From: Bacteroidota bacterium
GTDB taxonomy: Bacteria > Bacteroidota > Ignavibacteria > Palsa-1295
Assembly: GCA_021324685.1 (NCBI GenBank)
Contig: JAJPIQ010000086.1
Span: 1 to 40,686, forward strand
Length of the DNA stretch: 40,686 nucleotides
Direction: 5' to 3'
Part shown: positions 1-40,686 of the stretch, piece after piece
How the letters are laid out: each line of letters starts with the position of its first letter
How positions within the stretch are numbered: the first letter of the stretch is position 1
The notes under the pieces: generated by a model
Told to the model about the DNA's origin: nothing
The model's database searches: none
Seen by the model: the letters and a program-made list of their open reading frames with translations, nothing else
Made by a program: the position numbers and the translations under genes

Positions 1-3000
1 AAGAAGGTCGTGCCATGGCCCGGCTGGCTTTCGACGCGGATCGTTCCGGACATGTCGGTGATGGTTTTTTTCACGATCGCAAGGCCGAGCCCCATTCCAC
101 TGGTCTTCGTCGAGAAGTTGGGATCGAATATTTTCTTTAAGGTCTCTTCCTGCATGCCGAATCCGGTGTCCCGAAGCCGGATATTGACCATTCCCTGATC
201 GCTCCGCGCATGAATGACGATCACGCCCCAGCCCTCGATGGCCTGGACGGCATTGCGTAAAAGGTTTACGAAGGCCCGGCGGAGTTCCTCTTCGTCGGAG
301 TGGACGCGGGGCAGGTCCTTCGGGACATCGACGATAAAGCGAATGCGGTTTCGTTCCGAGTCGAAGAGTGCGACGGCGCTGTCGGCGACTTTTCGAATAT
401 CGACGGCTCCCCAGCGGCGGCGCGGCATGGCCCCGAAATGGGAGAACTCGGTGGCGATCCGCGTGAGCACATCGATCTGCTCGCGGAGCGTCCGAACGAC
501 CCGGCGAAAGATCGAATTGAAATTGGGGTCCTTCGCTTCGTGCGCATGTTCGAGGTGCTGCACCGAGAGCTTCATCGGGGTCAGCGGGTTCTTGATCTCG
601 TGCGCGACCTGCCGTGCCATTTCCTTCCAGGCGAGTTCCCGCTCGGTTTGGGCGACGATCTCCCGGCTCCGTTCCAGTTCCCTCGTCATCGCATTGAAGG
701 CGTGCATCAGGTCTCCGATCTCGTCCTCTCGCGTGACGGGGATCGAGGTCTTGAGCGTTCCCTGGGCGACGCGTTCGGTCGCTCGAATAAGTTCCAGGAT
801 CGGGGAGGCCACGCGTGCCGCGAAGAGCGCTCCGATGCCGAGCAGGACAAGGCCGAGCGCGGCGAACGTGCCGTAAATAAAGCTCGTCGTTCGGGCAATT
901 TCCGCTTCGATCTGCGGCTGCTCGTCCATCGTTGCAAGCGCAAGGACGGCAAGCAGCCGGGAGCCATCTGCAGACGTAACGGGCTGGTACCCCACATTGA
1001 AGACATTGGAACCGATCGAAACGGGCTCGGTAAAAAACGACCGTTGGCCAAGGATGACCTCTCGAACCGCCGTTGAATTAAGCGTCGACGAGAGGAGCGA
1101 GCTTTCATAAAGTTCCGGCCGGCTGCTGGCGCGCAGGCGGCCGACGGCGTCATACACGCTAAAGTCGCGTCCGATGACCTGGGAAAGATAATCGACCTCG
1201 GCCTGGAGATCGGCCTGCCGGTCCGAGGGGAGGGTCCGCATCATGCGGTCGCGAATGACGATGGCATCGCGCGTCAGGCGGTCCTGCTGTTCGACCTGCG
1301 CGCGCTCCGCTAAAAGGTTCCGAGTGACGTTCGTGACGACAATGAGCGGTACCAGCGCGATGACGAGCACGACCAGGAAAATGCGATCGCGAAAATGAAG
1401 CGTAAATCGTAGGCGCCGCGTCACGATTTGGCGTACGATCAGCAACACGAGCACGATCAGGGAGCCATAGAGCAGGCCGATGGCATTGAGCCGAAGAGCG
1501 AATTCCAGCGTCCGGCCATAGGTCGGTTCCGGGATACTGACCGCCACGACGATCGGAACTTCTCCCCTGCGAACGTCAGGAGTGGAACGATAATAGAGTG
1601 TTTGATAGGGAGCGCCATTGATCGTCGTGGGCGCCCACGCGCTCCGTGCGTGTCGGAGGAGTTTCGAGACGGCGCTCGGGACGGTCGAGGGCACATCGAG
1701 TGCGGGCATGTTCGTCACGCGCCGTGCATTGGGGCGGTATTGCGCGACGATGAAGCCGTCGGTTGCACTGCTCTCCACATTGGACCCCACGATCGAAATC
1801 TGCGAGCGGGACGAGGCCAGCGCGGGAAAGTCGCTCCAGAGCGCGATGGTCACAAAGAGCGGCGCCGCAACGGAACCGTTCCCACCGGCGTGGGCGGAGC
1901 GGGTGGTGTCGTGGAACCGGATCCCACCGAAGACGGCCGGCGTCCCGGCCGTAGTAAAGGCGGGAAGCATGGCGAGCGTCATGGAGACGGTGTCGAGCCG
2001 GTGCAGGCGCAGGGATTCCGAGTCGAGATTCGGTTTGAGATGTTCGAGCTCCGGAACGGCGCCCAATGTCGCGAAGTGCGATTCACGCGTTCCCGCCGCA
2101 TTCGAAACATCGATGCTAACATTCCACTGGGGGTGCTCGCGCATTCCGTCGAGCCAGATGAGAAATGCCTGATCGTGCAGCGCGGCCGTGTCGTGACCGT
2201 TCGTTTGCCAGAGATTGAGCCGGTCGCGCGCGGAGGAGAGGAGATGAGTGGCGGCATTCTCGAGTTCCGGCGTATCGACCTCGGCATTCTCAAGCACCAT
2301 GCGGTGCGCCACTTCTTTATCGCTTAAGAGTTGCTTCGTCGCGATGAGCGGGCTCATAATAATCGCGCTGCCGGCAAGGATGAAGAGGATCGACCGGCTG
2401 GAACGCGGAAGTTTATAGAGGAAGGAGGGCCCTCGGTCCAGCGGATCGGCAAGCGTGGCATCGAGCACAATAATAGAAACGCTGACGAGAAAAGTGAGTA
2501 CGGTAAAGGCCGTTCGGTTCAGCAGCGACGTATCGCTCCAGCCGAATCGATCGAAAGCGAACAGGCCGAGTGCTGCAAAGACGGCCATACACACGGTGCC
2601 CAAAAGGATCCGGGTCGGAACTTTTAATTGCCGGGAAACGAGATGGACCGTACTGCGAAGCCCGAAGGTCAGGACTAAGACCGCGAGGAACAGATACGTG
2701 ATGCCAATGCCCAGGAAAGAGAGCAGCATCATGAGCATTCCCGGTGCCGGCAGGACACGATCGACATTTAAATACCGCAGAGAACTATTCCGGACAATGG
2801 CCTCGGTGGTAATGCTGAGAAGGTCGATCAGTCCTTGCGAAACGAGCACCACGGCCACGGCAAACACGAGTAACACGATGGCCGGGGTGGTCCGCGGCTC
2901 CGAGGTCCGTTCGCGCGATTCGTCGCGTACCAGCCGTTCGCGCGGCATCCAAATGATCCAGAGCATTACCGCCGCGGCGGTCGCAAAAACGCTGGTAAGA

Positions 3001-4154
3001 AAGAGCTCGAGTGGGTTCCCGGCGATCCCGAATGCCCAGTCGGACGCATAGTCGGTGGCGTCCTGATATTGGGGGCCAAAGACTTTGCCGGCGGCGCCGA
3101 GGAACGCAATGGCAATTCGCGCGATGACGATCGCAAGGATGGCAATCGCGGAACGATCGATCCGCAGCATGACCGGATGTTCGCGATGCGGGGCCTCGGC
3201 GATCGAGATCAGGAGCCAGAGGAGCGCCGAAAAAATGGCCAGCGTGAGCGCAAAGGTCCAAAGATTATGCAGGAGCCGGTATTCCAGCGAGGGAACGGGT
3301 TCCGGGATCTGGCTAACGGAGATTGTTCCTACAAAACTCGTCGGGTCGCCAGGGTCGGCGAAAAGATCCCTTCGAAACCAGGTGCGCTCCGAACGCGCTA
3401 CGCCGCTACGGCCGCCGAATACGAACGTCAGATCGCGGTGGGCATGAGCGGGAATATCGTCGAACACGCTCGAGGCGGCGTTGCCCGTTAATGGTTCCTT
3501 TGTGGCAAGGAGTTGCTTGGACGCCACATAGGCCTGAATTTGGCCGTTCGGGGAAACGATCTTGCGGATCGCGATGAGATACGCATAGATCGGTCCATTT
3601 TCGAGCAGCAGCCCACGGTCGTGGCTCGGAAGAAGAAAGTCGCCCGCGAGAGTCGTATCGAAGCCGAACGTTGCCGCGACAGGGGAGTACCACGCCAGGA
3701 GCTTTCCATCGGTCGAATAGACGGCATATCCGCGATTCGTACCAGGGTTCCCAAAACGGACCGAATCCGGAAGGCGGGAGGAAAATTCGTTGTCGCGTTC
3801 GGCTAAGAGTTGAAACAGTTGCGCCGTATTCCGCTGAGCGACCGCCGCAAGGAGTGGGGCATCGCCCGAAAGCCAGTCGCGAGCCGAGTCCAGAGAGTAT
3901 GCGATCGACTTCAGCCGGTTCTGTGCCGCCGCCGTCACCTGTGTTGTGCTCCAGGCCTCGGCACTGAGATCGTAACCGGTCATACGCAGCAACACGGCGC
4001 CGCCGCCGGCCATCGCGGAGATGACCAGAAGCGCGAGAAGGAACCGAAGAAATCGTTTTGGAGGGCGAGGAGCGAACGAGTCTTGCGGCCAAACCGCATT
4101 CCGTGCCCGGTTCAGCATCTGGCCGACCGTCGCTCGAATCCCAGGGATTTTCAT
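1..4154 (-). CDS. Large multi-domain membrane sensor histidine kinase, C-terminus cut by window edge
   Basis: The frame is open from the ATG at 4152-4154 to the window edge, giving at least 1384 codons. The N-terminus has a membrane segment at about residues 28-48 (LLALLVISAM-like) and a periplasmic sensor region. Several hydrophobic segments follow between about 290 and 660, then a second soluble region, then a further membrane pair around 910-950 and 1088-1112 flanking a Cache-like domain. A HAMP-like segment (about 1110-1155) follows. The phospho-acceptor box reads VAHEIKNPLTPMK, with His near residue 1185. The N box is FVNLLRNAVQAI and the G2 box is TSGMGLGLAIVKK, so the ATPase domain lacks only its last residues. 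The HEIKNPLTP box and architecture resemble the NtrY family, but the protein is roughly twice the usual NtrY length because of the extra membrane block. A response regulator gene may lie beyond the window edge. The histidine kinase call is firm; the signal is unknown. Confidence 0.9.
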   Translation of the reverse strand, partial: MKIPGIRATVGQMLNRARNAVWPQDSFAPRPPKRFLRFLLALLVISAMAGGGAVLLRMTGYDLSAEAWSTTQVTAAAQNRLKSIAYSLDSARDWLSGDAPLLAAVAQRNTAQLFQLLAERDNEFSSRLPDSVRFGNPGTNRGYAVYSTDGKLLAWYSPVAATFGFDTTLAGDFLLPSHDRGLLLENGPIYAYLIAIRKIVSPNGQIQAYVASKQLLATKEPLTGNAASSVFDDIPAHAHRDLTFVFGGRSGVARSERTWFRRDLFADPGDPTSFVGTISVSQIPEPVPSLEYRLLHNLWTFALTLAIFSALLWLLISIAEAPHREHPVMLRIDRSAIAILAIVIARIAIAFLGAAGKVFGPQYQDATDYASDWAFGIAGNPLELFLTSVFATAAAVMLWIIWMPRERLVRDESRERTSEPRTTPAIVLLVFAVAVVLVSQGLIDLLSITTEAIVRNSSLRYLNVDRVLPAPGMLMMLLSFLGIGITYLFLAVLVLTFGLRSTVHLVSRQLKVPTRILLGTVCMAVFAALGLFAFDRFGWSDTSLLNRTAFTVLTFLVSVSIIVLDATLADPLDRGPSFLYKLPRSSRSILFILAGSAIIMSPLIATKQLLSDKEVAHRMVLENAEVDTPELENAATHLLSSARDRLNLWQTNGHDTAALHDQAFLIWLDGMREHPQWNVSIDVSNAAGTRESHFATLGAVPELEHLKPNLDSESLRLHRLDTVSMTLAMLPAFTTAGTPAVFGGIRFHDTTRSAHAGGNGSVAAPLFVTIALWSDFPALASSRSQISIVGSNVESSATDGFIVAQYRPNARRVTNMPALDVPSTVPSAVSKLLRHARSAWAPTTINGAPYQTLYYRSTPDVRRGEVPIVVAVSIPEPTYGRTLEFALRLNAIGLLYGSLIVLVLLIVRQIVTRRLRFTLHFRDRIFLVVLVIALVPLIVVTNVTRNLLAERAQVEQQDRLTRDAIVIRDRMMRTLPSDRQADLQAEVDYLSQVIGRDFSVYDAVGRLRASSRPELYESSLLSSTLNSTAVREVILGQRSFFTEPVSIGSNVFNVGYQPVTSADGSRLLAVLALATMDEQPQIEAEIARTTSFIYGTFAALGLVLLGIGALFAARVASPILELIRATERVAQGTLKTSIPVTREDEIGDLMHAFNAMTRELERSREIVAQTERELAWKEMARQVAHEIKNPLTPMKLSVQHLEHAHEAKDPNFNSIFRRVVRTLREQIDVLTRIATEFSHFGAMPRRRWGAVDIRKVADSAVALFDSERNRIRFIVDVPKDLPRVHSDEEELRRAFVNLLRNAVQAIEGWGVIVIHARSDQGMVNIRLRDTGFGMQEETLKKIFDPNFSTKTSGMGLGLAIVKKTITDMSGTIRVESQPGHGTTF

Positions 4155-4196
4155 AAAGGCGAGATTCACCTTCTAATGAAAAACCGTCACATGCAG

Positions 4197-4847
4197 CTAC
4201 GTTCCAATCGGCTTCGGCTCGGCAAGCAGTATGATATTGACGGCAAAGAGCGTTGGGAATAGATCGATAAGCCAGCGGGGAAGCGAATAACCCGAATAGG
4301 TCTCGCGCAGAATTCGGTAGCCGGCCTGTTCGACGAGCCTGCGGGCACTTTTGAGCGTAAAAAAGCGAAGATGGCTTTTGTCGAGAATGCCGGAATCTGC
4401 ATATTCGAACCGCCCGCGTAGCAGTTCGAGACGAACGCGGAGGTTCGCGACGTTTGGGAGGCTGACCATAATGCAGCCGGTGGGCGACAGGAATTCCCTG
4501 GCCTCCCGAAGAATTTTCAGCGGTTCCCTCGTATGCTCGATGACATCGCCGAAGAGGATACAATCGAATTCACGATGCGCAAGCGATTTTTGCCAATCGG
4601 TCGCCTCGAGATCGGCACCTACGACATCATCCAGCCGACGTTGTGCGACAGCCAGGGCCTGGGGATCGTGGTCGAGGCCCGTTACCGAGCAGTGTTTTTT
4701 GCTCCGCAGTGCTTCGCCCAGAATGCCGGTATGACAGCCGACATCCAGGACGCGAGCGCCTTCGGGGACCATGCGAAATTGCAGGGCGTGTGTGCTGACG
4801 GCGTCGTCCAGGCGAAGGTCGAAGTCGTAGGCGAGTTTATCCGTCAT
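4197..4847 (-). CDS. Class I SAM-dependent methyltransferase
   Basis: This is a 216-residue Rossmann-fold methyltransferase of the Methyltransf_11/23 type. Motif I is LDVGCHTG (residues 34-41), the acidic end of strand 2 is GLDHD (57-61), and FGDVIEHTREP (99-109) is the post-motif region typical of this group, which includes MetW-like and O-methyltransferase-like members. A late VSLPNVANLRVRLELLRG segment is also characteristic. The substrate cannot be read from the sequence. The start overlaps the end of the upstream esterase gene by 11 bases, so the two are probably co-transcribed. The nearby epimerase and glycosyltransferase make a role in surface glycan or lipid modification possible, but this is inference from context. 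Confidence 0.88.
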   Translation of the reverse strand: MTDKLAYDFDLRLDDAVSTHALQFRMVPEGARVLDVGCHTGILGEALRSKKHCSVTGLDHDPQALAVAQRRLDDVVGADLEATDWQKSLAHREFDCILFGDVIEHTREPLKILREAREFLSPTGCIMVSLPNVANLRVRLELLRGRFEYADSGILDKSHLRFFTLKSARRLVEQAGYRILRETYSGYSLPRWLIDLFPTLFAVNIILLAEPKPIGT

Positions 4848-5523
4848 GCTCCAGGATCCAGCGGTTGATGAAGGCGATCGAGTCGAGCGTCATTTTATGA
4901 CGGCCCTTATACTCATGGAACTCGGCGGGAATGTTTTTCGATCGAAGGAATTCGAACGCATCTTTCGAAGAGCGGGAGGAAAGCACTTCGTCCTCCGAGC
5001 CATGGACGAGAAGGATATCGAGTTTGCGGTTCCAGGCTTTCCAATGCTTTACCGGGCTTGGCAGAAATCCCGACATTGGCACGATCCCGGAAATGGGAAG
5101 TTTTCCACGTAATCCGAGAATAAGCGCCATGGCCGCACCCTGGCTGAAACCCCACAGGAACATCGGAGCACTCTGCGGCGCCTGACGATCGAGCTGGCCC
5201 TGAATCGCTTGTGTAAGCAGCGTTTCTGGCTCGGTAAAACGGTTCGTGTCTTCGATTTCGCTATTGCCAGTATCCCGTTTGGGATGAAACCACTCCCGGC
5301 CGCCGATCTCGGAGGGATAGGGTGCCGTATAGGCAAGAATATGAAAGGATGGGTCGAGCAGGCCTTCAATCGAGAAGATCGTTTTTGCTTCTGCACCACG
5401 GCCATGGAGCAGGATCAGCAGCGGGGCCGGTCCGTTCGACGACGTTTTTGGCCGGCGTTCAAGGTACTCGAGCCGAGGACGATTTTGGGATGAAGTTCGA
5501 ATCACGGAAGATGACGGAACCAC
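4837..5523 (-). CDS. Carboxylesterase/phospholipase-type alpha/beta hydrolase
   Basis: This 228-residue protein has the full catalytic set of the Abhydrolase_2 (carboxylesterase/acyl-protein thioesterase) family. The oxyanion-hole segment is LLHGRGA (38-44). The nucleophile elbow is GFSQG with Ser127, and VHGSEDEV supplies Asp178. The final His is in GRHKMTLD (His209). There is no signal peptide, so it is expected in the cytoplasm. It should hydrolyse short esters or lysophospholipids, but the true substrate is unknown. Its last codons overlap the start of the methyltransferase gene, which implies translational coupling. The ATG at 5523 gives a normal family length. Confidence 0.88.
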   Translation of the reverse strand: MVPSSSVIRTSSQNRPRLEYLERRPKTSSNGPAPLLILLHGRGAEAKTIFSIEGLLDPSFHILAYTAPYPSEIGGREWFHPKRDTGNSEIEDTNRFTEPETLLTQAIQGQLDRQAPQSAPMFLWGFSQGAAMALILGLRGKLPISGIVPMSGFLPSPVKHWKAWNRKLDILLVHGSEDEVLSSRSSKDAFEFLRSKNIPAEFHEYKGRHKMTLDSIAFINRWILEHDG

Positions 5524-5601
5524 GCAGCTAAAGATTTTCGTTCGTGCCGGGCAGTTTTTTACGGACGATAACGTTTTTTGAGGTCCGTGAAAAAAGGTTT
5601 T

Positions 5602-5675
5602 GGCGAGGTAGCTCAGCAGGTTAGAGCGTCGGAATCATAATCCGCAGGTCGTGGGTTCGAATCCCTCCCTCGCTA
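5602..5675 (+). tRNA. tRNA with CAU anticodon, probably elongator tRNA-Met
   Basis: A 74-nt cloverleaf can be folded by eye: acceptor GGCGAGG/CCUCGCU, D arm GCUC...GAGC, anticodon loop AUCAUAA (anticodon CAU), TUCGAAU T loop, discriminator A. No CCA is encoded. Three pairs are imperfect: G1-U72, U27-C43 and U50-U64. It lacks the C1-A72 mismatch and the run of GC pairs in the anticodon stem expected for initiator tRNA. It is therefore elongator Met or, less likely, the lysidine-modified tRNA-Ile2. It sits between two minus-strand genes and is transcribed against them. Confidence 0.9.
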
Positions 5676-5700
5676 CGTAGACGCTGGTTGTGGTGTCCAA

Positions 5701-6693
5701 TTATTTTTGCCTCCAGCTTGGCGGCAGGTTCTTTTCGATCTCGATGCCTTCGAAGGGTTTCGATTTTCGTGGACCTGTTCTTTTAACCCACTCGGCCATC
5801 CGGGCAAGCCCTTCCGAAAGCGTCGTTTCCTTCTGTTTGCCGAAGACTCGCTGAATTTTCGTGTGATCGCTCCAGGCATCGACCACTTCGTTCCGTGCGG
5901 GTAAGTGCTTGATTTCCGCTGTTCCACCCATCGCGTTCATCACTTCGCGTGCAAGGGTATTGACCGTATAGACACTATCGGCGCCGATATTAAAAATTTC
6001 GTTCCGGGCGCCTTCGTGCGTTGCACTTTCGGCAAGGATCGGAGCGATATCGCCAATGTACGAGAAGGCCCGCTTTTGCTCCCCGTCCCCAAAGACCGTA
6101 AACGGCTCTCCGGCCAGCATCTGGTTCATAAAAATCCCAATTACATTCCGGTATTTATCGCCGGTGTTCTGCCGTTCGCCATAAACATTATGCGGCCGGA
6201 AGATGACGTAATCGAGGCCAAACATTTCGTGCGAAGCTTTGAGATCGAGTTCGACCGCATATTTTGCGACTCCGTACGAATCTTCCGGCGCGGGAATTAA
6301 ATCTTCCCGCATCGGGAGCTGATTCTTTCCATAGGCCGCGATGGAACTCGTGAACATAAACCGCTTGACGTTATGATTAACGGCTTCGTTGATCAGGTTC
6401 ACCGAACCAATGACGTTGTTCGTATAATTGAATCGCTTGATAAAGTGCGAAAGTCCCTCGGCGGCATACGCCGCAAGATGAAAAACGTAATCGAAGGAAC
6501 ATTCGCCGAATAATCGCGTCAGGCGCCGATGGTCCACGCAACTCGCCTCGACAAAGGTCGCGCGAGGACTCACATTATCTCGAAAGCCGCCCGAAAGATC
6601 GTCGAGCGCGACGACGTCGTGCCCGCGTTCGAGCAGCGCATCGACAAGATGGGATCCGATAAAGCCGGCCGCGCCGGTCACAAGTGTTGCCAT
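5701..6693 (-). CDS. NAD-dependent epimerase/dehydratase (extended SDR, GalE-like)
   Basis: This 330-residue extended short-chain dehydrogenase/reductase opens with the NAD-binding signature TGAAGFIGSHL (6-16). The catalytic residues are Ser116-Ser117 and the YGVAK motif with Tyr140 and Lys144. The layout matches UDP-glucose 4-epimerase and related nucleotide-sugar epimerases. It would act in the cytoplasm on a UDP- or TDP-sugar used for surface glycan synthesis. It follows the glycosyltransferase gene by 11 bases on the same strand, which supports a shared role. The exact sugar specificity cannot be assigned. Confidence 0.88.
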   Translation of the reverse strand: MATLVTGAAGFIGSHLVDALLERGHDVVALDDLSGGFRDNVSPRATFVEASCVDHRRLTRLFGECSFDYVFHLAAYAAEGLSHFIKRFNYTNNVIGSVNLINEAVNHNVKRFMFTSSIAAYGKNQLPMREDLIPAPEDSYGVAKYAVELDLKASHEMFGLDYVIFRPHNVYGERQNTGDKYRNVIGIFMNQMLAGEPFTVFGDGEQKRAFSYIGDIAPILAESATHEGARNEIFNIGADSVYTVNTLAREVMNAMGGTAEIKHLPARNEVVDAWSDHTKIQRVFGKQKETTLSEGLARMAEWVKRTGPRKSKPFEGIEIEKNLPPSWRQK

Positions 6694-6704
6694 GAAAGGT
6701 GCAA

Positions 6705-7646
6705 TTACGATTTTATAAACCCACGTTCCCTGAGCCCCTGCTTTCCGCGATATCCTTTAAAATAGTCGCGCATGCCCCACCAGATCGCCTTTGCCGCGCG
6801 AGGGTTCTTTGCGCGAAGGTCGAAGACCCATCGGTAGATCATATAGAGGGGGTAGAACGTCCAGTAGCGAACGGCATCGAGGCCGTGGTAATGTTTTTTT
6901 GCGTAAATAAAACAGTTCCTGTACTGCATGTACATGTGGAACGCTGTTTCGTAGCCCAGCGCCGCGCTCGTAAAATTATGATAAATAACGCTCTTCGGCT
7001 CATACATGCAGCGATATCCAGCGTCGCGCGCGCGGTGGCACCAATCGGCCTCTTCCCAGTAAATAAAATACTCGGGAGAGAGCACTCCGATCTTTCGAAT
7101 GGCACTGCCACGCAACAGCATCAGGCACCCGGAAGCATAGGGAATTTCTTTTGGCGTCTCGAACCGGCCGATGTCTTTTTCCTCGACCCCATAGTGGTGG
7201 TAGCCCATGTGCCATTTACGGTAACAGCCGGCGTACCAGATGACGTGGTCTTCCCCGCCACGAGTTTGTGGAGCGTAATAGATTTTTCCGCTCACGGCCG
7301 CGGTCCGCGGATCGGACTCGAGCCGAGCAACGAGCGGCTCCAGAAACCCGGGGAGCACAAACGTATCGTTATTGAGCAGCAGGACGTGGTCGCACCCTGC
7401 TTCGAGCGCATGCTCGATCCCCAAATTATTTCCGCCCGTAAAGCCGGTATTCTCCGCGGAATAAATATAGGTCACGGTTGGGAATTCGGTTTTCAGGCGT
7501 GCAAGCGAATCGTCCTGCGATCCGTTATCGACGACGATGATCTCGACGTTCGCGTACGTGATCGCAGCGAGCGATGTGAGGCACGCGGCGGTGTCGTCAT
7601 AACTGTTCCAATTGACGAGCACAATTCCAACGCGGGGCTGCGTCAT
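6705..7646 (-). CDS. Family 2 glycosyltransferase (rhamnosyltransferase-like)
   Basis: This 313-residue protein has the GT-A fold landmarks of GT2. The nucleotide-binding start is VGIVLVNWNSYDDT (6-19) and IIVVDNGSQDD (36-46) is the second strand. The metal-binding DXD-equivalent is LLLNNDTF (89-96). A late EEADWCHRARDAG segment (about 205-217) holds the acidic catalytic region and is typical of the dTDP-rhamnosyltransferase-like subgroup. No membrane segment is evident, so it probably works at the inner face of the membrane. The start codon overlaps the stop of the MTHFR fusion gene by four bases (ATGA), which points to coupled translation with a metabolically unrelated gene. The epimerase lies 11 bases downstream. 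Confidence 0.88.
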   Translation of the reverse strand: MTQPRVGIVLVNWNSYDDTAACLTSLAAITYANVEIIVVDNGSQDDSLARLKTEFPTVTYIYSAENTGFTGGNNLGIEHALEAGCDHVLLLNNDTFVLPGFLEPLVARLESDPRTAAVSGKIYYAPQTRGGEDHVIWYAGCYRKWHMGYHHYGVEEKDIGRFETPKEIPYASGCLMLLRGSAIRKIGVLSPEYFIYWEEADWCHRARDAGYRCMYEPKSVIYHNFTSAALGYETAFHMYMQYRNCFIYAKKHYHGLDAVRYWTFYPLYMIYRWVFDLRAKNPRAAKAIWWGMRDYFKGYRGKQGLRERGFIKS

Positions 7647-9532
7647 CCGATCGCCTCCAGAATATCGACGGCCATCTGGTATTTCTTGAAGGGGGGCATC
7701 AGATACGCCCCGTCGACGAGCGATTTGGCGTCTTTGAGGAATTCGACGCAGATCGCGACCCCTTCCTTGCTTTGTTCTTCGATCGTTGTTCGTTTCGCGA
7801 TCCGTTCATGGATCCAGTCGGGGATCGACATGCCGGGAACTTCATAGTGCAGGAATTCGGCGTGGCGCTGGCTGCGAAGCGGAAGGATGCCAAGCATGAT
7901 CCGCGCGCTCCCCTGAAACGGCCGGACCGCTTCCAGGAACCGCTCCAGCGATTTCATTTCGAAGAGCGGCTGGGTGAAGATCACTTCGCAGCCTTCGGCA
8001 ATTTTTCGTTCCAGCCGTGCGGCTTCCCGTTCCATGTCTTCGGCGACCGGATTGCAGCCGCAGGCGATGAGGAAATGCGTACACTCGATTTTCGCTCCGG
8101 CGATCGGGTTGCCCATGAGATCGCAACCGCCGTTCATCGACTTGACCGCCCGAATCAGCCCGATCGAATCGATGTCGTAGACACTGGTCGCATACGGATA
8201 ATCGCCGATCTGCGCCGGGTCGCCGGTGACGCACAGGATATTTCGAACGCCCAGCGCATCGGCCCCCAATAGTTCCGATTGCAGGCCGACCATGTTGCGG
8301 TCCCGGCAGGCAAGGTGCGCGACGGCCTCGATGCCGCACTGCGATTGCACGATATGCGCGAGAGTCAGCGAACTCATTCGCAGTCGCGCGCGGGCGCCAT
8401 CGGAGATATTCACAGCATCGATCCCGGCCTTCGCGAGGAACGACGCACCCTGCGTTACGCTCGACATATCGAGGCCGCGGGGAACATCGAGCTCTACGGT
8501 CGTCAGGAATTTTGTTCCGAGGTTCCGCTTGAACTGAGAATAGAGCGACGCCGAACTCTGCACGGTGCCGTTCCGCTGTTCGGTCCGAACGGAAGCGCGG
8601 TGAACTTTTATCTCTCCCGCCGGAATGCCACGGATGGCATCGCGGATCGCTCGGATATGTTCGGGACGCGCTCCGCCAGCGGCCCCGACGATCGAAACGC
8701 CCGCTTCGACCAGCCGCTTCGTGCTCTCGCCCAAATATTCGGGCGTCGCATGATAGATGGCGTGCCCATCGACGAGCGTTGGGATCCCGATATCGGGCTG
8801 GGCACTGATCGGAATATCGGGGAGCGCAAAGGCTTCAATGATCGAGAGCATCCGGTTGGGACCGACCGTGCCATTGGTCCCGATCGCCGCGACCCCATGC
8901 GAGCGCAGCCGTTCGGCAACGTTACGCGCGAAATCGGTCGCAAGCAGGGCCCCGTCTTCCGGGAATGTTTTTTGTGCGATGATCGGAAGCTCCGGCGCGA
9001 TGCGCTGCGCTTCTTCGATCGCGATCTCGAGTTCGATGAGATCGATAAAACTTTTTAAGACGATCGCATCGGGGTTCCCATCGGCAAGGGCAAGGAGTTG
9101 TTCTCGAAACGCGGCATGAACGCTCGCCGGCTGGAGCGGTCCCACCGGAGAGAGAAATTTTCCGACCGGGCCTACGGCCGCGGCGACCAGCGAACCGTAA
9201 TCGCTGGCGACGGCACGGGCCAGCCAGACGCCTTTGCGATTGATCTCGTACGATTTTTCTGCAATATGATGCCGAGCCAGCGTCAGCGGATTGGCCTGCT
9301 CGGTATTCGTCATAAGAAGTTCCGCGCCGGCTTCGGCAAAACGCCGGTGCGCATGTTCCACGGCGATCGGCTGCGTCAGATTGTACCGCTCGACGAGCGG
9401 ATCGGTAAAGCCGTCTGCATGCAGCGTAGCCGCCATCGACCCATCGGTAAGGATGGGGTGGATCTGAGCCGTTCGAAGGCGGACGAGAAAACGGTTTTTG
9501 TTTTCTATGACAGGTATCGCGGGAGTCGGCAT
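7643..9532 (-). CDS. Homocysteine-methyltransferase-like domain fused to methylenetetrahydrofolate reductase; zinc ligands missing
   Basis: This 629-residue protein has two domains, as in the YitJ type. Residues about 20-300 match the homocysteine S-methyltransferase barrel (LTDGSMAATLHADGF, AEAGAELLMTNT). Residues about 340-629 match MetF: VELDVPRG contains the expected catalytic Glu347, HLACRDRN and CVTGDPAQIGDYP are folate/FAD-region motifs, and IFTQPLFE is also typical. MetF makes 5-methyltetrahydrofolate in the cytoplasm. The N-terminal domain is odd. The three zinc-binding cysteines of the family (GLNC and GGCC motifs) are replaced: GTNG puts Gly221 at the first, and VGAAGGA puts Ala285 and Gly286 at the other two. 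Homocysteine activation through zinc therefore looks lost, while the reductase half looks intact. It is coupled to the downstream glycosyltransferase by an ATGA overlap. Confidence 0.9.
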   Translation of the reverse strand: MPTPAIPVIENKNRFLVRLRTAQIHPILTDGSMAATLHADGFTDPLVERYNLTQPIAVEHAHRRFAEAGAELLMTNTEQANPLTLARHHIAEKSYEINRKGVWLARAVASDYGSLVAAAVGPVGKFLSPVGPLQPASVHAAFREQLLALADGNPDAIVLKSFIDLIELEIAIEEAQRIAPELPIIAQKTFPEDGALLATDFARNVAERLRSHGVAAIGTNGTVGPNRMLSIIEAFALPDIPISAQPDIGIPTLVDGHAIYHATPEYLGESTKRLVEAGVSIVGAAGGARPEHIRAIRDAIRGIPAGEIKVHRASVRTEQRNGTVQSSASLYSQFKRNLGTKFLTTVELDVPRGLDMSSVTQGASFLAKAGIDAVNISDGARARLRMSSLTLAHIVQSQCGIEAVAHLACRDRNMVGLQSELLGADALGVRNILCVTGDPAQIGDYPYATSVYDIDSIGLIRAVKSMNGGCDLMGNPIAGAKIECTHFLIACGCNPVAEDMEREAARLERKIAEGCEVIFTQPLFEMKSLERFLEAVRPFQGSARIMLGILPLRSQRHAEFLHYEVPGMSIPDWIHERIAKRTTIEEQSKEGVAICVEFLKDAKSLVDGAYLMPPFKKYQMAVDILEAIG

Positions 9533-9881
9533 GTAGAATCAAACAGCAACGCACGGAGGGCCTCGTTTGTCCCGATGAGAGGTGCAAAAAAGAGCGGCGG
9601 CCCGCAACAACGGTTTTCCACGATGGCGTCGTTGGCTTGCGGCGGTCCGGAACGCCGGCGGCATCACCGTCGTGGAGGTCAATTCGAACGTCCGCATTAA
9701 AACTATCGAAGCGAAACGGAAGGAAGTTATCGATTCGCTATGTGTTCACCAAGAGCAGGTTGCAGCGTTTTGCAGTACCGAGTTCAATCATGGAGTAGAG
9801 CCTTCGTTCACCGGATGAAGTAAAATTTGAGTTTTGTGCAAAGAGGAGCATCACACAATTTAGCCTCACGAGATAGAATAA
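9533..9881. other. Gene-poor interval with no recognised gene
   Basis: This stretch precedes the kinase remnant. One plus-strand frame is open from about 9582 to 9818 and would encode a peptide containing VVEVNSNVRIKTIEAKRKEV. It has no recognisable family, no clear ribosome binding site and no supporting context. It may be decayed coding sequence linked to the kinase tail that follows, and it is not called as a gene. Confidence 0.4.
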
Positions 9882-10069
9882 TATCGATCACGAAGAAATT
9901 GGTCGGATCGATGAACCGCAAGATCGATATTCGTTCCATCCAAGGCAAGGGGACGACCGTCTCCGTGCAGTTCCCCAAAGTAATGGTGCCCGACACGCAG
10001 GCCGCTCCGCCGCGCAAGGACGGAAACGGCCCCATCCGCGAGCATATCCAAAAATACCCGATGAATTGA
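9882..10069 (+). pseudogene. C-terminal fragment of a histidine kinase
   Basis: The plus-strand frame ending at 10069 carries ISITKKLVGSMNRKIDIR followed by SIQGKGTTVSVQFPKV, which is the usual end of a histidine kinase ATPase domain (SITKKLVE.M.G.I...S..GKGT.F...FP). The glycine-rich G2 box that should come just before it is replaced by ASRDRI, and no H, N or G1 box is found upstream. It is therefore a broken remnant, not a working kinase. The frame is open back to about 9827 but the upstream part is not recognisable. It sits directly before a tandem repeat array, which fits a recombined or decaying locus. Confidence 0.55.
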
Positions 10070-10092
10070 GCGGTTTCGTGCGACCGCTTCAA

Positions 10093-10201
10093 CGATTATA
10101 GAGCGGCCGAATCAGCGATTATAGAGCGGCCGAATCAGCGATTATAGAGCGGCCGAATCAGCGATTATAGAGCGGCCGAATCAGCGATTATAGAGCGGCC
10201 G
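10093..10201 (+). repeat. 23-bp direct tandem repeat, four full copies plus one partial
   Basis: A 23-bp unit beginning CGATTATAGAGCGGCCGAAT repeats at 10093, 10116, 10139 and 10162, with a partial fifth copy at 10185-10201. The copies are identical and have no spacers, so this is a tandem repeat and not a CRISPR array. Each unit has a CGGCCG palindrome. The last copy runs into a perfect hairpin that reuses the same GCGGCCG core. The array lies between the kinase remnant and the peroxidase gene. Confidence 0.93.
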
Positions 10202-10220
10202 CTTGATGAAAGCGGCCGCT
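10194..10220 (-). terminator. Hairpin downstream of the peroxidase gene, possible terminator without U-tract
   Basis: The arms AGCGGCCGCTT (10194-10204) and AAGCGGCCGCT (10210-10220) form a perfect 11-bp stem with a 5-nt loop, 17 bases past the stop codon of the minus-strand peroxidase gene. On the minus strand it is followed by CTCTATAATCGC and not by a T-run, so intrinsic termination is uncertain. It could instead be an mRNA-stabilising hairpin or the founder of the adjacent repeat. Confidence 0.5.
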
Positions 10221-10236
10221 TGGCGTTTGCGTTTCG

Positions 10237-11718
10237 TTATCGCTGGAGTACGATGGGAATCGTCTTCTCATCCGCTCCGCTCGCGAGCACCAGCCGGTAC
10301 GATCCGTTCGCAAGGTCCGGGAACTGGATTGCCAGGCGCCCATCGGAATGCATCGTCTGCTGCCAGACGGTCTCGCCATTTTCCGCGACCAGTTGCAGCC
10401 GGACTTCACCCGTCATTCCCGGGCATTCGAGCGTTGCCGTTCCCGGGCAGGGATTCGGATAGAAGGAGAGGTCCTGTGCAATGATATGATTGTCGATCGT
10501 CACCGCGGCCACGCCTGGGTCCTGGAATCGCTGGTCGCTGATATACGTATAATCGCTTAGGTCTTCAAGGAACGCTTCGAGGTCCTGCAACTGGCTGCTG
10601 TCAAGATTCAGCGCCTTAATACGAGGGTCCTTATTGAAGATCTGCATCGAATCGGAGCCGAACATGTCGTTGCCGCCGCGATTGTAGTTCGCTATCACCT
10701 GTGCAAGGGTCGGAACCGTTCCATCGGCCCCATAGGGACCGATCATCGCCACATTACGGAGCGAAGGCGTTCGGAACTTACCGACATCGCTCGAATCGCG
10801 GGTGACGGCCGCGCGGCCGGCATCCAGGAAGCGGTTCGTGTCCTGCGGGAGCGTATCGAACCCATATCCTCCGCCGCGCTTGATGTCAATAGGGTTCGGC
10901 TCGAAGGTTCCGGTACGATAGTAATTGTTATCGGAAAAGATCTGCCCAAACGTATTCGAACTCTGGGAACCCATATTATTATGGCATTCCGAGCAATTCG
11001 TCTTCGTCGTATCGAAGAAGAGTTGCATTCCGCGGAGTGCCGAAGCGGACAGGGCGGCCGAATTACCGGCCAGATATCGATCGTACGGGCTGTTGCCACT
11101 GATCATGCAACGCTCGAAGGTCGCGATCGCTTTGGCAATGCGGTCCATCGTGACCTGTGCATCGCCAAAGGCCTGTGTGAAGAGCACGGCGTACGCCGGG
11201 TTATTTTGGAGTTCGGCGAACGAAGCTGCCGTATCGCCTAAGAGGTCGCCTTTTTTCTGGATGGCGATCGTCGCCTGCTCTTCGAGCGTGTGAATGTGCC
11301 CGTCCCAGGTCAGAGTGGTATCGTAGGCAAGGTTCATAAGGCGAGGGACCGTACGTGCCGGTCGCGAAGAATCACCGAACGCTCCGGCGTGCGCGCCGCC
11401 GGCTGCAAAACTCTTATAGGAATTATGACACGTCGCGCAGGAAGTTTTTCCATCGCCGCTGAGGGCGGTTTCATAAAAAAGCTGACGCCCGAGCACGAAT
11501 TTTTCCTGCGTGATCGGATTATCTGCCGGTACCATCGGCATTGGCCACCCGGCCGGCAGCACGAGTGGGTTGACACCGCTCGTCGAGTGCATCGGCGTGC
11601 CCCGAAAAGCGACGAGGCTTACGATGGCAATGAGTGCAGCGGGGAGCGCGAGAAATCGCGCGCGATGGACGGAAATGAAACGTTGAACTGTGGACCGAAC
11701 GACACGAACCTTCGACAT
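10237..11718 (-). CDS. Di-haem cytochrome c peroxidase with T9SS C-terminal sorting domain
   Basis: This 493-residue exported protein has an N-terminal hydrophobic segment (about 21-38, FLALPAALIAIVSLVAF). Two c-type haem motifs follow: SCATCH (His98) and NCSECH (His246). Between and after them lie segments typical of the CcpA/MauG family, including GRQLFYETALSGDG and FRTPSLRNVAMIGPYGADG. The family reduces hydrogen peroxide in the periplasm with electrons from cytochromes. The last 75 or so residues, starting SFYPNPCPGTATLE and ending GSYRLVLASG plus a basic tail, form a type A T9SS sorting domain. This predicts export across the outer membrane and surface attachment, unusual for a peroxidase normally fed by periplasmic cytochromes. 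It stands alone on its strand with a 250-bp upstream gap. Confidence 0.9.
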   Translation of the reverse strand: MSKVRVVRSTVQRFISVHRARFLALPAALIAIVSLVAFRGTPMHSTSGVNPLVLPAGWPMPMVPADNPITQEKFVLGRQLFYETALSGDGKTSCATCHNSYKSFAAGGAHAGAFGDSSRPARTVPRLMNLAYDTTLTWDGHIHTLEEQATIAIQKKGDLLGDTAASFAELQNNPAYAVLFTQAFGDAQVTMDRIAKAIATFERCMISGNSPYDRYLAGNSAALSASALRGMQLFFDTTKTNCSECHNNMGSQSSNTFGQIFSDNNYYRTGTFEPNPIDIKRGGGYGFDTLPQDTNRFLDAGRAAVTRDSSDVGKFRTPSLRNVAMIGPYGADGTVPTLAQVIANYNRGGNDMFGSDSMQIFNKDPRIKALNLDSSQLQDLEAFLEDLSDYTYISDQRFQDPGVAAVTIDNHIIAQDLSFYPNPCPGTATLECPGMTGEVRLQLVAENGETVWQQTMHSDGRLAIQFPDLANGSYRLVLASGADEKTIPIVLQR

Positions 11719-11969
11719 ATGAGTACCTCTTCAATACGAGATGAAAAAGACCGACACCAGAATGACGCTTCGGAGGGCCGATGGCATCTTCCCTTCGACC
11801 TTCGAGGCGATATCTATAGAAGAAAAACACCCGAACCCCCTGAAGGTTACAGGTAAAGATCGGTAAAAATCTGTGACTTCTATGAACGGTAGTACCTGTA
11901 ATAATCTCGCTCGCACGAAAAAATTACACCCTGCTTTCTATATTACGCGCCGGTTTTATATGGGACCGG

Positions 11970-12287
11970 TTACTTTTTGAGCGTCGAGCAGTATTCCTGA
12001 GCCGATTGAGCAAAAGAGAGCCATTTTTTGGCGGACGAGTGGGGGACCTGGACCCACTCCTTCATTGGCCGCCCGGACATAGGTTCGAAAAGCGTTGCTC
12101 CCGGCTCGGAAAGGGCACGTTTGTGAGGTTCGCCGGTAAGTTTAAAGACCATCGCGTCCCCGGCAAGTCCTGCAAAGGCTTTTCCTTTTACTTTCAGCGA
12201 AGGCATTCCGAACATGTTGCTGATCTGGGCGCCATCTTCTGCCAGTTTGCGGGCGACATCATTATAAGCTTTTTCGGCAGCAGTCAT
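11970..12287 (-). CDS. TfoX/Sxy N-terminal-domain family protein
   Basis: This small soluble protein is about 105 residues from the ATG at 12287 (a TTG three codons earlier is also in frame). The segments ISNMFGMPSLKVKGKAFAGL and MVFKLTG match the N-terminal domain of TfoX/Sxy-like proteins, which is often found alone in environmental bacteria. The best studied member, Sxy/TfoX, promotes competence gene expression, but stand-alone short members have no established role, so no function is assigned. The C-terminal part (SGRPMKEWVQVP) matches the same short group. It lies between the peroxidase gene and tRNA-Ser and is probably a single-gene unit. Confidence 0.75.
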   Translation of the reverse strand: MTAAEKAYNDVARKLAEDGAQISNMFGMPSLKVKGKAFAGLAGDAMVFKLTGEPHKRALSEPGATLFEPMSGRPMKEWVQVPHSSAKKWLSFAQSAQEYCSTLKK

Positions 12288-12340
12288 AAAAAGCAAGACA
12301 CATTAAACACCGAGAAAAAAATACGCGAGGAGAAAAAATG

Positions 12341-12425
12341 CGGAGAGGGGGAGATTCGAACTCCCGATACCCGAAGGTATAACGGTTTTCGAGACCGCCG
12401 CATTCGACCACTCTGCCACCTCTCC
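12341..12425 (-). tRNA. tRNA-Ser (CGA)
   Basis: The minus strand reads GGAGAGG...CCUCUCC with discriminator G, a D arm typical of serine tRNAs, an anticodon loop CUCGAAA (anticodon CGA), and a long variable arm (ACCUUCGGGU-type stem-loop). The T loop is UUCGAAU. The 85-nt length and the extra arm identify a class II tRNA, and the CGA anticodon reads the serine codon UCG. No CCA is encoded. Confidence 0.95.
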
Positions 12426-12571
12426 GAATGCCTTTTTTGGGGTTGCAAGCCCATCCCGATCGCATGGCCCGACGGGGCTTGAAATCGAAATGCGGGCGTT
12501 CAAACGGCGGCTGGAAGGGTCGCGTTCCAAAAAATCGGGACCGGGCTTAGTTAAGTATGGGAACATCATTT

Positions 12572-12589
12572 AGTTAACCATGGTTAACT
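12572..12589. promoter_or_regulatory. Perfect 18-bp palindrome, likely DtxR/MntR-type operator
   Basis: AGTTAACCATGGTTAACT is a perfect 18-bp palindrome that ends 7 bases before the start codon of the metalloregulator gene at 12597. Its size, AT-rich half sites and position directly before a DtxR-family gene fit an autoregulatory operator where repressor binding would block transcription. A half-site-like TTAGTTAAG lies at about 12547-12555. The assignment to this regulator is inference from position. Confidence 0.7.
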
Positions 12590-12596
12590 CATCCTG

Positions 12597-13247
12597 ATGA
12601 ACACGCCGTCGATCGAGGATTATATTAAGGCGATCTATAAGTCCGGTTCCCAGGGCGAGATCACCTCGCGCGATATTGCGCGGCGGGTCGGGGTCAGCGC
12701 GCCGGCGGTGAGCAAGATGCTCCGAAGGCTCGTCGAGCTTAAACTGGTGCGCATGCACCCGGCGACCGGCATTCATCTCACTCCGTTCGGCGAGCGGACG
12801 GCACTGCAAACGATCCGACGACACCGCCTTTTAGAACTCTTCCTGGTGCGGGAACTCGGATATCATTGGGACGAGGTCCATGCCGAAGCCGAACGCCTGG
12901 AGCACCATATCAGCCCGCTCTTCGAAGAACGCATTGCCGAAAAGCTGGGGCATCCCGATTTCGATCCGCACGGCGATCCGATCCCAACGGCGGCCGGCAT
13001 CATGCCGAACATCGAAGAAATTCCGATCAGTGCGGCGGAAGAAGGCTCGACGTTCGTCATTACGCGGCTGCAGGACCTGCCGGAACTTTTGCGATATGCC
13101 GCGAGCCTCGAATTGCTTCCCGGAGCGGTCATCGAGTTCCTTGGCCGCCAGCCGTTCGGTGGACCGTACAATATTTTAGTGAGTGGGGAATCGGTCGCGC
13201 TCGCGCCGGAAGCGGCGGAACAGATCTTTGGGAGAACGATGGCATGA
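12597..13247 (+). CDS. DtxR/MntR-family metal-dependent transcriptional regulator
   Basis: The product is 216 residues. The N-terminal winged helix (about 5-65) starts TPSIEDYIKAIY, close to the MntR start. The dimerisation/metal-binding helices follow (RRHRLLELFL, AERLEHHIS). A C-terminal FeoA-like SH3 domain (about 140-215, PGAVIEFLGRQPFGGPYNI) completes it. The residues equivalent to MntR Asp8, His77, Glu99, Glu102 and His103 are present, but the equivalent of Glu11 is Lys. The protein should repress manganese uptake when loaded with metal. It follows a palindromic operator and overlaps the Nramp gene by four bases (ATGA), so the pair forms a coupled operon. Confidence 0.9.
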   Translation: MNTPSIEDYIKAIYKSGSQGEITSRDIARRVGVSAPAVSKMLRRLVELKLVRMHPATGIHLTPFGERTALQTIRRHRLLELFLVRELGYHWDEVHAEAERLEHHISPLFEERIAEKLGHPDFDPHGDPIPTAAGIMPNIEEIPISAAEEGSTFVITRLQDLPELLRYAASLELLPGAVIEFLGRQPFGGPYNILVSGESVALAPEAAEQIFGRTMA

Positions 13248-14554
13248 TCGACCGCGCAGAATCGGTGCACGCGGCTCATCGCTGGGCGGACCCGAAGCCG
13301 ATCGAGCCGCAAAAATCGGCGGGGCTGCTCCGCCGTGCCTTCGCTTTTTCGGGACCCGCATTCCTTGTGGCTATCGGTTATATGGACCCGGGCAACTGGG
13401 CGACCGATATCGAAGGCGGTTCACGGTTCCATTACGATCTGCTCTGGGTTATTTTGGCGAGCAATCTTATTGCTATTCTGCTGCAGATCCTTTCGAGCCG
13501 GTTGGGAGTGGTCACCGGCCGCGATCTTCCGCAACTCTGCCGCGAACGGTTTTCAAAACCGACGGCGATCTTTTTCTGGATCGTAGCGGAAGTCGCGATT
13601 GTCGCATGCGATCTTGCCGAAGTTCTCGGCAGCGCGATCGCGTTCAATCTTTTATTTCATATTCCGCTGCTCGCGGCCGTCTTTATCACGGCATTGGATG
13701 TCCTCGTCATCCTCATCCTTCAGAACCGCGGCGCGCGGCCGATCGAAGCGGTCATTCTTACCCTGATCGGGACGATGAGTGTGTGCTATCTGTACGAGAT
13801 TTATCTTGCTCATCCTGCGTGGGGCAGTATTGGGCATGGTTTGATTACGCCGCGCCTGGACGGCAATAGTTTATATATTGCGCTCGGGATCCTGGGGGCG
13901 ACGGTGATGCCGCACAACTTATATCTGCATTCGCACCTGGTGCAGTCCCGGCGCATCGGGCGTTCGTTCAAAGAAATTCGTTCCGCACTCCGGTTCAATG
14001 TCGTGGATACGGTGATGGCGCTCAACATGGCATTTTTTGTCAATGCCGCGATCCTGGTCATGGCGGGGGCGGTCTTTTTCGAGCATGGGACCGTGGTAAC
14101 GGAAATTCAACAAGCGTATTATACGCTCTCGCCGCTGTTGGGGACCAGCCTCGCCAGCCTTGCGTTCGGCGTGGCACTTTTAGCGTCCGGTCAGGCCTCG
14201 ACGATCACGGGCACGCTCGCGGGGCAGGTCGTGATGGAAGGATTTTTAGAACTAAAGGTCCGGCCGTGGCTTCGCCGGCTTATTACGCGGAGCCTTGCCA
14301 TTGTTCCGGCGGCCGTCGTGATCGCTTTGCAACTTCCGAATGGTTTGGAAGCGCAAAATCACGCAATTTATAATTTACTGATCTTTTCGCAGGTCGTCCT
14401 TTCAGTGCAGCTCTCCTTTGCAACGATTCCGCTCGTGATGTTTACGAGCAAAAAATCGGTGATGGGAGAATTTGTAAACCCAATGTGGCTGAAAGTGCTG
14501 GCCTGGACGGTCGTCGCCGGAATTGCAGCGTTGAATGCCTATCTTGTCTTTTAA
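13244..14554 (+). CDS. mntH: Nramp-family divalent metal (Mn2+/Fe2+) transporter
   Basis: This 436-residue polytopic protein belongs to the Nramp family. The start chosen is the ATG at 13244, which overlaps the regulator stop; the frame is open further upstream but that part shadows the regulator gene. The first transmembrane helix has the metal-binding motif IGYMDPGNWATD. The sixth has GATVMPHNLYLHSHL, including the Met that favours Mn2+/Fe2+. About eleven hydrophobic helices can be seen. Family members import Mn2+ with protons across the inner membrane. Coupling to a DtxR/MntR regulator and a downstream porin supports manganese as the main substrate. Confidence 0.92.
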   Translation: MIDRAESVHAAHRWADPKPIEPQKSAGLLRRAFAFSGPAFLVAIGYMDPGNWATDIEGGSRFHYDLLWVILASNLIAILLQILSSRLGVVTGRDLPQLCRERFSKPTAIFFWIVAEVAIVACDLAEVLGSAIAFNLLFHIPLLAAVFITALDVLVILILQNRGARPIEAVILTLIGTMSVCYLYEIYLAHPAWGSIGHGLITPRLDGNSLYIALGILGATVMPHNLYLHSHLVQSRRIGRSFKEIRSALRFNVVDTVMALNMAFFVNAAILVMAGAVFFEHGTVVTEIQQAYYTLSPLLGTSLASLAFGVALLASGQASTITGTLAGQVVMEGFLELKVRPWLRRLITRSLAIVPAAVVIALQLPNGLEAQNHAIYNLLIFSQVVLSVQLSFATIPLVMFTSKKSVMGEFVNPMWLKVLAWTVVAGIAALNAYLVF

Positions 14555-14638
14555 GTAATTATTTATTTTCAGAATCTAAATTCTCTTTTCAGCAGCAATC
14601 TTCTTTTTCAGCAACCGCATAAATGTTGCCATGTTCTC

Positions 14639-15979
14639 ATGATGCAGAAAAAGCGATTTTTTCTTCTCTCCGTATTCGCGCTCGTTTTCTTCGCATTCCG
14701 AGCGGACCTTTTGGCGCAGGACTCCACAAAAAATATTTTCGCGGATACCACACGGACCTCGTTGCACTTCCAGTTCACCGCGATCACGCAGTATCACGGG
14801 GCATTCCGAGCGCCATACAGCGGCAGGAACAGCCTCGATCCGCATGCGGAGTCGGCAACGTCCATTACTTCGACGCTGTTTTTTGGAATTCGGTTGTGGC
14901 GGGACGCCGGATTCTATTTCGATCCGGAACTGGCAGGAGGGCAGGGGCTTTCGCAGGTCACCGGCATTGCCGGGTTCCCAAACGGCGAAACGCCCCGTAT
15001 TGGGAACCCGTCGCCGACGATTACGATCGCGCGAGCCTATTTCCAACAGGCGATCGGATTGCCGTCGGATTCCACCGTCCATCTCGCGGACGATCTGAAT
15101 GAGCTTTCGCAGGACCTGCCGCTCAATCGTATTATGATCACGGTCGGAAAGTTTGCGCTCACCGATTTCTTCGATGGGAACTCCTACAGTCACGATCCTC
15201 GCACGCAATTCGAAAACTGGGCGCTGATGGATAACGGCGCGTGGGACTATCCCGCGAACACGCACGGATATGCCTTCGCGCTGGCCGCTGGACTAACGAT
15301 GGGAGACTGGTCGCTTCGCGTATCGACGGCCGCGGAGCCGACCGAGGCCAACGGCGAAACGCTCGCGTATAACTCGAACTCGCATGGCGAAACGTTCGAG
15401 CTCGAACATCGGCACTCGTTCGGCCATAACGATGGCGATGTCGAATTCCTTGCCTTCCGCAACACGGCACCGATGGGGAATTATGATGAAGCGGTAAAGG
15501 ACCCGGCTTTCGATACCGACGTCACCCGCACTCGAACCTTCACTCGAAATAAATATGGATTCGGACTGAACTTCGAGCAAGCACTTTCCCGGAATGTTGG
15601 AAGCTTCGCAAGGCTCGGATGGAACGACGGCACGAACGAATCGTGGGCGTTTACGGAAATCGATCGAACCGCGACGCTCGGATTTTCCTTCCGGGGCGCT
15701 CTATGGAATCGCCAACTGGATGTTTTCGGGATCGCGGGAATTATCGATGTGCTTTCACCGGACCACGAGCGCTATCTTGCGGCCGGAGGATATGGCTTTA
15801 TCATTGGCGATGGCGCGCTCGATTACGCGCCGGAAACGATTGTCGAAGCCTACTACCAAATCGCCGTTACCGATGCGTTTATGCTCACCGCCGATTACCA
15901 GTTCATCGCCAATCCTGCCTACAATGCCGCCCGCGGCCCGGTGAATGTCATCGGCGCAAGGGGGCATGTGGAGTTTTGA
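14639..15979 (+). CDS. OprB-type outer-membrane porin
   Basis: This 446-residue precursor has a clear signal peptide (KKRFFLLSVFALVFFAF, cleavage probably near LLAQD). The mature part looks like a beta-barrel, with alternating polar/aromatic strands and a terminal strand ending GARGHVEF. Segments such as AITQYHGAFRAPYSGRNSLD, TLFFGIRLWRDAGFYFDPEL and GQGLSQVTGIAGFPNGE are typical of the OprB carbohydrate-porin family. The gene lies 84 bases after the Nramp gene and is followed by a strong terminator, so it may belong to the same transcript. If so it could pass Mn2+ through the outer membrane, like the MnoP porin of Bradyrhizobium. That role is inference; sugar transport is the family default. 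Confidence 0.85.
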   Translation: MMQKKRFFLLSVFALVFFAFRADLLAQDSTKNIFADTTRTSLHFQFTAITQYHGAFRAPYSGRNSLDPHAESATSITSTLFFGIRLWRDAGFYFDPELAGGQGLSQVTGIAGFPNGETPRIGNPSPTITIARAYFQQAIGLPSDSTVHLADDLNELSQDLPLNRIMITVGKFALTDFFDGNSYSHDPRTQFENWALMDNGAWDYPANTHGYAFALAAGLTMGDWSLRVSTAAEPTEANGETLAYNSNSHGETFELEHRHSFGHNDGDVEFLAFRNTAPMGNYDEAVKDPAFDTDVTRTRTFTRNKYGFGLNFEQALSRNVGSFARLGWNDGTNESWAFTEIDRTATLGFSFRGALWNRQLDVFGIAGIIDVLSPDHERYLAAGGYGFIIGDGALDYAPETIVEAYYQIAVTDAFMLTADYQFIANPAYNAARGPVNVIGARGHVEF

Positions 15980-16007
15980 TCGCGTTCATGGGAATTTCCG
16001 TTTTTCT

Positions 16008-16038
16008 CCCCTCCCGCAAACGGGAGGGGAATAATTTT
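16008..16038 (+). terminator. Rho-independent terminator after the porin gene
   Basis: CCCCTCCCG (16008-16016), loop CAAA, CGGGAGGGG (16021-16029) form a perfect 9-bp GC-rich stem followed by AATAATTTT. It lies 29 bases after the porin stop codon and would end the manganese-locus transcript. Confidence 0.85.
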
Positions 16039-16190
16039 AAATTCTTTCAAAGCTGTTGGGAACCTAAAACGCACCCATATCTAGTGTTTTCACTTCGAGG
16101 CATCCCAGGCTGTGAGTATTCCGGCGCGAGTCGAGATGTAGAATATTCGAATGAATTGGTTGGCCTGTTTGTTATAAGTTTGTTATGGGG

Positions 16191-16272
16191 GCAACCTTTC
16201 GGTTGCAACCTTTCGGTTGCAACCTTTCGGTTGCAACCTTTCGGTTGCAACCTTTCGGTTGCAACCTTTCGG
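16191..16272. repeat. 14-bp tandem repeat made of palindromes, five full copies plus a partial
   Basis: The unit GCAACCTTTCGGTT starts at 16191, 16205, 16219, 16233 and 16247, with a sixth partial copy at 16261. Read across unit borders it is an array of the perfect 10-bp palindrome GGTTGCAACC separated by TTTC, so neighbouring arms can also pair as GCAACC-TTTC-GGTTGC hairpins. It ends 38 bases before the kinase start codon. The unit length is not a multiple of three, so copy-number change would alter any frame read through it. Confidence 0.95.
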
Positions 16273-16309
16273 GAAAGTGCCTCAATTTATTCACTTTGGA
16301 GGCATCACA

Positions 16310-17458
16310 ATGTTATACGACTTCCTTGAAAAGGAACACGACTACATCGTCAATAAATGCGATGAAGCAACCGCAATCCTTGCCGGAAAAAAAGAAATTT
16401 CATCCAGTATCCGGGCTGGCTGGAGTACTTTTTTAGAGCAATTAACCGAATTACTGAAGCTCGACAAAATAACCTTCGACCTGGTGGATGGCAAAGGTAA
16501 ACTTGCGGCAAAGGAAAAGGCAGAGCAAAAGAAAAGAGATGAAAAATCAAAGGAAGATAGCGAATTCGCATTGAAGTCTGCGGCGCAAAACCGGGGCCAG
16601 GAATACCGTAAGCTCGGATTTACGCTCTCCGACGTCGTGCATAGCTATGGAATCGTATGCCAGGCCATCACCTCTTCCGCAAGTGAGTTGAATTATCAGA
16701 TAAACCCGATCGAATTCAGTCAACTCAATCTATCGCTAGACGTGGCAATCGCATTAGCGGTAACGGAATACGATCGAATACAAATAGAGGAAGGAGAGAA
16801 GTCCAATCTCGAACGGATCGGAAGCTTGGCGCATGAACTTCGAAATTCCCTCCAGAGTGCCTTTATCGCGTTGGAATTGATTCAAAGCGGGGATGTTGGA
16901 GCAAAAAGCCAGACGGGGAAGCTCCTTGACCGTAGCTTGCAAAGCTTAAAAATGCTGATCGACTCGGCATTGCTCACGGTTCGGCTCAAGGCGGATCCTG
17001 TTCCACATTTGGAATGGCTCCCGGTACTCGCTGTGGCAAGCGATGTGGAAATGACTTCTTCGAGCGAGGCACGTAAGCACGTCATTGGCTTTAAGGTCGA
17101 AATCGCCCCGAATCTTTCCGTCTTCGCTGACAGGCAGCATTTTACTTCCGCGCTTGCGAATCTGACCCAAAATGCTGTTAAGTTTTCCCATCCGGGGGGC
17201 AAGGTAACCCTTCGGGGATTCCTAAAAGGAGATCGTGCCAAGATCGAGATCGAAGACGAATGTGGCGGCCTGCCAGCAGCAAAACTCAAAGCGCTGTTCA
17301 CGCCGTTCGAGCAAATGGATAAGAACAAGTCCGGTCTGGGTCTTGGATTATCGATTAGCCGGCGAGCCATCCAGTTAAGTGATGGAGAAATTACCGCCCG
17401 TAATCTGCCCGGCAAAGGGTGCATTTTTACCATCGATCTGCCCGGGCGAGATACCTAA
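16310..17458 (+). CDS. Soluble sensor histidine kinase
   Basis: The product is 382 residues from the ATG at 16310, chosen because GGAGG lies seven bases upstream. The frame is also open through the repeat array, but a start there would give a repeat-encoded leader. No membrane segment is seen. Residues 1-150 form a helical input region, reminiscent of RsbR-type N-terminal domains, including a charged Lys/Glu-rich stretch at about 63-85. The phospho-acceptor box is LAHELRNSLQS (His175), the N box is ANLTQNAVKFSHPGG, G1 is IEDECGGLP and G2 is KSGLGLGLSISRR, so the catalytic core looks complete. No response regulator is adjacent. The signal is unknown. Confidence 0.88.
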   Translation: MLYDFLEKEHDYIVNKCDEATAILAGKKEISSSIRAGWSTFLEQLTELLKLDKITFDLVDGKGKLAAKEKAEQKKRDEKSKEDSEFALKSAAQNRGQEYRKLGFTLSDVVHSYGIVCQAITSSASELNYQINPIEFSQLNLSLDVAIALAVTEYDRIQIEEGEKSNLERIGSLAHELRNSLQSAFIALELIQSGDVGAKSQTGKLLDRSLQSLKMLIDSALLTVRLKADPVPHLEWLPVLAVASDVEMTSSSEARKHVIGFKVEIAPNLSVFADRQHFTSALANLTQNAVKFSHPGGKVTLRGFLKGDRAKIEIEDECGGLPAAKLKALFTPFEQMDKNKSGLGLGLSISRRAIQLSDGEITARNLPGKGCIFTIDLPGRDT

Positions 17459-17794
17459 TGGAAACATGCCTCCCAGAAGGATTCATCCGTTCGCATTCCG
17501 ATGGGTCTGAAATGGATTGCTGGGATTTGATTGATGCTTGGGATCCATTCCCAAAGTGCAATTTTAAAATTCTCCCCTTCCTCAAGCGGGATGGGTATAA
17601 GTTGTAGCCCCAGCGTGAGCTGAGGGCTAAAACGATTTCGCTCCTACCGGATCTAAAAATTGCCGCATGGGAAGAATATAAAACGCACCTATCTCTCGTT
17701 CCCATTTTTTGGCGCCGATTTCAACGAATCTATTTCTTCCGCACATCGTTTTAGTTAACATGATGAGGCCAGCATGGCATTCGGAACTAATTGA
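17459..17794. other. Intergenic region with one hairpin, no gene seen
   Basis: This 336-bp interval separates the kinase gene from the toxin-like pair. It contains the hairpin at 17605-17629. A segment near 17750 reads TTTTAGTTAACATGATGAGG, close to the half site of the manganese-locus palindrome but not palindromic. It must also contain the promoter for the toxin-like pair and perhaps for nuoA. No coding frame is convincing. Confidence 0.45.
17605..17629 (+). terminator. Hairpin downstream of the histidine kinase, possible terminator
   Basis: TAGCCC-CAGC and GCTG-A-GGGCTA pair into a 10-bp stem with one bulged base and a GTGA loop. The 3' side continues AAACGATTTCG without a long T-run, so it is a weak terminator or a structural element. 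Confidence 0.45.
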
Positions 17795-18100
17795 ATGACG
17801 CTCAACATCGTTTCCAAGAACGGAAAGACCATTCGCTTAACGGATGAACGGTGGGCTCATATTACCGAAGAACATTCGGAAATGGCGGGGTTTCGAACGG
17901 AAGTGCTTGAAACGGTCGAAAATCCTGATCGCATTTTGAAAGGGAATGAAGGCGAAATGCTTGCAGTCAGGGAAATCGAAAGTGGAAAATTTCTTGTTGT
18001 ACCATTTCGTGAGTTCGAGAAGGGCGGATTTATTATCACCGCATTTCTCACTTCGCGACAAAGCTCATTAAATCGAAGAACACAATTATGGCTAGCGTAA
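17795..18100 (+). CDS. PBECR-like nuclease-fold protein, probable toxin-like member of a gene pair
   Basis: The product is 101 residues. The pattern RLTDERWAHITEEHSEMAG, then ENPDRILKG and a strand-rich end (KFLVVPFREFEKGGFIITAF), fits the phage-Barnase-EndoU-ColicinE5/D-RelE-like (PBECR) group of small proteins often found beside DUF2283 genes. Members are thought to be RNase-fold toxins, but activity is not proven for this subgroup. It overlaps the DUF2283-like gene by 13 bases, the usual arrangement of toxin-antitoxin pairs. The family call is moderate; the toxin role is inference. Confidence 0.6.
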   Translation: MTLNIVSKNGKTIRLTDERWAHITEEHSEMAGFRTEVLETVENPDRILKGNEGEMLAVREIESGKFLVVPFREFEKGGFIITAFLTSRQSSLNRRTQLWLA

Positions 18101-18315
18101 ACGTCGAGGATTACATCCGGGTTTTGCCGGCGGTGCGTCATGCTCCGTCGGGATTCTTTTGGTCCTCTTACGACCAGGAAGCCGATGTGCTCTATATCAA
18201 TTTCAAAAAACCGAGCCATGCCACCGATAGCGAACTCACCGACGATGACATGATTCTTCGCTACGAAGGCGATTCACTAATTGGCATTACGATACTCCAC
18301 GCTAGTCAACGATAA
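18088..18315 (+). CDS. DUF2283-like protein, probable antitoxin-like partner
   Basis: The product is 75 residues. The core SYDQEADVLYINFKKPSHATDSE followed by DDDMILRYEGDSLIGITIL is the DUF2283 signature (YD.eaDvLYi.f ... D..i...d.dg.ivGi.il). The domain is often encoded next to DUF4258 or PBECR-type genes and is regarded as an antitoxin candidate. The gene overlaps its partner by 13 bases and ends only 5 bases before the nuoA start codon, so it is very likely co-transcribed with nuoABCD. Confidence 0.75.
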   Translation: MASVNVEDYIRVLPAVRHAPSGFFWSSYDQEADVLYINFKKPSHATDSELTDDDMILRYEGDSLIGITILHASQR

Positions 18316-18320
18316 ATTTC

Positions 18321-18677
18321 ATGCTCGCAAATTATATCCCCATCGCACTTATGTTGATCATTGCCATTGGCTTTGGCGTGATCATGGCGAATTTAAGCAA
18401 GTGGCTCGGCCCCAAGCGGCCGAACGCTCAAAAACTCTCGACCTATGAATCGGGCATGATCCCGATCGGAACGACGCGCGAGCGCGTCAGTGTGAAGTAC
18501 TATCTCGTCGGAATGCTCTTCATTGTCTTCGATATCGAACTTGTTTTTCTCTACCCCTGGGCCGTTATTTTCAAAGGCCTCGGAGCTTATGCCATCTGGG
18601 AAATGTTTCTTTTTATCGCCTTGCTTTTCATCGGGTATGTGTATATCCTGAAGAAAGGCGCTTTGGAGTGGGATTAA
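18321..18677 (+). CDS. nuoA: NADH-quinone oxidoreductase subunit A
   Basis: This 118-residue membrane subunit of respiratory complex I has three transmembrane helices. The family signature is present: KLSTYESGMIPIGTTRERVS (the YECG-type loop, here with Ser in place of Cys) and KYYLVGMLFIVFDIELVFLYPWA. NuoA sits at the junction of the membrane and peripheral arms near the quinone site. It is the first gene of a nuoABCD block. The start lies only 5 bases after the DUF2283-like gene, so its own promoter is probably further upstream. Confidence 0.95.
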   Translation: MLANYIPIALMLIIAIGFGVIMANLSKWLGPKRPNAQKLSTYESGMIPIGTTRERVSVKYYLVGMLFIVFDIELVFLYPWAVIFKGLGAYAIWEMFLFIALLFIGYVYILKKGALEWD

Positions 18678-18754
18678 GAGAGTAAGAACATTTCATCGAA
18701 TAGCCATTAACTCTTTCATCGGTTTTTCGTACGGGAGCTAAAAAGGACCTGACT

Positions 18755-19342
18755 ATGCCATTAAACGATGCGCTTCAATCGGAAGGATTTGTTACCGCCA
18801 AGCTGGACGATGTGATCAACTGGGCGCGCCGAAATGCGATCTGGCCCATGCCGCTCGGTATTTCCTGCTGCGCGATCGAAATGATGGCGTTTGCCGGGCC
18901 CCGCTACGATGTCGCGCGGTTCGGTGCGGAGGTCTTTCGGTTCTCACCACGCCAGGCCGATCTCCTGATCGTTGCCGGCACGGTAACCTACAAAATGGCG
19001 AAGGTCGTTCGTAAGATCTACGACCAGATGCCGGACCCGAAATACGTGATCGCAATGGGCGTCTGCACGGTAAGTGGAGGCATTTACCGGACCTATTCGG
19101 TCGTGCAAGGGATCAATCAGTTCTTGCCCGTCGATCTCTACGTCGTCGGGTGTCCACCCCGCCCCGATTCTCTTTTGAAAGGGCTCATGATGATCCAGGA
19201 AAATATCAAGAACGACCGCCCGATCGCGAAGGGAACGGTGATCGGTGGCACGGAGCCCGAGCCGCTCGATATCGCGATCCCGATGATCGAAGGTCCGGCA
19301 AAACAGACCGATTCGCGTACGTCGCGCATTTATATGAATTGA
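18755..19342 (+). CDS. nuoB: NADH-quinone oxidoreductase subunit B
   Basis: This 195-residue peripheral subunit carries iron-sulphur cluster N2, the last redox centre before quinone. All ligands are visible: tandem Cys38-Cys39 in [10 protein letters not shown], Cys104 in MGVCTVSGG and Cys133 in [14 protein letters not shown]. The length and motif order are normal. It follows nuoA after a 77-base gap and precedes nuoC by one base. Confidence 0.96.
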
Positions 19343-19343
19343 C

Positions 19344-19856
19344 ATGTTCACGTTCGAAGACCTTCAGCAAAAAAATCCGGCTCTCGAATTCCAAAAGGTC
19401 GACGTTGGCGGAGACGAAGCCGCCCTCGTTTCCCGGAACGATATTTTAGAGGTTGCCAGCCGCCTAAAGAACGAATTTGGTTTCGACCAGGTGATGGACG
19501 CGCTCGGCCATGATCGCATGGAAAAACGCGACCGCTTCGAAATCACCTATAATCTGCGTAACCACACGACCAAACAGCGAATTTTTCTGAAGGTCCGCTG
19601 CGATGAACGCGATGCGCACGTACCGTCGCTCGTTTCGGTCTGGACCGGAGCAAACTGGCATGAGCGCGAAGCATACGATATGTTCGGCGTTTCCTTCGAC
19701 GGCCATCCCGATATGCGCCGGATGTATTTGCCCGACGATTTCGAGTACTATCCACTGCGTAAAGATTTTCCACTCATGGGCGTACCGGGTTCCCTCCCGC
19801 TGCCGCACCACGAAGATGCCGACCCCCGGTTCGATCTTGCCAACGGAGGCGAATAA
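19344..19856 (+). CDS. nuoC: NADH-quinone oxidoreductase subunit C (30 kDa)
   Basis: This 170-residue protein is the 30-kDa peripheral subunit of complex I. The signature WHEREAYDMFGVSFDGHPDM and RRMYLPDDFEYYPLRKDFPL is intact and followed by a short C-terminal tail. It is separate from NuoD, unlike the fused NuoCD of enterobacteria. One base separates it from nuoB and 14 bases from nuoD, so translation is probably coupled. Confidence 0.95.
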   Translation: MFTFEDLQQKNPALEFQKVDVGGDEAALVSRNDILEVASRLKNEFGFDQVMDALGHDRMEKRDRFEITYNLRNHTTKQRIFLKVRCDERDAHVPSLVSVWTGANWHEREAYDMFGVSFDGHPDMRRMYLPDDFEYYPLRKDFPLMGVPGSLPLPHHEDADPRFDLANGGE

Positions 19857-19870
19857 TTTATCACACGAGC

Positions 19871-21154
19871 ATGAGCCTGATCGACGACCAATCCACGATC
19901 GCACGACCCACCGTTGACGAAGTACCGCCGCGACAAAAGATCGTCGAGGCGCTGATGTCCAAGGATTCGACCGTTACGCTCGACACGCTCGAGCATGAAA
20001 TGGTGCTGAATCTCGGCCCCCAGCATCCGGCGACGCACGGTGTACTTCGCGTTCTTTTACGGCTCGACGGAGAGACGATCGTCTCCGCGGAGACCGAACT
20101 GGGTTATCTTCATCGCGGCTACGAAAAGCTGGCGGAGAATATGACCTACCATGAGTATATTCCGCATACCGACCGGCTCGATTATATTTCTCCCGTTGCA
20201 AACAACGTGGCCTATGTCATGGCCGTTGAAAAATTACTGCAACTCGAAGTTCCGAAACGGGGACAATATATCCGCGTCCTGTGCTGCGAGCTGGCGCGTA
20301 TCTCTTCGCATTTCATGGCATTGGGCGCTCTGGCGATGGATATTGGCGCGCTCACGGTCTTCGTCTGGGCCCTGCGCGAACGCGAAAAACTCTACGACAT
20401 TTTCGATGTGCTGACCGGCGTGCGCTTCACCGTAAGCTATATGCGCATCGGCGGGATGGCGCAGGATATTTCGGACGACTCGATCACGATGATCCGGGCC
20501 TTCCTGGACGGGTTGGACGATGCCGTCAACGACATCGGCGCGATGTTGAATAAAAACCGGATTTTTTTGGAGCGGACCGCCGGCATCGGGATCATGGAGC
20601 CGCAGGAAGCCCTGGAACTCGGTTGGACCGGCCCGAACCTACGCGCCAGTGGCATTGCCGCCGATTTGCGGCGGGATAATCCGTACCTGGTCTATAACGA
20701 GCTCGATTTTAAGGTGATCACGCGTTCGGAGTGCGATGTCCTTGCACGCTATTTCGTTCGCTTCGAGGAGATCCGCGAATCGGCAAAGATCATTCGCCAG
20801 TGTCTCGATAAACTTCCCAATGGGGATTTCATGGCGCGCGATGCCAAGCGCGTGCTCCCGAAGAAGGGCGAAGTTTATAGTTCTATGGAAGAGCTGATCA
20901 ACGATTTCATGCTCGTAAACTTCGGCCAGGCCGCGCCCGTGGGCGAAGTCTATCACGCGATCGAAGCCGCAAAAGGGGAGTTGGGCTGGTACCTGGTTTC
21001 GAACGGGACCGGGTTTCCGTGGCGCAGCAAAATTCGTTCACCCAGTTTCGTGAATCTCCAGGGGCTCTCCCGTCTCCTCGAAGGCTGCATGATCTCGGAT
21101 ATCGTCGCCATCATCGGATCGATCGATCCGATCATGGGCGAAGCGGATAAATAA
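19871..21154 (+). CDS. nuoD: NADH-quinone oxidoreductase subunit D (49 kDa)
   Basis: This 427-residue subunit forms the quinone-binding cavity with NuoB. Family motifs include LNLGPQHPATHGVLRVLLRL, ETELGYLHRGYEKLAENMTY, YVMAVEKLL, and the C-terminal IIGSIDPIMGEADK (the family usually ends DPIMGEVDR). An N-terminal extension of about 35 residues precedes the conserved start, which is common. It is the last gene of this block. A strong hairpin follows, so nuoE and later subunits are not in the same transcript. Confidence 0.96.
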   Translation: MSLIDDQSTIARPTVDEVPPRQKIVEALMSKDSTVTLDTLEHEMVLNLGPQHPATHGVLRVLLRLDGETIVSAETELGYLHRGYEKLAENMTYHEYIPHTDRLDYISPVANNVAYVMAVEKLLQLEVPKRGQYIRVLCCELARISSHFMALGALAMDIGALTVFVWALREREKLYDIFDVLTGVRFTVSYMRIGGMAQDISDDSITMIRAFLDGLDDAVNDIGAMLNKNRIFLERTAGIGIMEPQEALELGWTGPNLRASGIAADLRRDNPYLVYNELDFKVITRSECDVLARYFVRFEEIRESAKIIRQCLDKLPNGDFMARDAKRVLPKKGEVYSSMEELINDFMLVNFGQAAPVGEVYHAIEAAKGELGWYLVSNGTGFPWRSKIRSPSFVNLQGLSRLLEGCMISDIVAIIGSIDPIMGEADK

Positions 21155-21178
21155 GAATGGATCTTTTGAGTATTCCTC

Positions 21179-21212
21179 ATGCCGGTCTCATTGCGAGACC
21201 GGCATTTGTATT
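21179..21212 (+). terminator. Rho-independent terminator after nuoD
   Basis: ATGCCGGTCTC (21179-21189), loop ATTGC, GAGACCGGCAT (21195-21205) form a perfect 11-bp stem followed by TTGTATTTG. It starts 24 bases after the nuoD stop codon. Confidence 0.85.
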
Positions 21213-21372
21213 TGTGTTCTTCCTATCTATATTGTTGTCGAGTGTTAGGGAATCCATTCTATTCAGTTCTCGCCTAAAAAAGCAGATATTCTTCCTTTTG
21301 AACGATGCGGAGGAGTAATTTTCCTTCGTATCTTTGTGTCCTACAGTCTTAACCCATTCCTTCAAAAAACGT

Positions 21373-21783
21373 ATGAATTGGAGTCTCATTTTCCTTCTTT
21401 CGATTATTGGTGCCCTGATGGCATTCCTTACCGTTAGTATCATCCCTTCGACCATCGAGCCGCTCTTCTGGCTCGCGATTTTCGTCTTCAATGCCTTCGT
21501 GATCACAGGGCGGGTTCCAAAAGGGAAGTACTTCCTGCACGCCTGGATGGTCAGTGTTATCAGCGGGCTCTGGATCGGGCTGATCCATGCCGGTTTCCAC
21601 GATACGTACCTTGCGAATCATCCCGACGAAGTAAAGATGTCCGCGGACATGCCGTGGGGAATGAGCGCTTCGTCGATGGCGATGATGGGACCGATTTTTG
21701 GAGCGATTTTTGGCCTTGTTTCGGGCTGTGTCTCGATGCTCGTGGGGAAATTTCGCAAGCCGAACGTCCAGCAGGCGATTTAA
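21373..21783 (+). CDS. Small integral membrane protein of unknown function
   Basis: The product is 136 residues from the ATG at 21373; an in-frame TTG at 21334 would add 13 residues but looks less likely. There are four hydrophobic segments: about 5-24 (LIFLLSIIGALMAFLTVSII), 30-45 (FWLAIFVFNAFVI), 57-76 (WMVSVISGLWIGLIHAGF) and 106-127 (MAMMGPIFGAIFGLVSG). A Met/Ser-rich loop links the last two. I do not recognise the family. It follows the nuo terminator and is probably transcribed alone. Confidence 0.65.
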   Translation: MNWSLIFLLSIIGALMAFLTVSIIPSTIEPLFWLAIFVFNAFVITGRVPKGKYFLHAWMVSVISGLWIGLIHAGFHDTYLANHPDEVKMSADMPWGMSASSMAMMGPIFGAIFGLVSGCVSMLVGKFRKPNVQQAI

Positions 21784-21821
21784 AAGCCGCAGGGCTCAAA
21801 AGCGGGCGATCCGGACCGGTT

Positions 21822-21857
21822 CAAAAAGCAAGGCCACACCAAAATGGCGTGGCCTTG
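21822..21857 (-). terminator. Rho-independent terminator for the minus-strand HTH gene
   Basis: CAAGGCCAC (21829-21837) and GTGGCCTTG (21849-21857) pair perfectly. On the minus strand the stem is followed by CTTTTTG (21822-21828). It lies between the converging membrane-protein and HTH genes and terminates best on the minus strand. Confidence 0.75.
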
Positions 21858-21880
21858 TAAAAAAAGGGTGTCCGGGCGAA

Positions 21881-22132
21881 TTATCTTTTCTTCTTCGCCG
21901 CGGGCTTGGCTTTTTTCTTGGTCTGTCCGGAGCGCAGTTCGCTCCAGAAGCCGGTGTAGCTCAAACCCATTTCGCGCAAACGGCGGTGGACCGCCCCTTT
22001 ATGCACGTGAAGTTTTTGTGCGATTTCCGCTCCGGTTGCGCCTTTTTCGCGCATCGAGCGGATCGTTTTTTCTTCCGTGGGTGAGAACTCCCGCTGAGCC
22101 TGCCGGTATCCTTTATATTTTTTTGCTGCCAT
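21881..22132 (-). CDS. Small helix-turn-helix protein with Lys/Ala-rich tail
   Basis: The product is 83 residues. Residues about 16-55 (EFSPTEEKTIRSMREKG, then GAEIAQKLHVHKGAVHRRLR) form a resolvase/transposase-like helix-turn-helix of the kind that reads DNA. The C-terminus (about 66-83) is rich in Lys and Ala (TKKKAKPAAKKKR), like the tail of histone H1-like proteins, and could bind DNA without sequence specificity. It is probably a small DNA-binding regulator or a nucleoid-associated protein. No known family member is recognised by name. The gene is isolated, with its own terminator. Confidence 0.65.
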   Translation of the reverse strand: MAAKKYKGYRQAQREFSPTEEKTIRSMREKGATGAEIAQKLHVHKGAVHRRLREMGLSYTGFWSELRSGQTKKKAKPAAKKKR

Positions 22133-22241
22133 GTGTCGTATCTATCGGTTAAATGAAAAGTGAATGGGAACGTTGATACACACCCAAAAGGGGAACAGTT
22201 CCTTTTTTCGTAAAATAAATTCCGCCGCCTGAAACAATTCC

Positions 22242-23048
22242 TTAAATCTTTAATTCCCCTTCGAACAGGGTGACCGCCTCCCCGGCGATTTTGACCCGGT
22301 CCCCGTCGACCTCCAGGCCATATCGCCGGGGTCCCGAAGGCTCCAGGCGGAGTTCCGAAAGCTCCGACGTTCCGAGGCGGGTGAACCAAAATGGGCCCAA
22401 AAGGCAGTCGGCGACCGTCGAAAGCGGATCTTCGACGTTGCGCCGCTCGCCGATAAGGAATGTTTTTGCGGCAAAATCGTGCTTTTTGGAAGGTCCCGCG
22501 GCGGCCGTTGCAATGATGCCGTGGACCTTATGTGCGCGCAACATCGCAAAATCCGGCCGCAACCGGTCGAGCGCCCGCTCCGAGGCCACTTGTACAAAAA
22601 AGTCGTCTCCTCGGCGACCGACGAACGCCGGGGCCGGGTCGATGGCCTGCAGGACGAGTTCCGGGGGTTCCGAAAGCTCGATCATCTGAAAAGCCGGAAA
22701 ATTCATTTCGATTCGCGGATTGACAAAGCTGGCTGCGATCGGACCGCTATGGGTAAAGAACGTAATCGGTTGCCGGCGCGAGGCGAGCTGTTTCGACATC
22801 AGGACATGGGCCGCCGCCAGGGTCGCGCCGGCCGCGACTTCGATTTCGGTTCCACCGGCCGTACACCGCATGTCGAAGCGGTTTGGGCCGCGCGGCAAAA
22901 TAAAGGCGACCTGCGCGACGTGCATCGCGGAAGAAAGATCGGTCATCCATGTACGGTCTCTTGCTTCTTCGAGCAGGCAGACCGCGGCTGCAGTTCCGGT
23001 ACACGGAGTGTGAGTGAAGGTATCGACGCGAAAGATCTGGTCCGGCAT
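22242..23048 (-). CDS. PhzF-like protein with most catalytic residues replaced
   Basis: The product is 268 residues. It follows the PhzF/YddE fold order: FRVDTFTHTPCTGTAAAVCL at the start, MHVAQVAFIL, AAGATLAAAHVLM, then VEDPLSTVADCLLGPFW in the second half. In PhzF of Pseudomonas the active site uses Glu45, His74, Asp208 and Ser213. Here the aligned residues are Gln46, Gly74, Asp207 and Val212, so only the Asp remains. The fold is probably kept, but the isomerase chemistry is unlikely to work in the usual way. It may be a pseudo-enzyme or act on a different substrate. It stands alone on the minus strand. Confidence 0.75.
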   Translation of the reverse strand: MPDQIFRVDTFTHTPCTGTAAAVCLLEEARDRTWMTDLSSAMHVAQVAFILPRGPNRFDMRCTAGGTEIEVAAGATLAAAHVLMSKQLASRRQPITFFTHSGPIAASFVNPRIEMNFPAFQMIELSEPPELVLQAIDPAPAFVGRRGDDFFVQVASERALDRLRPDFAMLRAHKVHGIIATAAAGPSKKHDFAAKTFLIGERRNVEDPLSTVADCLLGPFWFTRLGTSELSELRLEPSGPRRYGLEVDGDRVKIAGEAVTLFEGELKI

Positions 23049-23184
23049 GGGCGATGTGGGGCAGTCGTTAACAGCAAACGGAAGAGCTTCGTTTTTTGAA
23101 CGGCTATTGGAACATTATACCGGCTGGCCTGTTTTATGCCGCGCCATGAGAAATTGGGCTTTTTTAAGCCCGATCCTTCGAAAC

Positions 23185-23256
23185 GGCCCCTTCGACTAAT
23201 GGTTAGGTCACTACCCTTTCACGGTAGCAGCACGGGTTCGAGTCCCGTAGGGGTCA
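23185..23256 (+). tRNA. tRNA-Glu (UUC)
   Basis: This 72-nt cloverleaf has acceptor GGCCCCU/AGGGGUC, D arm GACU...GGUC, anticodon stem CUACC/GGUAG with loop CUUUCAC (anticodon UUC), T arm ACGGG-UUCGAGU-CCCGU and discriminator A. No CCA is encoded. It lies just past the 3' end of the minus-strand Kdp operon, on the opposite strand. Confidence 0.95.
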
Positions 23257-23265
23257 CAACGACTT

Positions 23266-24930
23266 TTAACGTCCCCGTCCCAGAGATTCGAGCCGTTCGA
23301 TACTTTCGAATGCAGAAATTCCAGAGTCCATATTGGCAATTTCCCGCGTCGTTGTTTTATCTACGAAGACCCGTGCGATCGCGGCAAGGAATTTCAAATG
23401 GTTCGCCCGCCCAACGGCCGGAGATAGGAACAGCAATACGATGTACGCCTTATCGTCGCGCCCAAGCGACATCACGCCTTGCGGAGTGAGTGCCATCGCG
23501 GCATGGATATCGGTGATCGCTTCGAAACCGGCAGAATGGGGAATTGCGATACCGGTATCCAGGAACGTACTCATAAGGCGCTCCCGACGCATGATCATAT
23601 CGAGCATTCCGGCGCGGTGCTCTGCCAGTTCCGGCCGTTGTTGAACCAGGTGATCGATCAGCACGGAAATCGTCTGTTCGACCGTCGTGACACCTCGAAG
23701 ATTGGCAACGATGTCGTTCGATTTGATATAATCTGTCAGCCGCAACCGCTCCTCCGCCGGGGGAAGGAGCGATGGCGGGGACGGCAGCGAGATTCCGTCC
23801 GCGCCGGACTTCTTCATTGGGACGATCGAAACGCCAATTTCGCCGACCTGCTTCAATAATTCGCCGACGACCGAGCGGGAAAGGACCCGTTTCCACCATG
23901 CCCGCTGGGTTGCTCCGATCACAAACTGGGTAATTCCTTCCTGGCGCGCAAAGTCCGTTAGCGTCTCCGCAATCGAACGCCCCCGGAGTTGAACGACGGT
24001 CGCTCCCAAAGAACGTGCGAGCGTAAAAGCTTCTCGCAACAGTTGCAGCCGTTCTTCGGACGGCTTTGTATCTTCGGCTTCCACGAAGGCCACGATCCAT
24101 TTCGCGTTCATACGGCCGGCCATCCGCGACCCATACCGGATCAGTTGCGGAGCCGCGGAGGTCGCTGGGATGGCGACCAGCACTTTTTCGCCGCTGGGCG
24201 CCGTACCGGGCGTGTTCGTCTCATGCCGCGCTTCCTTATCTTTTTGCTCGACATCGTTCGCGAGTTCCCTTAGGGCCAGTTCTCGCAGCATACTGATATT
24301 ACTGCGGCTGAAAAAGTTCTTCAGCGAGCGTTCGATCCGTTCTTTTGGATAGATCTTCCCTTGTTCCAGTCGCTCCCGAAGTTCGTCCGGCGTCACGTCG
24401 ACGATGATCATTTCTCTCGCGAGCGAAAAAAATGTATCGGGCACTCGCTCCTTGACTTCGACGCCGGTCATCCGTTCCACCATATCGTGGACGCTTTCCA
24501 GATGCTGAATATTACAGGTGCTGAATACGGCGATGCCGGCCGCTAAAATATCCTCGATGTCCTCATATCGTTTGACGTGCCTGGTCCCCGGAGCATTGGT
24601 ATGGGCCAGTTCATCGACAAGGACGATCTCGGGTTTGCGCGCGATCACGGCGTCGGTATCCATTTCGCGGAGCTGGACACCTTTATATTCATACGATTTC
24701 GGCGGGATCACTTCAAGATCGCCCAGTTGTGTCAGCGTTTCCGGTCGTTCATGGGGCTCGACATAACCGACCACGACGTCGATCCCTTTCCGTTTCAAAG
24801 CATTGCCGTCCTGGAGCATCCGATAGGTCTTTCCGACCCCCGGTGCCGCGCCCAGATAAATGCGAAGGGGACTTTCCTTCGCATATTTTATCTCATGGAG
24901 CAGGTCTTCAACAGAAAGGGCTTCTGTCAT
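23266..24930 (-). CDS. KdpD-type sensor fused to USP and PTS EIIA (PtsN-like) domains, no kinase domain
   Basis: The product is 554 residues. Residues about 18-230 are the KdpD N-terminal sensor domain, with Walker A GAAPGVGKT (28-36), Walker B-like EIVLVDELAHTNAPG and the CNIQHLESV segment. Residues about 245-375 form a universal-stress-protein domain (EKVLVAIPATS, IGATQRAWWKRVLSRSVV). Residues about 395-540 form a PTS EIIA type-2 domain whose active-site motif GIAIPH is intact (His465). The membrane helices and histidine kinase core of standard KdpD are absent. In E. coli the separate EIIA protein PtsN binds and stimulates KdpD, so the fusion joins known partners. The gene is last in the kdp operon, 3 bases after kdpC. 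It may sense K+ or c-di-AMP and signal through the separate kinase upstream; that is inference. Confidence 0.9.
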   Translation of the reverse strand: MTEALSVEDLLHEIKYAKESPLRIYLGAAPGVGKTYRMLQDGNALKRKGIDVVVGYVEPHERPETLTQLGDLEVIPPKSYEYKGVQLREMDTDAVIARKPEIVLVDELAHTNAPGTRHVKRYEDIEDILAAGIAVFSTCNIQHLESVHDMVERMTGVEVKERVPDTFFSLAREMIIVDVTPDELRERLEQGKIYPKERIERSLKNFFSRSNISMLRELALRELANDVEQKDKEARHETNTPGTAPSGEKVLVAIPATSAAPQLIRYGSRMAGRMNAKWIVAFVEAEDTKPSEERLQLLREAFTLARSLGATVVQLRGRSIAETLTDFARQEGITQFVIGATQRAWWKRVLSRSVVGELLKQVGEIGVSIVPMKKSGADGISLPSPPSLLPPAEERLRLTDYIKSNDIVANLRGVTTVEQTISVLIDHLVQQRPELAEHRAGMLDMIMRRERLMSTFLDTGIAIPHSAGFEAITDIHAAMALTPQGVMSLGRDDKAYIVLLFLSPAVGRANHLKFLAAIARVFVDKTTTREIANMDSGISAFESIERLESLGRGR

Positions 24931-24933
24931 GCA

Positions 24934-25509
24934 TTATTTGGGAATATGATGAAGAAGGTCCAGATTGAGTTCCAGCACATTGACATGGGGCTCCCCAAGG
25001 AACCCAAGGTCCCGGCCCTGGATGTGACGATCCACGAGTGCGATAACCGTATCGACGGACAGATTATTTTCACGCGCAACAATTTTTGCCTGGAGCAGCG
25101 CGTTCGCCACCGAAATATCGGGATCCAGGCCCGAAGCGGACATCGTCAGCATATCGGCGGGTAACGCCGTATCGAGTTCAGGATAGATCTTACGAAGCGA
25201 ATCGCGGTCGTGCGTGATCCGGTCGATGAGCGCCTTACTCGTCGGGCCGAGGTTGGTGGAACCCGAATTTGCAGCATCGTACCCGGTTCCTGCGCCGGAG
25301 GGACGCGTCCGGAAGAATTTTGCCGAGGCAAATTGCTGCCCGATGAGTTCCGATCCGATCACCGTGCCATTTCGCACGATCAGGCTTCCGTTGGCCTGAT
25401 GAGGGAAAAGGAGTTGACCGATGCCCGTCATGGCAAGGGGATAAATAATTCCAACAAGGACCGTCAGGACGACGGTCATGAGGATGGAGGTAATAATCGT
25501 CTTAGTCAT
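24934..25509 (-). CDS. kdpC: Potassium-transporting ATPase subunit C
   Basis: This 191-residue subunit has one N-terminal membrane helix (about 8-28, ILMTVVLTVLVGIIYPLAMT) and a periplasmic domain. Family motifs are all visible: GSELIGQQF, FRTRPSGAGTGYDAANSGS, NLGPTSKALI and ALPADMLTMSASGLDPDIS, then VDRHIQGRDLGFLGEPHVNV. KdpC helps hold the complex together and raises affinity. It is 39 bases after kdpB and 3 bases before the KdpD-EIIA gene. Confidence 0.97.
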   Translation of the reverse strand: MTKTIITSILMTVVLTVLVGIIYPLAMTGIGQLLFPHQANGSLIVRNGTVIGSELIGQQFASAKFFRTRPSGAGTGYDAANSGSTNLGPTSKALIDRITHDRDSLRKIYPELDTALPADMLTMSASGLDPDISVANALLQAKIVARENNLSVDTVIALVDRHIQGRDLGFLGEPHVNVLELNLDLLHHIPK

Positions 25510-25548
25510 AAAAATCGAGTTGACGTTGAATACTTAGATTTCATCCTA

Positions 25549-27609
25549 TTATATTCCACAGGCCGATACAATAATGTCTATCGCCTTGATGCCGATGAAC
25601 GGAATGATGACGCCACCCAAGCCATAAATCACGATATTCCTTCGCAATACGGCCGCTGCGCCCAGGGGCCGGTATTTAATACCCTTTAGCGCCAGCGGCA
25701 CGAGCGCAATGATGATCAGTGCGTTAAAAATAACGGCGGAAAGAATGGCGCTCTGCGGCGAATGCAAATTCATAATATTGAGCGCCGCAAGTTCCGGGAA
25801 CGCGGCCATGAACATGGCCGGAATAATTGCGAAATATTTTGCGACGTCGTTGGCAATGCTGAAGGTCGTGAGCGCGCCTCGCGTCATGAGCAATTGCTTC
25901 CCGATCTCGACCACTTCGATAAGCTTCGTCGGATTGCTATCGAGATCGACCATGTTCGCGGCTTCCTTTGCGGCCATGGTGCCGGTGTTCATCGCTACGC
26001 CAACGTCGGCTTGTGCCAGTGCGGGCGCATCGTTCGTTCCATCTCCCGTCATGGCGACCAGTTTACCGGAGGCTTGCTCCTTGCGAATGAGCGCCATCTT
26101 CGTTTCCGGCGTCGCTTCGGCAAGGAAATCGTCCACGCCGGCTTCCCCGGCAATGGCTTTGGCGGTGAGCGGATTGTCGCCGGTGATCATCACCGTTTTA
26201 ATGCCCATGGCGCGGAGTTGATCGAACCGCGCGCGCATGCCCTGCTTTACTACGTCCTTCAGGTGAATGATGCCGAGAACCTTCCCATCCTCCGCAACGG
26301 CAAGCGGCGTTCCGCCGGACGTTGCAATGCGGGTCACGGCCTGCTGAAGATTATCGGGAATGCCGGAGCGACCCGATATTTTTTCAATCGCATCGACGGC
26401 CCCTTTCCGGATGGCGCGACTCCCATCGGTGCCAATGTGTTTGACATCGACTCCGCTCATGCGCGTCTGCGCGGAAAAGGGGATGAATGTTTTTTCTGCC
26501 GCAATAAAATCGGCCGGAAGTTCCTTTACGATGTCGCGCGCAAGGGTCACAATGCTGCGTCCTTCCGGCGTTTCATCGGCAAGGCTCGAAAGATGGACGA
26601 TCTGGGCGAGGTATTCTTTCGTAATGTCCGGCGCCGGAATGAACTCCGTGGCCATACGATTGCCGATCGTGATCGTTCCCGTCTTATCGAGCAGGAGCGT
26701 GTTCACATCCCCGGCGGCTTCCACGGCGCGGCCCGACATGGCCAGCACGTTGCGCTGCAGCACGCGATCGATGCCTGCAATACCGATCGCCGAAAGTAAC
26801 CCGCCGATCGTCGTCGGAATCAGACAAACGAGGAGCGAGATCAGCACGACGACGGAGATCGTCGTCGAAAGATATTGTCCGAAAAAGAACAACGCGACGA
26901 CCGCAATGAGGAAGATGATCGTCATGCCTGCAAGCAGGATCGTCAGCGCAATCTCATTCGGCGTTTTTTGACGAGCGGCCCCTTCGACCAGCGAGATCAT
27001 CCGATCGATAAAGGTCTCTCCGGGATTCGAAGTGATCTTTACCTTGAGCCAATCGGAAATGACGCGCGTGCCGCCGGTAACGGCACACCGGTCGCCGCCC
27101 GACTCCCGAATGACCGGCGCGGACTCGCCGGTGATCGCCGATTCGTCCACCGAGGCAATGCCTTCGATCGCATCGCCATCGCCAGGAACGATATCTCCGG
27201 CTTCGATGAGTACCACGTCCCCTTTGCGGAGCATCGTGGCGTTGACGACGGAAGTGGTCCCGCCCTTTTCGATCTTCTTTGCCATCGTTTCGGTCTTCGT
27301 CTTTCGAAGGGCATCGGCCTGCGCTTTACCGCGGCCTTCGGCCATCGCTTCGGCGAACGTTGCAAAGAGCACCGTGAACCAAAGCCACGCGGTAATAAGG
27401 CCGGCAAAGAGTGCATCGCCGTGGGACATTCCCGCAAGATCGCGAATCCAGGCGATCGTCGTGAGCGCGGCTCCGATCTCGACGACGAACATGACCGGAT
27501 TTTTATAGAGCAGGCGCGGGTCGAGCTTTTTCAGCGCATCGACCACGGCGCGGTTCACGATCGCGGGATCGAAAAGTTTTTTCTGCTCGTGTATTTCGTG
27601 TTTTGCCAT
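25549..27609 (-). CDS. kdpB: Potassium-transporting P-type ATPase subunit B
   Basis: This 686-residue catalytic subunit of the KdpFABC pump has all P-type ATPase motifs: TGES at 160-163 (actuator domain), the phosphorylation site DKTGTIT with Asp308, [12 protein letters not shown], and the hinge [20 protein letters not shown]. It hydrolyses ATP in the cytoplasm and drives K+ movement taken up through KdpA. The length is normal. Spacing is 35 bases from kdpA and 39 bases to kdpC, on the same strand. Confidence 0.98.
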
Positions 27610-27644
27610 GGAAAAATAAAAATCGTAATTTTAGAATAAAAATC

Positions 27645-29372
27645 TTAGAATAATTTTCCGTTTTGCATTACCAAATGCTCGAGGATCGGCCCGAGCGAGA
27701 GGGCCGGGAAAAATGTGAGGCCGGCAACGATGAGGATCACCATAATGAGGAGCGCACTGAAGAGCGGTGTGTTCGTCAGGAAGGTCCCGGCCGACGGCGC
27801 GATCGCCGTCTTCTTCGCCATACTTCCGGCGATGGCGAGGATGGGAACGATCACAAAGAAGCGGCCAATGAGCTCCGAAAGTCCCTGCGTGATGTTGAAG
27901 AATTGTGTATTGGCGTTCAACCCCGCAAATGCGGAACCATTATTTCCTGTCGCGGAGACGAACGCATAGAGAATCTCCGACAGGCCGTGGGGGCCGTTGT
28001 TGGCAAGGCTCTTGAGCGCAACCGGGTTGACGACGGCCCACGCGCTGAATCCGAGCATGCAGAGTGCCATCGAGAGCAGGGCGATCATCGAGAGCTTTAC
28101 CTCCTTCGATTCGATCTTTTTGCCCAGATACTCCGGCGTGCGCCCGACCATCAGGCCTGCGATAAATACCGATAGGATGACAAAGATCATCATGCCATAG
28201 AGCCCGGCCCCAACACCGCCGAAGATGACTTCGCCGATCATGATGTTGAATAGCGGGACCATGCCGCCGATCGGCGTAAAGCTCTCGTGCATCGAATTCA
28301 CCGCACCGCAGGAAGCATCGGTCGTAACGGTCGCGAAGAGCGTGCTCTGCGTAATGCCATAGCGCACCTCTTTTCCTTCCATATTGCCGCCGGGCTGCGT
28401 TGCGCTGGCCAGGGACGTGATGCCGAGCTTATCGAAGTTCGGGTTTCCAGACTGCTCCGATACGTAGCAGGTGACGAGTCCTGCCAGAAAAAGGAATGTC
28501 ATCGCGCCCCAAACGGCCCATCCTTGCTTGGTATCTTTCGACATTCGGCCAAACATATATGTCAGCCCGGTGCCGATGGAGAAGATCATGATCACTTGCA
28601 AGAAGTTCGTGATCGCCGTCGGATTTTCGAACGGATGCGCCGAGTTGGCGTTGAAAAATCCGCCACCATTCGTTCCCAAAATCTTGATCGCTTCCTGCGA
28701 AGCGACGGGGCCCATCGCGATCGTTTGCTTCGCGCCTTCGAGTGTCGTCGCCGTCACATACGGTGCGAGGTTCTGGATCATGCCCGACGCCATGAAGATG
28801 ATTCCCGTCAGAATAGACAGGGGAATTAACAGGTAAAGCGTGCAGCGGACAAGGTCGACCCAGAAATTGCCGATCGTTTGGACCGAGGAGCGCACCAGCC
28901 CGCGCACCAGTGCCACGGCGACTGCAATGCCGACGGCGGCGGAGGCAAAATTGTGGAATGCCAGCCCCGCCATCTGTGTGAAGTAACTCATCGTCGTTTC
29001 GCCGCTATAAGCCTGCCAGTTCGTGTTCGTCGTGAAGCTCATCGCGGTTCCGAAGCTGAGGTCCGGAGCGACCGCGCCAAGGCCCTGCGGGTTCCAGGGA
29101 AGGAATTGCTGCAGCCGCATCATCGCATAGAGGACGAGCGCGGTCACCGCGCTGAAGACGAGCATCGCGCCCGAATAGGTCGTCCACTTCATTTCGGACG
29201 TGGGATCGATCCCGCAGAGGCGATAGATTAATCGTTCCAGCCACCCGAAGATCGACGTCAGGAACGTGTTTTCACCGCGAAAGACCTTCGTGAGGTACAC
29301 GCCCATCGGCTTCGTGATGAGAACAAGGATCACGAGATAGGCGAACAGTTGGAGGAATGCGTTGGTAGTCAT
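27645..29372 (-). CDS. kdpA: Potassium-transporting ATPase subunit A (canonical copy)
   Basis: This 575-residue K+-binding subunit starts at the ATG at 29372, directly after kdpF; an earlier in-frame start at 29402 would overlap kdpF. The four filter loops look canonical: FTTNTNWQAYSGE, LGTNGGGFFNANSAHPFEN, FTPIGGMVPLFNIMIGEVIFG and ATGNNGSAFAGLNANT. Ten or so hydrophobic segments are seen. It is followed by kdpB in the same operon. A second, diverged KdpA is encoded at 35758-37473. Confidence 0.97.
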   Translation of the reverse strand: MTTNAFLQLFAYLVILVLITKPMGVYLTKVFRGENTFLTSIFGWLERLIYRLCGIDPTSEMKWTTYSGAMLVFSAVTALVLYAMMRLQQFLPWNPQGLGAVAPDLSFGTAMSFTTNTNWQAYSGETTMSYFTQMAGLAFHNFASAAVGIAVAVALVRGLVRSSVQTIGNFWVDLVRCTLYLLIPLSILTGIIFMASGMIQNLAPYVTATTLEGAKQTIAMGPVASQEAIKILGTNGGGFFNANSAHPFENPTAITNFLQVIMIFSIGTGLTYMFGRMSKDTKQGWAVWGAMTFLFLAGLVTCYVSEQSGNPNFDKLGITSLASATQPGGNMEGKEVRYGITQSTLFATVTTDASCGAVNSMHESFTPIGGMVPLFNIMIGEVIFGGVGAGLYGMMIFVILSVFIAGLMVGRTPEYLGKKIESKEVKLSMIALLSMALCMLGFSAWAVVNPVALKSLANNGPHGLSEILYAFVSATGNNGSAFAGLNANTQFFNITQGLSELIGRFFVIVPILAIAGSMAKKTAIAPSAGTFLTNTPLFSALLIMVILIVAGLTFFPALSLGPILEHLVMQNGKLF

Positions 29373-29373
29373 A

Positions 29374-29457
29374 TCAGAATTTTTCCGGGTAGAGCAGGGC
29401 ATACACGAGGTAGCCGAGCACCACGATCACGAGTGCGAGTAAAAAGATGCCGCTCAT
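29374..29457 (-). CDS. kdpF: KdpF small subunit
   Basis: This 27-residue single-helix peptide (core LALVIVVLGYLVYALLYPEKF) matches the KdpF family, which stabilises the KdpABC complex in the membrane. The ATG at 29455-29457 overlaps the stop of the preceding 27-residue gene (ATGA). The stop ends one base before the kdpA start codon. Confidence 0.92.
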   Translation of the reverse strand: MSGIFLLALVIVVLGYLVYALLYPEKF

Positions 29458-29537
29458 ATCTTTTCGAAATAATATTGCAATGCGATCGCGAGTCCGAAGA
29501 ACGCGAGCGTGATTGCGATGTAAAGGAGATCGTCCAT
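29454..29537 (-). CDS. 27-residue membrane peptide upstream of kdpF
   Basis: The minus-strand frame from ATG 29537 reads MDDLLYIAITLAFFGLAIAL plus QYYFEKI. It has one hydrophobic helix (about 4-20) followed by an aromatic/charged end. The stop overlaps the kdpF start by four bases (ATGA), and the start lies 24 bases after the histidine kinase stop, so the gene is embedded in the operon. Small single-helix genes with an LAFFAL-like core occur upstream of kdpF in other phyla, from memory. It could be a second small subunit of the pump or a link to the kinase; function unproven. Confidence 0.7.
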   Translation of the reverse strand: MDDLLYIAITLAFFGLAIALQYYFEKI

Positions 29538-29561
29538 AATAGTAAGTTAAACGATAGTAAG

Positions 29562-30812
29562 CTACACTGTTTTTGCCGGGAGTGCGATCGTGAATGTAGA
29601 ACCCTTCCCGACGGTGCTCGTCGCCCAGATGCGGCCGCCGTGCGCGAGCACGATCTCCCGCGCGATCGAAAGCCCCAGTCCCGTCCCTGCGCCGATGCCC
29701 ATGCTCGACTCTTCCACTTGTACGAACTTATCGAAAATGCGGCCTAAGTCGGCTTCGGAGATCCCTTTGCCATGGTCAGTGACCGAGATCCACACTTCCT
29801 GCTCGATCGGCTGGGCGGTGACGTTCACGGACGTTCCTCGCGGCGAATATCGGATCGCGTTCGAGACCAGGTTCGTGATCGCCCACGCCATTTTATTCCG
29901 GTCGAGTTCCACCGCGGGAATGTTCCTGGAAACGGCCACATCGATCGGCACGCCCGCCTCGTCGGCCCGCATCGTGACCGGCAGGATGGCGCTTTCGATC
30001 ACCGTTTCGATCTCGCTCGGAACTTTGGTCAATTGCAGGGTCCCGGCTTCGAGCTTTGCCAGGTCGAGGAGTTCCCGCACGAGGTTCAGCAGCCGGTTCG
30101 TTTCGGTGCGGATCGATGTAAGAAGTTCGGTCTGCTTCGGCGTGAGCGGCCCGGCCATGCCATCGGCGAGCATCCCGCTCGTGGTCTTGATCGCAGAAAG
30201 GGGATTTTTCAGTTCATGCGCCGCCGTCGCGACGAAATTGCTCTTCGCGCGGTCCAGTTCCTGGAACTCGGCCAGGCTGCGGCGAGAGACCGCGACCGCA
30301 AGGAAGATCGCCGCACCCATGAGCAGCGCCGTAATGGCGATCGTCGATGTGCGTGCGGAATCGCCCTGCGATTTGAATGCTTCCGAGCGGGCGAACATCG
30401 CGCGCTCGTTGAGTTGGAGGTTCGCTTCGCAGTCCGCGCGGACCCGATCGGCCAGGGCATTCGAGGGATGGGCGACGAATGCCGCATAGTCCCGATCGAT
30501 GGTCTTTGCCGCGTCGAGTTCTCCCGGTTCCGTGATGTTCTGGTATTCGAGCGCGAGGTTCTTTCGAACGACCGCATCGTTCGACGGAAACGCTTCCCGG
30601 CCGTTCACTTCCATGTTCGAAATGGCAGATTCCATATCGTGCATGTAACGGATCGTCCGGTAATTCTCGATAAAGACGTGCTCGGCCGACGTGCTGAGCG
30701 TCGAAATATGATAGTACGACCACGCCGCGATCGCGAGCGTCAGGACAATGATAAGAGAAAACCCGGTAAGGATGCGGACGCGAAGGCCGCGCGCGATAAG
30801 ACGTGATGCCAT
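29562..30812 (-). CDS. Membrane sensor histidine kinase at the head of the kdp genes
   Basis: The product is about 416 residues from the ATG at 30812. Two membrane helices (about 12-32, ILTGFSLIIVLTLAIAAW, and about 167-187, IAITALLMGAAIFLAVAV) flank a helical extracytoplasmic domain of the four-helix-bundle type. The kinase core is complete: phospho-acceptor box TAAHELKNPLSAIK, N box ITNLVSNAIRYSPRG, G1 VTDHGKGIS and G2 GAGTGLGLSIAREI. There is no HAMP, PAS or KdpD-like domain. It lies 24 bases before the small-peptide/kdpF genes, so it is the likely kinase partner for the kinase-less KdpD-EIIA protein at the operon end. The frame is open a further 119 codons to an ATG at 31169; the later start was chosen because it puts the first helix near the N-terminus. 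Confidence 0.88.
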   Translation of the reverse strand: MASRLIARGLRVRILTGFSLIIVLTLAIAAWSYYHISTLSTSAEHVFIENYRTIRYMHDMESAISNMEVNGREAFPSNDAVVRKNLALEYQNITEPGELDAAKTIDRDYAAFVAHPSNALADRVRADCEANLQLNERAMFARSEAFKSQGDSARTSTIAITALLMGAAIFLAVAVSRRSLAEFQELDRAKSNFVATAAHELKNPLSAIKTTSGMLADGMAGPLTPKQTELLTSIRTETNRLLNLVRELLDLAKLEAGTLQLTKVPSEIETVIESAILPVTMRADEAGVPIDVAVSRNIPAVELDRNKMAWAITNLVSNAIRYSPRGTSVNVTAQPIEQEVWISVTDHGKGISEADLGRIFDKFVQVEESSMGIGAGTGLGLSIAREIVLAHGGRIWATSTVGKGSTFTIALPAKTV

Positions 30813-31169
30813 GGGGCGTTTGGATTTTGTCCCAAAATTACGGCTAACCGTCTCTAAGACCGTGGCAGGATGGCCATTTTCAATGTCGCCCTTCACCCAT
30901 CGCTGTGAACGAGCAAATGCTCGCTGGCGGCGCATCTCCGCAGCGCGTTTTTCGAGATCGCTCCGCTCTGGCCATCTGCCGAGGGATGAGCCAAACGTGC
31001 TCATTCGCACGGATCGCACCGGCGGCTCCGGTAACCGAATTCGCCCCAGTGTGTAAGCGTCCGTTAGGTACGGCGTAAATGGCAGCGCGCGCGCGGTACC
31101 GATCGCGGCCGAGCTGACAAACGCCGGCACTGAAGCGAGCTTAGGCAATATGGAGAGGAGTTCCCGCAT
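30813..31169 (-). other. Open 119-codon upstream extension of the histidine kinase frame
   Basis: The kinase frame has no stop back to an ATG at 31167-31169, which is 39 bases after the porin stop. The extension would be Arg-rich and soluble (EKRAAEMRRQRAFARSQRW is typical) and matches no domain I know. Codon third positions are GC-rich, as in coding DNA. It may be a true N-terminal extension, a separate decayed gene, or a dispersed repeat inserted between porin and kinase. Confidence 0.35.
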
Positions 31170-31208
31170 GGATTGCGATCGACCATTCGTTAGCGTTGCG
31201 TTAATAAA

Positions 31209-32657
31209 TTAGAACCTGCATAGTAGTCCCACGATGATGCGCGATTCTACTTTCACCAGGTCGGGTGCCCATCCTTCCGGAAGCGGAGTTCCCAAATACC
31301 CATCGGGCGAAGTTACGCCACCCGGCCCCGCGAAATAAGGTACGCTTGCCTCGCGATGGACGAATTCCAGCCGCCAGGTAATAAGCTCGTTCGGCATCCA
31401 GTCCAATGTCGTCGAGCAATCCCAGCCGGTGAATTGATCGCCCGGATTTTCCGTGAAGGGGTGGGTTCCCGTCACAAGCTGCGGTCCTGTCGCCGTTTGC
31501 ACGACATACGGGATCGGGCTTGCATCGCCAGTCGGTGCGAGCACGAGGTAGCGACCTGGATTGTGGATCCATCCTCCGCCAAAGGTCCAGCCGAAGTGAT
31601 CGTTATCGAACCAGAGCCGATGATAGGCCATACCGCTGATAAAAAACTGCGCCGGACCGAGCACGGGATCGGAATGGAACCCATTCACGCCGTCGCCTGA
31701 CTCCTCGCCAATATCATTGGTGAGCGAGAAAGCCGCGCGGTGCACAAAGCTTCCCGGACTATTGTAATAACGGACTTCAATGCTATTGTCCGTATGAATT
31801 CGAATTCGATTTGGATGGTCCTGCGTGGAATATCCATAAAAGTTATTGGAAAGTGCTTGGAACCATTCGGTGGGGCGCCAAAGGATCTGCCCGCCCGTTG
31901 CGGGGCCGGTAGTAAACTTCGCATAGGACTGCCATCCATTCGTAATCCACGGTTCGATCTTTAATTTGTCGGACGGGAAAATCTGTATGCGCATACCGTT
32001 GAAGAACCATGGGGTATTATCGGACGTGTACGAAGGCTGATATGCCCAGTTCTCGGCGTTGTAGTACGAAAACAGTCCGATGTATGACATAAAAATACCG
32101 GCTTGCACATTGATACCGTTCCAGACATCGAAATGATAGCCGGCATACCCTTCGCTGAAGTAGCGGTAAGCATCGGAGAGATCGTATTGCCCATGGAGCG
32201 TGCTAAGATCGTTGCGAGGGACGACCGTTGAGCGGGTTCCCAGCTGCAGCAGGATGCGTCCCATGACGTTATCGTAGTGGAAATCTCCGCCCGCGGCTAA
32301 GAGATTGACTTCGAACTCGTTATCGCGTGCGAGCGTCGTGGAACCCGTTACGGTATGGTCGATCGGGTGCTGGTTCGACGCCGTGTAGTTTGCGTCGAGT
32401 AAAAATTCCCCTGTAAAATACTTCGAATCGAGCAGGGCGGTATGCTGGCGGTCGTTGCCATTCAGCCATGTGAAATCGCCAAACGCGAAAGGATCCGCAG
32501 GTTTGGTGGTATCTATAGTTGTTGTGGAATCCGCCGGAGCGGGCGCCGTAGGTGCATTCGATGGCGTCGAAGATGATCGATCATCCCCGGCGTGAGCACT
32601 ATTCAAGGAAAATATGGTGAGTGCCGTGAGGCAAAGAGTAAAAAGAAATGCTTTCAT
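31209..32657 (-). CDS. BBP2-type outer-membrane beta-barrel porin (minus arm of potassium locus)
   Basis: The product is 482 residues from the ATG at 32657, chosen because a signal peptide follows at once (FLFTLCLTALTIFSLNSAHA). A Ser/Thr/Pro/Ala-rich linker (about 25-52) precedes the barrel. Barrel segments include GYHFDVWNGINVQAGIFMSY, GLFSYYNAENWAYQPSY and KLKIEPWITNGWQSYAKF, the pattern of PF07642-type porins. The last strand ends VGLLCRF with terminal Phe, as outer-membrane insertion needs. Porins of this family are found beside kdp genes in other bacteria. Here it is the first gene of the minus arm and could let K+ into the periplasm under limitation; this is inference. Confidence 0.85.
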   Translation of the reverse strand: MKAFLFTLCLTALTIFSLNSAHAGDDRSSSTPSNAPTAPAPADSTTTIDTTKPADPFAFGDFTWLNGNDRQHTALLDSKYFTGEFLLDANYTASNQHPIDHTVTGSTTLARDNEFEVNLLAAGGDFHYDNVMGRILLQLGTRSTVVPRNDLSTLHGQYDLSDAYRYFSEGYAGYHFDVWNGINVQAGIFMSYIGLFSYYNAENWAYQPSYTSDNTPWFFNGMRIQIFPSDKLKIEPWITNGWQSYAKFTTGPATGGQILWRPTEWFQALSNNFYGYSTQDHPNRIRIHTDNSIEVRYYNSPGSFVHRAAFSLTNDIGEESGDGVNGFHSDPVLGPAQFFISGMAYHRLWFDNDHFGWTFGGGWIHNPGRYLVLAPTGDASPIPYVVQTATGPQLVTGTHPFTENPGDQFTGWDCSTTLDWMPNELITWRLEFVHREASVPYFAGPGGVTSPDGYLGTPLPEGWAPDLVKVESRIIVGLLCRF

Positions 32658-32927
32658 AAAAAACAACGACCAAACAATGTTAACTTGGTCGGCCGCAGGG
32701 CAAATAATGCGCCATGCCTCCATTTCTATCGAATACGCTAAATTATTGCAGGGGAAAGATAGAGACCGTAGCGAAACGCTACAGTCTGTATTCTGATACG
32801 CTACGATACCGTAAGAATCTTACACGACGGGAACATATCCTTTCCGTGCAGATAGGATGGGCGCTGTGTATGTCATGAGTTAAGCGGATGATTCTATACT
32901 GGCGTCATAATTGCCGCACCATCGAGC
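32658..32927. promoter_or_regulatory. Divergent promoter region between two porin genes
   Basis: This 270-bp gap separates two porin genes transcribed away from each other. It holds two inverted repeats. CGACCAA (32667-32673) and TTGGTCG (32685-32691) flank 11 bases, close to the minus-strand start. GTAGCG-AAA-CGCTAC (32768-32782) is perfect, and another CGCTAC follows at about 32799. The second element lies near the middle of the gap and could be an operator serving both directions. No promoter boxes are assigned. Confidence 0.55.
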
Positions 32928-34019
32928 ATGAAGACGACCCGAATTGTCATTTTATTAACATTATGGTTGGGAATTAATCCCAGCAGGTCACTTGCGCAGA
33001 CCTGGGACACGCTATCGACGCGCGGCGAATCGAGTTCTTTTGAAATGTGGACCTATTTGGAACCCTATTTTGCATACGATCTCAATGATCCGGCTTCGCA
33101 TAACATCCCCTATCTCTATAATTACAGCCGTCACAATGAGTTCAATCTCAATCTTGCTCTTATTGAAGCCGATTATCAGGGCGAGCACATGCGAACGACA
33201 ATAGGATTACAGACCGGAACGTATCCCATGATGAATTATAGTGCGGAACCCTCGCTGTTCCAGCATATCTACCAGGCATTTGGCGGCGTTCAGATTGCGC
33301 CCGATCTTTGGTTCGACGCCGGCATATTTTCTTCCCACATCGGGATCGAATCTGCGCTCGGCAAGGAAGAATGGACGCTCACACGTTCACTCTGCGCCGA
33401 GAACAGCCCGTATTTCGAGACGGGCGCGCGCATGGCATACGATCCCGAAGGGCCGTGGAGCTTCGGACTCTACGTGCTTAATGGCTGGCAAAATATCGCC
33501 GACCTGAATTCGAATAAAGCGCTCGGAACCCAAATACAATTCACGTTCGATAGCGCTGTAACGCTGAACTCCAGCACGTTTTACGGAAATGAAAAGCCGG
33601 ACAACGCCAAACAGTGGCGCTTCTTCCATGATTTTTATGTCTTGTGGACCATCAGTCCCACCATAGGGATTTCGGGAACGTTCGATATCGGATGGCAGCA
33701 ATCCGCGCCGCACAGCGCGAGCAGTGACCGCTGGTACACCTTTGCGCTTATCGGACATTATCAGTTTGCAGACCACTGGGCGATCGGACTTCGCGGCGAG
33801 GAATACAACGATCCGGCAGGAGTCATTGTACCGACGGGGACACCGAATGGGTACCAAACTTTTGGTTATTCGGGGAATATCGACTATATTGTATCCGAAC
33901 ACGCCACACTCCGGTTTGAAGCGAAGCATTATTCGAGTAGAGACGATATTTTCGTCAAAGATAACACACCGACGAATGGCAGCACGGTCCTGACATCCGC
34001 ACTTGGAATCGAATTTTAG
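32928..34019 (+). CDS. BBP2-type outer-membrane beta-barrel porin (plus arm of potassium locus)
   Basis: The product is 363 residues with a signal peptide (RIVILLTLWLGINPSRSLAQ). It lacks the Pro/Thr linker of the minus-arm porin and is about 120 residues shorter, but shares the barrel pattern: DLWFDAGIFSSHIGIESAL, GLYVLNGWQNIADLNSNKA and a terminal strand ending TSALGIEF. NGWQ in the middle also occurs in the minus-arm porin, which supports common ancestry. The first gene of the plus arm, it is followed by the DUF2254 gene after a 159-bp gap. Confidence 0.85.
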   Translation: MKTTRIVILLTLWLGINPSRSLAQTWDTLSTRGESSSFEMWTYLEPYFAYDLNDPASHNIPYLYNYSRHNEFNLNLALIEADYQGEHMRTTIGLQTGTYPMMNYSAEPSLFQHIYQAFGGVQIAPDLWFDAGIFSSHIGIESALGKEEWTLTRSLCAENSPYFETGARMAYDPEGPWSFGLYVLNGWQNIADLNSNKALGTQIQFTFDSAVTLNSSTFYGNEKPDNAKQWRFFHDFYVLWTISPTIGISGTFDIGWQQSAPHSASSDRWYTFALIGHYQFADHWAIGLRGEEYNDPAGVIVPTGTPNGYQTFGYSGNIDYIVSEHATLRFEAKHYSSRDDIFVKDNTPTNGSTVLTSALGIEF

Positions 34020-34178
34020 GAATTTGCATAATGCTATGATGATCGTAGCGTTTTGCCATAGGTGGGTATTCATCAGGCAGGAAAAATCCGCAGATTCCTA
34101 AATTTTGGCTTTGGCATTCTCCTTGCGTTTTTTGACCGTCAGTGACGTGTTGCGGATTCTTTTCTTTCATTCCTAACG

Positions 34179-35507
34179 ATGCTCGGCCCTAAAACGTCGG
34201 TCCTTCGCTCCCAGCGCGACATCAATCTTTGGCGTATCCCCCTGTTGCTATCCCTTGCGGCGGTCGGGCTGTTCGCGGTCACGATGGTTCCGGACGTGCT
34301 CGCAGCGATGGGAATCATTCATATTCCCTCCTGGCTCACGATGGGCAGTATTGACGACGCTCGCGCGATCCTGAGCGCAACGATGGGTGCCGTCGCGACC
34401 GTGCTCGCGCTCATTTTTTCAGTGGCGTTGCTTGTGCTTTCCATGATCGCCACCCTGTTCGGGCCGAGGCTGCTCTACCGGTTCCTGCAGGATAAAGTGA
34501 CCCAGATGACGATCGGCATTTTTATGGCTACGTTCGTCTATATCTCGTTAGTGTTCCTCGTCACGCATCAAACTTCCGATTCCACATTCATTCCCCAGAT
34601 CTCCCTCATCATGAGTTGGGTGCTGGTCGTTGTAAGCTTTGGCTTTTTGGTCTATTATAGTCATCGGATCGCGACCTCGATCCAGAACCCCGATCTGGTC
34701 GCGCATGTGGCGGGCGATATCTATCCGCATGCCTCGAATGCACACGAGCGAGGAACATTCGAAGGGATCGGAGTAGCACCCGAGGACGACATCGTTCTTC
34801 GCGAGGCATCGGAAGGCGCGGTCATTCGAAGCACGAAAAGTGGCTATTTGCAGTTTATCGATCATGAAGTGTTGGTGCTCGCCACACAAAAAGTGGGAGC
34901 GAAAATTATTTTTCGGTTCCGTCCGGGACAATTTATTTTGCGCGGGGAAGAGCTTGCCAGTGTTTGCCCACCGGAAGATATCACCGTTCTTCACGACGCG
35001 ATCCACCGAAGTGTAAAAATCGGCAATCATCGCACGCTTACCCAGGACAGCGAATTCGGCATCGCACAAATCGTCGAAATTGCCATTCGGGCGCTCAGCC
35101 CCGCCGTGAACGATACCTTCACCGGTATGGCGTGTGTCGATTGGCTCGGGGATGTCCTGATCGGTCTCGCGGAAAATCCGCCGCTCGAGGGGAACTGGTT
35201 CGATCTCGATGGAACATTGCGTGTCTGGATGCCGGCTATTCGTTTGGAACGTTTAGCAAAACACGCATTCGATCTCATTCGGCAATCGGCCGTGCAAAAT
35301 CCAGCGGTGCTGATCCGTCAGCTCGATTCGATCCGCCGCCTCGCGCCTCGCATGCCGGAACCGGCCAAACTCGTATTGGCGGAACAAACAAAAGCGATCC
35401 GCGATACCGAAGTGACGGATGTTGCGGCGATGGATCGCCGAGATATCGAGAGGGCCGTCGAACGCGCACGACGGGCGCTCAAAATGGACACTCATTTCTG
35501 GGAATAA
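34179..35507 (+). CDS. DUF2254 membrane protein
   Basis: The product is 442 residues. Four hydrophobic segments occupy the N-terminal half: about 15-38, 65-95 (AVATVLALIFSVALLVLSMI), 106-128 and 145-165. The C-terminal half is soluble and contains the DUF2254 landmarks YLQFIDHEVL, FRPGQFILRGE, RTLTQDSEFGIAQIVEIAIR and LSPAVNDTFTGM. DUF2254 proteins are inner-membrane proteins of unknown function. The gene is followed by a small membrane-protein gene and a KdpA paralogue, which hints at a link to cation handling. Confidence 0.88.
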   Translation: MLGPKTSVLRSQRDINLWRIPLLLSLAAVGLFAVTMVPDVLAAMGIIHIPSWLTMGSIDDARAILSATMGAVATVLALIFSVALLVLSMIATLFGPRLLYRFLQDKVTQMTIGIFMATFVYISLVFLVTHQTSDSTFIPQISLIMSWVLVVVSFGFLVYYSHRIATSIQNPDLVAHVAGDIYPHASNAHERGTFEGIGVAPEDDIVLREASEGAVIRSTKSGYLQFIDHEVLVLATQKVGAKIIFRFRPGQFILRGEELASVCPPEDITVLHDAIHRSVKIGNHRTLTQDSEFGIAQIVEIAIRALSPAVNDTFTGMACVDWLGDVLIGLAENPPLEGNWFDLDGTLRVWMPAIRLERLAKHAFDLIRQSAVQNPAVLIRQLDSIRRLAPRMPEPAKLVLAEQTKAIRDTEVTDVAAMDRRDIERAVERARRALKMDTHFWE

Positions 35508-35511
35508 AGTA

Positions 35512-35748
35512 GTGGATGCCTTAACCCTGTTCGGCCTTATTGCCGTGACCGCGATGCTCGCGTGCTATGCGCTCGAGAACTATGCTCCGGTATTCATCCT
35601 CGCCTTTGCGTGTGCCTGTGTGATGGGATCCGTGTATGGATTCCTGCAAGGTGCATGGCCGTTCGGCATCGTAGAGGCGATCTGGTCGCTGGTTGCCGTT
35701 CGCCGATGGCTTGCCAAACGCCGTGAAATTTCGAGGCGTTTTTTTTAA
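35512..35748 (+). CDS. Small two-helix membrane protein between DUF2254 and the second KdpA
   Basis: The product is 78 residues from a GTG at 35512, 5 bases after the DUF2254 stop. No ATG fits, since the frame upstream shadows the DUF2254 gene. There are two hydrophobic helices (about 2-18, ALTLFGLIAVTAMLACYAL, and 26-45, VFILAFACACVMGSVYGFL), then QGAWPFGIVEAIWSLVAVRR and a basic tail. I recall similar small proteins in many genomes, but without a function. It ends 9 bases before the KdpA paralogue start, so the two are probably translated from one message. Confidence 0.75.
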   Translation: MDALTLFGLIAVTAMLACYALENYAPVFILAFACACVMGSVYGFLQGAWPFGIVEAIWSLVAVRRWLAKRREISRRFF

Positions 35749-35757
35749 TCCATCCTC

Positions 35758-37473
35758 ATGTCGATTCACCTGCTCGAACCGATCGCACTCTTCCTACTGC
35801 TGCTTGCGGTTACCAAACCGCTCGGAACGTATATGTTTTGCGTGTTCTCGGGGGAGCGGACGGCGCTCACAAAAGTTCTCGGTCCCCTCGAACGATTAAT
35901 TTACAAACTCTGCCGCGTCCATGCTCGCGAAGAAATGCACTGGAGTCGATATTCGCTCTCACTCCTGCTCTTCAGTGTTGTGGGAACGCTTGTTCTGTAC
36001 GCGGTCGTCCGCCTGCAGTATGTCCTTCCCGGGAATCCCATGGGCGTTCGCGCTCTGGCTCCCGATCTTTCCTTCAACACGGCAGTGAGCTTCGTTACCG
36101 GAACAAGCTGGCAAGCCTACGCCGGTGAATCGACGATGAGTTATGTTACCGACATGGCTGGGATTGCCGTGCAGGATTTCCTCTCGGCTGCCGCGGGACT
36201 TGCGGTGGCGATCGCGATCGTTCGCGGCATGGCCCTCTCCAAAGTAGAAAGCCTTGGAAATTTCTGGGTGGACCTTGTTCGCTCGACGCTCTACATTCTG
36301 GTCCCACTCTCCATTGTGGGGAGCGTTATCTTCATCGCGGGCGGCGTCATTCAGAATTTCTCGCCCTCGATCACGGCTTCGACCGTCGAAGGCGCGCGGC
36401 AAATACTTCCCATGGGGCCGGTTGCGAGCGAGGAGATCATCAAGCTCCTCAGCGCGTCCGACGGCGGAGCGTTCTTCAATGCCAGTTCCGCCCATCCCTT
36501 CGAAAACCCGAGCGCATTTGTGAACTTCCTTCAGATCATCGCGCTGCTCCTCATTCCTGCCGCGCTCACGTACACGTTCGGCTGCATGGTGAAGGACCGC
36601 CGGCAGGGATGGGTCCTCTTCGGGGTGATGAGCGTGCTTCTCTTCGCCGGAGGGTTGGGAATGTATGCAGCCGAAGCGCATGGGAATCCTTCCATTGCCC
36701 ATCGTTCGATCGGCGCGAACGCCACCCAGCCGAATATGGAAGGGAAGGAGGTTCGATTCGGCATTGTAAGCTCCACCCTGTACGAGACAACGTCCACGGC
36801 AACGTCCGATGGCTCGACGAACGCTTCCATCGACAGCATGACGCCGCTCGGAGGGATGGTCGCGCTCGTGAATATGATGCTCGGGGAAATTATTTTTGGA
36901 GGAGTGGGTTCCGGGTTGTACGGGATGCTCCTCTTCGTGGTGCTCACGGTGTTCCTGGCGGGACTCATGATCGGCCGCACACCCGAATATCTCGGAAAAA
37001 AGATACAAGCACGGGAAGTCAAGCTTGCACTGCTTGCGATGCTGCCCACGACGTTTTGCGCGCTCGGGTGTTCCGCGTGGGCTTCGGTTTCGCCCGCGGC
37101 CCTGAAGGGCCTTGGGAACTCCGGCACGCACGGACTGACGGAACTTCTTTACGCCTTCACCTCCACCGCCTCGAACAACGGCTCCGCGATGGCGAGCCTG
37201 AATGCGAACACCCACTTCTGGAACATCACCACCGGACTGGCGATGCTCGCAGGCCGCTTTACGACCATGATCGCCATGCTCGCGATGGCCGGCGGCCTTG
37301 CACAAAAGACCGCCGCCGAACCGACGCCATTTGTCTTCCCGACCAACACGTTCCTCTTCGGCGCCCTCCTTGTGGCGGTGATCTTCATCGTCGGCGGTCT
37401 GACCTATTTCCCCTCACTTGCGCTCGGTCCTATTCTCGAACATTTACAAATGGTAGCAGGGAAGGTGTTTTAG
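35758..37473 (+). CDS. Second KdpA paralogue with altered filter loops, no partner kdpB
   Basis: The product is 571 residues, clearly KdpA along its full length and collinear with the canonical copy in this window. Of the four filter loops only the third (DSMTPLGGMVALVNMM) is close to normal. Loop 1 is FVTGTSWQAYAGE (Gly and Ser where TNTN has Asn). Loop 2 is LSASDGGAFFNAS, where the canonical copy has LGTNGGGFFNAN. Loop 4 is TASNNGSAMASL where the canonical copy has ATGNNGSAFAGL. No kdpB, kdpC or kdpF is nearby on this strand. It forms an operon-like row with a porin, DUF2254 and a 78-residue membrane protein. It might replace KdpA in the pump, work as a separate channel-like protein, or have changed ion choice; all three are inference. 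The frame is intact. Confidence 0.95.
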   Translation: MSIHLLEPIALFLLLLAVTKPLGTYMFCVFSGERTALTKVLGPLERLIYKLCRVHAREEMHWSRYSLSLLLFSVVGTLVLYAVVRLQYVLPGNPMGVRALAPDLSFNTAVSFVTGTSWQAYAGESTMSYVTDMAGIAVQDFLSAAAGLAVAIAIVRGMALSKVESLGNFWVDLVRSTLYILVPLSIVGSVIFIAGGVIQNFSPSITASTVEGARQILPMGPVASEEIIKLLSASDGGAFFNASSAHPFENPSAFVNFLQIIALLLIPAALTYTFGCMVKDRRQGWVLFGVMSVLLFAGGLGMYAAEAHGNPSIAHRSIGANATQPNMEGKEVRFGIVSSTLYETTSTATSDGSTNASIDSMTPLGGMVALVNMMLGEIIFGGVGSGLYGMLLFVVLTVFLAGLMIGRTPEYLGKKIQAREVKLALLAMLPTTFCALGCSAWASVSPAALKGLGNSGTHGLTELLYAFTSTASNNGSAMASLNANTHFWNITTGLAMLAGRFTTMIAMLAMAGGLAQKTAAEPTPFVFPTNTFLFGALLVAVIFIVGGLTYFPSLALGPILEHLQMVAGKVF

Positions 37474-37496
37474 CAGTAGCAGGGAAGGTGTTTTAG
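37453..37496 (+). repeat. 21-bp tandem duplication across the KdpA paralogue stop codon
   Basis: GTAGCAGGGAAGGTGTTTTA plus G occurs at 37453-37473 and again at 37476-37496. The first copy encodes the last six residues (VAGKVF) and the stop. The second lies just after the stop and is not translated with the gene. Confidence 0.92.
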
Positions 37497-37515
37497 GGAA
37501 CCCGCCACAACAAAT

Positions 37516-37545
37516 CGGGCCGCGATCCTTGCGGATAGCGGCCCG
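37516..37545. terminator. Strong hairpin between converging genes
   Basis: CGGGCCGC (37516-37523) and GCGGCCCG (37538-37545) pair perfectly, with an inner ATCC/GGAT stem. It lies between the converging KdpA paralogue and RRM genes. A T-containing tail (ATTTGTTG) is present only on the minus strand. Confidence 0.6.
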
Positions 37546-37582
37546 TGAAACAGGTCCCACGCGGAGGTGGGAAGTATTCGAA

Positions 37583-37882
37583 TTACTGCGCGTGGTTCGT
37601 GCCCGTGAGCGACATCTCCGGAGCCGGAGTGAAATGCTCCTTCTTCGGATTGGCCTTGCGCACGGTGATCGTACGATTGCTGAAACTCGTTTGGTCCAGC
37701 GCGGTGATCGCCTTTTGGGCGTGTTCGTCGTTTGGCATTGTCGCAAAGGCGAAGCCCTTGCTCTTGTTCGTTTCTTTGTCCGTCGCCACGCGGACCTTTT
37801 CCACTTCGCCAAACGGCGTAAGCAAATTGGTTAACTGGGCTTCGGTGGTCTCATAGTCGATTCCGCCAATGAATAATTTCAT
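37583..37882 (-). CDS. RRM-domain RNA-binding protein
   Basis: This 99-residue protein consists of one RNA-recognition motif (about 1-77) and a short tail. RNP2 is KLFIGGI (2-8) and RNP1 is KSKGFAFATM (about 40-49), with the aromatic residues that stack on RNA. Single-RRM proteins of this type are common in cyanobacteria and Bacteroidota, often cold-induced, and bind single-stranded RNA in the cytoplasm. It is a single-gene unit. The leader region upstream (37883 onward) carries repeated CATCGGTC elements that could fold in the mRNA, and might be a self-regulatory site. Confidence 0.92.
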   Translation of the reverse strand: MKLFIGGIDYETTEAQLTNLLTPFGEVEKVRVATDKETNKSKGFAFATMPNDEHAQKAITALDQTSFSNRTITVRKANPKKEHFTPAPEMSLTGTNHAQ

Positions 37883-38237
37883 AGGATTGATCTGATGGAA
37901 ATGCGTGAAGGCACAGGACCGATGAACTCCATCGGTCAGATGAGTTCCATCGGTCAGGCGTGTGATCGGTCTAATAGAGTTGGAAGGGAGTTGGAAAGAA
38001 AGCTCGCCGCTTCAAATGCTTCCGCAGTTCAAAGGCAAATCTTCAGATCGGTTCTCGACCAAATACTGGAAGGCCAACGGAGGAGGGTTCCCAACCGCGA
38101 CGATCGCTCGACACGGCGAAGGTCCTCATCCAAGCGCGAATACGACACTTTTCGTATCACTGCACCAATTGACAGGGGTATAACCTAACGGGCACGCAAA
38201 TCGTTACAGTTTGCACAGCAGATCGTTAGAGAGCAGA
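37883..38237. other. Intergenic region with inverted and direct CATCGGTC elements
   Basis: This 355-bp gap lies between the divergent RRM and 72-residue hypothetical genes. GACCGATG (37917-37924) and CATCGGTC (37930-37937) form an 8-bp inverted repeat. CATCGGTC repeats 18 bases later at 37948-37955, as part of an imperfect 18-bp tandem duplication. Two plus-strand frames are open through the rest (about 37895-38188), but neither has a family match, ribosome binding site or neighbour support, so no gene is called. Confidence 0.5.
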
Positions 38238-38456
38238 ATGAGCAGGGCATTCGTCAAAGAGTCCGAAGGGGAGTGGCTGGGTGATGTCGCTCCCGATATC
38301 GCCGCGCTGGAACGGTTCCTTACGCGCGAATACGGCGAGAAGGTCTACTTCGTCCGAACGGCGCGCGACCCCGGCACCGGCCGCGAGGTCCACGAGATGA
38401 GCAATGGGAACTGCTACGCGCTCGATGACGACGGAAGATGGACCACCGTGGGATAA
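38238..38456 (+). CDS. Small conserved hypothetical protein
   Basis: The product is 72 residues from the ATG at 38238; the frame is open from 38211. The start MSRAFVKESEGEWLGDVAPD and the middle DPGTGREVHEMSNGNCYAL resemble a widespread short hypothetical family beginning MSRAFVKE that I recall but cannot name. There is no membrane segment and no metal motif. The stop is followed directly, in the same frame, by the remnant of a DUF4258-type gene. Confidence 0.6.
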   Translation: MSRAFVKESEGEWLGDVAPDIAALERFLTREYGEKVYFVRTARDPGTGREVHEMSNGNCYALDDDGRWTTVG

Positions 38457-38630
38457 GCGGAAATTGCGCCGCGAGCGAAGAGGGAAGTAGTTTTGCTATT
38501 GGGTTTTACGAACCGGAACCGGCCACTGCACCTTCATGTATCCCGAATGCCTGGAGCTTGTGTAAGGCTCATCACGATCTACGAACCAAATTCCCGGGAA
38601 TGGGTTGAAAATTATTCGAAACGGAAATGA
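38457..38630 (+). pseudogene. Truncated DUF4258-type toxin gene (3' part only)
   Basis: The frame ending TGA at 38628-38630 reads LLLGFTNRNRPLHLHVSRM, later VRLITIYEPNSREW and NYSKRK. This is the second half of DUF4258 toxin-like proteins (...GF...RPLHV.v......iITvYEP....W). It has no start codon or first half: directly upstream, in the same frame, is the stop of the preceding gene. The stop overlaps the YgiT-type gene start by three bases (ATGA), the normal arrangement of intact DUF4258/YgiT pairs. Confidence 0.7.
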
Positions 38631-38863
38631 ACACTTTTACTTGTCATATTTGCGGTGCGCACGAAGCGGAGCAGAAGCTTATTAGCGAGACGTTCCAGGT
38701 TCGAGGAGAGACCGTACTAATCGAGCACATTCCGGCGAAAGAATGCCGCCAATGTGGGGAAGTGATCTTCGATCTTGAAACGGCGGAGCATATTCGTGCC
38801 ATGCTTCACGATGGAACTCGGCCTGACCGGCGAGTTTCCATCCCCGTTTATGAATTTGCGTGA
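38627..38863 (+). CDS. YgiT-type zinc finger protein (MqsA-like antitoxin)
   Basis: The product is 78 residues. Two Cys pairs, CHICGA (6-11) and ECRQCGEV (about 39-46), form the zinc-binding part of the YgiT/MqsA N-terminal domain. The tail (FDLETAEHIRAML) is helical and there is no HTH of full-length MqsA. Such proteins usually pair with a DUF4258 toxin encoded directly upstream. Here that toxin is truncated, so this looks like an orphaned antitoxin. It may still bind relatives elsewhere in the genome. Confidence 0.85.
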   Translation: MNTFTCHICGAHEAEQKLISETFQVRGETVLIEHIPAKECRQCGEVIFDLETAEHIRAMLHDGTRPDRRVSIPVYEFA

Positions 38864-38920
38864 GCCGATCCCCCCTTCGCGAAGCACAGAGAAAAAATGG
38901 GCGAGGGAACCTGGAAGATC

Positions 38921-39178
38921 TTAATTCTCGTGGTACCGCTCGCCGGCGGGATGGGCAAGGTCGCGCTCGATGCGCGTTAGCTCCCCCGGTTCCATCGTGG
39001 TCGTGCCGAGATTGTGCCCCTGCCACGCGCCATAAAGAGCGGGAGGGATCAGCGGCCCGGAATCGATCTTCCGCCGCTTCCACTTTTTGATAAAGTAGTA
39101 CCCGAACACAACCCACGCGCCCGCCATCACAAGCGCCACCAGCCCCTGAATAATAAGTGCAAGCAACTGCGCAGACAT
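38921..39178 (-). CDS. Small single-helix membrane protein of unknown function
   Basis: The product is 85 residues from the ATG at 39178. One membrane helix (LLALIIQGLVALVMAGAWVV, about 4-23) is followed by a basic KKWKRRK patch and a soluble tail. The frame is open further to an ATG at 39292, which would overlap the start codon of the next plus-strand gene as CATG; the shorter start is preferred because the helix is then N-terminal. No family is recognised. Confidence 0.55.
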   Translation of the reverse strand: MSAQLLALIIQGLVALVMAGAWVVFGYYFIKKWKRRKIDSGPLIPPALYGAWQGHNLGTTTMEPGELTRIERDLAHPAGERYHEN

Positions 39179-39290
39179 GCCAGAATAATCCGCGGGTTGG
39201 GCAAATTGATTCCGAAAATTCGCTGCAGGAATGGTGGGGTTTTGCGGGAACGCGCGATAGGTGCCCGGTTTGTTGGTGGGAATTTCAAAC

Positions 39291-39830
39291 ATGCCGAAAC
39301 GCCGAAGGCTTGATTTCGAGATTGATAAGCTTACGAACTCGATCGAGAATGTTCGCACCGGAGAAATTTTTGAAACGGACGTCCTGCGATTGGGTAAGAA
39401 GGATGAGTTTGCACTTCGGCAATTGAAATGGGCTTTTAACTGGACCGCGGAGCTGGAAGAGCGGAATCGTGAGGTCCATGCCCTTGCAATGAAGATCAAT
39501 CCAGCCGTGTGGCAAGGACTTGTAAGCTCCGAGGATCCGGGCGATCACATCTTTATGCACCTGCTTGAGACCGCCCCATTCAATAGAGGCCGCGGTAAAC
39601 AGTATGACGGGGTAGCGGGTAATTTGGTGGCATTCCTTTGCAAAACCTCTTTCGAAAAAGGCTATGGGGGAATCGTTGTATTTGAAGCCAAGACTCGTCT
39701 TATCAAACACTATGAAGAATCGCTGAAAGCGCAACGAATTACTGGTTCTCGAATGTTTATTGGGACGAAAGAAGCTTACCGGTTAGTTATACAATACTTT
39801 CCAAAATTTGACAATGATAGATCCCGATAA
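39291..39830 (+). CDS. Putative GNAT-like protein, first gene of a small two-gene cassette
   Basis: The product is 179 residues. The N-terminal half is charged and helical (LRQLKWAFNWTAELEERNRE). The second half, VAGNLVAFLCKTSFEKGYGG, IVVFEAKTRLIKHYEES and GSRMFIGTKEAYRLV, resembles a GNAT-type acetyltransferase fold with FxAKTxLIxHYxxxLxAxxxxxxRMFI seen in small cassette proteins of Bacteroidota. It overlaps the next 60-residue gene by 17 bases. The pairing suggests a toxin-antitoxin-type cassette, but the acetyltransferase site is not clear. The family call is tentative. Confidence 0.55.
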   Translation: MPKRRRLDFEIDKLTNSIENVRTGEIFETDVLRLGKKDEFALRQLKWAFNWTAELEERNREVHALAMKINPAVWQGLVSSEDPGDHIFMHLLETAPFNRGRGKQYDGVAGNLVAFLCKTSFEKGYGGIVVFEAKTRLIKHYEESLKAQRITGSRMFIGTKEAYRLVIQYFPKFDNDRSR

Positions 39831-39996
39831 ATCGAAATGGGATGACTTAGTAGTGGTGAGCAGAAAGCTCACCTCAGAGGACAAACGCGAGATCAGCGAG
39901 TTCCTAAAGGCCCATCGGGCCCAACTTGCCGGCACCAAAAAGACCGGGAAAATACCGCGCGCGCCTCGGAAGGCAAATGCCAGGGTGAAAAAGTAA
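39814..39996 (+). CDS. Small basic protein, probable partner of the GNAT-like gene
   Basis: The product is 60 residues from the ATG at 39814; a TTG two codons earlier is also in frame. The segment KWDDLVVVSRKLTSEDKREI and SEFLKAHRAQL is helical, with a Lys/Arg-rich tail that may bind nucleic acid. It overlaps the end of the GNAT-like gene by 17 bases, the usual arrangement of coupled pairs. No family name is recognised; an antitoxin role is inference. Confidence 0.55.
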   Translation: MIDPDKSKWDDLVVVSRKLTSEDKREISEFLKAHRAQLAGTKKTGKIPRAPRKANARVKK

Positions 39997-40136
39997 CCCC
40001 GCACTCCTCGCTTCCCGCGAAGCCCGCCACGGCGGGCCGAAAAAATCGCTGCGGGGGCGGCAAGAACAGTACTTTACGCCTTTAGGACGGTTGTGGAGCG
40101 TGGGCACTTATTCTTTTGAATTGGGTTTCAAATTTT

Positions 40137-40379
40137 ATGGACCGATCCTTCGATTCCGTATTAGAAGAAGTGTTCGCGCTGGACCGTGAAAGCCAGATCG
40201 CCATTGCCGAAAAAATTATGGGCCATATCCCGATGGAACCTAAAATAGAGGCGGCATGGCGCGCCGAAGCGCGTGCGAGGCTCACGGCGTACCGCCGTGG
40301 CGAACTCCCTACCCACGATTCGGATGAAGTGATGGCGCGAGCGAGAAAAAAAATCGAAGCGGCGCGGAAACAAGGATGA
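40137..40379 (+). CDS. Addiction-module antitoxin (PF09720-like)
   Basis: The product is 80 residues from the ATG at 40137. The first part (VLEEVFALDRESQIAIAEKI) and the EAAWRAEARARLTAYRRGEL segment match the addiction-module component family that pairs with ParE/RelE toxins. The end (SDEVMARARKKIEAARKQG) is a charged helix that should wrap the toxin. The gene overlaps the toxin start by four bases (ATGA). A frame extension upstream to 40116 exists but looks less likely. Confidence 0.85.
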   Translation: MDRSFDSVLEEVFALDRESQIAIAEKIMGHIPMEPKIEAAWRAEARARLTAYRRGELPTHDSDEVMARARKKIEAARKQG

Positions 40380-40678
40380 AGGTCCGATGGCTGTCCCTTG
40401 CCGAGCAGGATTTGAACGATGCGCTCGACTACTACTTGAACTTCAAAGATAGTCCCATGGCTGCCGCGGATTTTGCCGATGAGATCGACGCAGCGATAGC
40501 GGCCATTCGAGAAACACCTTTGGGATACCCGCGATATGAAGGCGAACTCCGCGTGAAAGTCATCCCCAGGTTCCCATACGCGATTTTATATTTGGTCGAA
40601 GAAAAGGAAATCGTCATCGAAACGATTATCCAACAGGAACGGGAACCGGGATACTGGAAGGGACGACTAAAAAACTAA
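40376..40678 (+). CDS. ParE/RelE-type toxin
   Basis: The product is 100 residues and complete inside the window, with its stop 8 bases before the edge. The pattern SLAEQDLNDALDYYLNF, FADEIDAAIAAIRETPLGYP, VKVIPRFPYAILYLVEEKEI and the final strand with Arg is characteristic of the ParE/RelE fold (..A..DL..A..yY........A..F...i..ai..i...P...p......R......FPy.i.Y......i.I..i.H). It overlaps the antitoxin gene by four bases. Whether it hits gyrase (ParE) or the ribosome (RelE) is not decided by sequence alone. Confidence 0.88.
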   Translation: MKVRWLSLAEQDLNDALDYYLNFKDSPMAAADFADEIDAAIAAIRETPLGYPRYEGELRVKVIPRFPYAILYLVEEKEIVIETIIQQEREPGYWKGRLKN

Positions 40679-40686
40679 TTCGCAAA

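Follow-up and report, generated by a model that had tools for sequence, protein, structure and literature searches.

From archaea to enterobacteria the filter of KdpA hardly varies, and studies of the sharp K+ selection of KdpFABC have relied for the most part on a small number of laboratory mutants. Selectivity of the complex resides in this filter, the site in KdpB being promiscuous, and the substitution G232D alone permits coupled transport of Rb+ and NH4+ (PMC12629597). KdpA from Escherichia coli does not by itself support K+ uptake (PMC6255902). The locus described here carries a second KdpA, KdpA2, whose filter departs from this pattern at several positions at once. The window analyzed is an entire contig of 40,686 bases, belonging to a 3.47-Mb assembly that is 98% complete.

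kdpA2 (35758-37473, plus strand) is an intact frame from ATG to TAG encoding 571 residues, just as its coordinates, frame, and length had been read in the original prediction. By the cut-offs of curated profiles its product is a full-length KdpA (Pfam PF03814 over residues 10-563, 724.7 bits against a cut-off of 22.6; NCBIfam TIGR00680, 667 bits against 387.7), and it shares 58% identity with the canonical KdpA encoded in the same window (27645-29402, minus strand). An AlphaFold2 model (pLDDT 80.6, pTM 0.85) matches the KdpA chain 5mrw_A with a TM score of 0.91, so that KdpA2 has the KdpA fold; relative to E. coli KdpA (KdpFABC; PDB 5MRW, 6HRA, 7NNP), it retains the ten-helix SKT plan, the structures aligning at 2.6 Å with 46% identity. 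Confidence is low for loop 2 in the models of both KdpA2 and the canonical copy, and filter geometry is therefore left out of account. The channels TrkH, KtrB, and HKT of the SKT superfamily are distant fold matches, with a TM score of only ~0.5, and, unlike in those systems, a TrkA/KtrA-type partner gene was not noticed beside kdpA2 in an unsystematic look. The last codons of kdpA2 lie in a tandem repeat (37452-37495) in which gtagcagggaaggtgttttag occurs twice, spanning the stop codon.

Two orthologues, 70-71% identical to KdpA2, occur in independent MAGs of the same GTDB family, one in a genome of the same genus (G005) and one in a genome of another genus (G009; 67% complete); every other KdpA in the order's 13 genomes is at most 61% identical to KdpA2, and no further orthologue was found in 294 genomes of the class, 104 of them with KdpA. 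Among 84,980 species, a collection from which the window genome has possibly been left out, the loop 1 pattern GT-[S-like]-WQxYxGE was matched among KdpA genes only by the G005 and G009 copies and by two from Holophagaceae (GTTWQ). A loop 2 pattern sought in 395 genomes of the phylum returned, among the matches listed (a sample without G009), only the window genome and G005. A KdpA tree, suggested earlier as a check for a stable clade, joins the three orphans in a single clade (100/100) whose sister group (100/99) is formed by the family's canonical KdpAs, a position that leaves horizontal transfer from outside unsupported. kdpA2 is an old duplication, since lost or never present in most relatives. 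Because synonymous sites are saturated, dN/dS proper was set aside in favor of differences by codon position, which between kdpA2 orthologues are ~0.25/0.15/0.62 and point to strong purifying selection on the protein. For the same pair of genomes, non-synonymous divergence is 0.226 in KdpA2 versus 0.103 in the canonical copy, or about twofold.

The altered loops TGTSWQ, SDGGAFF, and MASL that first drew attention to the gene are all present, and the filter substitutions recur in two independent genomes; being common to three independent assemblies, the changes are not the product of sequencing error or a chimera. Two elements of that list are private to the window copy, namely the replacement of glycine by alanine at 234 and by serine at 473 (E. 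coli numbering), since both orthologues read SDGGGFF and MAGL at these places. There are also changes that the list did not hold: one residue inserted directly ahead of loop 2 (LLSASDGG versus L-GTNGG), SDG in place of SCG or SNG in loop 3, and three amide-to-acid substitutions outside the filter loops. In E. coli numbering, the differences from E. coli KdpA that are common to all three orphans comprise N112G, N114S, G229A, N231D, C344D, F471M, Q129D, N137D, Q222E, and the loop 2 insertion, which follows residue 228. Five of these replace an amide or cysteine with an acid (Q129D, N137D, Q222E, N231D, and C344D). Motif alignment suggests that residues 112, 231, 344, and 467 occupy equivalent places at the middle of the four filter strands; three of these residues would then be changed.

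How unusual is this combination? In a reference set of 35 canonical KdpAs of the class plus E. coli KdpA, 141 positions are at least 95% conserved, and 13 of them differ in all three orphans (112, 114, 129, 137, 222, 229, 231, 350, 351, 450, 471, 518, and 519). Invariant positions are changed more often within the filter (5 of 19) than elsewhere (8 of 122; Fisher p=0.017), a comparison that excludes the insertion and position 344, where the orphans have D and the reference proteins C or N. None of six control KdpA clades has a change at an invariant filter position, with one to three invariant positions changed in five of them and 11 in a sixth, broad clade. A comparison with 59 further KdpAs found N114S, N231D, C344D, Q129D, Q222E, and the insertion in none of them. 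The residues N112, N114, G229, and N231 show no variation in 12 KdpAs drawn from Alpha- and Gammaproteobacteria, Deinococcota, Actinomycetota, Bacillota, and Halobacteria, where the loop 2 insertion was not found either and D never occupies position 344. The canonical K+ filter (N112, N114, N231, loop 2 length, and C, N, or T at 344) is thus lacking in the three orthologues and present in nearly all other copies. Since this filter is lacking and the gene is not encoded with kdpBC, we class KdpA2 as a KdpA variant, apart from the standard subunits of KdpFABC. A changed ion choice, one of the functions initially proposed, would fit the concerted filter changes.

Outside the filter, the tunnel and KdpB-interface residues that were compared are conserved. 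Like E. coli KdpA, KdpA2 retains Q116, G232-G233, S343, G345, and N466-S469, as well as the segment GGVGSGLYGM. Eight of eight named conserved residues are unchanged in the orphans: E370 and R493 of the vestibule, R400, which forms a salt bridge to KdpB, and F386, L422, V538, and L541 of the tunnel and interface seal (roles from PMC12629597 and PMC6255902), together with G379, which we added to the tunnel and interface list on its invariance. The orphans have threonine for V496, where canonical copies vary too. The E. coli mutants G232D and Q116R resemble KdpA2 in having a changed filter within an otherwise intact KdpA; they are, however, single laboratory mutations, whereas KdpA2, a paralogue found in nature, retains G232 and Q116 and differs at several other filter positions at once.

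Unlike in KdpFABC systems, kdpA2 shares no operon with kdpB and kdpC. The whole genome encodes two KdpAs, one KdpB, and one KdpC, and its sole KdpB and KdpC both belong to the divergent kdp operon of the window (23266-32723, minus strand; Table 1), in the order porin a, histidine kinase, KdpA, KdpB, KdpC, and KdpD-Usp-EIIA. The absence of a kdpB beside kdpA2 was correctly noted, and the search for a second one, extended genome-wide at 98% completeness, found none, ruling out a second kdpBC elsewhere in the genome. In the two genomes that have both KdpA copies, neither KdpB nor KdpC carries distinctive changes common to the pair, a lack of co-adaptation signal that we count as neutral. In G005, kdpA2 lies ~22 bp after the second BBP2 porin and adjoins the kdp operon as in the window; in G009, it stands alone, flanked by unrelated genes. 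The DUF2254 gene adjoins kdpA2 in the window genome only. A search of the window with Rfam returned tRNAs only. The operon also encodes what looks like a split Kdp sensor incorporating an EIIA domain: a kinase-less KdpD is fused to Usp and EIIA, and the histidine kinase is separate (23266-24930, minus strand, in the window; L034:2141-3802; L039:13075-14793). The KdpD-Usp-EIIA protein occurs in G001 and G005 as well, and G007 gave no EIIA match.

Table 1. Features of the kdp and kdpA2 region, with positions in the window.
Feature	Position	Strand	Basis
KdpD sensor (non-kinase) with Usp and PTS EIIA domains	23266..24930	-	profile search
KdpC, the genome's only one	24934..25509	-	profile, whole-genome search
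KdpB, the genome's only one; DKTGT, TGES, and GDGTND present	25549..27609	-	profile, whole-genome search
Canonical KdpA (TNTNWQ, TNGGG, SCG, NNGSAF)	27645..29402	-	profiles, alignment
Histidine kinase of kdp operon	29562..31169	-	profile search
BBP2/OmpL-like porin a, first gene of kdp operon	31209..32723	-	profile search
Sigma54-like site TGGCGCATTATTTGCC of kdp operon, 67 bp from palindrome	32699..32714	-	motif search
Palindrome TAGCGAAACGCTA (TAGCG-AAA-CGCTA), exact TAGCGWWWCGCTA, in 204-bp divergent region between kdp and kdpA2-side operons	32769..32781	.	motif search
BBP2/OmpL-like porin b; orthologue in G005 precedes kdpA2	32928..34019	+	profile search, neighborhood comparison
Degenerate copy of kdp palindrome, 2 mismatches, 66 bp before sigma54-like site	34046..34058	+	motif search
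Sigma54-like -24/-12 site TGGCATTCTCCTTGCG before DUF2254-kdpA2	34112..34127	+	motif search
DUF2254 membrane protein (PF10011, 300 bits), first gene of kdpA2 unit	34179..35507	+	profile search
Predicted small membrane protein, 78 aa, 9 bp before kdpA2, no Pfam match	35512..35748	+	ORF call, profile search
kdpA2, orphan KdpA, 571 aa, filter altered	35758..37473	+	profiles, 58% identity to canonical KdpA, fold model
Filter loop 1, T-G-T-S-W-Q; N112G, N114S (E. coli numbering)	36097..36114	+	alignments
Filter loop 2, S-A-S-D-G-G-A; one-residue insertion, G229A, T230S, N231D	36451..36471	+	alignments
Filter loop 3, S-D-G; C344D	36805..36813	+	alignments
Filter loop 4, N-N-G-S-A-M; F471M	37174..37191	+	alignments

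The putative promoter regions of the two units carry a common sequence signature. The exact palindrome TAGCGWWWCGCTA occurs once in the 3.47-Mb genome and one to three times in each of five sister genomes, and it is found at the kdp locus in all six. Its spacing to the sigma54-like site of the kdp operon is 66-68 bp in four genomes and 64 bp in a fifth. Across 503,550 bases, with both strands counted, seven pairs of palindrome and sigma54-like site were detected, six of them at kdp or kdpA2 promoters, and 1.2 Mb of control sequence yielded one pair by chance. Copies of the palindrome with two mismatches are no more frequent in the window than chance predicts; significance comes only from the pairing with a sigma54-like site at a fixed spacing. 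The paired elements at both units suggest that kdpA2 is likely induced together with kdp, the promoter evidence for kdpA2 coming from the window genome alone. Transcription of kdpA2 in G005 would start in the divergent region and include the porin gene, the fit to a sigma54-like site being weaker there, and no palindrome was found near kdpA2 of G009. A gene for an NtrC-type, sigma54-activating response regulator adjoins the kdp operon in sister genomes, and its 78% orthologue lies on another contig of the window genome; kdp in these bacteria appears to be under the control of an NtrC-type regulator instead of KdpE. Two more copies of the palindrome occur in G005 in the interval that separates the end of kdpA2 from that of the regulator gene (L034:14835-14870), so that the porin-kdpA2 pair of this genome has palindromes on both sides. 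In another genome (G002, L036:15012-16250), an ammonium transporter gene (PF00909) adjoins the kdp-linked NtrC-type regulator.

What might a second KdpA with a rebuilt filter do next to a single KdpBC? We propose the following model. Under a kdp-inducing condition, probably K+ limitation, the NtrC-type response regulator would bind the TAGCG-N3-CGCTA palindromes and drive the sigma54 promoters of both the kdp operon and the unit formed by DUF2254, the 78-residue protein, and kdpA2. KdpA2 would then take the place of the canonical subunit, KdpA1, on part of the KdpBC complexes, presumably assembling with KdpB, and bring in a filter with two asparagines lost, D231 and D344 gained, loop 2 longer by one residue, and three more amides made acidic. 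As selectivity is a property of the KdpA filter and the KdpB site is promiscuous, this swap would change the monovalent cation, or the K+ affinity, used by the same ATPase. Among the three functions suggested at the outset (changed ion choice, a regulatory decoy, and an alternative subunit for the same KdpB), the last is the best supported: with one KdpBC, coupling residues of the tunnel and interface kept, and a promoter signature common to both units, exchange of KdpA1 for KdpA2 is the simplest reading. A regulatory decoy is conceivable but less well supported. We give about an even chance to KdpA2 being a co-induced, exchangeable KdpA for the single KdpBC with altered ion choice or affinity. 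Against exchange are the position of kdpA2 outside the kdp operon, the two mismatches in the palindrome before DUF2254, the adjacency of DUF2254 to kdpA2 in the window genome only, and, as the main point, the lone kdpA2 of G009, in which KdpB and KdpC were not found.

This last observation is also what would be expected if KdpA2 had gone back to being a channel or uptake protein of the SKT type that works without KdpB, perhaps with DUF2254 and the 78-residue protein as partners, and the placement of kdpA2 in one unit with these two membrane proteins in the window favors such a function as well. We nevertheless consider it unlikely. As kdpBC would form one locus, it would be missed about one time in three in an assembly as incomplete as that of G009, and DUF2254 is not beside kdpA2 in either G005 or G009. 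Moreover, in E. coli KdpA, which alone gives no uptake, the pore is closed off beneath the intramembrane loop (PMC6255902), and KdpA2 keeps both GGVGSGLYGM and the tunnel residues directed toward KdpB. The retained interface residues would also serve a dampener that competes for KdpBC and forms a low-affinity or idle complex limiting K+ uptake, or one with altered coupling; there is precedent in E. coli Q116R and G232D, which reduce the apparent K+ affinity but leave transport coupled (PMC12629597). Filter changes that are specific, concerted, and kept under purifying selection point to a changed function more readily than to a mere loss of it, however, and a dampening role appears quite improbable to us.

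The nearby split Kdp sensor system, with its non-kinase KdpD-Usp-EIIA protein and separate kinase, makes it conceivable that KdpA2 serves in signaling rather than transport, as an extracytoplasmic sensor or receptor for cations, but KdpA2 has no signaling domain and the residues of the conduction path are kept, and we regard this role as very doubtful. It would be harder still to see kdpA2 as a functionless, decaying duplicate or an assembly artifact. Its doubled non-synonymous rate relative to KdpA1 and its absence from most relatives could be taken in that sense, yet the frames are intact in three independent genomes, selection on them is strongly purifying, and the filter changes are identical, so that decay has hardly any likelihood.

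Returning to the exchangeable KdpA, two other arrangements invite comparison. The Holophagaceae KdpAs with TGTTWQ (L063 and L066) resemble KdpA2 in N112G of loop 1, and in L066 a DUF2254 gene (L066:4154-5230) lies near kdpA, as in the window. These proteins are nonetheless only 43% identical to KdpA2 and have canonical loops 2 and 3 (TNGGG and ACG), which rules them out as orthologues, and kdpC adjoins in L063. Duplicate complete kdp operons, as in G019, likewise place a second KdpA in one genome, but there KdpB and KdpC matches lie near each copy (L044) and the filter is of the canonical type in the alignment. Distant second KdpAs (~34-42% identical) occur in G019 (L044), G130, G169, G233, G266, G280, and G285 of the class.

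Nothing on an orphan KdpA with an altered filter came to light in the titles and abstracts of the open-access literature searched. KdpA2 offers a natural test of selectivity and affinity, in which several filter positions and likely second-shell positions are changed together and the coupling path is kept. The broader notion of a P-type ATPase pump with exchangeable ion-selecting subunits, in which one KdpBC serves two co-induced KdpAs of different ion specificity or affinity, is put forward tentatively, as somewhat less than an even prospect. If KdpA2 does swap into the same KdpBC, this would be, as far as we know, the first P-type pump with interchangeable filters.
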